Shown here in pieces: positions 1 through 64,000 of a DNA stretch of 64,000 nucleotides. The translations under genes were made by a program, and so were the position numbers. Positions within the stretch are counted from its first letter, which is position 1. Each line of letters opens with the position of its first letter. Under the pieces are notes generated by a model. It was not told the DNA's origin and searched no databases. It saw only the letters and a program-made list of their open reading frames with translations. Source of the DNA: Ignavibacteriales bacterium (GTDB taxonomy: Bacteria > Bacteroidota > Ignavibacteria > UBA10030); NCBI GenBank assembly GCA_026390575.1, contig JAPLFR010000001.1, positions 62,001-126,000 on the forward strand, read 5' to 3'.

Positions 1-726
1 TTAGTAAAAAATATCATCTTTACGATGCTCGCGATCTTTATGATAACGAGCTCGCGTACCTATGCTACACCATCAACAATTATCTGGATTCCTTCTGTGG
101 ATTTCCAAGGATATAAATCGTTCCATCTTGGCATTGATAATTATGCTTACGATTTTAATAGTGGAAAACCATACAGCGGTACGGCATTCCCAACAGATTT
201 CGGTTTAACTGTCGGAGTATTGCCTGATTCCGTCGTACAAGCGGAAATTGGCTTTGATTACATGACGCCTCAATGGTCACCTTTCATGCTGAATGCCAAA
301 GTCGGAGTCCCGGAGGGAGCGCTTACCGGTTGGTCCCCCGCGATAGCGGTAGGAGGATTTGGCTTCGGATTTCTGAAAAATGTGACGGACTATAATATTT
401 TCTATGGAATAGTTGGAAAGACTTTTCCCGTCTTAGGACGAATTGAACTAGGATTCTTTTCTGGGAATAAGACACTGCTGGTCGATCTTTCAACCGGAAG
501 CGCGGATAACTCTGGAGTTTTACTTTCGTGGGATAGGCAAATTCCGGAGATCAGCGAAAACCTCTGGCTTGCTGTCGATTATCAAGGTACCAAAAGCAGT
601 TTTGGTGCATTAAGCTATGGACTTGCATGGACATTTTCAAAAAACGTGAGCGTTATCTTTGCGCGAGACGTTTTCAACGCTGATCTCCCAAGCACGTTTA
701 CGATGCAATTAGACATCAATATATAA
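1..726 (+). CDS. Exported, probably outer-membrane protein (5' end outside window)
   Basis: The reading frame is open from base 1, and the first in-window ATG (25) lies inside a hydrophobic stretch that looks like the core of a signal peptide ending near TYA. The true start is therefore probably just upstream. The mature part (about 215 aa) is rich in alternating Gly/aromatic segments and ends in a hydrophobic TMQLDINI strand, as outer-membrane beta-barrels often do. I do not recognise a named family. It sits 32 bp before the PII gene and amtB, so it may be cotranscribed and serve as an outer-membrane component of nitrogen uptake; that role is inference. Confidence 0.6.
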   Translation, partial: LVKNIIFTMLAIFMITSSRTYATPSTIIWIPSVDFQGYKSFHLGIDNYAYDFNSGKPYSGTAFPTDFGLTVGVLPDSVVQAEIGFDYMTPQWSPFMLNAKVGVPEGALTGWSPAIAVGGFGFGFLKNVTDYNIFYGIVGKTFPVLGRIELGFFSGNKTLLVDLSTGSADNSGVLLSWDRQIPEISENLWLAVDYQGTKSSFGALSYGLAWTFSKNVSVIFARDVFNADLPSTFTMQLDINI

Positions 727-743
727 TAACGACTCATTATTAA

Positions 744-1097
<354 letters not shown>

Positions 1098-1136
1098 AGC
1101 GCTATATACTTATTCATAAAACCAAGGTGAAAGCAT

Positions 1137-2678
1137 ATGAAAATTTTTTCTAAAGTAAACGAAAGTGGAGGATCAATGACCACGTATCCGAATAGTCTCC
1201 TCAAACGCTTTATCGATAATATTCACAATCCCATTCGCTGGCGCAACTCCGGCCTTCGAATGTTGGGGAAACTCATTGGAGTTGCCGCCGTGTTACTTCT
1301 CATGTGGGAACTCACTCCGGCTGTTGCAAGAGCAGGTGATGCACCTCTTCCGCAAATCGCGGTCATCAATGCAATCAATACAGTATGGGTGCTGGTCGCA
1401 GCATTTTTGGTTTTCTGTATGCAGGTCGGTTTTGAAATGCTGGAAGCCGGATTTGCCCGTTCCCGTGAAGCGGTGAACATTCTGGTGGAAGGTATTGCCG
1501 ATACTTCTATTTGCGGTGTTCTTTTTTGGGCATGGGGTTTTGCGTTTATGTTCGAACCGGGAACTCCCTGGATCGGCACAACCGGATTTTTCTTACAAGG
1601 GTTACCGGAAACATATGGATCAACGGGTGTACCAGTATTAGCGTTCTGGGTATTTCAATTCGCTTTTGCAGATACCTGCTCCACGATTACATCAGGTGCC
1701 ATGGTAGGACGTACGGGATTCATCGGAGATCTGCTCTATAGTGTCGGCGTGACCGGTTTTATCTACCCAATTATTGGCCACTGGGCATGGGGACCGGATG
1801 GTTGGTTAGCAGTGATGCAGCCTTTTGCGTTCCATGATTTTGCCGGATCAACTGTTGTCCATACAATCGGTGGTGCTATATCTCTCGTTGGAGCTTTGGT
1901 TCTTGGACCTCGTCTCGGCAGAGTATTTAAGCGTGACGGAGGCGGACCAATGCCGCCCCATGACATCATTTTAGGTGCACTCGGCGGGTTGATTCTCTGG
2001 TTTGGCTGGTATGGTTTTAATCCGGGAAGCACATTGTCTGCCCTGGATATTGTCGGCATTGGCAGAGTATCATTTAATACAACGTTAGCTGCATGTTCGG
2101 CTGGTTTGACAGCGATGTTTTATTCTTTTATTCGCACAAAAAAACATTGGGATTTAGGATTGACAGTGAATGGTTTTCTGGCAGGCCTCGTTGCCATTAC
2201 CTGTCCATGCTATTGGGTGGATCCTTTTGGAGCTTTCTGGATAGGCGTCGGAGGAGGGTTAATCGCCGTGTGGGGAATGGACTTGCTGGAGTATTTGCGA
2301 ATTGACGATCCGATTGGTGCTGTACCCGTGCATATGTTGGGCGGCATATGGGGCACACTTTCATTAGGCCTTTTCGCGACAGGAGCCTTCGGTGCGCCAA
2401 CCCCTACCGGAGTCGATACCAGTTCAGTCGTTACAGGCTTGTTCTATCATGGCGGTTTTAGCCAATTGATTGCTCAGGCGATTGGCAGTGCTTCCGTTGT
2501 AGCAGCAACGATAGCTGTCACCTTTGTGTTGATGTATGCTGTAAAACTCACCGGTACTCTTCGTGTATCGGAAGAAGGTGAGATGGAAGGTCTTGATTTG
2601 CACGAACATGGCGTCACCGCTTATCCTGAATTTGTCATTTCCCGGATACGCAGGATTTCAAAACAAGAGCAAGAATAG
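1137..2678 (+). CDS. amtB: Ammonium transporter AmtB
   Basis: A 513-aa integral membrane protein of the Amt/MEP/Rh family that carries ammonium across the inner membrane. The family signature DFAGSTVVHTIGG contains the first pore histidine (His242) and PVHMLGGIWG the second (His399). The N-terminus has an extra hydrophobic segment ending around ARAG that resembles a signal peptide, common in longer Amt proteins. Two starts are possible. ATG 1137 has AAGGTG upstream; ATG 1176 has a perfect GGAGG (1167-1171) only four bases away and would remove 13 residues. Expression with glnK is expected, and a hairpin follows the stop. Confidence 0.96.
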   Translation: MKIFSKVNESGGSMTTYPNSLLKRFIDNIHNPIRWRNSGLRMLGKLIGVAAVLLLMWELTPAVARAGDAPLPQIAVINAINTVWVLVAAFLVFCMQVGFEMLEAGFARSREAVNILVEGIADTSICGVLFWAWGFAFMFEPGTPWIGTTGFFLQGLPETYGSTGVPVLAFWVFQFAFADTCSTITSGAMVGRTGFIGDLLYSVGVTGFIYPIIGHWAWGPDGWLAVMQPFAFHDFAGSTVVHTIGGAISLVGALVLGPRLGRVFKRDGGGPMPPHDIILGALGGLILWFGWYGFNPGSTLSALDIVGIGRVSFNTTLAACSAGLTAMFYSFIRTKKHWDLGLTVNGFLAGLVAITCPCYWVDPFGAFWIGVGGGLIAVWGMDLLEYLRIDDPIGAVPVHMLGGIWGTLSLGLFATGAFGAPTPTGVDTSSVVTGLFYHGGFSQLIAQAIGSASVVAATIAVTFVLMYAVKLTGTLRVSEEGEMEGLDLHEHGVTAYPEFVISRIRRISKQEQE

Positions 2679-2700
2679 GATGTTTCCTTAACAAAGTACA

Positions 2701-2732
2701 AACAAAAGGCTCAGAGTATTCTGAGCCTTGTT
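2701..2732 (+). terminator. Hairpin after amtB
   Basis: AAGGCTCAGA and TCTGAGCCTT form a perfect 10-bp stem around a GTAT loop, 22 bp after the amtB stop. The following tract (TTGTTAATT) is only partly T-rich, so termination efficiency is uncertain. It is the natural end of the glnK-amtB unit. Confidence 0.6.
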
Positions 2733-2758
2733 AATTAGAAATTGCAAATTGATTGCTT

Positions 2759-2791
2759 ACCTCTCCGACCGCTTGCAGCGATCGGAGAGGT
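2759..2791. terminator. Second, longer hairpin after amtB
   Basis: ACCTCTCCGA pairs with TCGGAGAGGT (10 bp), and the loop contains a nested CGCT/AGCG stem with loop TGC. It is followed by CTTTC rather than a T-run. It could be a back-up or bidirectional terminator, or one of the structured intergenic repeats common in this window. Confidence 0.5.
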
Positions 2792-2837
2792 CTTTCAAGA
2801 AATAGCGGAAAGGAATTAGGGAAACAAAATGAAAATG

Positions 2838-3155
2838 AGGTAGAGTCCGACACTTTGTCGGACGATGTTCAACGTCCAACTACGAGATGGACTCTACAAC
2901 TCCAGCGCTTCCTGATTTACTTTCTTCTTGCCGGTATGCTGCGCGGCTTTGAAAGTGATATTCACGCTTGGAAGTTTCGGGCGCTTGCCGGCGGTGAGTA
3001 GGAATCGAGTGGAAATTTGAGGTAGAGTCCCTGCCTGACGGCCGGCAGGCGACGCCCTGTCGGACGGTGAATTTGGTTCTTCAATATTGATCCAAATTGT
3101 ATCACACTTCGTGTGATTTTGTTTAATGCCTCCGGCTGAGATGGGCTCTACCATG
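2838..3155. repeat. Two copies of a GTAGAGTCC-bounded palindromic repeat
   Basis: Each copy is bounded by an inverted pair. GTAGAGTCC (2840-2848) faces GGACTCTAC (2889-2897); GGTAGAGTCC (3021-3030) faces GGGCTCTACC (3143-3152). Both copies start TGAGGTAGAGTCC and end GAGATGG[A/G]CTCTAC. The first holds an inner hairpin GTCCGAC/GTCGGAC. The second holds a GC-rich palindrome of the GCCTG...CAGGC type also met near 16.45 and 57.55 kb. The arrangement resembles REP/MITE-like dispersed palindromes. Confidence 0.6.
2894..3005 (-). pseudogene. Possible C-terminal gene remnant between the two palindromic repeats
   Basis: On the minus strand the frame ending at 2894 encodes about 35 residues (AGKRPKLPSVNITFKAAQ, then TGKKKVNQEALEL) with basic, protein-like composition and coding-like codons. 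Upstream of about 3005 the frame runs into the second palindromic repeat and becomes low-quality sequence. I read it as the 3' end of a gene whose body was replaced by the repeat. The family is not recognised, and a chance open frame cannot be excluded. Confidence 0.3.
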
Positions 3156-3205
3156 CTTTTTGAAATCTTGCTTGTACACACATATTTGGGTAGATTTCTT
3201 CTGCA

Positions 3206-5068
3206 ATGCGTATCTCAGAAGATAAAATTGATGAAGTCCGAAATGCCGCCGACATCGTAGAAGTAATCGCTGCCTATGTTCACCTGAAAAAACGCGGCAA
3301 GAATTATCTTGGCCTGTGCCCATTCCATACAGAAAAAACACCATCGTTCACCGTGAGCGCAGAGAAGCAGATGTACCATTGCTTCGGCTGCGGCAAGGGC
3401 GGAAACATCTTTACTTTTTTGATGGAGATGGATAAAGTTTCGTTTGTGGAATCTGTGCGGTCGCTTGCTTCGAAGTTCGGTATTACCATTCCGGAAGAGA
3501 GCAAACCGATGACCGAAGAGCAAACGGAGTTTGAAAATTACTATGCCGTATGCCGTTTTGCGGGAATGCACTTCTTCAAAAATCTTACCGAATCGGATGA
3601 AGGCAAAGAGGCACTTCAGTATTTTTACAGGCGCGGATTTACGGATGAAACCATCCGCACGTTTGGACTTGGTTATGCGATGAACTCGTGGGATGCATTC
3701 GTGCAAAAAGCGCAAGAAGAAGGATTTAAATCAGAAGACATCGCCAAAGTTGGATTGGCGCGAGTGCGCGATGATGGCTCGCTGTACGATTATTTCCGCG
3801 GTCGAGCGATGTTTCCGATTTTTTCAACGCAAGGGCGTGTTATCGGTTTTGGCGCCCGTAAGATGCGCGAGGACGACGCCATCGCCGGCAAGTACATCAA
3901 TTCACCGGAAACTCCTATTTACAATAAAAGCCGCGTGTTATATGGATTGTTCCACGCGAAAGATTCCATTCGCCAGGAAGACAACGCGCTGATGGTGGAA
4001 GGATATGCAGATTTAATTTCGCTTTACCAGGCGGGAATTCAAAACGTCGTTGCATCCAGCGGTACCGCGCTGACGGAAGAACAACTCGTGCTTATTGGAC
4101 GATATTCGAAGAATCTTACGCTTGTGTATGATGCAGATACCGCCGGTTCCAGCGCAACTGTACGCGGGATCGATCTGGCGCTTGAACATGATTTGAATGT
4201 CCGTATCGTAGAATTGCCCGAAGGTGACGATCCGGATTCGTTTGTGCAGAAGCATGGCGGCAATGAATTCCGGGAACGTCTCTTGAACGCCATTTCTTTT
4301 ATTGATTTCCGAGCGAAACAATTTCAGCGGGAGGGAGCATTTACTACAGCGGAAGGAAAAACGCAAGCCGTGCGATCGCTCGTACAATCTATCGCGAAGA
4401 TGAAAGATGAATTAAGGCGGAATTTTTATGTGAAGGAAGTAGCGGAGAAATATGACGTCTATGAGAGTGTGCTCTTTCATGAATTAGAGCAAGCACTGTC
4501 TCAGGGAAAACGCGCGCAGCGATCCGAAAGTTATCAAAAGTCAAATTATGCTCCGCGTCAAGCAGGCGCAGAGAAGCCGGCTGTGCCAAAGACGAAAATA
4601 ATCCCCCCTGAAGAACGAGACATCTTGAAACTGATTCTTGAAGGTAATCCTGATGTGATTCGTTTTATACTCTCAAATATTTCTTTGTTACAGTTGAGCG
4701 ATGATCGTGCAAGGAAACTTGCCCAGCGCGTACTGGATTTGTACGATGAACGCGGAACGATTGATGCACCTTCGATTGTTAGTGAAGTGCAGGAACCGGA
4801 GCTGAAGAACCTCATCACCGATCTTGTGTTAAGCCGGTACGAACTAAGCCCTCAATGGCAAGAAATGGAAAAAGAAATTGATGTGCCTGATCCGATGATG
4901 ATTGCAAAAGATGCCGTCGTTACTGTGCGTCGTAAAGCAATCCAGAAGGAAATGGAAGAGAACCAGCATGCGCTGAAGGAAGCAAGTATACGCCGCGATG
5001 ATGCAACACCGTATCTTCAGAGGCAACAGGAATTGCTGCGGTTAAAAAAGGAAATTGAATCTCTTTAA
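3206..5068 (+). CDS. dnaG: DNA primase DnaG
   Basis: A 620-aa primase that makes RNA primers at the replication fork. The N-terminal CHC2 zinc-binding domain is complete (Cys38, His41, Cys59, Cys62 in LCPFH and YHCFGCGKGG). The catalytic core follows with the Toprim motif VEGYAD near residue 265 and the metal-binding acidic segment VYDADTAG near 308. The C-terminal third (after about 430) is the helicase-binding region and is the least conserved part. Length is normal. The ATG at 3206 has no clear Shine-Dalgarno site, but the conserved MRISEDKIDEVRNAADIVEV start fits it. Confidence 0.97.
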   Translation: MRISEDKIDEVRNAADIVEVIAAYVHLKKRGKNYLGLCPFHTEKTPSFTVSAEKQMYHCFGCGKGGNIFTFLMEMDKVSFVESVRSLASKFGITIPEESKPMTEEQTEFENYYAVCRFAGMHFFKNLTESDEGKEALQYFYRRGFTDETIRTFGLGYAMNSWDAFVQKAQEEGFKSEDIAKVGLARVRDDGSLYDYFRGRAMFPIFSTQGRVIGFGARKMREDDAIAGKYINSPETPIYNKSRVLYGLFHAKDSIRQEDNALMVEGYADLISLYQAGIQNVVASSGTALTEEQLVLIGRYSKNLTLVYDADTAGSSATVRGIDLALEHDLNVRIVELPEGDDPDSFVQKHGGNEFRERLLNAISFIDFRAKQFQREGAFTTAEGKTQAVRSLVQSIAKMKDELRRNFYVKEVAEKYDVYESVLFHELEQALSQGKRAQRSESYQKSNYAPRQAGAEKPAVPKTKIIPPEERDILKLILEGNPDVIRFILSNISLLQLSDDRARKLAQRVLDLYDERGTIDAPSIVSEVQEPELKNLITDLVLSRYELSPQWQEMEKEIDVPDPMMIAKDAVVTVRRKAIQKEMEENQHALKEASIRRDDATPYLQRQQELLRLKKEIESL

Positions 5069-5170
5069 TTATATGATTCGTTCGTTTTGCAGTACATAGA
5101 ACTTTAAGGAACCCATGAACCCGTATGCAATTCATCGGGAAGAAACACAGAGAAAAGTTGGAGTTTGAAT

Positions 5171-5422
5171 ATGCCGCGAAAGACACCATTGATGATTCAT
5201 ATAATACCCGGTAAATGCGATTACTGCGGTTGTTGTGTGGGTGTGTGCCCCGAAGATGCAATCGAGTTGATGGAATCGCGTATCTCTATTATAGATGAGC
5301 GATGCACAAATTGCCGCAAGTGTGTATGGGCATGTCCGTGGGAAGTGATTCAATTTCATCGAGAAGGAGTGGGGGAGTTCTCCAAAACTCAGCCAATGTA
5401 TTTGAATGAACTCAAAAGTTGA
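5171..5422 (+). CDS. Two-[4Fe-4S] ferredoxin
   Basis: An 83-aa soluble ferredoxin with two complete CxxCxxCxxxCP motifs (Cys16/19/22/26 and Cys45/48/51/55), predicted to bind two [4Fe-4S] clusters and carry low-potential electrons. ATG 5171 is chosen because GGAG (5160-5163) lies seven bases upstream; a TTG six bases earlier is less likely. The gene precedes a geranylgeranyl-reductase-family flavoprotein. Members of that family often take electrons from a ferredoxin, so the pair probably works together (inference). Confidence 0.88.
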   Translation: MPRKTPLMIHIIPGKCDYCGCCVGVCPEDAIELMESRISIIDERCTNCRKCVWACPWEVIQFHREGVGEFSKTQPMYLNELKS

Positions 5423-5585
5423 AAGTAGATGAGTTGCTGAGCCTATGTGTAGATGAGTAAAAAGGAATGAGAAGAAGAGATCGATACTATGCCGGCCGAT
5501 AAAAAAACACTGAAAACTGAATGCTGATAACTTAAATCCGAAATCAATAAATCATTCAATCACAAAATCACTAGATTCAAACTGT

Positions 5586-6758
5586 ATGTTTAAAGATAAA
5601 TATGATGTCATCGTCGTCGGTGCGGGACCGGCAGGATCAACAGCAGCACGATTTGCAGCAGCAGGAGGCGCCTCGGTACTCATGCTGGAGAAAGACCGCG
5701 ATGTCGGTTACCCGGTACGGTGCGGCGAAGCAGTTAGTCACGAAGGGGTAGTGCAATTTATTCAGCCGGATCCGAAATGGATTGCAGCAACTGTCACTCG
5801 CTTTCGCCTTGTTGCGCCAAATGGAAAATCAGTTATCCCGCGGCTTGATGGAACGGGATACGTGCTTGAGCGGCGCTTGTTCGATTATGAATTGGCAAAA
5901 TTAGCGGCAAACGAAGGTGCAGAGGTTATTACGAAAGCGTACGTGTATGACCTTCTCAAAGATGATGCTGGTAAAGCCGTTGGAGTGAAAGCGCTCGTGA
6001 AGGACAAACCTGTCGAAATTCAATCGCGCATTGTTATAGGCGCCGATGGCGTCGAGACACGAGTTGGTAAGTGGGCGGGAATCGATACCGCAAGTTCCAT
6101 CCACGACATGGAAAGCTGTGCGCAGATGACGATTTCAGGAATCGATGTTGAACAAGATCTTTTAGAATTTTACTTTGGGGAAAACGTTTCACCAGGTGGA
6201 TACGTGTGGGTTTTTCCAAAAGGATACAAAACGGCAAACGTCGGTTTGGGAATTACAGTTGAGGAAGCAAAGAAAAAATCTGCGATACAATATTTACAGG
6301 AATTTGTAGAACGTCACTATCCACACGCCGCTGTGCTGACACATATTGCCGGCGGAGTACCATGCGCCAAAACGTGCGATACGTTAGTGAAGAATAATGT
6401 GATGCTGGTTGGCGATGCAGGTCATCAAGTAAATCCGACTTCCGGCGGCGGTATCGTCAGTGGAATGATCGGTGGAATGCTTGCCGGGCAAGTCGTGGCT
6501 GAAGCTTTAAAGATGAACGACCTTTCGCATTTGACCGAATACGAAAAGCGCTGGCAAAAACGTCTTGGCTGGCGACACGAAGTATTCTATAATATTAAAG
6601 AAGCGATCTCAAGTATCTCGGATAAAACGCTGAACAACATTGCCGACAGCGCCCTTTCACTTCCCGAAGATAAACGGACAGTCGGTGGTATTTTTCGTAC
6701 AGCATTGTGGAACAAGCCATCCATGCTGATTGAGGTAGCGAAGGTTTTTGTGTCGTAG
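5586..6758 (+). CDS. Geranylgeranyl reductase-family FAD oxidoreductase
   Basis: A 390-aa flavoprotein with an N-terminal Rossmann FAD motif VGAGPAGST (residues 10-18), the family PVRCGEAVS segment near residue 47 and the second FAD motif VGDAGHQVNPTSGGG near 275. The family saturates prenyl double bonds in isoprenoid chains (chlorophyll, archaeal lipids, menaquinone side chains). In a non-phototroph a menaquinone or polyprenol substrate is the likeliest, but the sequence does not show which. A ferredoxin gene lies 163 bp upstream. A degraded copy of the 3' end of this gene occurs at 9444-9481. Confidence 0.85.
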   Translation: MFKDKYDVIVVGAGPAGSTAARFAAAGGASVLMLEKDRDVGYPVRCGEAVSHEGVVQFIQPDPKWIAATVTRFRLVAPNGKSVIPRLDGTGYVLERRLFDYELAKLAANEGAEVITKAYVYDLLKDDAGKAVGVKALVKDKPVEIQSRIVIGADGVETRVGKWAGIDTASSIHDMESCAQMTISGIDVEQDLLEFYFGENVSPGGYVWVFPKGYKTANVGLGITVEEAKKKSAIQYLQEFVERHYPHAAVLTHIAGGVPCAKTCDTLVKNNVMLVGDAGHQVNPTSGGGIVSGMIGGMLAGQVVAEALKMNDLSHLTEYEKRWQKRLGWRHEVFYNIKEAISSISDKTLNNIADSALSLPEDKRTVGGIFRTALWNKPSMLIEVAKVFVS

Positions 6759-6946
6759 CTGCGTGATGGTACGTTTTGAAAGGTGCAAGAACTTTCGGTA
6801 AAATATTTAACATTCTATCATCGATAGCATGATAATCCGCCAGAATCTTATATAAGAGAATGAAAAAAATGTTTGATAAGATATGACATTCCTATTGCAG
6901 GAATGTTATACGGTTATATAGCAGTATAATTAATATTTAAGATCTA

Positions 6947-7852
6947 ATGGAAAAAGAATCAGAGCAATTTGAAAAGCTTACTAAGGAACTCTTTGAGTTA
7001 CTGAGGAATGATCCGAAGATTGAAACTGTAGAGCAAAACGTTCTACTTGAAGGAATTGATGGACCAAGACAAATCGATGTTGTGATAAGAGGAAAAGTAG
7101 GCCCGATAGACATACTAACCGTCGTGGAATGCAAGGATAATAGTAGAAAAGTTAATATAGAGACGGTTGATGCGTTCCATTCAGTAGCGCTAGATGTAAA
7201 AGCGAATAAAGCAATCATCGTGTCAAGTAAAGGATTTTCTAAAAACGCTATTTCTAAAGCGAAAAGATTAGGAATAACCTTATGCACATTACATGATGTA
7301 AAGTATGATAAGTGGAAATTTCATCCCGGTATTCCGGTGACTATAGAAGAAATTGAACTTTTAGATCTTTCCGACTCGTATGAATTCATTGCCACGAGCA
7401 CATCGCCTATTATTTATCCAGTCTTCTGTAATGGTATTCAAATTAGAGATTTGTTCTTTAACGAATGGAATAGTGGCAAAATATTAAAACTAGAACCTGA
7501 TAAATTGCATTGTTGGGAACCAAATATTGATAAGCCGTATCGTATTCTTAATCAAGATGGAGAATACGTCCCTATAAATAGCCTTAATGTATCCTATAAG
7601 ACAAAGAAAAATATCTATTTTGGATACGTTGGGCAATTAGATTATACTAAAGTCATTTTCTTCGTAGATCAAAAAGAAGGAAGAATGATTTTTGATGAGA
7701 ACATAGGTTTTAATTACCGAGAGAAATTTATAAAATTAAATTCGAAAGAAAAGGTTCCTTTTAATGAAAAATTCTCGATAAAATTTTGTGTGAGAACTGC
7801 AGTTAAAAAAATATCTCAACCAAAATACAAAATAGAACCAACTATATCCTAA
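6947..7852 (+). CDS. Mrr-like restriction endonuclease-fold protein
   Basis: A 301-aa protein whose N-terminal 110 residues match the Mrr/restriction-endonuclease-like fold: a conserved Asp in RQIDVVIRG (near 44) and the catalytic VVECKD (near 60) form the PD-(D/E)xK metal site, followed by a helix ending KRLGITLCT. The C-terminal half is not recognised. No methylase or specificity subunit is nearby, so it may act alone on modified or foreign DNA, or be a repair nuclease. Codon use is visibly more AT-rich than neighbouring genes, and it lies between the geranylgeranyl-reductase gene and its duplicated 3' end, consistent with acquisition. Confidence 0.7.
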   Translation: MEKESEQFEKLTKELFELLRNDPKIETVEQNVLLEGIDGPRQIDVVIRGKVGPIDILTVVECKDNSRKVNIETVDAFHSVALDVKANKAIIVSSKGFSKNAISKAKRLGITLCTLHDVKYDKWKFHPGIPVTIEEIELLDLSDSYEFIATSTSPIIYPVFCNGIQIRDLFFNEWNSGKILKLEPDKLHCWEPNIDKPYRILNQDGEYVPINSLNVSYKTKKNIYFGYVGQLDYTKVIFFVDQKEGRMIFDENIGFNYREKFIKLNSKEKVPFNEKFSIKFCVRTAVKKISQPKYKIEPTIS

Positions 7853-8010
7853 CTCCGCGCCTCTTCAACGACCCATTCTTCGATGCGCCATATTGAGTTG
7901 TTTAGTGTTCGGTGTTTCGGAATTAAAAGATGATATCAATGAAATTAATCCTATACCAGCGGTTCGTTATAAAAGTTGGAGGAACTTTCGAAAGTTTCCT
8001 TTAGAGGTAT

Positions 8011-9336
8011 TTATTTTACCATCAGCATCTTTATCGTTTTTATGATGGGGACATTACCATCTTGTGAACTTGCTGTGCATCTTGCAAAATAGATACCGCT
8101 TGCGAGACGATGGGCATCAAACGTGACAGTGTAATATCCTTCTTTCGTTACTCCATCGACCAATGTTGTTACTTCACGGCTGAGCATATCGTACACCCGT
8201 AGGGACACAATATATTGTGTCCCACCATTAGGAATTTGATATTCGATCGTCGTCGTCGGATTAAACGGATTAGGATAATTGGGAAATAAAGCTATGCAGG
8301 CAGGTATTTGATAAGCATCAGCCCTGACGCAAGTCTTTTTTCTTTCAATAGTAAAATTCCTTACCCATTCGTACATTTTCTGCCAGTTTTCCAGCAATGC
8401 TTCATGTCCGCCTGGAAAGGTCACAAAAGCAAGATTAGTATTTCCTGCAGTTTGCAGCAATTGATGCGCCGTTTGGTTGACACCTAACAACCCATCCTGA
8501 GTACCGCAAACGAAAAAAGCGGGAACATCTTTTAAGTTTTGTGCAGCGGCTGTTGTAAGATAATTATTGTTATTATACCACAATGCGCCGGCGTATATTC
8601 CCAGCGCTGCCCATGTGCCGGCGGATTTTTGTCCGATACCCCATGCTCCATAGCCCCCCATCGAATGTCCCGTCAAATATTTTCTTGTGGAATCCACTTT
8701 GATCAACTTCTCGACTGCCGTAATACTCTCCCAAACGTCGGTTTCGCCAATTCCCTCATACCAGATGTTCCCTCTTCCCCACGGAAACAAAGAGTAACCG
8801 TCTTCAAACGATTTTTCAACGATAAGATCGGGAGAGAGATATCTCGCCATATATTCAACCGGATTACTGTACGGATCGTACAGTCCATGCAGCGTTACAT
8901 ACAGCGGATAAGATTTTTCAGGATCCCAGTTTTGCGGCAAAAGGAGCCAGGCCAGCGAAACGACGCTGTCCGCTGGTGAAGTCCACGAAATGATGAATGG
9001 ACGCTTTCGCTCTGTGTAGGATAAGAGCCTGCTTGCATTCGATAATATATTGGTATCAGAGAACGTGGTGTACATTTTCTTCACAAATGATATTTCATAC
9101 TCCGATAATTCTTTTGCCTGAAGAACGTTGATCATGAAGCCGCAGTGCTGTTTAAAAAAAGGATTGTTGGAATTCAGAGCGAGATCATTCAATAATCTAA
9201 TAAATTGTGATACAGTGTCTGTAGAAGCTGCAACCTGGCTGGCAACATTCTTCGCCGTTTGGTCTCGTGGCGTTCCGGATTTATATTGCCCATAGACGTT
9301 AAAGATCATTATAAGGGTAAGGAGGAATGTTTTCAT
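8011..9336 (-). CDS. Secreted alpha/beta-hydrolase (esterase) with T9SS sorting domain
   Basis: A 441-aa exported protein with a signal peptide (MKTFLLTLIMIFNVYGQ) and a central alpha/beta-hydrolase domain. The nucleophile elbow GHSMGGYG, an acidic residue in FFVCGTQDGLLG and a His in FPGGHEALL make a plausible Ser-Asp-His triad, of the PHB-depolymerase/feruloyl-esterase-like type. The last 80 residues are a Por/T9SS sorting domain: FPNYPNPFNPTTTIEY, then VYDMLSREVTTLVDG and LASGIYFARC. It is therefore expected at the cell surface or in the medium. ATG 9336 has AAGGA upstream; a TTG one codon earlier is less likely. The substrate is not visible. Confidence 0.85.
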   Translation of the reverse strand: MKTFLLTLIMIFNVYGQYKSGTPRDQTAKNVASQVAASTDTVSQFIRLLNDLALNSNNPFFKQHCGFMINVLQAKELSEYEISFVKKMYTTFSDTNILSNASRLLSYTERKRPFIISWTSPADSVVSLAWLLLPQNWDPEKSYPLYVTLHGLYDPYSNPVEYMARYLSPDLIVEKSFEDGYSLFPWGRGNIWYEGIGETDVWESITAVEKLIKVDSTRKYLTGHSMGGYGAWGIGQKSAGTWAALGIYAGALWYNNNNYLTTAAAQNLKDVPAFFVCGTQDGLLGVNQTAHQLLQTAGNTNLAFVTFPGGHEALLENWQKMYEWVRNFTIERKKTCVRADAYQIPACIALFPNYPNPFNPTTTIEYQIPNGGTQYIVSLRVYDMLSREVTTLVDGVTKEGYYTVTFDAHRLASGIYFARCTASSQDGNVPIIKTIKMLMVK

Positions 9337-9443
9337 CAATACTTTTCCTTGATATTCATTTCATAAGAGTCATTTTTTTTCTGTTCAAGAAATGTACCGA
9401 TCTGAATTCTGTAAAGATAACGCCACTGCTCACGTTACCAATC

Positions 9444-9481
9444 CCATCAATGCTGATTGAAACAGCGAAGGTTTTGTGTCG
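9444..9481 (+). pseudogene. Duplicated 3' end of the geranylgeranyl reductase gene
   Basis: The stretch reads PSMLIETAKV and matches the last residues (PSMLIEVAKVFVS) of the flavoprotein ending at 6758; 32 or so of 37 aligned bases agree. One T has been lost, which shifts the frame and removes the stop. The surrounding bases show no further similarity. Confidence 0.5.
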
Positions 9482-9560
9482 AAACAAAATCGGATGGGAT
9501 ATCATTTAGTTCTGCAGAATTCATCTATCACTTCCATTGGTTCTCCCGTCAAAGTATCAA

Positions 9561-10115
9561 CTACGCTCGTTCACTGAATGGTGATATTGAACTTTGAACC
9601 GTCTGGTTGCACTCTTCGCAGAAGTTTTTTCCTTTTACATCAACCTCTTCCGCAGAAGTGGAGGAATGCATAACGCACTCAGGATTGTGGCAATGAATGA
9701 GTCCGAAGGTATGGCCGAGTTCATGAATCGCTTCTTTCAACACTCGGATTTGCTCCAATTTTGGATTTGGATCCAATCCGTAAAGTTCTTCTCTCAATCT
9801 ATACGTTGATAAGACGGCAATGCGCCCGTCTAATTGGGCTTCACCGAAGACATAGGTCAGTACCGGTACGAAAAGATCAACTGCTGTAATGCCGATGATT
9901 TTTCCAGAATGCTCTGGAACGTGATTGAGGAGTGTGGAGATTATAGAAGTGGAGTTAAACTGGTTGCGATAGGAATCAAACGCGAAGGATGGATCAAGAT
10001 ACCTCGATTCTTCAATGGAGACCGGTAGTTCAAATGCGTTGGAAAGCGGTGCGACGAGTGCCGTCAACTCCGCATGATCGACCGGACGAATCGGAACGAT
10101 CAGAATAGAAGACAT
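9561..10115 (-). CDS. Archaemetzincin-type zinc metallopeptidase
   Basis: About 184 aa, the family length. It carries the archaemetzincin signature: zinc ligands in HELGHTFGLIHC (HExxHxxGxxH plus Cys), then a PECVM element and a C-terminal CEEC that together form the second structural zinc site. Members are poorly characterised soluble peptidases found in archaea, vertebrates and scattered bacteria. The ATG at 10115 (or GTG 10118) directly abuts the stop of the sigma-54 activator gene, so the two are translationally coupled and transcribed together. What it cleaves in this regulatory unit is unknown. Confidence 0.88.
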   Translation of the reverse strand: MSSILIVPIRPVDHAELTALVAPLSNAFELPVSIEESRYLDPSFAFDSYRNQFNSTSIISTLLNHVPEHSGKIIGITAVDLFVPVLTYVFGEAQLDGRIAVLSTYRLREELYGLDPNPKLEQIRVLKEAIHELGHTFGLIHCHNPECVMHSSTSAEEVDVKGKNFCEECNQTVQSSISPFSERA

Positions 10116-10118
10116 CAC

Positions 10119-11474
10119 CTATGGTCTCTTTAGTCCGTACTTCGTAATTTTATTATAGAGTGTCACTCGGTCAATGTCAAGAATATCCGCCGAACGAGAG
10201 ATGTTCCATCCGGTACGGTTGAGAATCATTTCCACTTGCGCCCGTTCGACAACGGCAAGTGAATCTGCTTGCAAGCCGTGCGCTTTGGATGCAAGTTGGA
10301 ACGGTAATTCAGTGTGTTGGATTGCCGGCGGCACTGCAAGTACCATCGCACGCTCCATAACGTTCTCCAGCTCACGAACATTTCCAGGCCAGTCGTATTG
10401 TACCATAATATCCATCGCGTTTGCGCTTATTTCTGTAACGGCTTTGTGCATAATGGCAGCGTATTTGCTGCGAAAGTATTCGGCGAGCAAAGGAATATCC
10501 GCACGGCGTTCGCGCAAGGGTGGGATGGACACCGTGAAGACATTTAAGCGGTAATACAAATCTTCACGAAACGAACCATCTTTTACTGCAGCTTCAAGAT
10601 CGCGGTTCGTGGCGCAAATAACACGAAAGTCGCTGGAAATAACTTCGCTGCCTCCAACACGTGTAAATTGTTTTGTCTCAATCACTCGCAGGAGCTGCAC
10701 TTGCATTTTCTGACTTACATTACCAATCTCATCAAGGAATATCGTTCCACCATCTGCTAACTCAAATTTGCCTTTACGGCGATATTGCGCCCCTGTGAAC
10801 GCGCCTTTTTCGTGGCCAAAGAGTTCGCTTTCCAACAGACTCTCCGTCACTGCACCGCAATTCACTGCAATAATTGGGAAGTACCGCCGGTCACTGTTCG
10901 CATGAATTGCCCGCGCAATAAGTTCTTTACCGGTTCCGCTTTCACCGCGCAGCATCACTGTCGTATCGGTCTTTGCAACGGTTTTCGCTAACTCAATAAC
11001 CTTTTGGATCTGCTGACTTTCGCCAACGATGTCGGTAGCTTTGGCGATATCAGAAATCTGTTCGCGAAGCTGGACGTTCTCTTCAACTATTTTCTTTTGC
11101 TTGAGAGCATTCGCTACAATGTGTGAAAGGTGATCAGGATCGATTGGCTTCGTGACATAATCGAATGCACCTTCTTTGAGCGCCTGCACTGCGCTTTCAA
11201 CTGACGCGAATGCGGTGATCATAATAATACCGGTGTTTTTATCGATCTCCTTCAACCGCTTTTGAAGATCGAGTCCGCTCATGCCCGGCATTTTAATATC
11301 GAGCAATGCTAAATCCCACGGACCTTCGCTCATCAATTTAAGCGCGTGATTAGCATCTTCTGCTGCCTCGACTCGGTACCCATCTTGACGGAACCACTTT
11401 GTGAGCGACTCGCGAACAATGAGTTCATCATCGACGATCAGTATGCTTTGCGGTGCAGATTTTTTTCCAGCCAT
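10119..11474 (-). CDS. Sigma-54-dependent NtrC-family response regulator
   Basis: A 451-aa three-domain activator. The receiver domain has phospho-acceptor Asp59 in [11 protein letters not shown]. The AAA+ domain has Walker A GESGTGKE, the sigma-54 contact loop GAFTGA and the [11 protein letters not shown] segment. A C-terminal Fis-type helix-turn-helix ends [16 protein letters not shown]. It hydrolyses ATP to open sigma-54 promoters when phosphorylated. ATG 11474 is preferred because AGAGG lies eight bases upstream; ATG 11480 is too close to it. It follows the heme-motif kinase by 22 bp, and both sit next to a respiratory operon with its own sigma-54-type promoter. Confidence 0.95.
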
Positions 11475-11496
11475 AATCATAACCTCTTTAGAGATT

Positions 11497-13116
11497 TCAA
11501 ATGTTAGTTTGCGCGGATTCCTTCAGCGCGGTTTGTCGTGGTAACGTGATTGTAAATGTTGTGCCAACGCCTGGTTTCGAATCCACAGTGATCGAACCGC
11601 TGTGTCGTTCGATGATACCATAAACGACAGACAGACCGAGGCCGGTTCCCTTACCATCTTTCTTTGTTGTGTAAAACGGCTCAAAGATGTGCGGCATCTC
11701 ATCTTCTTGAATGCCGGTACCGGTATCGCTTACGGCGATTTGGACTGCATTCAAATATTCAATTTCGTTCACAGCGATGTGGAATGTCCCACCAGCAGGC
11801 ATTGCCTCCACAGCATTGATCTCAAGTGCCAACAGTGCTTCTTCCAGCTGATGCGCATCACAATAGAGTATCACCGGTTTCTCTTCTATCTCGACTTCAG
11901 ATAGTATATTGTTCATTTTCAAATGATGATCGATGAGCTTGAGACTTTGTCCGATGATGAAATGCAAATCAGAGTCTTTGAACTCTCCAACTTTCTCGCG
12001 CGAGAAGAGGAGAAGGTTTTTCACGATGTTGCCGCATCGTGCAGTTTCATCGGCGATAAGAGTAAGTTCGCTGATCATTTCTTGTGTGCCTTCTGTGGAA
12101 AGGATTCCGCGCTCTAATTTTTTTCGAAGCAGTTTGGCGTATGTCAGAATACCTTCAAGCGGATTATTGAGTTCGTGCGCGACTGTAGCAGCAAGCGTGC
12201 CGAGTGATACCATTTTCTCAATCTGTACCATGTGTTTTTGCGCTCGACGAAGTTCTTCTGTCTTTTCGGAGACACGCTGTTCCAGTGTTTGAGTCCAAGC
12301 GGTGAGTTCCTTCCGGGCACGTTTCAATTCTTGCGTCATCTGGTTGAAAGAAATTGCCAGATATCCGATTTCATCATTCGTCTGTACATCAATTTGATGG
12401 TCTAGATTTCCTTTGACGATTTCCTGTGTGCCGACAGCAAGCTTCTTCACCGGAATATTTACCATTCTCCAAATGAATATTGTTACGAATCCTGTCAGCA
12501 CAACAAACAATGCAAGCGATCCATATATCTGTGTCCGTTCGAACTTCGCAATGTCCTGATCAACATCCTGCAGGGGGATCATGACATCTAAAATTCCTAA
12601 TACAGTTTGAGAACTGCTGTGCGCATGGCAGTTGCTGGTTGCGCAGCCCGCATCATTGCGGATAGGAGTGATAATACCGATGACGCGGTACCCTTTTGGT
12701 GATTCGAAAATGCGCGTTAGCGTGGGATCATTCTTTGGGACAATGGGCTTTCCTGTACTGTGGCATCCGATACACGCCTCGGCGGTCATATCAACACTCT
12801 TACCGACTTCGGATTCTTGTGTTGAAAAGTTGACGATCCCCTTTTTATCGATAATGCGTATTCGTTCTATACGAGGCTCATTTCCAATGGTCTTAATGAT
12901 TTCGTAAATATCTTCACGGCGATTGAGCAGCATACTGTAACGTGTTGATCGGCTGATGAGATCGCTGATGTTCGTAGCAGATTGTTGGGCAGCGGCTATA
13001 TATTTACTTGACTGCCAATCCACAAGAAACATCGTGAATAGTGTTGTGCCTGCGGCTACTATAACAGCAACACCGAGAAAAAGCCGAAAGCCAAGTAAAT
13101 GGAAAAATCGTCTCAT
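11497..13116 (-). CDS. Membrane sensor histidine kinase with c-type heme motifs
   Basis: About 539 aa. An N-terminal membrane anchor is followed by a periplasmic domain of about 160 residues, a second membrane segment (LALFVVLTGFVTIFIWRMV), HAMP, a HisKA dimerisation helix with the phospho-accepting His in VAHELNNPLEG, and a HATPase domain (GTGIQEDEMPHIFEP, GKGTGLGLSVVYG). The periplasmic part holds CIGCH (Cys115-His119) and a CX4CH motif (Cys158-His164). CxxCH and CX4CH are covalent heme c sites, so the kinase probably senses redox state or a gas ligand. ATG 13116 starts a good signal anchor; TTG 13128 is an alternative. The cognate regulator is next door. Confidence 0.9.
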   Translation of the reverse strand: MRRFFHLLGFRLFLGVAVIVAAGTTLFTMFLVDWQSSKYIAAAQQSATNISDLISRSTRYSMLLNRREDIYEIIKTIGNEPRIERIRIIDKKGIVNFSTQESEVGKSVDMTAEACIGCHSTGKPIVPKNDPTLTRIFESPKGYRVIGIITPIRNDAGCATSNCHAHSSSQTVLGILDVMIPLQDVDQDIAKFERTQIYGSLALFVVLTGFVTIFIWRMVNIPVKKLAVGTQEIVKGNLDHQIDVQTNDEIGYLAISFNQMTQELKRARKELTAWTQTLEQRVSEKTEELRRAQKHMVQIEKMVSLGTLAATVAHELNNPLEGILTYAKLLRKKLERGILSTEGTQEMISELTLIADETARCGNIVKNLLLFSREKVGEFKDSDLHFIIGQSLKLIDHHLKMNNILSEVEIEEKPVILYCDAHQLEEALLALEINAVEAMPAGGTFHIAVNEIEYLNAVQIAVSDTGTGIQEDEMPHIFEPFYTTKKDGKGTGLGLSVVYGIIERHSGSITVDSKPGVGTTFTITLPRQTALKESAQTNI

Positions 13117-13150
13117 TTTCAAAATCAAGTTGAAATAATATACAGTTTTA

Positions 13151-13168
13151 TGGCAAGATTTGTGCCAA
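13151..13168 (-). promoter_or_regulatory. Sigma-54 (-24/-12) promoter for the kinase-regulator operon
   Basis: On the minus strand the sequence is TTGGCACAAATCTTGCCA. The invariant GG (-24) and GC (-12) are exactly ten bases apart, and the TGGCAC and TTGC blocks match the RpoN consensus fully. The kinase ATG (13116) would lie about 25 nt after the predicted transcription start, so the two-component genes are probably autoregulated by sigma-54. Confidence 0.75.
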
Positions 13169-13470
13169 TTAATTACAACCAGGAAGGGTTGACAAACTCA
13201 ACAATCTGAATGGAAATATAGCTTAAAGTCTCAATAAAAAGAAAATTACTCTTATAAATTAGATAAATTGGTAAGGATTGGTATAACGACAATTAATAGA
13301 ATTGAAAAAGGCCTGAAATGGTAGGTGCTTTGCTGGACGGTAAAAAATCTTATATTTTTTCGATATTTTCAAATTCCTCATCCTCATGACGATAGTCACG
13401 TGCCCGTGGGGCATGTCGGGCTAGTTGCGCAAAGACATTCATTTTTACCTAATGTTGTGCAACATGAAAT
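13169..13470. other. Upstream region of the kinase operon with candidate activator sites
   Basis: No gene is seen. Short inverted repeats lie upstream of the sigma-54 promoter: CAACC/GGTTG around 13179, GTTGA/TCAAC around 13187-13202 and ATGTTG-TG-CAACAT at 13452-13465. Any of these could be enhancer sites for an NtrC-type activator, but the match to a defined consensus cannot be judged by eye. Confidence 0.3.
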
Positions 13471-13509
13471 GAAAAATATAATGCCTCTGTCATCATAGAT
13501 AACAGAGGC
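13470..13509 (-). terminator. Intrinsic terminator of the HybA/HybB-like operon
   Basis: GCCTCTGT (13483-13490) and ACAGAGGC (13502-13509) form an 8-bp stem. Read on the minus strand it lies just after the stop at 13532 and is followed by a T-rich tract (ATTATATTTTTC), as expected for a Rho-independent terminator. Confidence 0.75.
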
Positions 13510-13531
13510 GAGGAATGGCAATAAAATGAAA

Positions 13532-14401
13532 TTATGAAGGAAAGTGCGTTATTCGATTGACAACTTCTCTATAGATTGTTGGACCAAGAATACTTTCAAT
13601 AGTGCCCGTACTGATACCGCCATCAAAAAGTGTTATTCCGGCGGATGGTTGAAGATGTTGAAATGTCTGTTTAAAAATATGTTCTGCAGTATGGAGAGTT
13701 CGTTTCACCAAACGCTGAGAATCGGTTGAAGAAGTAAAACTGTTTAATCCTTTCGATTTTGCGGTGATCTCCATAATCCATCCATCATGAAATGGAGCAT
13801 CGTTTAATAAATTGGGTTTTTGCTGCAACGCTGGATTGAATCGAGTGATTGTTGCTTCGATGGGAGAACGCAGTGTAATTGCACCACCTGGCAAGACGAT
13901 CCAACAGAACGGGTCGTGCCGATGGATGTTCGCCGGGGCTTTTGAAATGACAATGCTTAAAATCGGCTGGAAGAAATTTGCGAGGATATGATTAATTCCA
14001 ACCTTATAATTGCCTGTCTCATTTTGCTGAATCCAAAATTGTCCGCGGCTGTATGTCCTATCTTGAGGAACAGGAACAGTGCGAAGATGATCGAGCCGCT
14101 TCTTCAGTATGTCTTTAAAAAGTGCATCTGCTGTCATCGCCCTGCCGTTAGCAGACTGCTCCATTTCTTGTGGAGTAGTCGGTAAGTTGTTGTGCTCATG
14201 TTGCTGAGTGACATTCATATGAAATGCGCACTTCTCGCAGCGATATTCCTGATCGCACAGTTTGAATTCAGTGACACCTGCATCCATCCAGACACAGCGT
14301 AACTCGCCTTCAGGTATCACACTGTTTGTTGATTGATTTTTCATGTTGAGCAACCCTTCAAATATTCTTTTGAACCAATTCGGTTTAATGAATTGGAACA
14401 T
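13532..14401 (-). CDS. H-protein-like (lipoyl-fold) protein with zinc-ribbon-like N-terminus, lacking the lipoyl lysine
   Basis: 289 aa. The N-terminal region has CVWMDAGV and Cys49, Cys55, Cys58, His61 (CDQEYRCEKCAFH), a likely metal site. Residues about 115-215 align with the glycine-cleavage H-protein fold (YSRGQFWIQ, KVGINHIL, PFHDGWIMEI), but the position of the lipoylated Lys is Gly (about 172). The C-terminal DGGISTGTIESILG segment matches the paralogue at 16483-17151 (DGGAPLNGVLEQC). It is the last gene of the HybA/HybB-like operon and overlaps the previous gene by 17 bp. An internal ATG (14344) with GAAGGG upstream is an alternative start. The function is unknown; glycine cleavage is unlikely. 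Confidence 0.8.
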   Translation of the reverse strand: MFQFIKPNWFKRIFEGLLNMKNQSTNSVIPEGELRCVWMDAGVTEFKLCDQEYRCEKCAFHMNVTQQHEHNNLPTTPQEMEQSANGRAMTADALFKDILKKRLDHLRTVPVPQDRTYSRGQFWIQQNETGNYKVGINHILANFFQPILSIVISKAPANIHRHDPFCWIVLPGGAITLRSPIEATITRFNPALQQKPNLLNDAPFHDGWIMEITAKSKGLNSFTSSTDSQRLVKRTLHTAEHIFKQTFQHLQPSAGITLFDGGISTGTIESILGPTIYREVVNRITHFPS

Positions 14402-15566
14402 CTATAAACGTAACAACATCTTGTTGTATCGCAGTTTTCGCTTCTTCCTTGCGAGGTTCTGGAAAGATCGGTAAGTACTGCACTGCAAGCCGGAAGATTG
14501 CAAATCCGAGCGCCACGATCATCAATGTAATTGAAATTTCTGTCCAGGCGGGGAAGTACGCCGTACCTGCACTGCGTTCGATAGCTGTAATCGCAATGTT
14601 TAATCGATTAAACACAAATCCCATAACCACAAGCAATGCGGATACAAATAATCCTGTCGTTGTGGCTCGCACGCGCGGACTGATAAGCAACACCATTGGA
14701 ACGATAGCGCCCAAACCAATTTCTGCCCAGTACATTATTCCTTCAAAATTGAAATTGAAGACGTACGACCAGAGTTTCAAGTTATTGATGTCTTCGATCT
14801 TGAGTACAAGATAGACCGCGAGTGCTACAACTGTGACTTTCGCGATCTGTGAAAGAATATTGATTTCAATCTCACGATGGAACGCGCGTGAACTCAAAAA
14901 CGATTCGATGATCACCATCGCCGGACCAACCGCCACTGCCGATGTGAAGAAAAGATACGGCAGGCTGGAGGAATACCACAGCGGATACACTTTTTCCGGT
15001 ATGATAAGGAAAAGCGATCCGAGCGATGATTGATGCAAAGTGGAGAGGATGACTCCTAGGATCACCATGGGAATAGTGATTGTGTGGAGAATTTTTTGGG
15101 GGCGTTCGAAATTCAACTTTTCAAAAATAATCGGACTAAATTCCAACGCGAGTACTGTCGAATACAGCATCACGCACCAGCCGACTTCAAACATCACCGA
15201 ATGCGGGTTCCACATAATAATCGGATGCCAGACATTCCAGGGTCTTCCCAGGTCGAACATCAATCCGACAACGACAAGAATATAACCAAGAAATGCGGTT
15301 AAGATCGCAGGGCGCAGAATTGGACGATAATGTTCAAGGTTGAAAATATAAACAGACGCCGCAACAACAAAACCACCGGCTGCAAGTCCGACACCGCACA
15401 CGACATCAAATCCCACCCACAATCCCCATGGAAATTGATCGCTCAGATGTGTCGATGCTCCTAATCCCCATCCAAATCTGATGACTGCAGAAACAAATCC
15501 TGCCGCCATAATCAACCAAAATACCACAGTCCAAAATTTTAATTTAGAAAATAATTTCGATATCAT
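14385..15566 (-). CDS. NrfD/HybB-family membrane subunit (quinone-reactive)
   Basis: A 393-aa polytopic membrane protein with about ten hydrophobic segments. It matches the HybB/NrfD/PsrC family, which moves electrons between a periplasmic Fe-S partner and the menaquinone pool without heme. The family region FPWGLWVGFDVVCGVGLAAGG lies near residue 45, and FDLGRPWNVWHPIIMWNPHS near 105 carries the loop typical of HybB. It starts 15 bp after the Fe-S subunit gene. No large catalytic subunit (hydrogenase, molybdopterin enzyme) is encoded in this window, so the electron partner is unknown. Confidence 0.92.
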   Translation of the reverse strand: MISKLFSKLKFWTVVFWLIMAAGFVSAVIRFGWGLGASTHLSDQFPWGLWVGFDVVCGVGLAAGGFVVAASVYIFNLEHYRPILRPAILTAFLGYILVVVGLMFDLGRPWNVWHPIIMWNPHSVMFEVGWCVMLYSTVLALEFSPIIFEKLNFERPQKILHTITIPMVILGVILSTLHQSSLGSLFLIIPEKVYPLWYSSSLPYLFFTSAVAVGPAMVIIESFLSSRAFHREIEINILSQIAKVTVVALAVYLVLKIEDINNLKLWSYVFNFNFEGIMYWAEIGLGAIVPMVLLISPRVRATTTGLFVSALLVVMGFVFNRLNIAITAIERSAGTAYFPAWTEISITLMIVALGFAIFRLAVQYLPIFPEPRKEEAKTAIQQDVVTFIDVPIH

Positions 15567-15581
15567 TTTTGTATCCGTTAT

Positions 15582-16364
15582 TTACGATTGTTTATGAGAA
15601 TGTCCATGATTATCGCGCGATTCCATCTCTTTCAATTTCAACTCGTACGCTTGAACCTCTTTCCGCCTGTTGGTAATCCACCAGACACCGGATAAGAGTG
15701 TGCTTCCCCAAAAGACATAATTAGGAATCTTGGAAAGAATTTCCCACGTGAGATTCGGCATGGGATGGTTTGGTAAGTTTGTTTTCAATCCGAGTTTCTC
15801 GAATGGTTTATCTGCAAGATAGAGAATAGATGTGCCGCCTGCTTCCCGCACACCATAGATGGACGGATAGTACTTGCCGGGATTTTCGTACATCCGTTTT
15901 TGTGCCTCTTGTATGAGTTCGTCAACTTTGCCAAACGTTCTTGCATTTGCCGGGCATGCTTCGACGCATGCGGGTTTGCCGCCTTTTTCAACACGCTCGT
16001 GGCAAAGGTCGCACTTTGTTACTTTTGGATTCACACTGTCCCATTGGTACTTCGGAATATCAAACGGACATGCTTGCATGCAATATCGGCATCCCATGCA
16101 TTTATCGGCATCATAAACGACTGCGCCCGTGGTTGTCTTTTGAATTGCACCGACCGGACATACCGATGCGCACGTTGGCTCGGCACAGTGCATGCACATG
16201 CGCGGAACATTGGTTTCATCAACCTGCAAAACAGCGGTGTTCAGCACAGATGAGAGTATATGCTTGTCGGAAACTGGGTTTCCCCAGCGCTCAGCGTCAG
16301 CCGCTTCACATGCATAACACCCGATGCAGAGAGTAGTATCAATTAAAATTCCATAACCAGACAT
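15582..16364 (-). CDS. HybA-like four-cluster ferredoxin subunit with C-terminal membrane anchor
   Basis: A 260-aa electron-transfer subunit with sixteen or so cysteines in the DmsB/HybA/NrfC pattern: CIGCYACEAAD, CMHCAEPTCASVCP, CMGCRYCMQACP and CDLCHERVEKGGKPACVEACP. It should hold four [4Fe-4S] clusters. A hydrophobic segment (IPNYVFWGSTLLSGVWWI) near residue 225 anchors it, followed by a His-rich tail, as in HybA. No Tat signal is visible at the N-terminus (MSGYGILIDTTLCIGC), so a cytoplasmic side location is possible. GGAGAAG precedes the ATG. It forms an operon with the HybB/NrfD gene. Confidence 0.93.
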   Translation of the reverse strand: MSGYGILIDTTLCIGCYACEAADAERWGNPVSDKHILSSVLNTAVLQVDETNVPRMCMHCAEPTCASVCPVGAIQKTTTGAVVYDADKCMGCRYCMQACPFDIPKYQWDSVNPKVTKCDLCHERVEKGGKPACVEACPANARTFGKVDELIQEAQKRMYENPGKYYPSIYGVREAGGTSILYLADKPFEKLGLKTNLPNHPMPNLTWEILSKIPNYVFWGSTLLSGVWWITNRRKEVQAYELKLKEMESRDNHGHSHKQS

Positions 16365-16449
16365 AGCTGCTTCTCCAAAACAATGAATTATTCTTTATAT
16401 GACGCTCGCCCGATCTCGGCCAAGAACAGAATGGTTTTCCATCGGCCAA

Positions 16450-16466
16450 CCCGCCTGTCAGGCGGG
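16450..16466. repeat. GC-rich palindrome inside the operon
   Basis: CCCGCCTG-T-CAGGCGGG is a perfect 8-bp inverted repeat in the 118-bp gap between the first H-protein-like gene and the HybA-like gene. It belongs to the CCTG/CAGG palindromes seen elsewhere in the window. It could stabilise the upstream mRNA or reduce read-through. Confidence 0.6.
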
Positions 16467-16482
16467 GAATCTAAAATTAATT

Positions 16483-17151
16483 TTATTCTGCTTTTAAAAA
16501 TTCTTTTTGGAAGGCATTCCATGTGTTCTCATTACATTGTTCAAGAACTCCGTTGAGCGGTGCGCCGCCATCAAGCATTGTGGCGCCCGCAGGAGCCGGT
16601 ACGCCGATTTGCGATTGTGCTTTGATGAAATCACGGAAACGGCTGACTTCTTTTCTCAGCCATCTGGCAGCTTCGTCTGCGATCGTAAGGAAATGCAGTT
16701 CGGATGAAATATTTTTCGGAGCGACAACTGCAACCCATCCTGCTATATACGGGTCTTGATGTAAACGATGTGGATCAGCAATCAATGAATCGTTTACCGT
16801 AAGCACTTTGCCGGTAATTGGCGCCGGAATTGAGAGCATTCGATTACCGTGACAAACCGTCATCAATGGTTCACCCTTTTTGATTTCAGATCCAAGAGGA
16901 GCGACTTCTATTCTCTCAATTTTTCCGATAACTTTTTGTGCGAAGTCATCCACGCCGATGCGTGCATCGCCGGCAAACGTCAACTCGACCCACGCATGTG
17001 CCTTGCTGATGAAGTATCCTTTTGGTAATAAGAATCGATCCGCAGGAACCTGAGCTGCAGTTGGAACTGCACTTCGCTGTTTGGCACGATCTCTCAGCAA
17101 TTCAATGCCAACACAAAGAAGTATTGTGGCGATGACGAATAATGCTACCAT
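16483..17151 (-). CDS. Membrane-anchored H-protein-like (lipoyl-fold) protein lacking the lipoyl lysine
   Basis: 222 aa, first gene of the operon. Residues 1-18 form a hydrophobic anchor. Residues about 45-145 follow the glycine-cleavage H-protein fold (SKAHAWVELTFAGDARIGVD, then VIGKIERIEVAPLGSEIKKG and YIAGWVAVV). At the place of the lipoyl Lys the sequence is CHGNRMLS, i.e. Asn103. The C-terminal DGGAPLNGVLEQC block is shared with the last gene of the operon. AAGGAGA precedes the ATG. Proteins of this kind are often labelled GcvH, but no other glycine-cleavage gene is present. A scaffold role in the redox complex is an inference. Confidence 0.8.
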   Translation of the reverse strand: MVALFVIATILLCVGIELLRDRAKQRSAVPTAAQVPADRFLLPKGYFISKAHAWVELTFAGDARIGVDDFAQKVIGKIERIEVAPLGSEIKKGEPLMTVCHGNRMLSIPAPITGKVLTVNDSLIADPHRLHQDPYIAGWVAVVAPKNISSELHFLTIADEAARWLRKEVSRFRDFIKAQSQIGVPAPAGATMLDGGAPLNGVLEQCNENTWNAFQKEFLKAE

Positions 17152-17240
17152 GACTCTATCTCCTTAATTTGGATAATTAATTCAATCTCTTAAAAATATG
17201 TTTGCTAAGACAATTTCTGTCGAGCTTTCCACTAAATTAG

Positions 17241-17259
17241 TTCCAATATACGTGCCAAA
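17241..17259 (-). promoter_or_regulatory. Sigma-54-type promoter for the HybA/HybB-like operon
   Basis: Minus-strand sequence TTTGGCACGTATATTGGAA: the -24 block TTGGCACG is perfect, and the -12 block TTGG is ten bases further on, with GG where the consensus has GC. The operon's first ATG (17151) would be about 80 nt downstream. The single -12 deviation lowers certainty, but the neighbouring NtrC-type activator supports it. Confidence 0.6.
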
Positions 17260-17338
17260 GTTGAGCGACTTCAATTTATGACTTAAACTTCGGTTTTTAT
17301 TCTATTTTCGCTGAATATATGCTTTACGAAGTATAAAA

Positions 17339-17356
17339 CAACACTTCATAGTGTTG
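17339..17356. promoter_or_regulatory. Inverted repeat, candidate activator (UAS) site
   Basis: CAACACT-TCAT-AGTGTTG is a perfect 7-bp inverted repeat about 85 bp upstream of the -24 element of the operon promoter, the usual distance for an NtrC-family enhancer. The transposon-like element begins only 31 bp further upstream and so leaves this site in place. Confidence 0.45.
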
Positions 17357-17378
17357 AACATCCTTACATCTGGTGTTG

Positions 17379-17386
17379 AAATATTC
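17379..17386. repeat. 8-bp target-site repeat AAATATTC, copy 1
   Basis: AAATATTC immediately precedes the left inverted repeat (GGTAGTGTCCTAATT) of the first element. The same 8-mer lies at 20719-20726 and 23666-23673. Eight to ten bases is the usual target duplication of IS1-family elements. Confidence 0.85.
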
Positions 17387-17611
17387 GGTAGTGTCCTAAT
17401 TCAATTTCAGTATTATTTGTATTGTTTTCTGTCATAACATTTCACTGCCTTTTAAATTCTGGAATATCTTAATTTCAAGGGAATATTGAAGGGAAATAAT
17501 ATTCAAGTTACCCAAGAATGGTTGTTGAATCAACTCTATTAAGATATTTATTTTCATCCGCTTCTTGATTCAATCTCTGCAACCGCATAGCTTTATAGTG
17601 TCAGATTAATG

Positions 17612-17983
17612 TATTTTGTTCTTTTAAATAGCCAGTGAGGGATAAAAGCTCCGCCGTCTTTCATTTCCCCTTTTAGGTTTTACTTATCCGCCCGCTTTCC
17701 TCTTTCAGTTCGGTTTTATAATCGACTTGAACACGGGAAAGCGAGAGCCGATTCAGTATAAACCCAAAAGAAAGGAGGTGATATACATGGCGATTGCTAC
17801 TAACGCAGCGCAACCAAAGCCAGAAAGCGGATTCGTTTTCTGTAAATACGTTGTGCGCAACGGGAAAACAATCTATCCTAAAAAGGCGAAAGTCTTTCGG
17901 ATACCATTGAGTAGCTTCAAAAAGCGTAAAAGCTGATTGAAGTGACCCGTTCCCTCACTGGAAATTATTTTCTCAAAGAACAA
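17612..17983. repeat. Imperfect inverted repeat flanking the 49-aa ORF
   Basis: GTATTTTGTTCTTT...CCAGTGAGGGA (17612-17642) is repeated in inverse as TCCCTCACTGG...AAAGAACAAAAATAC (17951-17983). The pair encloses the 49-aa gene and its strong ribosome-binding site, suggesting a nested mini-element or a long snap-back structure inside element 1. Confidence 0.55.
17787..17936 (+). CDS. 49-aa basic protein of unknown function (element 1 cargo)
   Basis: Starts MAIATNAAQPKPESGFVF and ends PLSSFKKRKS; the C-terminal half is strongly basic (KKAKVFRIPLSSFKKRKS). The ATG is preceded by AAAGGAGGTGAT, an essentially perfect anti-16S match and the strongest ribosome-binding site in the window, which argues for real translation. 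A longer version starting at 17727 has no such site. A small nucleic-acid-binding role is possible, but no family is recognised. It lies between the arms of a 30-bp-class inverted repeat. Confidence 0.6.
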   Translation: MAIATNAAQPKPESGFVFCKYVVRNGKTIYPKKAKVFRIPLSSFKKRKS

Positions 17984-18001
17984 AAATACTTTATTTTGTA
18001 C

Positions 18002-18030
18002 TTGACAACTAAATAATTATTTCGCATATT
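18002..18030 (+). promoter_or_regulatory. Sigma-70 promoter of element 1, conserved in element 2
   Basis: TTGACA (18002-18007), a 17-bp spacer and CATATT (18025-18030) lie 27 bp before the coiled-coil gene start. The upstream block, with AAAGAACAAAAA and ACTTTATTTTGTACTTGACA, is also present in inverse at the matching place in element 2 (22914-22945), so the promoter is conserved between elements whose flanking cargo differs. Confidence 0.75.
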
Positions 18031-18056
18031 CATTTAGATAATATTTAGGAGCATTT

Positions 18057-18539
18057 ATGTCAAAGCAACCTACGAGAAAACAGATAACCAACGCAACCCT
18101 TGAAGCTTTAAAACCAACGCCACGACAAATCGAGGTTGCAATCCAGTCACTAATAAACCGAATAGAACCCGCCGCCAATCAAATAAAGAAACTGGAAGAA
18201 GATCTTGCAGACAGTATGAAAGCCTTAGAATCACTGATTGAAGCCTATCAATTGTTGACCGCCAAAATGCCGCCGAATTTACCCAAATCGTACAAAGAAA
18301 CTTTTCTGCATCTTACTCCCTCTACAAAAATTGGCGATGCTATGCAGTTAATATTATTCGGCATGAACGAACCACTTTCTAAAAATGAAATCATTGAAAA
18401 ATTACGGCAATACAATATACGGTTGAGTATGAAACATCCTCGCGTTGTTCTTAATACGGCATTAAAAAATGACAAACAAAACCGATTTAAGGTTAGCGAA
18501 GATGGAATGGTGTCTTTGAGGAAAGAAAATGAAAAGTAG
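18057..18539 (+). CDS. Coiled-coil plus winged-helix protein of IS1-type element (element 1)
   Basis: 160 aa. Residues about 20-80 are a heptad-rich amphipathic helix (NRIEPAANQIKKLEEDLADS). Residues about 95-158 look like a small winged-helix domain (NEPLSKNEIIEKLRQYNIRL, HPRVVLNTALKND, RFKVSEDGMVSLR). The same architecture and C-terminal signature occur in the 134-aa protein of element 2. AGGAG precedes the ATG. Its constant position, from a shared promoter and before the structured RNA and transposase, suggests a dimeric DNA-binding accessory or regulator of transposition, analogous in role to InsA of IS1. That role is an inference. Confidence 0.7.
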   Translation: MSKQPTRKQITNATLEALKPTPRQIEVAIQSLINRIEPAANQIKKLEEDLADSMKALESLIEAYQLLTAKMPPNLPKSYKETFLHLTPSTKIGDAMQLILFGMNEPLSKNEIIEKLRQYNIRLSMKHPRVVLNTALKNDKQNRFKVSEDGMVSLRKENEK

Positions 18540-18681
18540 GCATGCTCGGAATCTTGTACGAAATCTAAGTTATCAGCTAAAGTCCCGTACTGCTTTTTGG
18601 TGTACGAAGACGGCAAAGCTGGAAATGCTGAGTGATAACCTGACCGGAAGGACTCAGCAGATTTCAGAGCATGCTTTTTTT
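18540..18681 (+). ncRNA. Conserved 135-nt structured RNA segment (element 1)
   Basis: An outer stem GCATGCTC (18540-18547)/GAGCATGC (18667-18674) closes further nested pairs: GAAATCT (18560-18566)/AGATTTC (18659-18665) and GTTATC (18569-18574)/GATAAC (18634-18639). These enclose an inner arm (GTC..GTAC/GTAC..GAC) and a small CTGA/TCAG arm. A run of seven T follows the outer stem, as in a terminator. Element 2 has the same 135-nt unit at equal length, and its one change in the GTTATC arm (GTTGTC) keeps pairing as G-U. It follows directly after the coiled-coil gene stop. The class is not recognised. Confidence 0.6.
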
Positions 18682-18695
18682 GATTCTTAATAAAC

Positions 18696-18800
18696 AACGA
18701 GCTTGCAAGTGTTTCAGCACTCACAAGCTCCGATAATCCAAGCCCGCGTGAACGGACATTGAACCACACTCTAATTTCGTTCATTGCGCGGTAAAAATCA
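18696..18800 (+). promoter_or_regulatory. Structured leader before transposase 1
   Basis: Two stems precede the transposase start: GAGCTTG..AGTG (18700-18712) with CACT..CAAGCTC, and CCGCG-TGAACG with CGTTCA-TTG-CGCGG. Element 2 keeps both arms despite base changes (GTAAGTG/CACTTAC; CCCGAATGAACG/CGTTCATTGCGGG). Such leaders could limit transposase translation from read-through transcripts. Confidence 0.5.
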
Positions 18801-18824
18801 ACCCTAAACTTTAGGAGATTCGCA

Positions 18825-19664
18825 ATGAACACCTTATCACTCTCTAAAAAAGCCCTGATTTTGTCAAGCTTAGTTGAAGGGCTTTCCATTCGCAGTATTG
18901 AACGCTTAACAAATACCCACAGAGACACGATCATGCGCTTGCTTGTTGAAGCCGGAACAAGAGCAAACGATATTCTCGATAGCCAATTAGTAAACCTCGA
19001 AAGTAAATATATCGAAATTGACGAGATATGGACTTTCGTCGGGAAGAAACAAAGACACGTTTTACCGCGTGAAAAAGATAATACCGAATTAGGCGACCAG
19101 TACGTATTTATAGCGTTAGACGCGGAAACCAAACTTATTCCATTGTTCACGGTCGGTAAAAGAACCGGAAAAACCGCATATTCTTTTATTTCTGATTTAA
19201 GAGGACGCATTAAAACCCGTTTTCAACTTTCTTCTGATTCGTTTGGTGCATATTATGAAGCCGTCCATCGTGTATTCGGCTCTGATATTGATTATGGGCA
19301 AATTCATAAAAGATATCGTGAACCAAGCACAAGCGAAAAACGTTACTCTCCTCCATGTATAACAAGCGTAACATTGAAGTCCCTAATTGGCGAACCTATT
19401 AGGGAACACATTTCCACAAGTTACATTGAACGCCAAAACTTGACCATGAGAATGCAAATGCGTAGATTTACCAGACTCACAAACGGCTTTTCCAAGAAAC
19501 TTGATAACCTGAAAGCCAATCTTGCCCTGTATTTCTTTTACTATAACTTTGTTCGTATTCATCAATCTTTACGGGTTACTCCTGCAATGCAAGCAAACGT
19601 CACAAATCATATTTGGAACTTTGAAGAACTATTAACTAACCAACAACTAAAACAAGCCGCATAA
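18825..19664 (+). CDS. IS1-family DDE transposase (element 1)
   Basis: 279 aa. The N-terminal helix-turn-helix (SLSKKALILSSLVEGLSIRS, then THRDTIMRLLVEAG) is followed by the DDE core: first Asp in EIDEIWTFVGKKQRH, second in FIALDAETKL, Glu in SYIERQNLTMRMQMRRFTR. The FSKK...FYYNFVRIHQSL tail is typical of IS1/InsB-like proteins in this lineage. It is encoded in one frame, with no insA/insB frameshift. AGGAG lies seven bases upstream of the ATG. It is the same length as, and differs at only a few residues from, the transposase of element 2, indicating recent common origin. Confidence 0.9.
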   Translation: MNTLSLSKKALILSSLVEGLSIRSIERLTNTHRDTIMRLLVEAGTRANDILDSQLVNLESKYIEIDEIWTFVGKKQRHVLPREKDNTELGDQYVFIALDAETKLIPLFTVGKRTGKTAYSFISDLRGRIKTRFQLSSDSFGAYYEAVHRVFGSDIDYGQIHKRYREPSTSEKRYSPPCITSVTLKSLIGEPIREHISTSYIERQNLTMRMQMRRFTRLTNGFSKKLDNLKANLALYFFYYNFVRIHQSLRVTPAMQANVTNHIWNFEELLTNQQLKQAA

Positions 19665-19678
19665 TAAAAGGAGACCTT

Positions 19679-19858
19679 ATGCCCGAACCCCTTAACAAAC
19701 ATGAACAAATTGCGCTCCAAATTACAACGGCACTTATTTCCGGTTGGTACCCCAATGGCTTAACCGAAACAGACCAAGGCAAACAAGCCGGCGAAATCAA
19801 TAAAATCATAGAACTTTATTCGACCGTTCTTAAAAGAATAAAAGATCGCAAAATTTAA
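19679..19858 (+). CDS. 59-aa protein of unknown function (element 1 cargo)
   Basis: Begins MPEPLNKHEQIALQITTALI 14 bp after the transposase stop, with AAAGGAG eight bases upstream, so it is probably cotranscribed with the transposase. It looks like a small soluble helical protein (TETDQGKQAGEINKIIELYS). No family is recognised. Its 3' end overlaps by four bases the end of the 65-aa gene on the other strand. Confidence 0.55.
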   Translation: MPEPLNKHEQIALQITTALISGWYPNGLTETDQGKQAGEINKIIELYSTVLKRIKDRKI

Positions 19859-20052
19859 TTATACCTATAAGATTTTAAAAATTTTGTTGTTGTTTGACTT
19901 GCAACGTTCGCAACTTCTTGGACGCGTCTTGGAAGCTTCTGAAGATTTCCGTATCCATATTCTTGCTCGATAGAAAGAAGAGCAATGAAAACGCGCCAAA
20001 ACGTTTTAGTTTCCAAATTGATTTCGGCTATCGATTTATCTTTGTTTTCCAT
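19855..20052 (-). CDS. 65-aa protein of unknown function (element 1 cargo)
   Basis: Minus-strand frame starting MENKDKSIAEINLETKTFWR, with GGTGACTT just before the ATG. The helical middle (VFIALLSIEQEYGYGNLQKL) and basic end suggest a folded small protein, but no family is recognised. It is convergent with and overlaps the 59-aa gene by four bases. Coding status rests on the ribosome-binding site and composition only. Confidence 0.4.
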   Translation of the reverse strand: MENKDKSIAEINLETKTFWRVFIALLSIEQEYGYGNLQKLPRRVQEVANVASQTTTKFLKSYRYN

Positions 20053-20090
20053 AAGTCACCATTTTGAGCAAAACGAATAAGGAAACTATT

Positions 20091-20222
20091 ATGAATGCCT
20101 ATATGAACGATGAAAATTTTAGAGCGCATGTCATTTCGTCTCTAAAGACTATTATTCATTTGCTATCTATAATCTTGATCGTTATTGTTTCATACGTGGT
20201 ACACATATCTCTAAAACCTTAA
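20091..20222 (+). CDS. 43-aa single-pass membrane protein (element 1 cargo)
   Basis: MNAYMNDENFRAHVISSLKT is followed by a single hydrophobic helix (IIHLLSIILIVIVSYVVHIS) and a short LKP end. AAGGAAA lies eight bases before the ATG. It ends 11 bp before the next gene, so the two are probably an operon. Small one-helix proteins of this kind occur as toxins, holin-like or stress peptides, and nothing here discriminates. Confidence 0.5.
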   Translation: MNAYMNDENFRAHVISSLKTIIHLLSIILIVIVSYVVHISLKP

Positions 20223-20233
20223 AAGGACAGACT

Positions 20234-20506
20234 ATGAAAGAATATCAATACTGCGAACAAACACTGGATAATCGTAAATTTGCGTTTGTCAAAATTAATG
20301 CAGACATACTTAACAACGATGCCAAACAAAAAGAAATATTTAATGTTTTCAGAAATCATTTTACTGATTTTACGATTGCTTTAATATTGCCAACAGACAA
20401 AAACAAAACATATCAAATGTTGGCAGAACCAGAAACCACAATATCGGGTAAACTCCAATTACATATATTTGATATTGTCTTTAGCTGGAAGTCTATCAAA
20501 CTTTAA
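20234..20506 (+). CDS. 90-aa protein of unknown function (element 1 cargo)
   Basis: Starts MKEYQYCEQTLDNRKFAFVK with AAAAGGA upstream, 11 bp after the 43-aa membrane protein gene. The mixed alpha/beta composition (KINADILNNDAKQKEIFNVF, FTIALILPTDKN, KLQLHIFDIVF) looks like a compact soluble domain. No family is recognised. The 3' end overlaps the end of a small minus-strand frame. Confidence 0.5.
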   Translation: MKEYQYCEQTLDNRKFAFVKINADILNNDAKQKEIFNVFRNHFTDFTIALILPTDKNKTYQMLAEPETTISGKLQLHIFDIVFSWKSIKL

Positions 20507-20685
20507 TATGTCAAAAACAATTTCAGAGCTTCCTTTATTTCTTGCACACTTTGCTCGGTTGGCTTGCCATAAGTCCTAATTTGATAAACGCCATAATATC
20601 CAAGGCGCACATTCCTTTCGATATTATTTTTAAATCTTTGCTTAGCTACCTCTAAGTCTTCATCATAAAATATTTCTATGGTCAC
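20503..20685 (-). CDS. 60-aa protein of unknown function (element 1 cargo)
   Basis: Minus-strand frame with a GTG start (TIEIFYDEDLEVAKQRFKNN, ending EALKLFLTY). It has protein-like helical composition but no convincing ribosome-binding site, and it starts only 19 bp inside the right end of element 1. Kept at low confidence. Confidence 0.35.
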   Translation of the reverse strand: MTIEIFYDEDLEVAKQRFKNNIERNVRLGYYGVYQIRTYGKPTEQSVQEIKEALKLFLTY

Positions 20686-20718
20686 TTTGCTTTTTGGGCG
20701 TGGAATTAGGACACTACC

Positions 20719-20726
20719 AAATATTC
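20719..20726. repeat. 8-bp target-site repeat AAATATTC, copy 2 (shared)
   Basis: This single 8-mer separates the right end of element 1 (ends 20718) from the left end of element 2 (starts 20727). With the two inverted repeats it forms a nearly perfect palindrome of about 38 bp. Confidence 0.85.
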
Positions 20727-20754
20727 GGTAGTGTCCTAATTAGCCATGAAAGTC

Positions 20755-21312
20755 TTATACATTAACCCACCAATTAATTGCATCTTTGGGAATGGTGGCA
20801 TCAACAACTTTATGAGTGATTCCCGATTTGATGGAGTCGGCGGCTGTGATAAATCTCTCATTACCGGAGAGACAGGCGGCAACGTCGATGGGTTCTTTCG
20901 CTCCTTGAGTGCGTTCTTTGAAAATGTCAATGTATCTCTCCATGTCGTTGTTGAGCGCGGATGCATGTTCTCTGAGTCTGGCATGATCTACGCTTGTGGC
21001 GGCTGTAAAGTCCCACTGCAAAGAATGAAGGAGGAATCTACTATGAGAACAGGACAAGCGATTGGGCGCAGCCAAGAAAATTATCATTGCGATAGATTCC
21101 ACGCTTCCTAAATTATGAATAGTAACGGGAACGGGCAGGGATTTAATAAAATTATAAAGAGTGAATCCATACAATGTGCTTCCACCGCCACTGGATAGAT
21201 GAATATGAATTTCAGGTGCTTTTTGTCTTACTGCATCTAAACAAACGTTTTTTAATTGGTTGCAACTTTCATAGGAAACTGATGTGTAAAAATGAATCAC
21301 ATGAATTGGCAT
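20755..21312 (-). CDS. ClpP/crotonase-fold serine protease-like protein (element 2 cargo)
   Basis: 185 aa. ClpP-type features in order: the oxyanion region HIHLSSGGGSTLYG (Gly42-44), the nucleophile segment LGSVESIAMIIFLAAP (Ser73), then RFLLHSLQW (His96). At the third catalytic position, where ClpP has Asp in a D-x-F-x-S-A-E-E-A context, the sequence NERFITAADSIKSGI has Glu152. The gene starts 10 bp after the transposase stop with GGGGAA upstream, so the two are cotranscribed. It is a plausible cytoplasmic protease but much shorter in context than housekeeping ClpP, and no ATPase partner is nearby. Confidence 0.8.
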   Translation of the reverse strand: MPIHVIHFYTSVSYESCNQLKNVCLDAVRQKAPEIHIHLSSGGGSTLYGFTLYNFIKSLPVPVTIHNLGSVESIAMIIFLAAPNRLSCSHSRFLLHSLQWDFTAATSVDHARLREHASALNNDMERYIDIFKERTQGAKEPIDVAACLSGNERFITAADSIKSGITHKVVDATIPKDAINWWVNV

Positions 21313-21322
21313 GATTATTCCC

Positions 21323-22162
21323 CTATGCGGCTTGTTTTAATTGTCGGTTAGTTAATAGTTCTTCAAAGTTCCAAATATGATTCGTTACATTTGCTTGCAT
21401 TGCAGGTGTAACCCGTAAGGATTGATGAACGCGAACAAAGTTATAGTAAAAGAAATACAAGGCAAGATTGGCTTTCAGGTTATCGAATTTCTTGGAAAAG
21501 CCGTTTGTGAGTCGAGTAAATCTACGCATTTGCATTCTCATGGTCAAGTTTTGGCGTTCAATGTAACTTGTGGAAATGTGTTCTCTAATGGGTTCACCGA
21601 TTAAGGATTTCAATGTTACGCTTGCTATACATGGAGGAGAGTAGCGTTTTTCGCTTGTGCTTGGTTCACGATAACTTTTATGAATTTGTCCATAATCAAT
21701 ATCAGAGCCGAATACACGATGGACGGCTTCATAGTATGCACCAAACGAATCAGAAGAAAGTTGAAAGCGGGTTTTAATGCGTCCCCTTAAATCAGAAATA
21801 AACGAATATGCGGTTTTTCCAGTTCTTTTCCCAACTATGAACAATGGAACAAGTTTGGTTTCCGCGTCTAACGCTATAAATACGTATTGGTCGCCTAATT
21901 CGGTATTATCTTTTTCACGCGGTAAAACGTGTCTTTGTTTCTTTCCGACGTACGTCCATATCTCGTCAATTTCGATGAACTTACTTTCGAGGTTTACTAA
22001 TTGGCTGTCGAGAATATCGCTTGCCCTTGTTCCGGCTTCAACAAGCAAGCGCATGATCGTGTCTCTGTGTGTATTTGTTAAGCGTTCAATACTACGAATG
22101 GAAAGCCCTTCAACTAAACTTGATAGAATTAAGGCTTTTTTAGAGAGTGGTAAAGTGTTCAT
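21323..22162 (-). CDS. IS1-family DDE transposase (element 2)
   Basis: 279 aa, the same length as the transposase of element 1 and differing at only a handful of residues (for example LPLSKK for LSLSKK, KFIEIDEIWTYVG for KYIEIDEIWTFVG). The DDE residues are all present (EIDEIW, FIALDAETKL, SYIERQN). ATG 22162 is chosen by homology with element 1 and an AGGAG upstream. The ClpP-like gene follows after 10 bp. Both copies appear intact, so either could mobilise both elements. Confidence 0.9.
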   Translation of the reverse strand: MNTLPLSKKALILSSLVEGLSIRSIERLTNTHRDTIMRLLVEAGTRASDILDSQLVNLESKFIEIDEIWTYVGKKQRHVLPREKDNTELGDQYVFIALDAETKLVPLFIVGKRTGKTAYSFISDLRGRIKTRFQLSSDSFGAYYEAVHRVFGSDIDYGQIHKSYREPSTSEKRYSPPCIASVTLKSLIGEPIREHISTSYIERQNLTMRMQMRRFTRLTNGFSKKFDNLKANLALYFFYYNFVRVHQSLRVTPAMQANVTNHIWNFEELLTNRQLKQAA

Positions 22163-22185
22163 TGCGAAGCTCCTAAAGTTTGGGG

Positions 22186-22296
22186 TTGACTTTATCCCCG
22201 CAATGAACGAAATTAGAGTGTGGTTCAATGTCCGTTCATTCGGGCTTGGATTATCGGAGCTTGTAAGTGTTCAAGCACTTACAGGCTCATTGTTTA
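22186..22296 (-). promoter_or_regulatory. Structured leader before transposase 2
   Basis: Minus-strand counterpart of the leader in element 1. GAGCCTGTAAGTG pairs with CACTTACAAGCTC (one mismatch), and CCCGAATGAACG pairs with CGTTCATTGCGGG (one bulge). Several bases differ from element 1 in ways that keep or improve pairing. Confidence 0.5.
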
Positions 22297-22305
22297 TTAA
22301 GAATC

Positions 22306-22447
22306 AAAAAAAGCATGCTCTGAAATCTGCTGAGTCCTTCCGATCAGGTTATCTCTCAGCATTTCCAGCTTTGCCGTCTTCGTACACCCAAAAGCAGTAC
22401 GGGACTTTAGCTGACAACTTAGATTTCGTACAAGATTTAGAGCATGC
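22306..22447 (-). ncRNA. Conserved 135-nt structured RNA segment (element 2)
   Basis: Minus-strand copy of the RNA segment of element 1: outer stem GCATGCTC (22447-22440)/GAGCATGC (22320-22313) followed by seven T. The distance between outer arms is again exactly 135 nt. Differences from element 1 are scattered and compatible with the same arms (GTTGTC pairs with GATAAC through a G-U). It starts about 10 nt after the stop of the coiled-coil gene. Confidence 0.6.
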
Positions 22448-22456
22448 CTATTTATT

Positions 22457-22861
22457 TCACTTTGTTTCACGCAAAGAAATCCTTCCGTCTTCTAACCGTG
22501 TAAAGCGTTTCTTCTTATCCTTTTTTACCAGATTCGCTAAAACATTTCTTGGATTATTTAAACTAAGCTTTACTCTCTTTTCTCTAAGAAGTTCGATAGC
22601 CCGATTGATTTCCAGCGTATTATTTTCTTTGAGAATGATTTCAAGGAAATCGCCTAAACTTGAATTGAGCGATGAGGGAAGCAAGATAGACGGCTCTTCT
22701 CCAAAAAAAGTTTTATATGCATCTTTTAAAGAATTAATCTTTTCCTCAACAGCGTGGAGGTTCAACTCTATTTCAGAATGTCTGTCTAATAGAGTTGAAT
22801 GTTCGTTTACCAATTTTTGGAGTTCATCAAGAATTGGTTGTTTTGGTATATGCAGTTTCAT
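22457..22861 (-). CDS. Coiled-coil plus winged-helix protein of IS1-type element (element 2)
   Basis: 134 aa from ATG 22861, which has GGAG seven bases upstream; an in-frame ATG at 22879 would leave almost no leader after the promoter. The N-terminal 60 residues are coiled-coil (LQKLVNEHSTLLDRHSEIEL). The C-terminal part matches the element 1 protein in its winged-helix signature (KLSLNNPRNVLANLVKKD, then RFTRLEDGRISLRE). Overall sequence has diverged much more than the transposase, suggesting target- or partner-specific change. Probably an accessory DNA-binding protein of the element. Confidence 0.7.
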   Translation of the reverse strand: MKLHIPKQPILDELQKLVNEHSTLLDRHSEIELNLHAVEEKINSLKDAYKTFFGEEPSILLPSSLNSSLGDFLEIILKENNTLEINRAIELLREKRVKLSLNNPRNVLANLVKKDKKKRFTRLEDGRISLRETK

Positions 22862-22869
22862 TGTCTTCT

Positions 22870-22919
22870 CCGTAATCATATTACGGATATAAATTACGTA
22901 ATGTATATTACAGTGTCAA
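22870..22919 (-). promoter_or_regulatory. Sigma-70 promoter with GTAAT-type operator repeats (element 2)
   Basis: Minus strand: TTGACA (22919-22914), 17-bp spacer, TAATTT (22896-22891), 30 bp before the coiled-coil gene. The spacer and the bases after the -10 contain the palindrome ATTACGTAAT and repeated GTAATAT/CCGTAAT words, candidates for autoregulation by the winged-helix protein. Confidence 0.6.
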
Positions 22920-22981
22920 GTACAAAATAAAGTTTTTTTGTTCTTTGAAAAGTGTTGCATTGTGCTTTTGGATAAACAAGG

Positions 22982-23011
22982 AGCATGGCGAGTTTTTAGG
23001 CTCGCCATGCT
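22982..23011 (-). terminator. Perfect 11-bp hairpin in element 2
   Basis: AGCATGGCGAG (22982-22992) and CTCGCCATGCT (23001-23011) pair perfectly around an 8-nt loop. On the minus strand it lies directly after the stop of a 30-codon frame and upstream of the coiled-coil promoter, so it could insulate that promoter from read-through. The following tract is only moderately T-rich. Confidence 0.55.
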
Positions 23012-23012
23012 A

Positions 23013-23105
23013 TTAACGAAGTAGAAGTAACAATGTGCTGATGATAACAACTAAAATAGCAGCAACATCAATTTTGACCTCTACTTTGATTTCCGTCTTT
23101 CTCAT
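23013..23105 (-). CDS. Possible 30-aa single-helix membrane peptide (element 2 cargo)
   Basis: MRKTEIKVEVKIDVAAIL followed by VVIISTLLLLLR gives a charged head and one hydrophobic helix. No Shine-Dalgarno site is visible. It is included because it ends against the strong hairpin at 22982-23011 and mirrors the 43-aa one-helix protein of element 1. Confidence 0.3.
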   Translation of the reverse strand: MRKTEIKVEVKIDVAAILVVIISTLLLLLR

Positions 23106-24006
23106 TGTAGTATCCATTGAAAAAGGCAGGAGCGCTCCATACCGTTAATGGAATGGCAGGATTATCGTGGCGTTGCTACCACGTCAAGACCATTGAACGT
23201 TACAATGCCCTTGAGTTCGACGAGGCTTCCGCTCAGCATTGTGGTTGTACACAATTGTAGCGGGCTTCTCGCCATTCAGCCGATTGAAGCATCGACAGTG
23301 AGACCTCTTCATGGTCTCATACCGCAAGAACATGCTCTTACGAGGTTATGTATGCGGGTCTCTTTGATGGCAAAAGAGATACCACCAAACTTTTATTTAA
23401 ATGAACGCAATGCAATATTTTTCAAAGATTATTTAAAAGAACAAAATGAGGGATTTATTGTTTTACAACTGGCTGTAATATAACAAGTTAATAGCATCTT
23501 AATCAAGTGAAATATGAGGTGTTGAAAATTTAATGTAAAAAGGTAAAAAACGCACTTGACAAGATGAACATAATTCATATATCAGGCTTTTAAGTGAAAA
23601 CGGAAAAATAGTAATGATTGAAAACGAATTAAAAACGAAGTCCTATTTCAAATTAGGACAGCACCAAATATTCAAACTTTAACTTCGAAAACTCCATATA
23701 TCTTATAATAAAATGTTCATGTTTCCAATAACATTTTTTCATCTCTCTCAATATTCAACACAATAGGAGGTGTGAAATAATTATTTATTTTAGATCGATT
23801 GCTCTTGAATAGAAAATTAATAATAAATCTAATCGCTTATTTTTTCGCAATGTTAAAAGTCAATTATGTCGGAATTCACATCGAAAAATTGATTGAAGTA
23901 TTCCGATCAGTATTTTACTTATTCTTTCCTGTTTCTATTTTCGCAAATTATAGTTTGATTACTACAAAGATCATGCAGCGTTGAATAACTTTTAAAGGGA
24001 TGTACC
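23106..24006. other. Non-coding stretch: right part of element 2 and AT-rich leader of the M13 peptidase gene
   Basis: 23106-23665 is the outer part of element 2. A plus-strand frame at 23148-23483 is open but has no start signal, and GAGACC/GGTCTC forms a small hairpin at 23300-23318. 23674-24006 is very AT-rich and shows no convincing gene; it must hold the promoter of the peptidase gene. Confidence 0.4.
23666..23673. repeat. 8-bp target-site repeat AAATATTC, copy 3
   Basis: Directly follows the right end of element 2 (AATTAGGACAGCACC). It is identical to the copies at 17379 and 20719, so both elements are flanked by the same 8-mer. Confidence 0.85.
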
Positions 24007-26049
24007 ATGAATAAATCCACCGTTGTTTCAGCATTTGCGATTGTCCTGTTTTGTTTTTCATTCTCTTTCAGTCAGATCGGAGCGTCCATCGATCCTTTGA
24101 TTGCGCACATCGATTCTACTGTAAAACCGGGTAATGACTTTTTTCTGTATGCCAACGGGAAATGGTTCAAGGAAAATCCGATTCCTGCAAGCGAGGCAAG
24201 CAATGGTCTGTGGCAAATTATACAGGATACGATTAACGAACAAATCCGCAATGTATGCGAATCCTCCGCCGCAATAACAAATGCTGAGAAGGGGAGCAAT
24301 AAGCAAAAGATCGGCGATTTCTTCAGAACCGGAATGGACAGCATTGCGCTCAATGCCCATGGCATTGCCGATCTGAAGAACGATATTGCTATGATTGATA
24401 AAATAAAAAACCTGATGGATGTTGCCAAAGCAGCCGCGAACCTCCATGTCGTTGCAGGAGCTCCGCTGTTTAGGTTTGGTGTTGCACAGGATGATAGGAT
24501 TAGCAGTAAAAATGCAATCTTCATATCCCAAGGCGGACTGAGTTTACCTGATCGCAGATTTTACTTGGACACTGACGAACGATCTCTATCAATCCGCCAA
24601 AAATTTGTTGAGCATATCGGTAGAATGTTCAAGATCATAGGTTATAATGATAGTAAATCGCAGCTTGCCGCCACGAATATTATGAAACTAGAGACAGCGA
24701 TTGCTACAACTTCCAGAAAGAAGGAAGATACCCGTGATCCCGTAAAGAATTATAATAAGATCTCGTATAAACAATTGCTGTCTTCTACGCCACATTTCGA
24801 TTGGACAGTCTTCGCGGAGAATGCTGGATTTCGGATTCGCGTGGACACAGTGATTGTTGGCCAGCCTGAATTTCTCACCGCGCTCGACGGTTATCTACAA
24901 TCTTTTTCGCTTGAAAATTGGAAGGATTATCTGAAATATCATCTTGTGAGCAGTCTTGCACGCTATGTAGATGATAAAACGTATTTGGAGAATTTTAGTT
25001 TCTATTCCACAGTCTTGCGCGGTGTTCCTGAACCGAAACCGCGATGGAAACGTGTCGTGGAACAGAGTGACCGCTCGCTCGGAGAACTCATCGGTCAAGT
25101 CTATTGCGCAGAATCTCTTCCCAAAGGAACAAAGGAAAAATTATTGGAAATTGGAAATGCGATTAAGCGCGTGTATGCCGAGCGGATTAAGAATCTCGAT
25201 TGGATGAGCGAAGCAACGAAAGAGAAGGCACTAAAAAAGCTGAACACGGTGATTATGAAAGTTGGCTATCCGGATAAATGGAAAGACTTGAGTAGTATGG
25301 AAATCGACAGGTCCTCATTCGTCAAAAATGTTATGAATGCAAATGCCTGGGACTTTGGGTATATGATTTCTAAATACGGAAAGCCGGTAGACCGAACCGA
25401 ATGGGATATGCAGCCGCAGACGTATAATGCGTACTATAATCCATCGAACAATGAAATTTGCGTTCCGGGCTGCAACATCATTGTGCCGGGATATGAACGG
25501 GTGCTTGCAGATGATGCACTTCTCTATTCTATTATCGGCGGCTCCACATTTGGGCATGAAATTACACATGGCTTCGATGATCAAGGCTGTCAGTATGATG
25601 AAAACGGCAATCTCAACAATTGGTGGACGGCTGAGGATAGCTCAAAGTTCTTTGCCAAGACGAAAATGATCGTCAAGCAGTTTGACGGTTATATTGCTGT
25701 GGACAGTTTACATATCAACGGCGAGTTGACGCAGGGTGAAAATATTGCCGATCTTGCCGGCGTGATGATGGGATTTGAAGCGTTTAAGAATACTCTGCAG
25801 TTTAAGAACAATGAGATCATCGCCGGATTGAATCCAAACCAGCGGTTTTTCCTTGCCTACGCATTTGCTTGGATGATCAATATGCGTCCGGAAGGAATAG
25901 CGAGCCAGGTAAAAAGCGATGTGCATTCGCCAGCCAAGTTTCGTGTGATAGGACCTCTCGCCGATATTCCAGAGTTCTATACGACATTTCATATACAAGA
26001 AGGTGACGTGATGTGGCGTCCAGAGAATCTACGCGTAAAGATCTGGTGA
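24007..26049 (+). CDS. Exported M13-family zinc metallopeptidase (neprilysin/PepO type)
   Basis: 680 aa, normal length for M13. A signal peptide (FAIVLFCFSFSFSQ) is followed by the M13 N-terminal domain beginning PGNDFFLYANGKWFKENPIP. The zinc site is GHEITHGFDDQG (HEITH, residues 517-521) with the third ligand in GENIADLAGV (Glu578). The C-terminus has the family HSPAKFRVIGPLAD and MWRPENLRVKIW. It should act in the periplasm or on the surface on peptides of modest size. Degraded copies of its last 20-30 codons and the following non-coding bases lie at about 27.3 and 29.24 kb. Confidence 0.95.
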   Translation: MNKSTVVSAFAIVLFCFSFSFSQIGASIDPLIAHIDSTVKPGNDFFLYANGKWFKENPIPASEASNGLWQIIQDTINEQIRNVCESSAAITNAEKGSNKQKIGDFFRTGMDSIALNAHGIADLKNDIAMIDKIKNLMDVAKAAANLHVVAGAPLFRFGVAQDDRISSKNAIFISQGGLSLPDRRFYLDTDERSLSIRQKFVEHIGRMFKIIGYNDSKSQLAATNIMKLETAIATTSRKKEDTRDPVKNYNKISYKQLLSSTPHFDWTVFAENAGFRIRVDTVIVGQPEFLTALDGYLQSFSLENWKDYLKYHLVSSLARYVDDKTYLENFSFYSTVLRGVPEPKPRWKRVVEQSDRSLGELIGQVYCAESLPKGTKEKLLEIGNAIKRVYAERIKNLDWMSEATKEKALKKLNTVIMKVGYPDKWKDLSSMEIDRSSFVKNVMNANAWDFGYMISKYGKPVDRTEWDMQPQTYNAYYNPSNNEICVPGCNIIVPGYERVLADDALLYSIIGGSTFGHEITHGFDDQGCQYDENGNLNNWWTAEDSSKFFAKTKMIVKQFDGYIAVDSLHINGELTQGENIADLAGVMMGFEAFKNTLQFKNNEIIAGLNPNQRFFLAYAFAWMINMRPEGIASQVKSDVHSPAKFRVIGPLADIPEFYTTFHIQEGDVMWRPENLRVKIW

Positions 26050-26055
26050 TGAAGA

Positions 26056-26703
26056 ATGATCAACAATGATACACTCAAAACATGGAATAAGGACGCTCTG
26101 ATACTGACGGGAGCGCTGCTTCTGATTGTCAAAACGGAGTACTACTGGAAACAAATTGGCGGATTAGTACCTCTTGTTGTAAAAATTATTATTGTTATGC
26201 TGGCAGCAGGAATCGTTGTGATGATGATTCTCACTTCGAAGCATATTTATAAAGAAAGCGGACCATTAAAGGTGAAAATGTTTCTTCCGTTGTTCATCTA
26301 TGTACTTGGACTGAGCTTCTCCTTTACTGATCCTTTGAACTTCAATGCAGAAAATTTTCAGAGTAAAGTCATTCTCAAAGGACATTTCAAGGCAGAGATG
26401 AGAACTGCTACGATCACGTTCAGGCGTAATGGACATGTAGAATTTGAAGGCACGGGCTTTTTTAAGTTCACATTTTATTATGGCGGAACGTGGACTCGAA
26501 GTCATGACACGTTGAGAACTACCTTTGGTAAAGATGCTCCTATTCCATGGGGGGATCAGTTAGTCGTCTATCCCAATGATAAACTTCTCTTGCCGCTTGA
26601 TACGATAGCAGCAACTGAAGATTTTCCCGGATTTCTTCTCGATGAAGGAACCATTGATGTTGAGTCGTTTCACGTCGGAGATCATTCAACAAGGATTTTA
26701 TGA
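26056..26703 (+). CDS. Small membrane protein of unknown function
   Basis: 215 aa beginning MINNDTLKTWNKDALILTGA, six bases after the M13 stop. Three hydrophobic segments (around 15-25, 38-58 and 73-90) are followed by a soluble beta-rich part with ATITFRRNGHVEFEGTGF and YYGGTWTRSHDTLRT, the kind of domain that may face the periplasm. The family is not recognised. Its stop overlaps an ATG in front of the DUF4230 gene, so they are probably cotranscribed with the peptidase. Confidence 0.65.
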   Translation: MINNDTLKTWNKDALILTGALLLIVKTEYYWKQIGGLVPLVVKIIIVMLAAGIVVMMILTSKHIYKESGPLKVKMFLPLFIYVLGLSFSFTDPLNFNAENFQSKVILKGHFKAEMRTATITFRRNGHVEFEGTGFFKFTFYYGGTWTRSHDTLRTTFGKDAPIPWGDQLVVYPNDKLLLPLDTIAATEDFPGFLLDEGTIDVESFHVGDHSTRIL

Positions 26704-26717
26704 GGCAGGAGGTAATC

Positions 26718-27290
26718 ATGAATAGAACTATTCTCATTATTATTCTTCTAATTGTTGTTGTATGCGGCAGCGGTATCGCCGGAATATTTATATATAAAGG
26801 CATGACCGAGAAATCCAAAGCGGAACACCATCTCTCCGTTGATAAAATTGAAAAGATGGGGAAGCTGGAACTTGTTAAAATAAATATTAAGGATGTGTTA
26901 GAACAAACTGCTGAGCGGCCGTTTTTCCTGCCAAACGCAAAAGCGGTTCTAATTGTAGCCGGCGAAGTCTTTGCAGGAATTGATCTTGAGAAAGTGAAGA
27001 AGGAAGATATCGTCGAATCCGGCACGCAAGTCTCTATCACATTGCCAAAACCAGAAATATTGATGTCAAAAATCAATCACGAGAAATCAAAAATCTACAA
27101 TGTGCAATGGGGTGGATTCTCTACTGCACATCTGATTGATGAAGGATATAAAAATGCCGAACTGGCAATAATCGATGAGGCCAAAAGCATCGGTTATGAA
27201 AACACTTGTCAGAACAATGCGAAACTGCTTCTCATGCCAATATTTCGTGAGCTTTCCGGAAAGGAAGTCGAAATACTTTTTAAAAATTAA
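26718..27290 (+). CDS. DUF4230 membrane-anchored protein
   Basis: 190 aa with an N-terminal membrane helix (TILIIILLIVVVCGSGIAGI) and an extracytoplasmic domain that matches DUF4230 by its core: AVLIVAGEVFAGIDLEKVKK, then SGTQVSITLPKPEIL and a C-terminal helix with NNAKLLLMPIFRELSG. The function of the family is not known. ATG 26718 has AGGAGG five bases upstream and is preferred over the ATG at 26700, which overlaps the previous stop. Confidence 0.8.
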   Translation: MNRTILIIILLIVVVCGSGIAGIFIYKGMTEKSKAEHHLSVDKIEKMGKLELVKINIKDVLEQTAERPFFLPNAKAVLIVAGEVFAGIDLEKVKKEDIVESGTQVSITLPKPEILMSKINHEKSKIYNVQWGGFSTAHLIDEGYKNAELAIIDEAKSIGYENTCQNNAKLLLMPIFRELSGKEVEILFKN

Positions 27291-27324
27291 TCGTTAGAAT
27301 TCAGTGATATTCTCTTCCTCACAT

Positions 27325-27420
27325 TCTCTCGCCGATATTCTGGAGTTCCCTCTACCCTTTAGTATTAACCTAGGCGATGCACTGTGGCGTGCAGATAGCT
27401 TGCGTGTGAAGATATGGTAA
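27325..27420 (+). pseudogene. M13 peptidase C-terminal remnant, copy 1
   Basis: The frame reads LADILEFPLPFSINLGDALW and RADSLRVKIW then stop, clearly the last 30 residues of the M13 peptidase (LADIPEFYTTFHIQEGDVMW, RPENLRVKIW). No start or catalytic region remains. The bases after the stop (AACTATAGCCACAATTTTGGA) are shared with the second remnant at 29296, so a non-coding flank was duplicated too. Confidence 0.8.
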
Positions 27421-27728
27421 AATAACTATAGCCACAATTTTGGATTGACTTTTCTAACTTGAAAAACTTGTTCGCGATTTTGAAGAACGTGAAATGATGA
27501 AGGTGATAAAAAGATAGTAGTTAAGTTGAAGAATTACTATATTAATAAAAGTTATAAACGGTTGGAAGTGCAGCAGAAAAGTTTTCACAATAGACGCTCC
27601 AAAGCAAAGTTCTTTAGCGAATGTGTATGTTGACTTTCAAGAAGAAAGGCAACCTATATTTGACAGACAGAAATAGATAATCTTGTTTTTCATTATCATA
27701 TTTAATAAACCATACAAAGAAGGACAAA
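27421..27728. other. AT-rich gap before the DUF362 gene
   Basis: About 300 bp with no supported gene. It begins with the flank shared with the second M13 remnant and should carry the DUF362 gene promoter; no clear -35/-10 pair stands out. Confidence 0.35.
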
Positions 27729-29147
27729 ATGAAAAAGAATGATGATTCCAACGACTCACATCTGAAATCCTCTCGGAGAAAATTTCTAACAACTGCTGGA
27801 GCTGCAGCTGCTGGGATTGCCCTCAACCCATTTACAAAATCGGAACAGCTTTTTGCGCAAACGCAGAAGAGTTCAATTGTCACTCCAGTTAAAGTAGGAG
27901 TGGCTGCTGCGACTGATTATGATCCGGTAACATTAAAAACAAAAATTCAGGGTCTATTCGAGGATATAGGTGGAATAAGTGATATAGCAAGCGCAGGGAA
28001 TAAAATTGCAATAAAAATTAACATAACTGGCGGAACAAGTCCAGCAACAAGCCAATACCTCAAAGGAGTTCCCGCAGTAGAATCTATCTTCACGCATCCT
28101 GAAGTGCTTCGTGCGGTCGGACAGCTTTTAATCGATGGCGGTGTTCGTCCAGCTGATATTTATATTGTTGAGGCGATTTGGGATCAAGGCTCCTATGACA
28201 ACTATGGGTACAAAGCCGTGCAACAATCTTTGGGGGTTAACGTTGTAAATCTCAACAATACAGCACCGTATACATCTTTTGCAGATGTACCAGTGGGTAC
28301 TAATGCATATTACTATAGCACTATCAAGTTAAATCGAATTTTAACATCTTCTGAAATTAATTTTTTTATTTCTATCCCGAAAATGAAGGAACATAGAACA
28401 GCAGGCATAACAAACGGAATGAAGAATTTGATTGGCATTACCCCTATCTCTTATTACCAACTTTCAGGTTCCTCCGGATGGCGATCCCAACTTCATCAAC
28501 ATGTAGCTGGAGGAAATGCATATACAGGTTTACCACGATCAATTTGTGATCTAAATATGGCAAGGCCAATTCATCTTGTAGTATCCGATGGTATAAAAAA
28601 TTCAAGAGGTGCTGAAGTGCCAGACGGCAATGCCTTTAGAACTTGTGCAGACAACATCTTAATCGTTGGGAGAGATCCCGTTGCAACCGATTCAATTGCC
28701 ACACAGAGGATGGGATACAATCCTGAAGCTACACAGCTACTCGTTGCTGGAAGTAAAACTCAAATGTGTGATAATCATCTTGATTTGGCACACAACGCAG
28801 GGATAGGAACAAACCAACTCAGCGAAATTCAGGTAATTGGCACTACTGGAGTTACATCCCCACGCCAAAGAATTGCGGAACCGGATGGTTTTGTGTTATC
28901 ACAAAATTGGCCTAATCCATTCAATCCAACGTCCAACATTACATACCATACTCCAAAATCAGCACATGTTACGCTGAAGCTCTACAATTCCATTGGACAA
29001 GAAGTTGTAACGCTCGTGGATGGCGTTGTATCTGCTGGAGATCATCAATTACAGTGGAATGCGAGGAATCTTCCAAGCGGAATCTATTTCTGCATAATGC
29101 GATCTGGAGAATTTTCTGAAGTAATAAAATTAGTTCTGCAAAAGTAA
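27729..29147 (+). CDS. Tat-exported DUF362 protein with T9SS sorting domain
   Basis: 472 aa. A twin-arginine signal (SSRRKFLTTAGAAAAGIALN) is followed by a DUF362 domain (about 50-390) with its typical KINITGG start, the SIPKMKEHRTAGITNGMKNL segment and the C-terminal GRDPVATDSIATQRMGY. The last 80 residues are a Por/T9SS sorting domain (QNWPNPFNPTSNITYHTP, LPSGIYFCIMRSGEF). Tat export implies folding, perhaps with a cofactor, before secretion. The reaction is unknown; Fe-S versions exist in this family, but no ferredoxin motif is present here. It lies between the two M13 remnants. Confidence 0.88.
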   Translation: MKKNDDSNDSHLKSSRRKFLTTAGAAAAGIALNPFTKSEQLFAQTQKSSIVTPVKVGVAAATDYDPVTLKTKIQGLFEDIGGISDIASAGNKIAIKINITGGTSPATSQYLKGVPAVESIFTHPEVLRAVGQLLIDGGVRPADIYIVEAIWDQGSYDNYGYKAVQQSLGVNVVNLNNTAPYTSFADVPVGTNAYYYSTIKLNRILTSSEINFFISIPKMKEHRTAGITNGMKNLIGITPISYYQLSGSSGWRSQLHQHVAGGNAYTGLPRSICDLNMARPIHLVVSDGIKNSRGAEVPDGNAFRTCADNILIVGRDPVATDSIATQRMGYNPEATQLLVAGSKTQMCDNHLDLAHNAGIGTNQLSEIQVIGTTGVTSPRQRIAEPDGFVLSQNWPNPFNPTSNITYHTPKSAHVTLKLYNSIGQEVVTLVDGVVSAGDHQLQWNARNLPSGIYFCIMRSGEFSEVIKLVLQK

Positions 29148-29235
29148 CAAAAAGCTTCACCTTATTATTTACATGGCGATTACTGTTCTTAAGGATTATT
29201 CCTAAGGATAAGTGTCGCCATTATTGTGTACTGAC

Positions 29236-29295
29236 TGCTGATATTTTCTAATAGCTATGTGGAGTGCAGACAGCGTGCATTTGAAGATTTGGTAA
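29236..29295 (+). pseudogene. M13 peptidase C-terminal remnant, copy 2
   Basis: The last codons read AMWSADSVHLKIW then stop, corresponding to the peptidase end VMWRPENLRVKIW. An ADIF fragment survives just upstream but with stops, so decay is more advanced than in copy 1. The following TTTAACTATAGTCGTTATTTTGGA matches the flank after copy 1. Confidence 0.65.
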
Positions 29296-29373
29296 TTTAA
29301 CTATAGTCGTTATTTTGGAGCAACTTTTCCGACGGAATTTCCGTATAAACAGAAAAAGTTGAGATCATTGTCA

Positions 29374-29862
29374 ATGTCTTCTTCTTTACCACAACATTTC
29401 TCAGATTCTGCGGCATGCAACGAACAAACCCGATCGCAAATTGAAAATCTCTATCAAGAATTAAATTCTTGTAAGCGTTCACTCGAAGATTTATTCGCAC
29501 GTCAAACTATTGTTCAAAAGCAATCGGCCCTAAAAAAAATGCTGGTGAAGTCAAATGGACGTTTGATTATTGTGCACTCTGACGATATCGATTGGATTGA
29601 AGCGTGGGGAGATTATATCCGATTGCATTGCAAGGGAAAGACTCACATTGTCCATCAGAAAATAGGAGATGTGGAAGTGAGGCTGGATTCAGAGAAATTT
29701 CTTCGCATCGGTCGATCGGCGATTGTGAATGTTGAACGCATCAAAGAATTAGAGTCGCTTAATCATGGCAATTATATCATAACCTTGTCTGATTCTACAC
29801 AATTGAATCTGAGCCGCAACTATCGCGATCGCTTATTAACATTATTCGGAACCCATCTTTGA
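29374..29862 (+). CDS. LytTR-domain DNA-binding regulator without receiver domain
   Basis: 162 aa from ATG 29374 (a TTG at 29359 is possible). Residues about 20-55 are coiled-coil (RSQIENLYQELNSCKRSLED). The rest is a LytTR domain (KSNGRLIIVHSDDIDWIEAW, RIGRSAIVNVERIKELESLN, LNLSRNYRDRL). No phospho-acceptor domain is present, so activity is controlled by expression or by a partner. It stands just upstream of fecR and two TonB receptors, where Bacteroidota usually place an ECF sigma factor, and may regulate that cluster. Confidence 0.85.
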   Translation: MSSSLPQHFSDSAACNEQTRSQIENLYQELNSCKRSLEDLFARQTIVQKQSALKKMLVKSNGRLIIVHSDDIDWIEAWGDYIRLHCKGKTHIVHQKIGDVEVRLDSEKFLRIGRSAIVNVERIKELESLNHGNYIITLSDSTQLNLSRNYRDRLLTLFGTHL

Positions 29863-30062
29863 ATTCCACCGTTGTTTTATTCTTATCATAGCAACAACCG
29901 CGTAATAATTACCTGCATTAAAAGCGCGTGTTATCTTTGCTTCAATAATTTATTCTTCAACAGCTTCCATGAAATTTATTTTGATGTATCATAGTAGGTT
30001 GGTATGATAAATATTGTCTTAGAGATATAACCCTTTTTCTAAGTTACTGAATAGGTGATAAT

Positions 30063-31112
30063 ATGAAAAAAGAAGAATTCCTTACATTAGCCACAAAGTA
30101 CTTATCGAGGGAGGCATCTGTCGATGAGATTGAACATTTGAATTCATTGGTAAAACAAAAGAAGTATTCCGTTTTATTCAATACGATCACTGAGAAATGG
30201 GAAAAAGCAGGACACGGAGAGCCATCGTCTGAATACAATATCGAAAGAGGCATCAAAGTGCTTACGGCTAAGATCCGGAGTCACCATCCATCATTTCGAT
30301 GGGAAAAGGATGTAAAACAACATACAATATTTTTTTATCGGCCGATGTACCTACGAATTGCCGCATCATTCGCAGTTCTGATTATTCTTGTCACGGGGGC
30401 TTTGTTCGTCGTCAATGTCCTGAAACAGAGATCGGTTTTAATGGCGTGGAATGAAAAGAAAACAGTCATGGGGGAAAAGAGTATTGTCACATTGCTTGAT
30501 GGAACGAAGATAACGCTCAATGCCGATAGCAAATTGAAATACCCTGTGCGCTTCGGTGAAGATTTGCGTGAGGTCTCTCTAGAAGGTGAAGCGTACTTTG
30601 AAGTTACTCAGCAAGCGAACAAACCGTTTGTTGTTCATACGGGAAAGGTTTCAACGACTGATCTTGGAACGAAGTTTAATATCAGCGCATTCCCAAGCGA
30701 AGAAATAATAGCGGTCTCACTGGAGGAGGGCAAAGTAGAAGTATCCACAAACAATTCCGGGGCAAAGAAAGAGGATGTCATTTTATCGCCCGCGCAGCAA
30801 TTGATTTACAATAAGGAGAAAGAAACAAGTACAATAGAACTATTCGAATCTCAAAAAGCTCTAGGATGGAAAGACAACATCCTTGTCTTTGATAATGAAC
30901 CATTGTCAAAAGTACTCGTTCCTCTGGAAAGATATTTTGGCGTAAAGTTTGAAATAGCGGATCAAGTATTAGCCGATCGAACCATTAAAGCTAACTTTAA
31001 AAATGAATCATTTTGGACGGTAGTGAAAGTCATCGAGAAGGCAACAGGTTTAGCCTATAAAACGAGTAAGGAAAACAATGAACTGAAGAAGATCGTTTTT
31101 TATGAAAAGTAA
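30063..31112 (+). CDS. FecR-family anti-sigma/transmembrane signalling protein
   Basis: 349 aa. A cytoplasmic N-terminal part resembles the FecR helical region (EFLTLATKYLSREASVDEIE), followed by one membrane helix (IAASFAVLIILVTGALFVV, about 100-118), a FecR domain (TLLDGTKITLNADSKLKYP, then GEAYFEVTQQANKPFVVHTG) and a C-terminal DUF4974-type domain (VPLERYFGVKFEIAD). It normally relays a signal from an STN-domain TonB receptor to an ECF sigma factor. No sigma gene is visible here. The following receptor gene overlaps it by 11 bp, so they are coupled. Confidence 0.93.
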   Translation: MKKEEFLTLATKYLSREASVDEIEHLNSLVKQKKYSVLFNTITEKWEKAGHGEPSSEYNIERGIKVLTAKIRSHHPSFRWEKDVKQHTIFFYRPMYLRIAASFAVLIILVTGALFVVNVLKQRSVLMAWNEKKTVMGEKSIVTLLDGTKITLNADSKLKYPVRFGEDLREVSLEGEAYFEVTQQANKPFVVHTGKVSTTDLGTKFNISAFPSEEIIAVSLEEGKVEVSTNNSGAKKEDVILSPAQQLIYNKEKETSTIELFESQKALGWKDNILVFDNEPLSKVLVPLERYFGVKFEIADQVLADRTIKANFKNESFWTVVKVIEKATGLAYKTSKENNELKKIVFYEK

Positions 31113-33825
31113 AATAATTCAGATATTTCAAATATTCATTTTTTGTTCATTCATTGGATTAGCATTAGAAACCCTTTTTAAGAACAACCTTCTTGCTTCT
31201 CAACGTTTAGAAGATAAGAAACTTGAAGATGTGCGGATAAAGATGACTGGCAGAGATATTTCTGTCGAGCAGGCATTCCACATGATTGAACAGCAGACTG
31301 ATTTCAAGTTTTTTTATATCAAAGAAGACGTGCCGCTCCATGATAAAATTATAATACCTCAGGAAGAAGAATCTCTTTATCAGATCCTTCAGGATTTTGG
31401 TAAAGAGTTCGACTTAGCTTTCAGCAGAATTAACAATCAAATTGTTGCTAAAAAAAACGGAAATGTTCTGCCTAAAACATATAAAGTGCAGGGTACTGTT
31501 CGTGATGCTTCCACGAATGAACCGCTTGCCTTTGCCAGCATTATTGTCGACGGAACACAACAAGGAACAATGACGGATGCCAGCGGGAGATTCACGATTG
31601 TTCTTGCTCAAAACACTAATCACCTTCGATGCAGTTATGTTGGGTACAAGACTGAAGTCGTTGCCCTTTCAGAACAAAAGGATATTCCTTTAACGATTCG
31701 CTTGTATACGATGGATATGCTCTTGCAAGATGTAACGGTCTATGCACACCGGTGGGATGTGGAAGATCAGAGTGAAGTCAGCATGCTCTCTCTTCAAAGC
31801 GACAACATTAAAAATATCACATCAGCCATTCCGGACGTTATGCGATCTATTCAGATGCTGCCGGGAGTATCGACCAATAATGAGTTTAGTGCAAAATTTA
31901 ATGTGCGCGGCGGGAATCAGGACGAAAATCTCGTTCTGGTGAATGGTACACAAGTTTACGATCCGTTTCATATAAAAGAGGCGTCCAACGCAAGCATCGG
32001 AATTTTCAACGTTGATATGATCCGGAAGATGGATCTTATCACGGGCGGATTTACCGCTCGGTATGGTGATAGAATGAGCTCGGTGCTCAATATTGACTAT
32101 CGCGAAGGAAATCGAGATCGCGTACAAGGAACAGTAAGTTTGAGTATGACGAATGTCGATGCACTGGTAGAGGGTCCAATTGGAGAACGGGGTTCGTTTA
32201 TCATTGCAGGAAGAAAAAGTTATATCGAGTACGCTTTAAAAATGTTAGATGCAGACCCGAATATCAATATTTCCTTCTATGACGTTCAAGGGGTTATCGG
32301 TTATTCATTGAATCCCAAGCAAAATTTTTTACTGAAATTTATACATGCCGGCGATACCTTCTTTAATAATCCGGATCGAAATGTCCACGGACCAATATTC
32401 GCCACAGAGTACCCGCAAGGGTCTCCGGTCCCGACGAGCCGCAAATGGGGTGATTCCGTCGATGCTCGTGCAAGCTATTACAGCAACATGATTGCGCTCC
32501 AGAGTATGACGATTCTCTCTTCCTCAGCTTTGGTAAAATCCGAGATATCTATTTATGATCAACGTGACGAAGAGAATTCCTGGAACGATGACTTTTACAA
32601 CTATCGAGGAATGTATGGGTCGGCAAATATTTTTGATAATTATAAGAATGAACATCTCTACAGAAATAATCTCCGCATCCAAACCTTAGAACTGAATTCA
32701 TCATTTGATGTGCAGTTAATTTCTTCTTATGGAATGAAGGCGGGAGCCAGTTATCAACATATCAATTACATCCAGGATCTGATATATCAAAGTCGTGGCG
32801 AGAGGTCAGAAAATTTTAGCATGTACCCTTACACAACAGTACATCCGTACATTCAAAATTATGATGCTAATATGACGGGGGAAATTAACACGCAATCTTA
32901 CAAGGCTGCCGGATTTCTTGAAAACATTATCCAGTTGAATGATCAATTGCTCTTCAACATAGGCGGCCGTTTCGATTATTTCGATTTGAATAAGGACCTC
33001 ACATGGAGTCCGCGGATAAACGTTGCATATCGAACGGGAAGTGGAGTGGTTGTTCGAGGAGCGTGGGGATATTATTATCAATCTCCTATTTATCGTCAGA
33101 TCGCTTATCCGGTTGCATCGGATACAAACACACAATCGGAACGTGCGATTCACTCGGTGCTCGGTGTCGACTATACTATGATGTTCAACCCCCTAATACA
33201 GCACTTCTTAAAAATCAAATTAGAAGGGTATCGTAAGCGATACGACAATCTTATATCCGCAAGGCAAACAAGTGAAGGAATGGTATATTACTCACGCAAG
33301 AACGATGCGACAGGAGAGGCTTGGGGAATCGATGGATGCATTACATACTCACATCCCGGATTTTATGGATGGATCAGTTACGGATATCTTCAATCAGATC
33401 AAAGGCTGATTCATGATACGCTTGGGCATTCTTTTCCCCGGAATACGGATCAACGCCACACCATCGCAGCAACAGGTGAATTTGGACTTGGAAGTGATTG
33501 GACGATGAGCCTGCGTTTTGTGTACGGCAGCGGATATGCGTATACTCCACAAGTTGCAGTTAAAAATGGCCAAATCTGGAGTTGGATACAAGAATCTCCC
33601 AATTCAGATTATATGTCGCCGTACAAACGCGTTGACGTAAGAATCAACAAAGATTTTCAGATTTTCGGGAAATCGACATCAGTGTTTCTTGACGTCAGTA
33701 ATCTCTTCAATTTTGCAAATGTTCAGGCATATCGATATAACTTTGATTACCTGGGCAATCCCTCAAGGGAAGAAGTAAAACTCTGGTCGATTCTGCCGAC
33801 GTTTGGTATGTCGGTACGATTCTGA
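31102..33825 (+). CDS. STN-domain TonB-dependent receptor 1
   Basis: 907 aa outer-membrane transporter. Order: signal peptide, STN domain (about 40-115; EDVRIKMTGRDISVEQAFHM), a CarboxypepD_reg-like domain (about 130-210; GTVRDASTNEPLAFASIIVD), the plug (MLPGVSTNNEFSAKFNVRGG near 255) and a 22-strand-type barrel ending SILPTFGMSVRF. The STN domain is the part that signals to FecR, encoded just upstream with an 11-bp overlap. The substrate is not evident; siderophores, metals or glycans are all possible. A tandem paralogue follows. Confidence 0.93.
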   Translation: MKSKIIQIFQIFIFCSFIGLALETLFKNNLLASQRLEDKKLEDVRIKMTGRDISVEQAFHMIEQQTDFKFFYIKEDVPLHDKIIIPQEEESLYQILQDFGKEFDLAFSRINNQIVAKKNGNVLPKTYKVQGTVRDASTNEPLAFASIIVDGTQQGTMTDASGRFTIVLAQNTNHLRCSYVGYKTEVVALSEQKDIPLTIRLYTMDMLLQDVTVYAHRWDVEDQSEVSMLSLQSDNIKNITSAIPDVMRSIQMLPGVSTNNEFSAKFNVRGGNQDENLVLVNGTQVYDPFHIKEASNASIGIFNVDMIRKMDLITGGFTARYGDRMSSVLNIDYREGNRDRVQGTVSLSMTNVDALVEGPIGERGSFIIAGRKSYIEYALKMLDADPNINISFYDVQGVIGYSLNPKQNFLLKFIHAGDTFFNNPDRNVHGPIFATEYPQGSPVPTSRKWGDSVDARASYYSNMIALQSMTILSSSALVKSEISIYDQRDEENSWNDDFYNYRGMYGSANIFDNYKNEHLYRNNLRIQTLELNSSFDVQLISSYGMKAGASYQHINYIQDLIYQSRGERSENFSMYPYTTVHPYIQNYDANMTGEINTQSYKAAGFLENIIQLNDQLLFNIGGRFDYFDLNKDLTWSPRINVAYRTGSGVVVRGAWGYYYQSPIYRQIAYPVASDTNTQSERAIHSVLGVDYTMMFNPLIQHFLKIKLEGYRKRYDNLISARQTSEGMVYYSRKNDATGEAWGIDGCITYSHPGFYGWISYGYLQSDQRLIHDTLGHSFPRNTDQRHTIAATGEFGLGSDWTMSLRFVYGSGYAYTPQVAVKNGQIWSWIQESPNSDYMSPYKRVDVRINKDFQIFGKSTSVFLDVSNLFNFANVQAYRYNFDYLGNPSREEVKLWSILPTFGMSVRF

Positions 33826-33935
33826 TACTGTTCTCGACAACGAGAGGAGTGAGACTTTATGCACTCCGATAAATTTGGTCTACATTTAACCTGCAAAGAA
33901 CATTGGTCACGGAAAAAGGAATTGCGGGTTCAAGG

Positions 33936-36686
33936 ATGACGTTGCATACGAAAAATATTGTATTACGTACGTTTCGGATAACTGCTTCCTACACGTTATG
34001 GGGGGTAGTGCTGCAAGTCCTGGTGTTCAACCAAATAATATTCTCGCAGTTTCCCGAAGACAAAAAACTTCAAGATGTGAAAATAAAAATGAGCAGAGAA
34101 AATATTTCTCTCGAACAAGCATTCCAGCTTATTGAGCAGCAAACAGACTTCAAATTCTTTTACGTCAAAGAAGAAGTGCCGCTCGGCGAGAAAATAAAAA
34201 TAAATCAACAAGAGAAGTCTCTATATCAGGTTCTTCAGGATTTCGCCAAAGTGTTTGGCGTAGCTTTCAGTAGAATTAACAACCAGATCGTTGTGAAGAA
34301 GGCTGATCCGGTTCAGTTTGAAACATACAACGTAAGCGGAGTTGTCCGTGATGGTTTGACGCACGAGCCGCTTGTCTTCACTACTATTGTTATGAAGGGG
34401 ACACAACAAGGAATTGCAACAGACGCGAAGGGAAAGTTCTTGTTAAACCTGCCGCAAGGAAACGACACACTCCGCGTTAGCTATGTTGGATATCAAACAG
34501 AAGAAATTCCCATTACTGTAAACAAGGATATTCAACTTTCAATTAATCTTTTTGCCATGGATGTCCTTTTGCAGGATGTGACTATCTATGCGTATCAGGG
34601 AAGCGATAACGAACTTGCGAATACAAGCGCGCTTTCTCTGCAAAGTGAAAAAATCAAAACCAGCACATCGATATTCCCAGATGTTCTGCGAAGCGTGCAA
34701 ATGCTCCCGGGGGTTTCGACGAACAATGAATTCAACGCCAAGTTTAATGTGCGCGGGGGAAATCCAGATGAGAATCTTGTACTCGTGAATGGCACTCAAG
34801 TGTACGATCCTTATCACATGAAGGAGGCAGGAAATTACAGTATTGGTATTCTGAATACAGACATGGTCAATAAGATGGATCTGATGACGGGGGGATTTCC
34901 GGCAAGGTACGGGGACAAAATGAGTTCGGTTCTCAATGTTGAATATCGTGAAGGAAACAAAGAACGATATACAGGAGCAGCAAGCTTAAGTTTGACTGAC
35001 GTTGATGTCCTCGCAGAGGGACCGCTCAATGAGAAAGGATCATTTATTATTGGCGCGAGAAAGACATATTTGGAATATATATTTAAACTTGCCAACCAGA
35101 AGGCAGACGTTGTTCCCACATTCTATGATATTCAAGGTGTCGTTGACTTTGCATTGAATTCAGGTCATAAATTGCTCTTCAAATTTATCAATGCAGGAGA
35201 TGAATTTACAGAGAGTCCTACAACAAAGCGCAGTGGACCCAACCGATATTATTCTACCAGCGATGGTTTCACACATACAGAACAATGGGACGATTCAACT
35301 GATTCTCACGGGCAATACTATAGTACGCTTCTCGCACTCCAAAGTGTGAACATCCTATCGTCATCGACGATTTTAAAAACAGAACTCTCGATGTACGATG
35401 AACGTGAAAACGAACGATCTCGATACAATCATTGGCATCAATATCTTGCCGATGGACGAGGATATTTCTTTTTCTATTATACACATACTGATCAGCAGTA
35501 TAATAATAATCTTCTTATTCGTACGATTGAATTGAATTCGACGCTTGATCAGCAGCTCTCACCATGTTATTGGATTAAAACAGGTTTGAGTTATCAGCAT
35601 ATCACGTATAACGAAGATCAAATATTTCAACGTACGATAGACCAGACTGCCAATTTTGATTATAATCATAATAATTATGGGAATTATCCGGATACGAACT
35701 TCAGTCACCAAATTGATAATCAGAATGATGCTTTAGACAATCAGATGAATACACAGTCATTGAAATTCGCGGGGTATGTTGAAAATGTTGTTCAGTTAAA
35801 CGATCACTTTCTTCTGAATATAGGTGGCCGATTTGATTATTTCGATTTGAACAAGGAGCTTACATGGAGCCCGCGAATTAATCTCGCGTATCAAATTGGA
35901 GGAGGACTTACGATACGAGGTGCGTGGGGAGATTACTACCAATCACCAAACTATCGTCAGGTGGCATATCCAGTTGCATCTGATACGAATACTCAATCTC
36001 AGAAAGCAATTCATTATGTCCTGGGTGTTGATTATGCTGTAAGTTTTGACCCTGAAGAACGAAGCTTTTTAAAATTGAAGGTGGAATGTTTCTCCAAGAA
36101 ATATGAAAATCTTATGAGTGCAATGCAGACAAGCTACGGGTATGTCTATTACTCGCGAAAGAATGATGCGGTTGGAGAATCGAAAGGACTAGATATGTAC
36201 CTGATGTATTCGGTACCCGGTTTTTATGGATGGATGAGTTATAGTTATCTGGAGGCGATGCAAGATATAGTGAATGATCATTATGGCTCTTTCCCCCGGA
36301 ATACTGATCAACGACATACACTTGCCATCGTAGGAGATTTAGAACTTGGGAGTGCATGGAACCTTGCAATGCGTTATACGTACGGAAGTGGATATCCCTA
36401 CACACCATTGTCTGCCCATCTCAATAGTACTGGTGGTAATTGGGATTGGATTTCAGGTGCACCGAACTCAGAACGATTGCCATCGTATCGCTGCATGGAT
36501 ATACGAATTACGAAAAGTTTCGGGCTATTCGGACTTGCTACATCGGCTTTTCTGGATGTGAGCAATTTACTCATGGCTAAAAATATTATTACCTATCATT
36601 ATTATATTGAAAATAATCAATCGGCGAAAGATGGTGTGAATTTACCGCCGATTATTCCATCGATAGGAATATCGGCACGGTTCTGA
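33936..36686 (+). CDS. STN-domain TonB-dependent receptor 2 (tandem paralogue)
   Basis: 916 aa from ATG 33936; the frame opens earlier at a TTG (33903). Same order of domains as the preceding receptor: STN (QDVKIKMSRENISLEQAFQL), carboxypeptidase-regulatory-like, plug (MLPGVSTNNEFNAKFNVRGG) and barrel ending SIGISARF. The two are clearly alike over their whole length, and even the bases after their stops match (TTCTGATA[C/T]TGTT[C/T]TCGACAA), so this is a tandem duplication. Surface loops differ most (for example around residues 440-620), suggesting a different or broader ligand. No second fecR is present. Confidence 0.92.
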   Translation: MTLHTKNIVLRTFRITASYTLWGVVLQVLVFNQIIFSQFPEDKKLQDVKIKMSRENISLEQAFQLIEQQTDFKFFYVKEEVPLGEKIKINQQEKSLYQVLQDFAKVFGVAFSRINNQIVVKKADPVQFETYNVSGVVRDGLTHEPLVFTTIVMKGTQQGIATDAKGKFLLNLPQGNDTLRVSYVGYQTEEIPITVNKDIQLSINLFAMDVLLQDVTIYAYQGSDNELANTSALSLQSEKIKTSTSIFPDVLRSVQMLPGVSTNNEFNAKFNVRGGNPDENLVLVNGTQVYDPYHMKEAGNYSIGILNTDMVNKMDLMTGGFPARYGDKMSSVLNVEYREGNKERYTGAASLSLTDVDVLAEGPLNEKGSFIIGARKTYLEYIFKLANQKADVVPTFYDIQGVVDFALNSGHKLLFKFINAGDEFTESPTTKRSGPNRYYSTSDGFTHTEQWDDSTDSHGQYYSTLLALQSVNILSSSTILKTELSMYDERENERSRYNHWHQYLADGRGYFFFYYTHTDQQYNNNLLIRTIELNSTLDQQLSPCYWIKTGLSYQHITYNEDQIFQRTIDQTANFDYNHNNYGNYPDTNFSHQIDNQNDALDNQMNTQSLKFAGYVENVVQLNDHFLLNIGGRFDYFDLNKELTWSPRINLAYQIGGGLTIRGAWGDYYQSPNYRQVAYPVASDTNTQSQKAIHYVLGVDYAVSFDPEERSFLKLKVECFSKKYENLMSAMQTSYGYVYYSRKNDAVGESKGLDMYLMYSVPGFYGWMSYSYLEAMQDIVNDHYGSFPRNTDQRHTLAIVGDLELGSAWNLAMRYTYGSGYPYTPLSAHLNSTGGNWDWISGAPNSERLPSYRCMDIRITKSFGLFGLATSAFLDVSNLLMAKNIITYHYYIENNQSAKDGVNLPPIIPSIGISARF

Positions 36687-36751
36687 TATTGTTTTCGACA
36701 AAGATAGCAGGGAGACTTAGAGCAAACTTGTCGTTAAGAATGAAATCCTTC

Positions 36752-36806
36752 TTTTGATAATCGTTCGGTTTTTGTGTATTTTATTTACCACATGAACCGA
36801 GAATTG
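36752..36806 (+). repeat. Copy of the glnS leader and first codons
   Basis: 55 bp nearly identical (two mismatches) to 40935-40989, the region containing the glnS leader and ATG. It begins TTTTGATAATCGTTCGG and ends with ATGAACCGAGAATTG; after that the similarity fades. The true glnS lies 4.2 kb downstream. The two copies bracket the VCBS protein and the LytS/LytTR genes. Confidence 0.85.
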
Positions 36807-36830
36807 GAAAAAAGCACAATGATCTTTATA

Positions 36831-38573
36831 CTATTTGAGCAAAAGGGTTTTTTTTGTCTCGATATAAGCTCCAGCCTGAAGACGATAAAAATAGACACCA
36901 CTTGGCATTCCGTTCGTATTCCATTTCTTTGTATAGCTTCCTGCTGACATTTCTTCTGAGACAATTGTTGTCACTTGTCTTCCTATTCCATCATATACTT
37001 TGAGTGAAACAAAAGATTGATAAGGGAGATCAAACTGTATTGCCGTAGATGGATTAAATGGATTTGGATAATTTTGGTGAAGACGGAATTTATCAATCTG
37101 CACAGCACCGGCAAAAATTCCATTGGGTGCAGATTCAGTGATTTTCAAATGCTGCTTGACACCCACGTTTGTTTGTATCGTCCTCTGTCTGGAAGGCCAT
37201 TCAATGATGAGCGAATCAATCTGGGTTGCATTCCCCAATCCAAAGTGGACCTCAAGATTTTGTCCGCAATACCCTGATTGTCCGGAGACGTCACGAACTT
37301 GCCAGATGGAATTCCCATTCACTATCGCTTTTGCTTTTACCAGTGCGCCAATTGCAGAAAAATTCGATATCCTTCCAATCAACTGTATCGTGAGCCATGA
37401 ATTATCATTTCCTTCATTTCTATAAAGCGAATTGTTTTGATTCCCTCCGAAACAATTTGCTGTAAAAATATCAAGGTCTCCATCACGGTCATAATCTCCG
37501 CATGCTGTCCCGTACGACCATCCAAGATCTGTTGATACAACTCCCGTATCGACCTTCGTAAATGTTCCGTTTCCATTGTTATGATAAAGAAAATTTTTTG
37601 TCTTCGAACTTCCGCTGAATCCATTCGCTACGAATAGATCAAGATATCCGTCATTGTCGAAATCGCCGAATGTGCTGCCAATCGAATAGCCATGGTCGTT
37701 CACAACAGTATCGGCGGTGACTTTGGTGAAGGTTCTCTTTCCGTTATTGAGATAAAGGAAATTATTTTGATTAGAATAGTTGGCAACAAAAACGTCATAA
37801 TAGCCGTCATTATTGATATCACCCACACTGCATCCGAATGAATCTCCGCCGTCATTGACGATCGCGCCGCTTGTCTCGGCCGTAAAAGTACCGTCTCCAT
37901 TATTCCAGTAGAGGGAATTATTGTTGTTCGCTTCATGGGCAATAAATAGATCAACATAACCGTCATTGTCAAAATCGCACCAACTGACACCTCGGGAAGG
38001 TTTGGCGTCGATGACTATTGCCCCGGTAGTTATTTTAGAAAATGTTCCATCCCCATTGTTGTGATAGAGAAAGTTGCCCAGTTTCCCGGCACTGTTGGTT
38101 ACATACAAATCAACATAACCGTCATTATCGTAGTCTGCCCAGCTTGCGGTTTCGGAGTACGTCTTATCTGTGGCAACGCTACCGAAAGTTATTTTCTCGA
38201 ACATGCCGTTTCGCTGGCGGTGTAAACTGTTTGTCTGTCCATACCATGTTACAGAAAACACATCGATAAATCCGTCGTTATCATAATCTGCCCACGAACT
38301 GCCGTCGTAGCTTCCGAGATCATTGACAACGGATACATCGGTAATTTTTTGGAATGTACCATCGCCGTTGTTCTTATATAAAAAATTATTTGCACGAGAG
38401 CTTGGGCCATTTGTAATAAACAGGTCGAGATCACCGTCATTGTCATAGTCTACCCAATTGACACTACGGGAATCACCACCGTCATTCACGTGAGGCCCTG
38501 TGGTTATTTTGGTAAAGTATTGGGCAGAGAGAGTACATGAGAGAATAATAGTCAGCAAAAATATTTTTAGCAT
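36831..38573 (-). CDS. Secreted FG-GAP/VCBS-repeat protein with ASPIC/UnbV and T9SS domains
   Basis: 580 aa with a signal peptide (LKIFLLTIILSCTLSAQ). Seven or so FG-GAP-like repeats follow, each carrying a DxDxDGxxD calcium-type loop (VDYDNDGDLDLFITNG, ADYDNDGFIDVFSV and so on), predicted to fold as a beta-propeller. Then comes an ASPIC/UnbV-type domain (GALVKAKAIVNGNSIWQVRD, then GYCGQNLEVHFGLG) and a T9SS sorting domain (LHQNYPNPFNPSTAIQFDLP, MPSGVYFYRLQAGAY). A surface adhesin or ligand-binding role is likely. The gene lies between the two glnS-leader copies. Confidence 0.92.
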   Translation of the reverse strand: MLKIFLLTIILSCTLSAQYFTKITTGPHVNDGGDSRSVNWVDYDNDGDLDLFITNGPSSRANNFLYKNNGDGTFQKITDVSVVNDLGSYDGSSWADYDNDGFIDVFSVTWYGQTNSLHRQRNGMFEKITFGSVATDKTYSETASWADYDNDGYVDLYVTNSAGKLGNFLYHNNGDGTFSKITTGAIVIDAKPSRGVSWCDFDNDGYVDLFIAHEANNNNSLYWNNGDGTFTAETSGAIVNDGGDSFGCSVGDINNDGYYDVFVANYSNQNNFLYLNNGKRTFTKVTADTVVNDHGYSIGSTFGDFDNDGYLDLFVANGFSGSSKTKNFLYHNNGNGTFTKVDTGVVSTDLGWSYGTACGDYDRDGDLDIFTANCFGGNQNNSLYRNEGNDNSWLTIQLIGRISNFSAIGALVKAKAIVNGNSIWQVRDVSGQSGYCGQNLEVHFGLGNATQIDSLIIEWPSRQRTIQTNVGVKQHLKITESAPNGIFAGAVQIDKFRLHQNYPNPFNPSTAIQFDLPYQSFVSLKVYDGIGRQVTTIVSEEMSAGSYTKKWNTNGMPSGVYFYRLQAGAYIETKKTLLLK

Positions 38574-38697
38574 AAATACTCCGTATGAATTATGTTGTAT
38601 ACAAACTACATAATTCAGTCGGACGTATAAACCTTTTTGCGGTGAAGTGGTGGTTACAAAGGATGAAAAGCGAATGGAGAGTTTAAAACACGGTGTG

Positions 38698-39459
38698 TCA
38701 TCGTTGAAATATACTTTTATATTTTCTACTTATTGTCAACTTCACTCCATCTTTGAGTATCGCAATATAATCGCCATGATGCATTGGCTGTAATTCTTTG
38801 ACAAAATCTATCCGGACAATATGCGAACGGTGAACACGAGCAAACTGAGAAGGATCGAGCAGTTGTTCGATACCATGCATGGTCTCACGCATGATGTGTT
38901 TTCCATGCACGGTGTGGACATATATATAGTCTTCAGCGGCTTCGATCCTGCGGATATCAGCCACTTCCACAAAGTAGATTTTCTCTTTCGCGCGAACCGT
39001 AATCCGCTCTGCATATTTTGTTTGCGGTTGGAACGATTTCAGCACCTCCATCGCTTTTTCTGAATAATCCGCAGATTGCTTCAGCTGGATTATCTCCCGC
39101 ACGCGGTGCAGGGATAATCGCACTCTGTCCATATCCATCGGTTTTAAAATATAATCGAGTGCGTTCGTTGAAAACGCTTTGACGGCAAATTCATCATACG
39201 CGGTGACAAATACGACAAGCGGCAGTATTTTACGGGGAATTGCAGAGAGGACTTGGAACCCATCCATCTCCGGCATTTGAATGTCAAGGAAGACAATATC
39301 CGGTTTTCGTTTGACTATTTTGTGAACAGCTTCTTCCCCATTTTCCGCTTCTCCGATATTTAAAAAGTCCTTTTCACTTTTCAGTATCTCCCGTAACCCT
39401 TCACGGGCCAGTGGTTCGTCGTCAACGATAAGGAAGGATATTTTTGAGTGAGCTTTCAT
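38698..39459 (-). CDS. LytTR-family response regulator
   Basis: 253 aa. The N-terminal receiver domain has its acceptor Asp in IVFLDIQMPEMDGF (about residue 59). The C-terminal LytTR DNA-binding domain (about 150-250) has ERITVRAKEKIYFVEVADIR and RVHRSHIVRIDFVKELQPMH. It is the output partner of the LytS-type kinase encoded just upstream; the ATG overlaps that stop by four bases. The LytTR end resembles that of the free-standing LytTR protein at 29374-29862 (LNHGNYI.., MHHGDYI..), so the two may share related sites. Confidence 0.94.
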   Translation of the reverse strand: MKAHSKISFLIVDDEPLAREGLREILKSEKDFLNIGEAENGEEAVHKIVKRKPDIVFLDIQMPEMDGFQVLSAIPRKILPLVVFVTAYDEFAVKAFSTNALDYILKPMDMDRVRLSLHRVREIIQLKQSADYSEKAMEVLKSFQPQTKYAERITVRAKEKIYFVEVADIRRIEAAEDYIYVHTVHGKHIMRETMHGIEQLLDPSQFARVHRSHIVRIDFVKELQPMHHGDYIAILKDGVKLTISRKYKSIFQR

Positions 39460-40544
39460 GTAGGTATGGAAGAAACAGGGATTTTCAGCGGTATAGTCAT
39501 TTTCACTGTTGCACCGTGCGTATCGTTCTCCTTGAAATCAAAATAAAATTCTGCACCATATAATTTTTGCAATCGCTGTTGTATATTTTCAAGACCCACA
39601 CCGCTCCGTTCATGTTTTTTCTTTGCCCGGCGTGATTGTATTCCGCCGTCAATCACTTCAATCAATAATGTTCCGTTCTGTTGTTCTGCCTTGACTTCAA
39701 TCCACCCATCGCCAGAACGGCTTGCGATGCCATGACGGATGGAATTTTCCGCCAGCGGCTGCAACAGGAAAGTAGGAACCAGAGCACTGAGAATGTTCTC
39801 GTCAATATGGATTTTGACTTTCAAACGTTCGCCAAAGCGTACCTTCTCGATTGAAAGATAAGCGCTGAGGAATTCCAATTCCCGTTCGAGCGATACTTCG
39901 TTGGTTAGTCCCCGCTCCAATGTCAATCGCAGCAGGTCGCTCAGACGAGTAATCATCTTTTGAGCGAGTGCCGGTTTCTTTTTCACTAAAACGGAAATAG
40001 CGTTGAGTGTGTTAAATAGAAAATGAGGCTGTAGCTGCATTTTTAAAGTTTGCAACTGCGATTCAATCAGTTGCGTGTGTAGTTCAGTTGCGTGCTTCTT
40101 TTCATCCTGGAAATTGCGGTAGTAGCTCAACGCATGAAAAATGAACACCAGAGACCAGTATATCAGCACACCAAATTCAAAAAAACCAACAATAGAGGGG
40201 AGCATTTGCCGCAACGTATGTTGAAAGCTGAATCCGCCATCGATATAATTTATACTAATGACAAAAATTGTCTGTTGACATAGCCCAATTGCAATACCGA
40301 CGAAAAAATGGAAGATGATGTTTTTGAAGAAATTTTTCGAATCGATACAGAAACGTTCTGCCAAACGAAGGACTGGCACTGTCAGCAATGCCCATTCAAC
40401 GAAAAACACAAAAGAATGCAATAGCGACTTCTGCCAAAGAAACTCCTGCCCAATGCTTAAGTAATAAAAAAAGGATTGACCCGAGTAAATCAATCCCAAG
40501 ATGAACCATATACCAGCTACGAACAGAAACTTACGCATGTTCAT
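39456..40544 (-). CDS. LytS/YehU-type sensor histidine kinase
   Basis: 362 aa. Four hydrophobic segments occupy residues 1-150, followed by a short coiled-coil and the His_kinase (PF06580-type) domain with the phospho-acceptor His in MQLQPHFLFNTLNAISVL. The ATPase part has PLAENSIRHGI and GVGLENIQQRLQKLYG. No periplasmic sensor domain is seen, so it probably senses through its membrane segments. It overlaps the response-regulator gene by four bases. Both are inside the interval bracketed by glnS-leader copies. Confidence 0.93.
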   Translation of the reverse strand: MNMRKFLFVAGIWFILGLIYSGQSFFYYLSIGQEFLWQKSLLHSFVFFVEWALLTVPVLRLAERFCIDSKNFFKNIIFHFFVGIAIGLCQQTIFVISINYIDGGFSFQHTLRQMLPSIVGFFEFGVLIYWSLVFIFHALSYYRNFQDEKKHATELHTQLIESQLQTLKMQLQPHFLFNTLNAISVLVKKKPALAQKMITRLSDLLRLTLERGLTNEVSLERELEFLSAYLSIEKVRFGERLKVKIHIDENILSALVPTFLLQPLAENSIRHGIASRSGDGWIEVKAEQQNGTLLIEVIDGGIQSRRAKKKHERSGVGLENIQQRLQKLYGAEFYFDFKENDTHGATVKMTIPLKIPVSSIPT

Positions 40545-40934
40545 TCTTTTACCCGCGTTTTTCTGAGAGATGATTTCGAATTCAATGTGTCAATTTCTCT
40601 ATGGTTTATCACGGCGACGAGAAGGAATATTGTAAAAATGACGTACATGATTCTTAAAAAAATATCCGTTATGAGATCAGAAAATCAAAAATTTTTACAA
40701 CATATTTTGAAAAAAATTAATAGTCAATGAAGAACAATTGCCGCAAAAAAAAGTTAGTATTTTTCAAACAAAAGTGCAATCGAGAGATCCAAGTTTCTCG
40801 ATTTGTGGTCAAACTATTCATTAGAACAACAATCCTGGCAGTATAGACGTTTTCTCTTCCAAGAAAGTAAATTTGAAAACATTCACTAGCATTTTATAAA
40901 AACTTGCATAGTACTCAAATGTTCCTTCTATCTT
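40545..40934. other. AT-rich intergenic region between the kinase and glnS
   Basis: No gene is supported. It must carry the divergent promoters for the minus-strand kinase operon and for glnS. Confidence 0.4.
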
Positions 40935-40989
40935 TTTTGATAATCGTTCGGTTTTTACGTATTTTATTTACCACATGAACCGAGAATTG
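40935..40989 (+). repeat. glnS leader repeat, authentic copy
   Basis: Same 55-bp unit as at 36752-36806, here joined to the intact glnS gene. It includes the leader and the first five codons. Confidence 0.85.
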
Positions 40990-42684
40990 AAAAATACTAT
41001 GACGACGAACGAGAAAAACGATTTTATCCGCGAGATCATTGATGAAGATCTCAAGACCAATAAGTTTGAAGGGCGCGTGCATACGCGTTTCCCTCCCGAA
41101 CCCAACGGCTATCTTCATATAGGTCACGCCAAATCCATTCGCTTGAATTATGGAATTGCCGAAGACTACAACGGCAAATTCAATCTCCGGTTTGACGACA
41201 CCAATCCCGAGAAAGAAGAACAGGAATATGTCGACTCCATCATCGAAGATGTAAAATGGTTAGGCGGCGATTTTGAAGATCGCCTGTTCTACGCTTCGGA
41301 TTATTTTGATCAAATGTACCAATTAGCTGTCGCACTCATCAAAAAAGGAAAAGCGTATGTTTGTGATCTTTCCGCCGATGAAATCCGCGCGACACGCGGA
41401 ACGCTGACAGAATCCGGCAAAGAAAGTCCGTACCGGAATAGAACGGCAGAAGAAAACCTCATTTTATTTGAACAAATGCGTAAAGGAGAAATTCCGGATG
41501 GAACGAAAACCTTGCGCGCCAAGATTGATATGGCATCGCCGAATATCAATCTTCGTGATCCGATTATGTACAGGATTGTTCATGAAGGACATCACCGGCA
41601 GGGCAACAAGTGGTGTGTTTATCCGACGTATGATTGGGCGCATGGCATTGAAGATTCCATTGAAGGAATTACGCATTCCATCTGCACGCTCGAATTTGAA
41701 AATCATCGTCCGCTGTACGATTGGTATATTAATGAATTAGGTATCTATCATCCCCAGCAGATCGAATTTGCACGGCTCAATATTACTTATACCGTATTGA
41801 GCAAACGAAGGTTGCTTCAGCTTGTACAGGAAAAACATGTCTCCGGGTGGGACGATCCGCGCATGCCGACCATTGTGGGTTATCGTCGACGCGGTTACAC
41901 ATCAGAATCAATCAAAGTATTCTGCGATAAAATTGGTGTCTCTAAAAAAGACAGCATCATCGATGTGGCAATGTTAGAGTGGAGTATTCGCGAGGATTTG
42001 AATAAACACGCTCAACGTGCAATGGCTGTGTTGAACCCGGTTAAAGTGATTATCACCAATTATCCTGAAGATAAAATTGAAGAACTTCCAGCGGTCAATA
42101 ATCCCGAAGACGAATCGGCAGGTACGCGAATAGTTCCATTCGGCAGGGAATTGTTCATCGAGCAAGATGATTTCCGCGAAGTACCGCCGCCAAAATATTT
42201 TCGGTTATCGCCGGGAACAGAAGTTCGGCTTCGGTATGCATATATCATCAAGTGCGAGAAAGTCATCAAGGATGCACAGGGAAATATTGTAGAAATTCAT
42301 TGCACATACGATCCACAGACAAAAAGCGGTTTGCCGACTGCCAACCGAAAAGTGAAAGCAACCATTCACTGGGTTTCTGTCCATGATGCTGTCAATGCAG
42401 AAGTGCGATTGTACGACCGCCTTTTTAATAAAGAGAATCCTGATGATGTTGAAGAAGGGAAGGATTTTCTCTCCAATCTTAATCCGAATTCTTTACAGGT
42501 GCTCACTCATTGTAAAGTGGAACCCATGCTTGGCACAGCAGCACCGGGAGACCGATTCCAATTCGAAAGAACAGGATACTTTTGTGCAGACGTGAAAGAC
42601 TCGAGACCGGGTGCACCGGTCTTTAACCGTATCGTCACACTGAAGGATACATGGGCGAAGATTGTGCAGCAGGGGAAGAAGTAG
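40975..42684 (+). CDS. glnS: Glutaminyl-tRNA synthetase
   Basis: 569 aa class I synthetase that charges tRNA-Gln. The HIGH motif is in [20 protein letters not shown] (about 48-51) and the KMSKS-equivalent in [13 protein letters not shown] (about 273-277). [19 protein letters not shown] and the C-terminal anticodon-binding beta-barrels (ending in [18 protein letters not shown]) are also typical of GlnRS rather than GluRS. Length is normal. Starts at 40975 or at ATG 40999 ([14 protein letters not shown]) are both possible. Its leader is duplicated 4.2 kb upstream. Confidence 0.97.
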
Positions 42685-43046
42685 TGTTTTCCTCGCACCA
42701 TTCGATCAAATCAATATTTCTTAAGGAATGAATCACTTATTGACTTGAATCACATTCTGTTTGACCTTCTTAAATTGTGTACCGTCATTAAGGTTATCCT
42801 CAAAATTTTTTATTCTAACACTTCAGTAATCCTACAAAAAGAAAAGCCGAAAGGCGGGACCAAGTTTTTTTACGCAACAGGCAGTGTGTTTGCTACAAAC
42901 ATAAGGAGAGAGTTATGTTTGCGAAATCATTCATCACTATTGCTGTGAAGGCATGTCCAATGGTTACACAAAGATTGCCGAGTGATGAATAATATTCAGG
43001 AAGAATGGCGCAAGTACTGCGTCAATCCTGCTGGGGAAAAGATTCA
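42685..43046. other. Gap after glnS with a possible 25-codon frame
   Basis: About 360 bp with no firm gene. A short frame at 42915-42992 (MFAKSFITIAVKACPMVTQR) has a good AAGGAGAG ribosome-binding site seven bases upstream, so a leader-like micropeptide is possible but unproven. A GCC-GAAA-GGC hairpin lies at about 42845-42856, just before it. Confidence 0.3.
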
Positions 43047-43694
43047 TTAGAGCTTTAATAATTCATCAACCGAAATTGCCGATAAATCTTGTACAACAGT
43101 ATCGGCATTAGGAAGCCTTTCCTTTGTGCCAATCCCGAGCGCTTTCATGCCGGCTCGCATTGCAGATTCGATGCCGGCAATTGCATCCTCTACGACAAGA
43201 CAGTGAGCAGGGGAGATGCCAACCTTCTTTGCAGCAAGGAGAAAAACTTCAGGATCTGGTTTGGAGTTCTCGATCTGATGTCCATCAATAATAGCATCGA
43301 GTAAATGCTCGATCTTCACTTGTTTGATAATACTCACGGCATTGCGGCTGTTGGATGCAACGGCAGTCTTGATTCCCCGCTTTCTCAATTCGTGCAGTGC
43401 AGAAAGAGCGCCCGGTAAAAGCACTTCCGTGGATACCGATGAAAGAGATTCGACAAAATATCTGTTCTTCCTATCGGCGAGTTCCTTTTTCTGCTCAGGA
43501 GTGTAAATTTTCCCGGATGCTTTCGTGATGATTTCAATGCATTCCATTCTTGCTACGCCGCGGAATTTATGATTAAATTCATGATCGAAAAAATCAAATC
43601 CTTCTTCAGCTGACAACTTTTTCCACGAGCGATAATGATATTCATCAGTCGAAACCAATACCCCGTCGAGATCAAACAGAACAGCTTTTATCAT
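43047..43694 (-). CDS. pgmB: Beta-phosphoglucomutase (HAD superfamily)
   Basis: 215 aa. HAD motif I is VLFDLDGVLVSTDEYHYRSW, where the first Asp is the nucleophile and the following YHY..W cap residues are typical of beta-phosphoglucomutase. Motif II is in AVASNSRNA, the Lys in NSKPDPEVFLLAAKK, and motif IV in CLVVEDAIAGIESA. It interconverts beta-glucose 1-phosphate and glucose 6-phosphate, usually after maltose or trehalose phosphorolysis. No phosphorylase is nearby. The start codon has no clear Shine-Dalgarno site. Confidence 0.88.
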   Translation of the reverse strand: MIKAVLFDLDGVLVSTDEYHYRSWKKLSAEEGFDFFDHEFNHKFRGVARMECIEIITKASGKIYTPEQKKELADRKNRYFVESLSSVSTEVLLPGALSALHELRKRGIKTAVASNSRNAVSIIKQVKIEHLLDAIIDGHQIENSKPDPEVFLLAAKKVGISPAHCLVVEDAIAGIESAMRAGMKALGIGTKERLPNADTVVQDLSAISVDELLKL

Positions 43695-43895
43695 TGAATA
43701 AGTTACTCCAGTTCACGTATGATTGCTCTGAATGTATAAGTAAGATACGGAGAAGTCCAATTATTTCAAAAACGAATCTGATGCTTGATTTCATGAAAAC
43801 TAATTGCTACAATCTTGCAATCTAAAGTTGTGTCCAATGAGTGCCAATATTCCGTACTAGAAATTCCCCATCGCAATTATCAAGGTAGAATTTCG

Positions 43896-45383
43896 ATGAT
43901 TGATACACTAAAGCGCTTCTGGAACGAGCATCCGCTGCTTGCGATCATTCTGATTGCTTTCATTCCGCGTCTCGTTGCTGCTGTTTTCTCTAAAGGGTAC
44001 GGTATGCACGATGACCACTTCGGTCCTATCGAGCAGCCATTTATTATTATGCAGGATATAAGTTACTGGACGAGTCGGACAACGCCTCACGGGCATAGTA
44101 TTGTTTATCCATGTATGCACTTCGCTTACTTGAATATCTGTGAGACTGTTGGGCTTCAAGATCCCCAAGCAAAGATGTATCTTGTGCGTTTCCTTCATGC
44201 ACTTTATTCGCTGCTGATTGTGTTTTTCGGCTATAAGATTGCTGAGGTGGTGAGTAACAAGCAGACGGCAAAGAAGGCAGGGCTTCTTCTAGCACTCTTC
44301 TGGGCGTTTCCTTTCCTGAGTGTCCGTAATCTTATCGAAATGGTTTGTATCCCGCCGCTGATGGCAGGGTTCTTCTATGCGCTCACTTCCAAAGAAAAAT
44401 TGCGAAATGCCTTTGTTGCGGGTTTGTGGTTCGGACTCGCATTCGTATTCCGCTATCAAACGCTTTCTATCACGGGTACGTTAGGGTTGATGTTGCTCTT
44501 TCGTAAAGAGTTCAAACAGATGGCGCTGCTTGCCTGCGGCTTTCTTGTAACAGCAATTGTGATACAGGGCAGCGCAGATATTTTCGCATGGGGATATCCA
44601 TTTGCTTCGTTCCTTGAATACGTTGGTTACAACGCAACGCATGGACAGGATTACACAACGGGGCCATGGTATAACTATTCTTTACTGATACTCGGCGCTC
44701 TCATTCCGCCGATGAGCTTCTTGCTGTTGTATGGATTTTTCAGGAACTGGCGAAAAACTTTGCTGATATTGTTGCCCGTGATGGTGTTTTTTATCACGCA
44801 TTCTCTTTTCCCAAACAAACAAGAACGATTTATCTTTCCTGTTGTGCCGTTGATCTTGCTGTTGAGCGTTGTGGGGTGGGAAGAATTTGTAAAAGGGTCA
44901 GCATTCTGGTCGCGTCATAGAATCGCATTGAAGTCTTTGTGGACTTGGTTCTGGATTATCAATTTTATTCTTCTTATACCGTTCACGCTCTACTATTCAA
45001 AAAAGTCCAGAGTGGAGGCGATGTATACGCTGCATGGAAAACCGGTGAGTGGAATAGTTATGGTCGGTGGAAAATTAGGCGTACCACAACCGCCCATGTT
45101 CTATTCCGGCGTGTATCCGATTCCGATTTATTATGTTAATGACGATGCGCAGCTTGTCCCGTTGAAAACAGAGCTTGACAATAAAACATTTCACCCGAAT
45201 TATGTCATCTTTTTTGGAAGGGAAGACATTGACAAGCGTGTGCAGCATATCGAATCTTTGTTGAAATTGAAAATTACACTTCTGCGGCGGATTGAACCAA
45301 GCTTTCTGGATGATATATTCTATCGACTCAATCCTAGAAACAACAAGAATGAAACGAGCTTTGTCTTCAAAATTGATATGTGA
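43896..45383 (+). CDS. GT-C membrane glycosyltransferase (GT22/ALG9-like)
   Basis: 495 aa from ATG 43896 (AAGG ten bases upstream); an earlier TTG extension has no support. The first loop carries the acidic pair MHDDHF expected of dolichyl/undecaprenyl-phosphate-sugar-using GT-C enzymes, and about ten membrane helices follow. THSLFPNKQERFIFPVVPL resembles the HKE-RF-FP motif of ALG9/PIG-B (GT22) mannosyltransferases. A soluble C-terminal part (about 390-495) follows. The donor and acceptor are unknown; cell-envelope or protein glycosylation is likely. Confidence 0.75.
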   Translation: MIDTLKRFWNEHPLLAIILIAFIPRLVAAVFSKGYGMHDDHFGPIEQPFIIMQDISYWTSRTTPHGHSIVYPCMHFAYLNICETVGLQDPQAKMYLVRFLHALYSLLIVFFGYKIAEVVSNKQTAKKAGLLLALFWAFPFLSVRNLIEMVCIPPLMAGFFYALTSKEKLRNAFVAGLWFGLAFVFRYQTLSITGTLGLMLLFRKEFKQMALLACGFLVTAIVIQGSADIFAWGYPFASFLEYVGYNATHGQDYTTGPWYNYSLLILGALIPPMSFLLLYGFFRNWRKTLLILLPVMVFFITHSLFPNKQERFIFPVVPLILLLSVVGWEEFVKGSAFWSRHRIALKSLWTWFWIINFILLIPFTLYYSKKSRVEAMYTLHGKPVSGIVMVGGKLGVPQPPMFYSGVYPIPIYYVNDDAQLVPLKTELDNKTFHPNYVIFFGREDIDKRVQHIESLLKLKITLLRRIEPSFLDDIFYRLNPRNNKNETSFVFKIDM

Positions 45384-45473
45384 GAGAAGGGAACAAACTA
45401 TGTGAACATGATTGTTAGAAATAGCGAATGAAGAATCTTGTTTCTACAGTCATTATACAAAGGGAAGAACTCT

Positions 45474-46463
<990 letters not shown>

Positions 46464-46560
46464 CAGGCTCACCTGAGTTGTGGTTGTTGCGAACGGGATA
46501 AAAAATCTTTTTCTTTTTTCACACGAAGAGTTGTTGCTTCATCTAGAAAAATACTTGGCT

Positions 46561-46593
46561 TAAAACACAAAACCCCATCTCATCGACGGGGTT
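46561..46593 (-). terminator. Terminator of the cold-shock gene
   Basis: AACCCC (46571-46576) pairs with GGGGTT (46588-46593), with additional GTC/GAT pairing inside. On the minus strand it lies 25 bp after the csp stop and is followed by TTTTGTGTTTT. Confidence 0.75.
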
Positions 46594-46618
46594 CTGTTGG
46601 TTAACGCTAAATGGTTTC

Positions 46619-46822
46619 TTAGGAAACCACAGAAACGTTTGCAGCTTGGAGGCCTTTCGGTCCTTGCTGAACTTCAAACTCTACTTTGTCACCCTCATTG
46701 AGTGTCTTGTAGCCATTGCTGGTAATTGCTTTGAAGTGGACGAATACATCTTCGCCGCTTGCACGTGAAATGAAACCAAAACCTTTGGCTCCATTGAACC
46801 ATTTGACTGTTCCTTTTTCCAT
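46619..46822 (-). CDS. Cold-shock-domain protein (CspA family)
   Basis: 67 aa single-strand nucleic-acid-binding protein with RNP1 KGFGFI and RNP2 VFVHF in the standard spacing, starting [20 protein letters not shown] and ending LQAANVSVV. It acts as an RNA chaperone. AAAGGA precedes the ATG. The region upstream on the minus strand is a long gene-free stretch, as usual for csp 5' leaders. Confidence 0.97.
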
Positions 46823-47223
46823 GGAACATATCCTTTCATAAAGATTGTAAAACCGGCCGACCGCCGGCAGGGTGTACGCCGTACTCTACTCAAAAACACT
46901 TTTACTGGATTGATACGGCCCAAAGAAGTCGGTAACATCTTTATGGAGGTGTTCAAACCAACGGAATGAAAGGAACCACCAACAGACGACTCGAAACAGG
47001 ACTTACTCTACAGAAAAGGTCTCCCGAGGGAGCCATAACGGTGTACTGTTATTTGACGTTAATAAGATACAGAAGATATTTGACAATACCAAATGATTTT
47101 TTAAGAAAAATTCACGTAATAACTCAAGAAAAATGTGATTCTACGAATTTAATGTCAATACTTCTTGTTACCACGTCATTATCTATGCACAACTGCGGAC
47201 CGATATAAATAAAACATCTATGG
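46823..47223. other. Leader of the cold-shock gene plus unassigned DNA
   Basis: Near the csp start is a GC-rich palindrome (ACCGGCCGACCGCCGGC, about 46853-46869) followed by GTACGCCGTAC. No gene is supported in the remaining bases. The far end merges into the pectinesterase remnant. Confidence 0.4.
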
Positions 47224-48205
47224 ATATGAGACGGGACTGGTGTGCAGCCGTGTTAACATTGATTCGTTTGTTACAGACATTACATGTGCTAATCTTACAA
47301 TCTATAATAATTACAGTTCTTTACTTCATACTGAAGAACATCGGTTTGCAATTCGTGGTAGTGGAACGTGCGTGCTTATTATAAATTGTACCATCATAGC
47401 CGATGGTGGAGACACGCTCAGTCTCTGGAATAAAATGAACGGCATGTATTGCTATGTCAATTGCTATTTCGAAGGAGGCGTTGATTATGTCTGTCCATGC
47501 GGGTGATGTTATATTACCGATAGTAATTTTTTTAGACACATCCTTAGCGCAAGAATATGGTATGATGGCAATGCAGATAAGAATCAGAAATTTATTATCC
47601 GCTGCTCTTCTTTCGATGGCGTGGATGGATTTCCACTCGGTCGCAACCATCGAGACGGGCGAAATTTTTACTTGATTGCAAATTCTCGCATGCGATGACA
47701 GATACGGCAATTTATTGGGATGAAAGCAGCACAACACAATGGAAGTGGGGGGCGGCATTATTATTACTACTGCCACCGCGATGGCGGCGATTTCGCTTGG
47801 TTCAAAAAAAATTTAGAAACAGCCGAAACCGTTCCAAAAGAAAATGAGATCACTGCAACATAGACACTCAATGGCAAATGGGATCCGGAAGCAACAATGC
47901 CATCTGTTCTGCCGATGGTGTCTTTACCGCAACCGAGAGATGACGTAATGCAGATTCAGAGGAATTTATTCGCTCTAAATTGGGTGCCTGCAAGAAATGC
48001 AATCTCACATAAAGTGTATTTTGTAAATACATCAACTCCAAAGTTTACGAAGAATCAGAACAACAATTCGTTGAATCTTGGCAAGTTAAAACCAAAGACG
48101 ACTTTTTACTGGCGTGTCGATGACGTCACTGAATTGGGCATAGTATGGATTTTATTCATTTGTCAAGGTTCATTTCACATTTGCCTGCTTTCTTTTTCTG
48201 CATAA
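47224..48205 (+). pseudogene. Decayed secreted pectinesterase (CE8) with C-terminal Fn3-like domain
   Basis: Fragments in different frames follow pectinesterase order: ITCANLTIYNNYS, then VNCYFEGGVDYVC (the family CYIEGTVDFI strand), then FDGVDGFPLGRNHRDGRNFY, YYYYCHRDGGDFAWFKKNLE and LNGKWDPEA. A domain of the kind LNWVPARNAISHKVYFVNTS and TTFYWRVDDV follows, as in multi-domain secreted esterases. At least three frameshifts or stops separate them, and the N-terminal third is missing. It cannot encode an active enzyme. Confidence 0.8.
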
Positions 48206-48292
48206 AAAGAGGCAGGCAATTTAATTATTCAAGGTGTTTTTCTTGCACGAGATTATTGGTATATTATTTTTCATAAAAGAAGTTGTTTCCAT

Positions 48293-48625
48293 GCCAAAGG
48301 CATTCAAAGTTGTCAGTTGGTCATGGGTTTAACGGAATTGGAAGAAGGCAGTGTTTGGAATACAATGCCTTCCCACACACACCAAAGGCGTTCGGAAGTG
48401 TATATGTACTTCAACGTAGCTCCGGATGCAGTGGTAGTGCATCTGATGGGTCAACCGACTGAGACGCGTCATGTTATTATGCGGAATGGGCAAGCAGTGT
48501 CGAATCCAAGCTGGTCAATTCATTCCGGCGGCGGCACGAGTACTTACAGTTTCATCTGGGCCATGGGCGGCGAGAACCAAGTCTTTGATGATATGGATGG
48601 GGTCACAATGGATGGGTTGAAGTAA
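48293..48625 (+). pseudogene. kduI: Truncated 5-keto-4-deoxyuronate isomerase (KduI) C-terminal part
   Basis: The frame contains [20 protein letters not shown], then [18 protein letters not shown] with the metal-binding His/Glu residues, [19 protein letters not shown] and [18 protein letters not shown], a convincing KduI C-terminal half. A full KduI is about 275 aa; only about 110 remain, and no start is found upstream. It lies between the pectinesterase remnant and intact uxaC, consistent with a former pectin-utilisation operon. Confidence 0.8.
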
Positions 48626-48660
48626 TTAAACGCTGTTCACATAAGAGCGAGGAAGATCGT

Positions 48661-50070
48661 ATGAAAAAAGAATTTATTCATGAAGATTTTTTACTAGACA
48701 CTAAAACCGCATCTAACCTCTATCATACTTATGCGGAACCACTTCCAATCATTGATTACCATTGTCATATTTCGCCAAAAGAAGTTGCGCAGAATCGACA
48801 GTTTGAAAATATGACACAAATCTGGCTTGCCGGCGACCATTACAAATGGAGGGCAATGCGCACTTGTGGTGTAGACGAACGGTTCATCACCGGCAATGCG
48901 TCGGATTGGGAGAAATTTGAATTGTGGGCATGCACGGTGCCTAAGACAATCCGCAATCCATTGTTTCATTGGACACATTTGGAATTGAATCGTCCATTTG
49001 GGATTTCCAGCATGCTGTTAAATGATAAAACGGCGAAAGTGATTTGGGATAAATGTAATGCGAAACTTGCAACGCCGGGTTTTACAACACAAGGTATTGC
49101 AAAACGAATGAATGTCGAGGTGATCTGCACAACGGACGATCCGATTGATTCTCTCGAATATCATGAGGCATATGCAAAGAAAGGAAATGGTTTCACGAAG
49201 ATGCTGCCCGCCTTCCGTCCGGACAAAGCAATGGCAGTGGAAAATGTGGAAGCGTTTCGTTCCTACATCCAGAAATTAGAAACTGCATCAGGAGTTGAAA
49301 TAAAGGATTTTGATTCATTGCTCACAGCAATTCGCGCACGACATGCTTTCTTTCATTTACATGGATGTCGAGTTTCGGATCATGGTCTCGAAACAGTTTA
49401 TGCCGAAGATTACACGGAATCGGAAATCAAATCCATTTTTAAAAAACTCCGTAAGGGAAAAAATCTTGATGGTATCGAGATATTGAAATTCAAGTCAGCA
49501 ATGTTGTATGAATTCGGTGTCATGGATTGTGAGCGGGGATGGATTCAGCAATTCCATCTTGGTGCGCTTCGCAATAATAACTCCAGAATGATGCGTACGC
49601 TTGGTCCAGACACCGGTTTTGATTCGATTGGTGACTTTGAAATGGGGCGAACGTTATCAAGATTTTTAGATAAACTTGACAACGAGAATAAACTTGCCAA
49701 GACGATCATATATAATCTCAATCCCAGGGATAACGAATTGATAACGACGATGATTGGTAACTTCCAGGATGGAAGTGTTCCTGGCAAGCTCCAGTATGGT
49801 GCGGGATGGTGGTTCCTTGATCAACTTGACGGAATGCGAAAACAAATCGAAGCGCTTTCTACGTTGGGCATTTTGGGCCAATTTGTCGGCATGCTTACAG
49901 ACTCCAGAAGCTTCCTTTCGTATCCGCGTCATGAATATTTTCGACGGTTGCTGTGCAATATCTTGGGAAATGAAATCGAAAGAGGACTCATCCCGAATGA
50001 TATGAAACTTATTGGTGGTTTAGTTGAAGACATCAGTTACAACAACGCGAAAAAATATTTTGGTTTCTAA
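48661..50070 (+). CDS. uxaC: Glucuronate/galacturonate isomerase UxaC
   Basis: 469 aa, full length. It converts D-glucuronate to fructuronate or galacturonate to tagaturonate, the first step of uronate catabolism. The metal-site motif is IIDYHCHISPKEV near residue 30; NPLFHWTHLELNRPFGI, ICTTDDPIDSLEYH and AGWWFLDQLDGMRKQIEALS are strongly conserved UxaC blocks. It is the only intact gene of the apparent pectin/uronate cluster, 35 bp after the kduI remnant. It may now serve glucuronate from other sources. Confidence 0.96.
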   Translation: MKKEFIHEDFLLDTKTASNLYHTYAEPLPIIDYHCHISPKEVAQNRQFENMTQIWLAGDHYKWRAMRTCGVDERFITGNASDWEKFELWACTVPKTIRNPLFHWTHLELNRPFGISSMLLNDKTAKVIWDKCNAKLATPGFTTQGIAKRMNVEVICTTDDPIDSLEYHEAYAKKGNGFTKMLPAFRPDKAMAVENVEAFRSYIQKLETASGVEIKDFDSLLTAIRARHAFFHLHGCRVSDHGLETVYAEDYTESEIKSIFKKLRKGKNLDGIEILKFKSAMLYEFGVMDCERGWIQQFHLGALRNNNSRMMRTLGPDTGFDSIGDFEMGRTLSRFLDKLDNENKLAKTIIYNLNPRDNELITTMIGNFQDGSVPGKLQYGAGWWFLDQLDGMRKQIEALSTLGILGQFVGMLTDSRSFLSYPRHEYFRRLLCNILGNEIERGLIPNDMKLIGGLVEDISYNNAKKYFGF

Positions 50071-50588
50071 AAAGAAGAGAAACTCCTTATTTCATTGGAG
50101 CAATTGTTGCAGGGAAAAGGATATGCGATTTGATGCGCTTAATAAACTTTAGTGACAATGGCCTGATTATAAAGGAATAAAACAAACAATGGGCGGCGGC
50201 AACGTTCGAATTGAACGATAGAAACAATGATTACGAAAGCACATTTCAGCACTTTGTTGTCAGTTTCTATCCTTATTCTGCGCCATTCTCCGTTTATCGT
50301 TATCCTATTGTTTATGCTTCCCGTTTTGGTTTTCGCTATAAATTCGACATCAAGGTATGTACTTGCATTTCGATATGCCTTGCTGTAAATTGACTCGGAT
50401 ATGAATGCCAAGTTTTGCAACGGCTGCTTCTGATATTAAGAAAAATCAGCCACATGGCATGGGGGAGTACAACTGTACATAAAATCAGACTATTGTATTC
50501 AAAAATATCTTGGAGGGTGACGTCTTTTTTGTCGAGAGTAAATTGTACGAATTCGAAATCTTAATGCATCTGTTCTCATGAGGTTCTT
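50071..50588. other. Intergenic stretch before the hybrid kinase
   Basis: About 520 bp with no supported gene. A GTACA-AC-TGTAC palindrome lies near 50467. The promoter of the kinase operon should be here. Confidence 0.35.
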
Positions 50589-53456
50589 ATGTTTTCTTCT
50601 AAGCTATTTTGGAAAGTAACTTTCTATTTCGCTCTTCTCCTTATTATTCTTTCGGCAACCACTGTTGTCACACTCTACTTTTTAAGACAAATTCAGAATA
50701 ATTATTCTCAAGCATCAGTAGATATGACCACAACGTCCCACTTGGATCGCTTGAGGAATTTGGTCGTTGATATCCAATCCGCTGCAGATGAATATATGTA
50801 CACAGGCCTTCCTGAGAAGAGAATCATATACGATAAATGTTGGAAGGATTTCGATAATGAAATTATTGCTCTTCAGAGAAGCTATAAAGATTCGGTCGAT
50901 CTGCAGACACTGAAACAGATACGCGCTTCCTTTTATGCATGGGTTGCAAATATTGGAGACAAGAAAATATTGCTTGCCTCTTCCAATCTGGACAGTGATA
51001 AACTTGGGAAGGAGATTCATTCCTTAGGCAGTCAACAATCATCCAATCGGTATCTTGAATTGGCTCATATGCTGATCCGTACATTATATCAACAACGTTT
51101 GACATCAGTACCAAAGAATATCGAGAACTCTATTGACTTATCAAAAAATATAGCATCGTTCGTCGTTCTCGTGAATATTCTGATTGCCGTTTTTGCTATG
51201 GCTCTCGGATTTATTTTGACGCGGTCTATCACAAAGCCGGTCGAACAATTACGCGGTGGCACGCAGAACATTATGAACGGTATGTTTGAGCCGATTACAT
51301 TGCATCAGCGAGATGAATTTGGAGATCTCGCGAGTGATTTCAACCAGATGTCCAAAATGTTGCAATATAATTACAACCGTTTAACGGCATATTCAGAACT
51401 AATGACGGCGTTGAACAAACATGAATCTCTGGCGACTGTAGAACAAGCCAGTTTGCAAATATTGTGTTCACACACGGATGCTTCTGTCGGTGCGCTGTAT
51501 CTTCTTGAAAATGATTCCAATATGTTAAAGTTAGTGAGCGGGTATTCCCTCCAGAACATCGAAAACAGAACTCAGTACAGAATAGGAGAAGGAATTCCAG
51601 GCCAATGTGCCGCGATGAAACAAGCTATTGAAGTCAGCGACTTTGTGACCGCCAAAGATTATATTATTGATACTGGTCTCGTGAGTGTTATTCCCTCATA
51701 CATTCTGGCTACGCCAATTTTGTTCCAGGATAATCTTATCGGGGTGATTGTGTTGGGATCTATGAAATCCTTTGATGAACATCGACGAGAGATCATGGAT
51801 AATTCCGTTCCACAAATCGGCGTTGCTATCACCAATGCAAAGAATCTGGAATCAACGAAAAAGCTTTCCAATGAAATCGCGACAAAGAATAATGAACTCA
51901 ATGGTAAAAATACAGAACTGCAGAAAGCATATCGGGTGAAGTCAGACTTCCTTTCGAATATGTCCCATGAACTGCGGACCCCGCTTAATTCCATTATCGG
52001 TTTTACGTCGGTTTTGTTAGGGCCACATGGTGATCCGCTTACTACCGACCAGGCAAAAGCGTTGGAAAAAGTTTTAAAGAACGGGAAGCACTTGCTTGAA
52101 CTCATTAACGATATTCTTGATTTCTCAAAAATTGAAGCAGGCAGGACACCAATCAATCTGAGCACAGATGAAGTTGCAGATATCATCTCAAATGCATTGG
52201 TGACCGTGGAACCAATGGTGATCGGAAAAGACGTGAAACTTGTGCAAGAAGTTGAACCCAATCTACCTTTGTTGAATACCGATACGCTCAAGGTCAAGCA
52301 AATCCTCTTGAACCTTTTGAGCAATGCTGCGAAGTTCACCGAGCACGGTGCAATTACAGTTATCGCTAAAAAACAAAACGATATGGTCTCAATCTCTGTC
52401 AAAGATGACGGTATTGGAATTGAACCTAAGAATCTTAATCGTGTATTTGAGGAATTTCAACAGATAGATTCGAGCAACGCCAGAAAGTACAAAGGCACGG
52501 GTTTGGGCTTAGCAATAGCAAAAAATTATGCACGTCTTCTCGGCGGAAGTTTGACAGTGCACAGTGAAATTGGAAAAGGTTCTACTTTCACACTTGTCAT
52601 CCCTCCAGTGATTTCTGATGAAAAGCTTCTCAAACCAAATGATGAAACACCAGATGTAAAAAATGTCGTCGGTACTCCAGTATCACAATCTGTAGCAGAA
52701 CAATTACCTGCACTCTCAACAGGTATTCTTGTCCTCTGTATAGATGATAATCCAGAGGTTATTGATCTGCTCCGCAGGTATTTAATTCCGGAAGGGTATT
52801 CTGTCAAAAGTGCCTCATCGGGAGATGAAGGCATGCAGCTTGCAGAGGAGCTTCATCCCGCAGTTATTACGTTGGATATTATGATGCCTGAGAAGGATGG
52901 CTGGCAAGTATTGCGGGAATTGAAAAGTAATCCGGCGACAAAAGATATTCCTGTCATTATTCATTCTATAGTTGAAAATCGACCGCTGGCACTTTCACTT
53001 GGCGCACTGGAAGTAGTTACAAAACCTTCTGATCCGAAGAAAATTTTGGACATTGTAGAACGCGCTTGCCGCTCCAACAATCAGCCAATTATGATTGTCG
53101 ATGACAACGAGGATTTTGCCGACTCGTTGAAGATTATGCTTGAAGCTGAAGGATTTCGTGCTACAGCGTTGTACAGCGGCGAAGAGGCACTCAAGAATAT
53201 TGAAACCATCAATCCATCGCTTTTATTCCTCGATCTTATCATGCCCGGTATTGACGGATTCGCCGTTGTTCAGCGGCTTCGGTCTCAGGAACGATGGCAG
53301 AACCTTCCGATCGTGATTCTCTCGGGAGCCGATATTACAAACGAGCAACGTCAGAGTCTGAATAAACTTATTGCAGAGTATATAGACAAAGGACACTTTT
53401 CGAAGGAACTTATTTCGAGCACGATTAAAAAAATTGTTTCACTGTCACATAGATAA
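50589..53456 (+). CDS. Hybrid sensor histidine kinase (HAMP-GAF-HisKA-HATPase-REC-REC)
   Basis: 955 aa. Two membrane helices (about 8-30 and 190-212) flank a helical periplasmic sensor, followed by HAMP, a GAF domain (about 275-415), HisKA with the acceptor His in MSHELRTPLNSIIGF (about 459), a HATPase (DDGIGIEPKNLNRVFEEF, GTGLGLAIAKNYARLLGG) and two receiver domains with Asp in TLDIMMPEKDGW (about 763) and FLDLIMPGIDGF (about 881). Two receivers imply a phosphorelay with more than one output. A second kinase-type protein follows 17 bp later. Confidence 0.95.
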   Translation: MFSSKLFWKVTFYFALLLIILSATTVVTLYFLRQIQNNYSQASVDMTTTSHLDRLRNLVVDIQSAADEYMYTGLPEKRIIYDKCWKDFDNEIIALQRSYKDSVDLQTLKQIRASFYAWVANIGDKKILLASSNLDSDKLGKEIHSLGSQQSSNRYLELAHMLIRTLYQQRLTSVPKNIENSIDLSKNIASFVVLVNILIAVFAMALGFILTRSITKPVEQLRGGTQNIMNGMFEPITLHQRDEFGDLASDFNQMSKMLQYNYNRLTAYSELMTALNKHESLATVEQASLQILCSHTDASVGALYLLENDSNMLKLVSGYSLQNIENRTQYRIGEGIPGQCAAMKQAIEVSDFVTAKDYIIDTGLVSVIPSYILATPILFQDNLIGVIVLGSMKSFDEHRREIMDNSVPQIGVAITNAKNLESTKKLSNEIATKNNELNGKNTELQKAYRVKSDFLSNMSHELRTPLNSIIGFTSVLLGPHGDPLTTDQAKALEKVLKNGKHLLELINDILDFSKIEAGRTPINLSTDEVADIISNALVTVEPMVIGKDVKLVQEVEPNLPLLNTDTLKVKQILLNLLSNAAKFTEHGAITVIAKKQNDMVSISVKDDGIGIEPKNLNRVFEEFQQIDSSNARKYKGTGLGLAIAKNYARLLGGSLTVHSEIGKGSTFTLVIPPVISDEKLLKPNDETPDVKNVVGTPVSQSVAEQLPALSTGILVLCIDDNPEVIDLLRRYLIPEGYSVKSASSGDEGMQLAEELHPAVITLDIMMPEKDGWQVLRELKSNPATKDIPVIIHSIVENRPLALSLGALEVVTKPSDPKKILDIVERACRSNNQPIMIVDDNEDFADSLKIMLEAEGFRATALYSGEEALKNIETINPSLLFLDLIMPGIDGFAVVQRLRSQERWQNLPIVILSGADITNEQRQSLNKLIAEYIDKGHFSKELISSTIKKIVSLSHR

Positions 53457-53473
53457 AGAAAGAAGAAAATTCT

Positions 53474-54598
53474 ATGGAACCTACAGAACCTACTATTCTT
53501 GTTGTAGATGACACAGAGGATAATCTTGATTTGCTGGAGTTTGCTCTCAAGCGGAAACCGGTGCATATGCTGCGTGCGAGCAGCGGCAAAGAATGTTTAC
53601 AACTTGCAGCACAGCATCACCCTGATGTCATTCTGTTAGATATTCAAATGCCGGAAATGGATGGGTTTGAAACGCTCAAACGTCTGCGCGCATCAAAAAA
53701 AAGCGCAGATATTCCTGTCATTTTTCTTACGGCAAGGAGAAAAGATGCCTTAAGCATTGAACAAGGTCTATTACTCGGAGCAGAAGAGTATTTAACGAAA
53801 CCTATTGACACAGACGAATTAATCGTGCGCACACGTTCGCTTGTTCGTCTCAAGAAAATGGAAGTTGAACTTGAGCGAACAAAAGCAGATTTTATGGCGA
53901 TGCTTATACACGATATGCGCAGTCCAATAGGCGGCATCAGCAGTATACTTGAATTATTGGAAGAACCATTGATTCGGGGCGAAGTAGTACAAGAAGTGCA
54001 CAAGGAATTGCTCACTTCCGCGGAAGATGCAACCAAGAGATTGCTCCATTTGATTAATGATATGCTTGATCTTTCAAAATTTGAAGCCGGTAAAATGAAT
54101 TTGAGCCGCGAGTATATCCACATTGGTAAAATTGCGGATAAGATAATGAATCAGATGCATCCTCAATTCAAGCAAAAGGGGATTCACACCAAGCTCGTAC
54201 TGGAAGATGACCTTCCACTTATTTCTGCTGATTCAAACAAAATATCGCAGGTGTTTGCTAATATTCTCAGTAATGCATTAAAATTTACATTATCGAACGG
54301 AACCGTTCAAATTGTAATAGGAAAAATGCAGGAGGGCACTTCTGCGGGTGAATGCGTGTGGACGGCTATCACGAACACAGGCATAGGAATCCTTCCAGAA
54401 GAATTACCAACCATATTCGAACGGTACAAACAAGGAATTGCTTCCGAAATTGTACAAGCAAAAGGGACAGGATTAGGGCTTGCAATCTGCAAGCTCATTG
54501 TTGATGCACACGGCGGTAGTATTACGGCAGAGAGCGAACCTGGAAAATTAACGGTGTTTCGTTTCACACTGCCGGTGAATGCACCTGCTGAAAACTAA
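53474..54598 (+). CDS. Response regulator-histidine kinase fusion (REC-HisKA-HATPase)
   Basis: 374 aa soluble protein. The N-terminal receiver has its acceptor Asp in ILLDIQMPEMDGF (about 56). A HisKA helix follows with His in MLIHDMRSPIGGISS (about 144), then a HATPase domain with NALKFTLSNGTV and KGTGLGLAICKLIVDAHGG. Such REC-kinase proteins sit downstream of a hybrid kinase in a relay. It is 17 bp after the 955-aa hybrid kinase and 39 bp before the HerA-like ATPase gene, a probable operon. There is no DNA-binding domain, so its output is presumably another protein. Confidence 0.94.
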   Translation: MEPTEPTILVVDDTEDNLDLLEFALKRKPVHMLRASSGKECLQLAAQHHPDVILLDIQMPEMDGFETLKRLRASKKSADIPVIFLTARRKDALSIEQGLLLGAEEYLTKPIDTDELIVRTRSLVRLKKMEVELERTKADFMAMLIHDMRSPIGGISSILELLEEPLIRGEVVQEVHKELLTSAEDATKRLLHLINDMLDLSKFEAGKMNLSREYIHIGKIADKIMNQMHPQFKQKGIHTKLVLEDDLPLISADSNKISQVFANILSNALKFTLSNGTVQIVIGKMQEGTSAGECVWTAITNTGIGILPEELPTIFERYKQGIASEIVQAKGTGLGLAICKLIVDAHGGSITAESEPGKLTVFRFTLPVNAPAEN

Positions 54599-54637
54599 GA
54601 GAACATCTACTTGAACGTTTAAACGACCGGAAAAACT

Positions 54638-56242
54638 ATGTGGGAACAAAAGCAGTTAGGGATTGTAAAAGAAGTAGTCAACGCAACTATCGTTGTTCTC
54701 CTTGACAGAGAAATTACAAATATGACCAAAAAGATTGGAGACAGGATCTATTACATTGGTCAGATCGGCTCCTATGTGCTCATTCCCATTGGTGCCATAT
54801 ATATCATCGGCATGGTTTCAGGTATCAAGAAAGAAGAAACCCGTGAAGATGGGGTGAGCTTTATTCGATATCTCATGACGGTGACATTGGTAGGAACCAT
54901 TCGGAAAGGAAAATATGAGACCGGTGTCTCGGTGATGCCTACAGTGGATATGGTTGTCTATTTACTGGAAGATAAGGACATTAAATCCATATTCGCCGCA
55001 TATCAGCAATACAATTTTTCTGTCGGGCAGCTTTCTTTATTCGAGAATGAACGCGCATATTTGGATCCGAATAAGTTTTTTGGAAAACATCTTGCAGTCC
55101 TTGGCTCTAGCGGTTCCGGCAAGTCATATTCTGTCGCTTCCATTCTGCAAAAAGTTGCTCAGTTCGCAGATACACATATTGTTTTGCTCGATCTTCATAA
55201 TGAATATCGACAAGCATTCCCCGAAACAGGCCAGTACTGTGAGATTGCATCCCTGGAGCTTCCATTCTGGCTGATGAATGCTGAAGAAATGTTGGAAATG
55301 TTTGTTGAACCATCAGATGAAAATGCATCCATCCAAGGAGCGGTTCTGCAAGATCTTATCTACGCTGCGAAGAAAGCGAAAAATCCGACACTTGCGGATG
55401 TCATAACTATCGATTCACCGGTTGCTTACGATTTAAAAGAAATTCGTTCGAAGCTGCATTTTATGGATACGGAAAAGGTGACGAGTGCGGTGGGAATGAA
55501 AGAAGGGACATACTTCGGCAAATTTTCCCGTTTGTTGATTCGCCTCGATAATAAAATGAACGATCCGCGCTATGCGTTTATGTTTCAACCAAATATATGC
55601 GTGGAAACAGAATCCGTTGTGCCACTATTTATGACACTCTTTGGGCTTGCCAGCAAAGCGAGGATTACGATATGGGACATGAGCGGCGTTCCTTCTGATG
55701 TTGTCAAGACTATTTCCGCGCTTATAGCGCGAGCGACGTTCGATTTTAATTTTTGGAATCCCCAACGAAATGATTTACCGATACTGCTTGTGTTCGAGGA
55801 AGCGCACAATTACCTCTCAACTTCAACGGATGGATCGAAGGCGGCGCGGCGTACAGTCGAGCGTATCGCAAAAGAGGGAAGAAAGTATGGCGTCAGCTGC
55901 ATGATTGTGAGCCAGCGGCCATCGGATATTTCAGAAACGATTCTTTCGCAGTGCAACAATTTTATTATCCTTCGCCTTCTCAATCCGACGGATCAAGCAT
56001 ATATCCGCCGTCTTGTGCCAGATTCATTTAGCGGCTTGGATAGTGTCGTTCCACTTTTGCGCCAGGGCGAGGCAATTATTATCGGTGATGCAATTCCTAT
56101 TCCGCAGCGCGTGCAAATTGATTTTCCACAACCGACACCGCACAGCATGGATGTTAAATTCTTCGATAAGTGGAAGCAATCCGGTAAAAAGACGGACATT
56201 ACAGATGTCATGGAACATTGGTGGAATCAAAAAAGAAGTTAA
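54638..56242 (+). CDS. HerA/DUF87-family ATPase
   Basis: 534 aa. It begins with a HAS-barrel-like domain (residues 1-75), then the FtsK/HerA ATPase core: Walker A AVLGSSGSGKSYSVA (about 153-167), Walker B LLVFEEAHNYLS (about 385-396) and the sensor region SCMIVSQRPSDISETILSQC. HerA forms hexameric DNA-translocating rings that usually partner a NurA nuclease in DNA repair, or effector proteins in phage defence. No nuclease gene is adjacent; instead it follows two phosphorelay genes. The link between them is unproven. Confidence 0.88.
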   Translation: MWEQKQLGIVKEVVNATIVVLLDREITNMTKKIGDRIYYIGQIGSYVLIPIGAIYIIGMVSGIKKEETREDGVSFIRYLMTVTLVGTIRKGKYETGVSVMPTVDMVVYLLEDKDIKSIFAAYQQYNFSVGQLSLFENERAYLDPNKFFGKHLAVLGSSGSGKSYSVASILQKVAQFADTHIVLLDLHNEYRQAFPETGQYCEIASLELPFWLMNAEEMLEMFVEPSDENASIQGAVLQDLIYAAKKAKNPTLADVITIDSPVAYDLKEIRSKLHFMDTEKVTSAVGMKEGTYFGKFSRLLIRLDNKMNDPRYAFMFQPNICVETESVVPLFMTLFGLASKARITIWDMSGVPSDVVKTISALIARATFDFNFWNPQRNDLPILLVFEEAHNYLSTSTDGSKAARRTVERIAKEGRKYGVSCMIVSQRPSDISETILSQCNNFIILRLLNPTDQAYIRRLVPDSFSGLDSVVPLLRQGEAIIIGDAIPIPQRVQIDFPQPTPHSMDVKFFDKWKQSGKKTDITDVMEHWWNQKRS

Positions 56243-56441
56243 CGAAGAACCCGCTGAAGCGGATATAGCTCGATGGAAAAGTACATCGAGTCCTTGAATT
56301 GAATTATTTCTTTGTACATATTATGGATAGGGTTTTTTACGTGATTGAAATATTTTATCAAAATATCTGTTATTGCTTTTTTATAAACGGACGAGCAGGG
56401 TACTTACAAGCAATGTGATTGTTTATATTTTGTTTCTTGGG

Positions 56442-56483
56442 AAAAGAGCTCGTCTTGAATCATCGGGATGGGCTCTTTTCTTT
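56442..56483 (+). terminator. Terminator after the HerA-like gene
   Basis: AAAAGAGC (56442-56449) and GCTCTTTT (56472-56479) form the base of a hairpin about 200 bp after the stop, followed by CTTTT. It also separates this unit from cysE. Confidence 0.6.
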
Positions 56484-56556
56484 TCCGGGAACCTATGTGA
56501 AATAAAACGCATTAGGACTAGTACATAATGATTCATTAATTTGAGAAGGATAGAAA

Positions 56557-57408
56557 ATGAATGCTGATATGGAATATAACGAGTTTGCAAAAACCCTGAA
56601 AGAACGGCGGGACGATCATTCTTTAGGGTTTCAGATGAAGAAGGGGACGCAAGAATTTGTTGATAATATGATGTCCGTTTTATTTCCACACTTTTGCAAG
56701 GAAGGATTCTTCACTACAGAAGAGATAGAATCGCGTCTTGTCTTGTTAGAACGTGATTTGAAACGACTCCTTATTCCAATTTTAAAAGATACTTCGTTAC
56801 ACTTGGATGAGATAGCGATGCAGTTTATGCATGCGCTTCCCAATATTCACGATAAGCTATGGCTTGATGCCGAAGCGATCACGAGTGGCGATCCGGCGGC
56901 GGAAAGTGTCGACGAAGTCATACTTGCATATCCAGGATTCACAGCCATAGCATATTATCGCCTCGCTCACGAATTATATTTGATGCATGTTCCCATCTTC
57001 CCGCGTCTCATCACCGAATATGCGCATCAAATGACGGGTATTGATATTCACCCAGGCGCACGTATCGGCTCTTCGTTTGCAATTGATCATGGAACAGGCA
57101 TTGTTATTGGTGAATCTTCGATCATCGGAAATAACGTAAAGATATATCAAGGTGTGACACTCGGAGCGCTGAGCGTGGATAAAAAATTTGCAAAATCAAA
57201 ACGCCATCCGACCATAGAAGATGATGTAGTGATTTATGCTCAAGCGATTATTCTTGGCGGTGAGACTGTTGTTGGCCGTCATAGTGTCATCGGCGGTAAC
57301 GTGTGGCTTACAGCGAGCGTGCCGCCCTTTTCATCTGTCTATCAAGAAAGTAAAGTCACAGTGCGTCCGAAAGAGATGACGGGCGCTCCCATCGATTTCA
57401 GTATTTGA
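56557..57408 (+). CDS. cysE: Serine O-acetyltransferase
   Basis: 283 aa, of the EpsC/SAT type. A helical N-terminal domain ends at YPGFTAIAYYRLAHEL, then the left-handed beta-helix with the family GIDIHPGARIGSSFAIDHGT (catalytic His) and VKIYQGVTLGALSV. It transfers acetyl from acetyl-CoA to serine, making O-acetylserine for cysteine synthesis. Cysteine synthase is encoded 380 bp downstream. The C-terminal tail differs from the enteric GDGI type, so interaction with the synthase is uncertain. Confidence 0.94.
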   Translation: MNADMEYNEFAKTLKERRDDHSLGFQMKKGTQEFVDNMMSVLFPHFCKEGFFTTEEIESRLVLLERDLKRLLIPILKDTSLHLDEIAMQFMHALPNIHDKLWLDAEAITSGDPAAESVDEVILAYPGFTAIAYYRLAHELYLMHVPIFPRLITEYAHQMTGIDIHPGARIGSSFAIDHGTGIVIGESSIIGNNVKIYQGVTLGALSVDKKFAKSKRHPTIEDDVVIYAQAIILGGETVVGRHSVIGGNVWLTASVPPFSSVYQESKVTVRPKEMTGAPIDFSI

Positions 57409-57540
57409 TTAAAGATAGAAAAAACGTAATCACTCGGTATAACAATCGAACATAACAGGAACTCGAATTTACTAACCTGAACGTATAGAAATCCTATTAA
57501 GTGCTACATTGTTTTTGTTCCGAAGAATTACAAACGTACA

Positions 57541-57638
57541 ATCCCTGCCTGCGGCAGGCTCGCCTAAGCACGAAGTGCGCCCGCCTGCCAGAGAACTTGT
57601 TCGGCGGGCAGGTCGGCGAGCAGGCAGGCCTAAGGGAT
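57541..57638. repeat. Multi-stem palindromic repeat of the CCTGCCTG type
   Basis: Outer ATCCC/GGGAT and CCTGCCTG/CAGGCAGG arms enclose GCTCGCC/GGCGAGC and a GCCCGCCTGCC/GGCGGGC stem, so the 98-bp unit can fold into a long branched hairpin. It belongs to the GC-rich CAGGC palindromes also seen at about 3.03 and 16.45 kb. Confidence 0.75.
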
Positions 57639-57663
57639 TTGTGGATTTCAGATTCCGGTAAAA

Positions 57664-57730
57664 GAACTCCGTAGGAGTTGCATGTTTGTAACAAAAGCCG
57701 ACAATAGAAAGAGAACTCCGTTAGGAGTTC
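57664..57730. repeat. Two GAACTCC..GGAGTT mini-palindromes
   Basis: GAACTCC-GT-AGGAGTT (57664-57679) and GAACTCC-GTT-AGGAGTTC (57713-57730) lie in direct repeat 33 bp apart, between the palindromic repeat and the cysteine synthase gene. They look like units of a dispersed short repeat; they might also act on cysM translation, since they lie 60-125 bp before its start. Confidence 0.6.
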
Positions 57731-57789
57731 AACACACGATGCCGATATTTAACTTGTTTTTCTCATTCGCTAAGTAGGTAAGAATAATT

Positions 57790-58698
57790 ATGAAAGCAAA
57801 ATCTGTTTTGGAGACAATTGGCAACACACCACACGTTCGTATCAATCGGCTCTTTGGCGGCTATGAAGTTTGGATAAAACTAGAGCGCGCTAATCCCGGT
57901 GGAAGCCTTAAGGATCGCATTGCATTGTCGATGATTGAAGATGCAGAGCACCGTGGAGAATTGAATCCTGAGACGATCATCATCGAACCGACTTCTGGTA
58001 ATACGGGCATCGGTCTGGCGATGGTTGCAGCAGTGAAACACTACAAGCTCATTCTCGTGATGCCGGAATCCATGTCTCTTGAACGACGGAAGCTCATGAC
58101 AGCCTATGGCGCTCACATTGATTTAACACCGAGAGAGAAAGGAATGAAAGGTGCCATAGAACGAGCGAACGAACTTGCATCGTCAATGCAAAACGCATGG
58201 ATTCCGCAGCAGTTCGAGAATGCATCGAACATTGAAATTCACCGGAAGACAACAGCCGAAGAAATTTTTCACGATTTCCCAGAAGGGATCGATATGCTTG
58301 TCTCAGGTGTAGGCACTGGCGGTCACATTACCGGCGTGGCGGAAGTGCTCAAGAAAAAATTCAAACAGCTCAAGGTATTTGCTGTAGAACCGGCACTTTC
58401 TCCAGTTCTCAGTGGCGGGCAACCAAGCCCGCATCCGCTGCAGGGCATTGGTGCTGGATTTATTCCTAAAAATCTTCACGCGGAAATATTAAATGGCGTT
58501 GTTCAGATTACAAAAGAGGAAGCATTTGAGTACACTCAGCGATGCGCACGCGAGGAAGGTATCCTTGTAGGCATTTCTACCGGAGCGTCACTTGCCGCTG
58601 TGGCAAAGAAACTTTCAGAACTTCCAAAGAATGGGAGGGTGCTGACGTTCAACTACGACACAGGCGAACGTTATTTATCGGTTGAAGGATTGTTTTGA
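57790..58698 (+). CDS. cysM: Cysteine synthase (O-acetylserine sulfhydrylase)
   Basis: 302 aa PLP enzyme of the CysK/CysM family. The PLP Lys is in [16 protein letters not shown] (about 44), the substrate loop is [13 protein letters not shown], the phosphate-binding loop [16 protein letters not shown], and the PLP-ring Ser in [11 protein letters not shown]. It makes cysteine from O-acetylserine and sulfide or thiosulfate. With cysE upstream it completes the pathway. Assignment between CysK and CysM is not certain. Confidence 0.94.
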
Positions 58699-58766
58699 CA
58701 AGAAGCAGGATAAATGAGTAACAAACTTTGAAGAAATAGTTTACTTCCTTCGTGTAATAATTCCCC

Positions 58767-58847
58767 CAAAAATCAAAAAAATACCCCGACGCACTACCAG
58801 ACGCCGGGGTATAGGGAGGCTAACTATGTGCAGTCGGGGAGACTGCA
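58767..58847 (-). ncRNA. Probable small RNA with own promoter and terminator
   Basis: On the minus strand TTGACA (58882-58877), a 17-bp spacer and TATCTT (58859-58854) form a good sigma-70 promoter. About seven bases later the transcript would begin with a GTGCAGTC-TCCC-GACTGCAC hairpin (58848-58829), then a short linker, then ATACCCCG/CGGGGTAT (58812-58781) followed by a T-run, a textbook terminator. No open frame fits in the roughly 75 nt. It lies in the gap between convergent genes and shows no similarity to a known RNA that I recognise. Confidence 0.6.
58781..58812. terminator. Bidirectional terminator between cysM and the acyl-CoA synthetase gene
   Basis: ATACCCCG (58781-58788)/CGGGGTAT (58805-58812), with an A-tract before and the matching T-tract on the minus strand. 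It ends the proposed small RNA and any minus-strand read-through, and it can also fold in cysM transcripts. Confidence 0.75.
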
Positions 58848-59033
58848 CGCCATAAGATATGGCTCAAGTGCTTAATTGTCAAGAGTTTTTTAAAAAATAA
58901 TCCAATTATTTTTTAAAAAATCTTCAATATTTTCTTGACACAACTCTTTTAACTGAACCAGTAATCGTTCTTCTTCATTAATGATGAAATACACTATGGT
59001 CTATGGTGAGGAAGATGCCAGATAGGGTTTTGC

Positions 59034-60749
59034 TCAAGTGGCATAGAGATATCGCTTAATTTTTTGAGTTGGTGTCTTTTCAAACGGTGCTGTTTGTTCG
59101 ATAACACGGGCGAGACGTGAAAACGAAGAAACTTGTTCGTTCACCTGTTTTTTAATATCTTCACAGAGTTGTTTAATACGCTCGCGCGCTTGTGATTCCG
59201 TTAACCCTATATCAGAGAATTCAACATCGAGTTTTTCATAATCAAGATACACGCGTGCCACGAGCTGCCCTTCATCTTGATACACAAGAGACTCGAGTAT
59301 AATATCTAATCTGTTGATGACAGATTCAATGACTTCGGGATAAATATTCTCGCCGCTTGGTCCGAGAATGATATTTTTTAACCGACCGTTGATATAGAGA
59401 AAACCATTCTTATCGAAACTTCCGAGATCGCCTGTATGGAACCAACCATCAGGTGATACCACTTCTGCTGTCAAACCTGGATCACGATAGTATCCTTTCA
59501 TAATACTCGGCCCACGCACGGCAATTTCTCCGATACCGGTTTTTGAATCCTGATTTTCGATACGCACTTCAAGCCCGGGAACTATAGGACCCGTGGATCT
59601 GTAACGTGTATTTTCCGCATTTGCCCCTGCGATAAGCGGTGATGTTTCTGTCAATCCATAACCAATAGCATAAGGAAATTCTGCGTCGCGCAGGAAACGT
59701 TCCACTTCTGGAGCGAGAGCCGCACCACCGACTCCAAAAAATCTCATCGCACCGCCAAATGTCTCCTTTAATTTATTGCCGGCAATTTTGTGGATATGTT
59801 TGCGGACCACTGGAAATTTATAGACGAGCCGGACCAAAAGTCGTCTTTTGATTTCAGGTACAATGCGTGTCTTGTACATTTTTTCAATAATCAAAGGGAC
59901 AGTTAACATTGCTGTTGGTTTTACCATCTCCAATGCTGGAAGTAAAACAGCGGCTGTGGGAGGTTTCTTTATATAATACACCGATGAGCCGCACATGATA
60001 GGAAGTACTAAACCAAGTGTACATTCGTAGACATGAGCCAGCGGAAGAACAGAGAGCATACGGTCATCCGCTGTGAAATCGGGTATCTTCGATGCCGCAA
60101 ATGCATTCCAGACAATGTTCTTATGGGTGAGCATAACGCCCTTTGAATTTCCGGTGGTTCCCGATGTATATATAATAGATGCGATGTCGTCTTCTTTGAT
60201 CTCTTTCTGAATGAATCCCGCCAAACCTAAAACAAGGTTCTTAATTTTGCGTAACTCTTTGCTTCCATCTGATATCAATTGACGCAGCGTTGCCTTCGAC
60301 ATTTCCGGATTTATAATGGAAAAGTCGTTCAATAAAATAACACTGTTGAATTCAGTAAAATCCAAATCTTCAATCTTATAAAAATAACGTTCGGATATGA
60401 AAATGACTTTGCTGCCGGAGTGGCCTAGTATATGATGAATCTCGGAAGTATTAAAATCAGGTAAAATCGGTACGACAACAGCGCCCATTGTTGTAATAGC
60501 GAAATATGCAATGCCCCATTGTGGACTATTCTCGCCCAGGATTGCTACACGGTCACCTTGCGTGACGCCTTGGTTTCTCAAAAAACCGGAGAGATGATCA
60601 ATCTGCCGTTTCAGGTCAGAATATCTTATTGGTTCTTCATCGGTATAGGAAAGTGCTATATTCGATGAGTTTTTCTGGCAGCTTTCCTCGATCATGTGCT
60701 GTAGAGTGAAATACTGCTGATCTGTTCCACCGCCGTATTGAGAAAGCAT
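59034..60749 (-). CDS. Long-chain acyl-CoA synthetase (AMP-binding)
   Basis: 571 aa ANL-superfamily ligase that activates fatty acids to acyl-CoA through an acyl-adenylate. The adenylation loop IIYTSGTTGNSKGVMLTHKN (about 190-209) is complete; GYGLTETSPLI, GWFHTGDLGSFDKNGFLYIN and the C-terminal catalytic-Lys segment KTPTQKIKRYLY are present. GGAAGG lies upstream of the ATG. It is monocistronic in the window. Substrate chain length is inferred from family only. Confidence 0.92.
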   Translation of the reverse strand: MLSQYGGGTDQQYFTLQHMIEESCQKNSSNIALSYTDEEPIRYSDLKRQIDHLSGFLRNQGVTQGDRVAILGENSPQWGIAYFAITTMGAVVVPILPDFNTSEIHHILGHSGSKVIFISERYFYKIEDLDFTEFNSVILLNDFSIINPEMSKATLRQLISDGSKELRKIKNLVLGLAGFIQKEIKEDDIASIIYTSGTTGNSKGVMLTHKNIVWNAFAASKIPDFTADDRMLSVLPLAHVYECTLGLVLPIMCGSSVYYIKKPPTAAVLLPALEMVKPTAMLTVPLIIEKMYKTRIVPEIKRRLLVRLVYKFPVVRKHIHKIAGNKLKETFGGAMRFFGVGGAALAPEVERFLRDAEFPYAIGYGLTETSPLIAGANAENTRYRSTGPIVPGLEVRIENQDSKTGIGEIAVRGPSIMKGYYRDPGLTAEVVSPDGWFHTGDLGSFDKNGFLYINGRLKNIILGPSGENIYPEVIESVINRLDIILESLVYQDEGQLVARVYLDYEKLDVEFSDIGLTESQARERIKQLCEDIKKQVNEQVSSFSRLARVIEQTAPFEKTPTQKIKRYLYAT

Positions 60750-60960
60750 AATTCAACCTTCCATAATTTTTATGGCATAAAAGTAAGAAGAAAAAGAGAC
60801 AATTGGAAACATTTCATTCTTGTCTCCGTACTTGCAGGCGGTTTAAAATATTCCTACCATGCTTCCATGAATTGATATTCGGTTGACAGTTTCACTGCGT
60901 GTGTTCATATATGAATGTTTTGTCGATGATTGTTGTCATTATTCAAAAAGGAGGATTTTT

Positions 60961-61815
60961 ATGCGTTTAGGAAGAATTCTTGCTGGTCTTGCTGCACTTC
61001 TCGTTTTTTTGCTTTGTCAGACCAGTACTGCAGGACAAAAGCTTCGCTACAATTTTGAAAAGGGGAAAGCATATAAATATTCTACAGTTGTTGAAAGTAA
61101 GACATCCGGTCAGGCGATGGGGCAGGAATTTACCATGACCTCCGGTGCCGATTTCGATTATTCAATCTCGCTTGTTAGTGTGAATGCCTGTGTGATGACG
61201 TTGACGATAAAATTTGAGAAATTTAACATCAGATTAAATATGCCGATGATGGGGTTTAACGACAGCACAATAGTGATGCAGGAATATGTTGGCAAACGAG
61301 TAAAGGTTGTCGCGACAGACAAAGGCAAAACACTATCGGTTGAGCCTATCGATACTATTCCTCCATCCCGTCTACAAATGATGGCGAGTTTAGCTCCGAA
61401 GGACTTATTTAAACAAATACTGTTTGAACTTCCGGAGAAAGAATTAGATGTGAATGATTCATGGAAGAAAGATATTCCTGATACAGTTTCCCGCGGCGGG
61501 ATGAAAATGGTGACGAAACAGAATCTTGATTTTAAGATTATAGCTGCAGAAAAGAAAAATGATTTGAATTGCTGGAAGATCGCTATCACAGGAACAAGCA
61601 CGATCGAAGGGAGCGGCGCACAGCGAGGAACTGATGTAACAATCGATGGAACGGTGAAAATTATTGGTACGGCATATATTGCACCTGCAGAGGGTGTCTT
61701 TGTTCTCTCAGAACAATCCAATGAAACTGAAATGACGACAACCGCGACCGGATCACAAACAGGCGCTTCAACAATGTCGGTCAGTACAACAGTAAAATCT
61801 GCTTTGGTAAAATAA
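60961..61815 (+). CDS. Exported protein of unknown function (DUF6263-like)
   Basis: 284 aa from ATG 60961, which has GGAGG nine bases upstream; longer starts lack support. A signal peptide (LAGLAALLVFLLCQTSTAGQ) is followed by KLRYNFEKGKAYKYSTVVES and beta-rich, Thr/Ser-rich sequence with WKKDIPDTVSRGGMKM and DVTIDGTVKIIGTAYIAPAE. The pattern resembles periplasmic DUF6263-type lipocalin-like proteins, but I am not certain. No catalytic motif is seen. Confidence 0.65.
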   Translation: MRLGRILAGLAALLVFLLCQTSTAGQKLRYNFEKGKAYKYSTVVESKTSGQAMGQEFTMTSGADFDYSISLVSVNACVMTLTIKFEKFNIRLNMPMMGFNDSTIVMQEYVGKRVKVVATDKGKTLSVEPIDTIPPSRLQMMASLAPKDLFKQILFELPEKELDVNDSWKKDIPDTVSRGGMKMVTKQNLDFKIIAAEKKNDLNCWKIAITGTSTIEGSGAQRGTDVTIDGTVKIIGTAYIAPAEGVFVLSEQSNETEMTTTATGSQTGASTMSVSTTVKSALVK

Positions 61816-61836
61816 TTTAAGTAACTTGACCTTTCA

Positions 61837-61868
61837 GCGTCAACGAGCATTGTTGTTCTCGTTGACGC
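61837..61868 (+). terminator. Hairpin between the exported protein and pepP genes
   Basis: GCGTCAACGAG (61837-61847) and CTCGTTGACGC (61858-61868) pair perfectly over 11 bp with a 10-nt loop. No T-run follows (CAAGGTATT), so it may be a transcript-stabilising hairpin or weak terminator. Confidence 0.55.
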
Positions 61869-61912
61869 CAAGGTATTATAGATTCCATAGTTACTTGAGA
61901 TGGTGAGATAGT

Positions 61913-63349
61913 ATGAAACAGGTTTCTTTCTTCGTTCTTCTCTTTCTTCTAGATGTTCCATTCGCTTCAAGTCAAACTTCTCGTACCCCGCCCTTTGCAC
62001 AGTATGGCATGGACGACACGGACGGCTTCAAACCGCAAGAGTATCAACAGCGCCGGGCAGCAGTTACTGCAATGATGGATTCTGGCTCTGTTGCTGTTTT
62101 TCATGCAAATGATTCCGACAATCGGAATGGAGATGTGGATTACAAATTTCGGCAGAATGATAATTTTTTGTATCTCACAGGCTGCAATGAAACGAACAGC
62201 ACACTGATACTTGCACCAAACGGAATACGAATAGACAGTGCTACGATCGCGAAGGAAATCTTCTTTGTCGGAGAACACATGAAAAGCTGGAGCGGCGACA
62301 ATCTTGGTTTGGAAGGAGCGAAACACGTACTTGGTTTCGGCGCTCAAGAGAACAAGAGTGTTGTGCTCACAACCGAAAAGTTGAAAGAACTCTTACCGCA
62401 AATTCTTCAATCGAAAAATATTCTCTATTACACACCTTCCTTGCCTGATATTCTTTTCGACCCTATTTCAAGTACAAAATTTGTGGCAGTACGTGAAGTG
62501 AGAAAAAAGTTGGAAGAAAAATATCCGAATCTTACAATAAAAGGTTCTGGATTGTTAGTGAATGATTTGCGCTCCGTGAAATCTCCAGCAGAATTGGTAT
62601 TCATACAGAAGGCAATCGATGCTACCGTGTTTGGATGTATTGAAGCAATAAAAAGTTGTGAACCGGGGATGTACGAATACGAACTTCAAGCAGTCATCGA
62701 ATATTGCTGCACGCGGAGCGGCTGTGAATTCTACGGTTTTCCCTCCATCGTCGGTTCTGGACCTAACACGTTGAGCATTCATTACGATGCAAACCGCAGG
62801 CGAATGAGCGGCGGAGAGCTCGTCGTGATGGATATTGGCGGGGAATACCATGGCTACTCAGCTGATGTAACGCGCACGATTCCGGTGAATGGAACATATT
62901 CTTCAGCACAAAGGGAAATCTACGAGCTTGTTTTACGTGCACAGAATTCAGCGATCAAAGAAGTCAGATCAGATGTACCGATGAATGTGTCGGGAACAAA
63001 GGCAATGGAAGTTCTCGGTGAAGGGTTGGTGAAACTGGGCATTATTCAAGATAAAAGCGAAGCAAAAAAATATTGCCCGCATGGGATCAGCCACTTTATA
63101 GGATTGGATGTCCATGATGTTGGTTCGACAACAAAGTTGATACCAGGAATGGTCTTAACAATGGAGCCCGGATTATATATTCCTGACAGTAGTAACTGTG
63201 ACAAAAAGTACTGGGGTATCGGAATCCGAATTGAAGATGACCTCCTGGTAACCGAGAATGGATGTACAGTACTTTCGAAGACCGCGCCGCGAACGGTAGA
63301 AGAAATTGAAGCATTGATGAAACAGGGTAAAAGATCGAGAGAAAAATGA
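61913..63349 (+). CDS. pepP: Exported Xaa-Pro aminopeptidase (M24B)
   Basis: 478 aa. It has a signal peptide (FFVLLFLLDVPFASSQ), an N-terminal aminopeptidase-P domain (YQQRRAAVTAMMDSGSVAVF, FLYLTGCNE) and the pita-bread catalytic domain. The five metal ligands are present: Asp307 and Asp318 (VMDIGGEYHGYSADVTRTI), His394 (HGISHFIGLDVHDVG), Glu418 (LTMEPGLYI) and Glu in GIRIEDDLLVTENG. It removes N-terminal residues before proline. Export to the periplasm distinguishes it from cytoplasmic PepP. Confidence 0.95.
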   Translation: MKQVSFFVLLFLLDVPFASSQTSRTPPFAQYGMDDTDGFKPQEYQQRRAAVTAMMDSGSVAVFHANDSDNRNGDVDYKFRQNDNFLYLTGCNETNSTLILAPNGIRIDSATIAKEIFFVGEHMKSWSGDNLGLEGAKHVLGFGAQENKSVVLTTEKLKELLPQILQSKNILYYTPSLPDILFDPISSTKFVAVREVRKKLEEKYPNLTIKGSGLLVNDLRSVKSPAELVFIQKAIDATVFGCIEAIKSCEPGMYEYELQAVIEYCCTRSGCEFYGFPSIVGSGPNTLSIHYDANRRRMSGGELVVMDIGGEYHGYSADVTRTIPVNGTYSSAQREIYELVLRAQNSAIKEVRSDVPMNVSGTKAMEVLGEGLVKLGIIQDKSEAKKYCPHGISHFIGLDVHDVGSTTKLIPGMVLTMEPGLYIPDSSNCDKKYWGIGIRIEDDLLVTENGCTVLSKTAPRTVEEIEALMKQGKRSREK

Positions 63350-63472
63350 AAAAGTATGAGGAAAAAGGTAGGACAACAGAAGAGATAAATACATTATCAT
63401 CATAGTATAAATATTTTTCATCGATATTTTTTCTCAAGTGTTTCTCAATCACATCCAGCAAGGAGGTGGCGT

Positions 63473-64000
63473 ATGTCTCACTTGAAACCTGAAGAATGCC
63501 TGCACTTTTTCTCTGAAGTTCTGAGTATTCTCAAATCTACACACGAACCGGAGCGCGTGCTTTCGCTCATTGTCGATCGAATCGTGCGTATCTTCGGCTG
63601 TCAAACCTGTGCAGTGATTATCATCGATCCTGCAACGGAGTACTTGCAAGTATTCACAAATCATAATTTATCTCACCGCTATGTAAAAGAATTCCGGCGC
63701 TCGCTCGGTACCGGTGCGATTGCCAAAATGCTATCCACGGGAAAGCCAATACTCATTGCAGATGGAGAACGAGAATCACAGCTCGCGGCTGAAGTGCAGT
63801 TGGAACACTCATTTCGTTCTGCTGTGTGTTTACAGATCTCAGCAGAACTTCGGACACTTGGTTATCTCTATGCCGATGCGCGTGAACCGGATACCTTTAC
63901 CGAGCACGATTTGCGGACACTCCAGAGCTTTGCCGATCTCACAAGCATTGCCTTGAATAAATCCTATCTCTATGAAAAGAATCTGCGTTTAGATAAAATT
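63473..64000 (+). CDS. GAF-domain protein, N-terminal part (cut by window end)
   Basis: 176 codons are in the window without a stop. The ATG has AAGGAGGTGGCGT upstream, an excellent ribosome-binding site. MSHLKPEECLHFFSEVLSIL opens a GAF domain (VDRIVRIFGCQTCAVIIIDP, SLGTGAIAKMLSTGKPILIA, LRTLQSFADLTSIALNKSY). GAF domains in this position usually precede a sigma-54 activator, kinase or cyclase. The output domain lies beyond 64000. Confidence 0.85.
   Translation, partial: MSHLKPEECLHFFSEVLSILKSTHEPERVLSLIVDRIVRIFGCQTCAVIIIDPATEYLQVFTNHNLSHRYVKEFRRSLGTGAIAKMLSTGKPILIADGERESQLAAEVQLEHSFRSAVCLQISAELRTLGYLYADAREPDTFTEHDLRTLQSFADLTSIALNKSYLYEKNLRLDKI

Follow-up and report, generated by a model that had tools for sequence, protein, structure and literature searches.

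An apparently very rare structured RNA of no known family in IS1-like elements with an accessory gene

Two neighbouring insertion elements in a 64,000-nt stretch of an Ignavibacteriales genome (the window, hereafter) carry the same intergenic unit between a gene for a coiled-coil protein and the transposase gene. Is this unit a genuine structured RNA, as a preliminary description of the locus proposed, and if so, what could it do for a transposon? The features of the locus are collected in Table 1. Both elements have GGTAGTGTCCTAATT ends, the far one of element 2 with two mismatches. The 8-bp AAATATTC occurs three times in the window (17379-17386, 20719-20726 and 23666-23673), the middle occurrence being common to both elements. 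Since both are flanked by it, a single 8-bp target was entered by both, and the duplication between them is shared. Target duplications of the IS1 family are 8-9 bp long, and the elements have both the terminal inverted repeats (GGTAGTGTCCTAATT) and the target duplication (AAATATTC, 8 bp) of that family. The element 1 transposase, which is the one we scanned, exceeds the cutoff for the IS1 DDE domain; for the NCBIfam IS1 equivalog NF033558 it reaches 65.5 bits, below the cutoff of 100. Judged by profiles and ends, transposase and element are IS1-like and not a classical IS1 member. In relatives, the target duplication is GGCACCCC at L077 and GAATTTCA at L078, it is imperfect or short at L039 (7 of 8 positions) and L080 (7 bp), and at L042 none was seen.

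Besides the ends and 55 nts around the coil-gene promoter, the two elements have one long match to each other, at 18534-19663, which is 93% identical and covers RNA, leader and transposase. The coil genes are only 32% identical, and RNA, leader and transposase therefore move as one set. Element 2 also has a passenger gene for a ClpP-like protease 3’ of its transposase (20755-21312, minus strand; PF00574, 51.6 bits). About 280 nts in the left part of element 2 (23120-23400, minus strand) fold far better than shuffles (z -4.8, with z -6.9 for one 140-nt part). As kin of the RNA this stretch was rejected, scoring 5.9 bits with the RNA model, and no similar DNA was found in 113 other loci, with the transposase as positive control.

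Table 1. Features of the two elements and of the structured RNA. Positions are those of the window unless a locus is named.
Feature	Position	Strand	Evidence and remarks
IS1-like element 1 (3332 bp)	17387..20718	+	terminal repeats GGTAGTGTCCTAATT; 8-bp AAATATTC at each flank
Promoter-like TTGACA-17-CATATT before element 1 coil gene	18002..18030	+	consensus match only; 2 in region, 2.1 expected in shuffles
Coiled-coil/winged-helix accessory protein, element 1, 160 aa	18057..18539	+	ORF, AF2, Foldseek
Structured RNA, copy 1	18539..18676	+	covariance model match 96.9 bits (in model by construction); covariation
P1, 5’ arm	18539..18547	+	pairs with 18667-18675
P2, 5’ arm	18549..18554	+	pairs with 18659-18664; partly formed in L109, L039 b and c
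Small hairpin, loop GAAATCTAA (consensus GAARYCUAA)	18557..18571	+	2 of 3 pairs form in window copies
P3	18573..18622	+	33-nt extension 18578-18610 specific to window copies
P4, internal loop GAUAA/AAGG and small apical stem	18627..18658	+	covariance model, covariation
T7 tract after P1, terminator-like in window copies	18675..18681	+	sequence
Transposase leader switch	18743..18831	+	A about 18743-18754, A’ (anti-start) about 18778-18791, B (SD/start) about 18820-18831; limits by eye
IS1-like DDE transposase, element 1, 279 aa	18825..19664	+	PF03400 31.8 bits, cutoff 24.1
IS1-like element 2 (2939 bp)	20727..23665	-	opposite orientation to element 1; same AAATATTC flanks
Transposase of element 2	21323..22162	-	96% identical to element 1 transposase
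Structured RNA, copy 2	22311..22448	-	covariance model match 96.5 bits (in model by construction)
Coil gene of element 2, 140 aa	22457..22879	-	32% identical to element 1 coil gene
Long antisense frame via transposase start, leader, RNA and coil gene	18248-19210 (-), 21777-22892 (+); L039 1717-2562 (+); L007 646-1482 (+)		listing of 30 elements

The two window copies are each 138 nts long and differ by six substitutions and no indels. The equal spacing of the outer arms that had been noticed in them holds, the closing arms GGCATGCTC and GAGCATGCT being equally far apart in each copy. The compatible changes said to preserve the internal arms amount to one of the six differences (column 11, G-U to A-U); another breaks a pair (column 95, U-A to A.A), and the remaining four fall outside the conserved pairs. 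With one compatible, one pair-breaking and four unpaired-column differences, the two window copies alone therefore do not demonstrate a conserved fold. Relative to dinucleotide shuffles, the exact 138-nt stretches fold with z = -4.4 (copy 1) and -2.7 (copy 2), and a coarse scan in 140-nt windows every 60 nts, which cuts the closing stem, reports nothing over the RNA unit beyond z -2.5.

Evidence for the fold comes from homologues. Upstream sequences of transposase relatives, for which there is a match in 16 of 61 genomes, contain two diverged homologues, in genomes G015 (locus L006/L039, GenBank contig VGWB01000067, Ignavibacteria) and G014 (locus L007/L109, contig JAKEEG010000032, Ignavibacteriae). 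A covariance model built from four copies finds two further copies in G015 which were absent from the model, at 93.9 and 67.4 bits (E 1.5e-19 and 3.2e-13). There are thus six copies, two in the window, one in G014 and three in G015 (copies a, b and c), with pairwise identities from 51 to 96%; copy b and the L109 copy are 83% identical. In the alignment of these six sequences only, which is fitted to the structure model and so favours that structure, 91.5% of the cells are paired and 19 of the 31 pairs have changed on both sides, as many as in none of 500 shuffles. The covariation score is 0.589 versus 0.228 in shuffles (0/500) and 0.05-0.10 for a slid structure, a control in which 27-35% of cells are paired and 1-4 pairs doubly changed. 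The prediction that RNAalifold makes on its own from the same alignment has P1, the inner part of P2, P3, P4 and, at GAARYCUAA, a hairpin of 3 bp, and 16 of the 27 predicted pairs are doubly changed; without one window copy and with the small hairpin added, the count is 19 of 34. The homologues thus carry compensatory changes beyond chance, the very point on which the conserved, cloverleaf-capable RNA of the preliminary description could have failed, and they bear it out. On this covariation we regard the structured RNA as genuine.

The overall fold is a cloverleaf-like junction of the P1-P2 arm, the GAARYCUAA hairpin, P3, and P4 with GAU.A opposite AAGG. P1 has 9 bp, and its 5’ side has GGCA in all six copies. 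P2 is well formed in the window copies and in copy a, and poor in L109 and in copies b and c. The P3 cap is CGCAA in four of the six copies, and the RNA domain, which is about 108 nts, reaches 138 nts in the window because P3 is longer there. The joint between P1 and P2, GAA opposite AGUA in L109 and copy b, presumably recalls the bulged-G (loop E) motif. A pseudoknot GUUAUC/GAUAAC noticed in a window copy was dropped, as by eye it is not kept in the relatives. Over the six copies, the mean pairwise identity is 74% in unpaired model columns versus 58% in paired ones, as one expects where a folded RNA has a functional core.

That the RNA belongs to no known class, as had been supposed, agrees with Rfam. 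The window has zero matches at gathering level, and permissive searches of Rfam 15 with a window copy and the L039 and L109 copies return matches below gathering only. The best E-value on an RNA copy is that of scr4677 (21.6 bits, gathering 41, E 0.002), in a match that spans copy a and the adjoining hairpin in L039 and does not recur for the other copies. Two of the identities suggested for the unit lack support: a tRNA mimic, as ARAGORN finds no tRNA or tmRNA gene in the window, and a guide-like RNA, for which there is nothing apart from its being carried by a mobile element. The size, the multi-stem junction with conserved loops, the mobile-element setting and the tandem copies described below would suit a self-cleaving ribozyme of a class not yet described; we consider this very improbable, as the permissive Rfam matches include no small self-cleaving ribozyme family and we recognise no cleavage-site signature. 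Two group II intron fragment models do match on the strand of the RNA, with E-values no better than chance (RF01998, E 9.7; RF04334, E 3.8). The same searches place a below-threshold match to the SymR antitoxin RNA in L109 (1022-1094, plus strand; 26 bits, gathering 61, E 0.005), antisense to the transposase leader.

A conserved coding frame over the same stretch would have spoken against an RNA, and codon tests in five pairs and six frames (30 tests) show no consistent codon pattern, a few of them being low. The reading that the unit belongs to a protein-coding frame of the other strand draws on an antisense frame that stays open through the leader, the RNA and much of the coil gene, for 505 to >600 nts, in exactly the four RNA-bearing elements, versus at most 271 nts in the other 26 listed elements (among them L008, with almost no upstream sequence). 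The chance of such openness is 0.006, 0.14 and 0.016 in three lineages. The alignment gaps sum to multiples of three, and in two of the five comparisons of this frame, which is open in all copies, there are fewer amino-acid changes than expected (P 0.006 and 0.007). Against it, P is 0.11, 0.17 and 0.59 in the remaining three comparisons, and similarly low values (P 0.009 and 0.013, among the 30 tests) occur in sense frames which have stops or are unshared. Differences are spread evenly over the three codon positions in three pairs (28/23/24, 26/27/31 and 26/28/31), the frame through the whole intergenic stretch of the window copies has 21 changes with 13 amino-acid changes versus 14.5 expected, and it is open in the detached copies b and c as well. 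On the codon tests, protein coding is unsupported overall on either strand, with the open antisense frame in the four carriers left over, and of all the readings we weigh this one is the least credible.

The RNA is found in 3 of 98 genomes of the order, 1 of 395 of the phylum (its own genome) and 3 of 391 of the class; the draws overlap, and the genomes are always the same three. The order was searched with model R1, and the phylum, the class and 38 chosen genomes with model R2. Order, phylum and class searches had stricter filters, and at most 33, 10 and 10 candidates, respectively, were scored per genome among the matches listed, so weak relatives of the RNA may be missed. A looser model search of the 38 chosen genomes adds two chance-level matches only (E 0.74 and 1.9). 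A pattern scan of genome contigs recovers the same two relatives (G015 and G014); the pattern missed both window copies and copy c of L039, and relatives of those types would therefore escape it. Pattern scans of viral sequences gave one match, inside a 535-aa phage frame, which was rejected, as the RNA model gave it no support, and no RNA accompanies the viral transposase relatives in 16 loci. Applied to 51 sources, the RNA model is positive for L039 and L109, with a chance match in L052 (14.2 bits, E 2.5). By BLAST, copy a of L039 has no match in plasmids and the window copy none in phages. In what was searched, the RNA is apparently very rare. In a transposase tree of 41 members, four have the RNA (L008, one of the 41, has almost no upstream sequence). 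These carriers form two well-supported pairs inside an unresolved part of the tree, and they may be one clade with a single origin (support 66/52). A short GGCA...UGCC hairpin found at the RNA’s place in L099 and L103 was not counted as a homologue (model score 13.3 bits, E 0.26 for L099). Such hairpins, with the loop UGACRCUAAUCAAC, stand right after a second-type coil gene in L099 (2528-2563, minus strand) and L010 (about 1250-1290, plus strand).

The neighbour of the RNA is the coil gene. From six sequences, AlphaFold (AF2) predicts for the coil protein a long helix and, after it, a domain resembling a winged helix (mean pLDDT 81.6, pTM 0.48). Foldseek places winged helices at the top, among them the Rok DNA-binding domain and RNA polymerase delta; the best match has E 0.06, and none falls below 0.001. 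The HARE-HTH domain PF05066 (cutoff 25.9) stays below cutoff in L010 (16.9 bits) and L118 (15.2 bits); the window proteins, like those of L039, L007 and L005, are not among its listed matches. The promoter-like sequence before the element 1 gene overlaps a 55-nt stretch (17970-18024) which is 82% conserved between the elements. A coil-gene profile finds seven good members in 391 genomes, four of them next to the RNA; the other three (G004, G055 and G070) are of a second type and have no RNA. Two marginal matches (E 8e-4) are left out of the seven. With types assigned from the alignment, and for G070 by reading, the RNA follows four of four coil genes of the first type and zero of three of the second. 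As the RNA carriers may be one clade, this association is not independent.

In three elements the RNA lies directly 3’ of the coil gene, and in G015 a further hairpin intervenes. The order in G015 is an 84-aa ORF, copy c, copy b, the coil gene, another hairpin, copy a, leader and transposase. The preliminary description had the unit always between coil gene and transposase; this is true for four of the six copies, and fails for the tandem copies b and c, which are upstream of the coil gene and of its promoter-like sequence (read by eye in G015). Since they precede it, action solely in cis, on a transposase mRNA that begins there, cannot explain everything. For the same reason the suggestion of an attenuator suits the window copies, with their terminator-like end, and does not suit copies b and c. 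The extra copies in G015 make a stand-alone RNA acting in trans, away from its own mRNA, nearly as likely as the reading we prefer. Such an RNA would be a ribonucleoprotein partner or an sRNA serving, for instance, transposition or copy-number control. It is favoured by the G015 element, which has three copies, a tandem pair among them outside the coil-transposase operon, and also by a fold kept where the terminator is lost and by the RNA-like conservation of the junction. Against this, the promoter scan of the window shows no promoter of its own for the RNA, and by eye no guide-like variable segment occurs in the six copies; we hold this reading to be doubtful. The more specific proposal of a new class of element-encoded noncoding RNA that acts in trans as a ribonucleoprotein with the coiled-coil/winged-helix protein is, in our judgement, unlikely.

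Tandem copies within one mobile element would also fit a single-stranded DNA structure or a recombination site of the element. The fold is possible in DNA, and the strand asymmetry expected of RNA is weak, with 11 G-U versus 7 A-C cells, a ratio that also counts against the reading we prefer. The conserved junction sequences, in our judgement, resemble RNA motifs, the unit is away from the element ends, and in an unsystematic look we noticed no duplication or excision footprint at it, which leaves a DNA site only a slim chance.

The T7 tract that the preliminary description placed after the closing stem is present in both window copies, and it is not a conserved part of the unit, as no such tail follows copies a, b and c of L039. 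A simple terminator scan, whose loop limit is 8, does not report it. Were the unit a plain intercistronic terminator or insulator, its interior would be unimportant, and what matters would be the closing stem with the T7 tract behind it, as in both window copies, or with the T-rich stretch of L109. The three L039 copies are without a T tract, yet their interior loops and stems are conserved; a stem with a T tract, the mark of an intrinsic terminator, is thus found in only some of the homologues. We think this alternative rather improbable.

Between the RNA and the transposase lies the leader, which has its mirror in element 2 and is found far more widely than the structured RNA. One of its segments, A’, complements the transposase start (B) and in many cases also an upstream look-alike (A). 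In 29 elements of the main clade, the complementarity of a leader to its own start is 25.2, versus 18.9 (sd 0.68) when leaders are permuted (0/5000), a test for which the leader range and the rows (29, the distant 11-row clade being left out) were chosen after a first mixed run and whose permutation ignores the relatedness of the elements. Rows above their own swap mean number 27 of 29, L084 and L040 being the two that are not, and the cases that carry information are elements whose starts have changed, L086, L088, L099 and L103 among them. The first run, with 40 rows and a range that cut off the anti-start in several elements, was mixed, with L109 and L039, for instance, below their swap means. 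The test covers the coordination of A’ with B; A is only listed. The leader is probably a translational switch that hides or frees the transposase start; its segments could in principle be a set of protein sites instead. By eye, tiny look-alike ORFs (MSKVLKL..., MKIYWGRL...GFINCARDI, ...IPLRL) precede the leader or the transposase in L078, L080, L084, L089, L091, L093, L096, L098, L099, L100 and L103, and are possible leader peptides.

Our first choice, held tentatively and with less than even confidence, is that the unit folds independently as an RNA within the accessory-gene/transposase transcript, is probably bound by a protein, and helps to hold transposase expression low. In the window, the RNA would most likely be transcribed from the promoter before the coil gene, within the coil-gene/transposase mRNA. 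The conserved junction nucleotides, in the GAARYCUAA hairpin and the GAU.A/AAGG loop, would be the binding site of a protein, in the simplest case the coiled-coil/winged-helix protein encoded next door, and this complex would keep transposase expression low. The closing stem with T7 could in addition end transcription in the window, and the downstream leader could mask the start codon of a read-through message, so that the RNA would be one part of a layered brake on transposition. In favour of a brake we count the covariation (19/31 pairs doubly changed), the greater conservation of unpaired columns (74% versus 58%), the presence of the RNA after 4/4 first-type and 0/3 second-type coil genes, the set of RNA, leader and transposase kept together at 93% while the coil genes differ, the T7 tail of both window copies and the start-masking leader. 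Against it, copies b and c of L039, two of the six, stand before the coil gene and the promoter-like sequence and allow no cis attenuation of a message started there, and the terminator-like tail is missing after L039 a, b and c. Most family members, moreover, manage without the RNA (carriers are 4/41 transposases in the tree), and the coil-RNA association is not independent if the carriers are one clade.

What the locus offers is a covariation-backed RNA fold of no known class that goes with an accessory protein and a DDE transposase, next to a probable start-codon switch which coordinated change has kept across many elements and which makes translational control of the transposase in this family directly testable. 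Should the RNA work in trans within a ribonucleoprotein, transposition of an IS1-like DDE transposon would be regulated by an RNA-protein complex that the transposon itself encodes, in up to three copies. RNA-guided systems have come from insertion sequences, which have also supplied textbook cases of RNA regulation. The present RNA is rare, structured and of no known family, and its setting is of a known kind; in the open PMC literature, which is part of the whole, we found no structured RNA of such kind in IS1-like elements. The bridge or seek RNA of IS110/IS1111 is a structured noncoding RNA encoded by an insertion sequence. Unlike it, the RNA here has an IS1-like DDE transposase as its partner and no DEDD transposase, which keeps it apart from the bridge and seek RNAs, and by eye it has no variable guide loops. 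Elements of the IS10/IS50 type have transposase leaders that mask the start, and the leader beside our RNA could likewise mask the transposase start; here, unlike there, anti-start and start co-vary across elements, and the structured RNA upstream is an additional module. Among the closest comparisons is ISPpu9, whose transposase is reported to be controlled by the sRNAs Asr9 and Ssr9 and a structured 5’ UTR (PMC8450116). The element is a different one and its RNAs presumably are too, and the RNA here follows an accessory gene and, as far as seen, is not antisense. Like the elements described here, ISPpu9 is an insertion sequence with element-encoded RNAs, and the structure of its mRNA is reported to be a likely mask for the transposase ribosome-binding site (PMC8450116).
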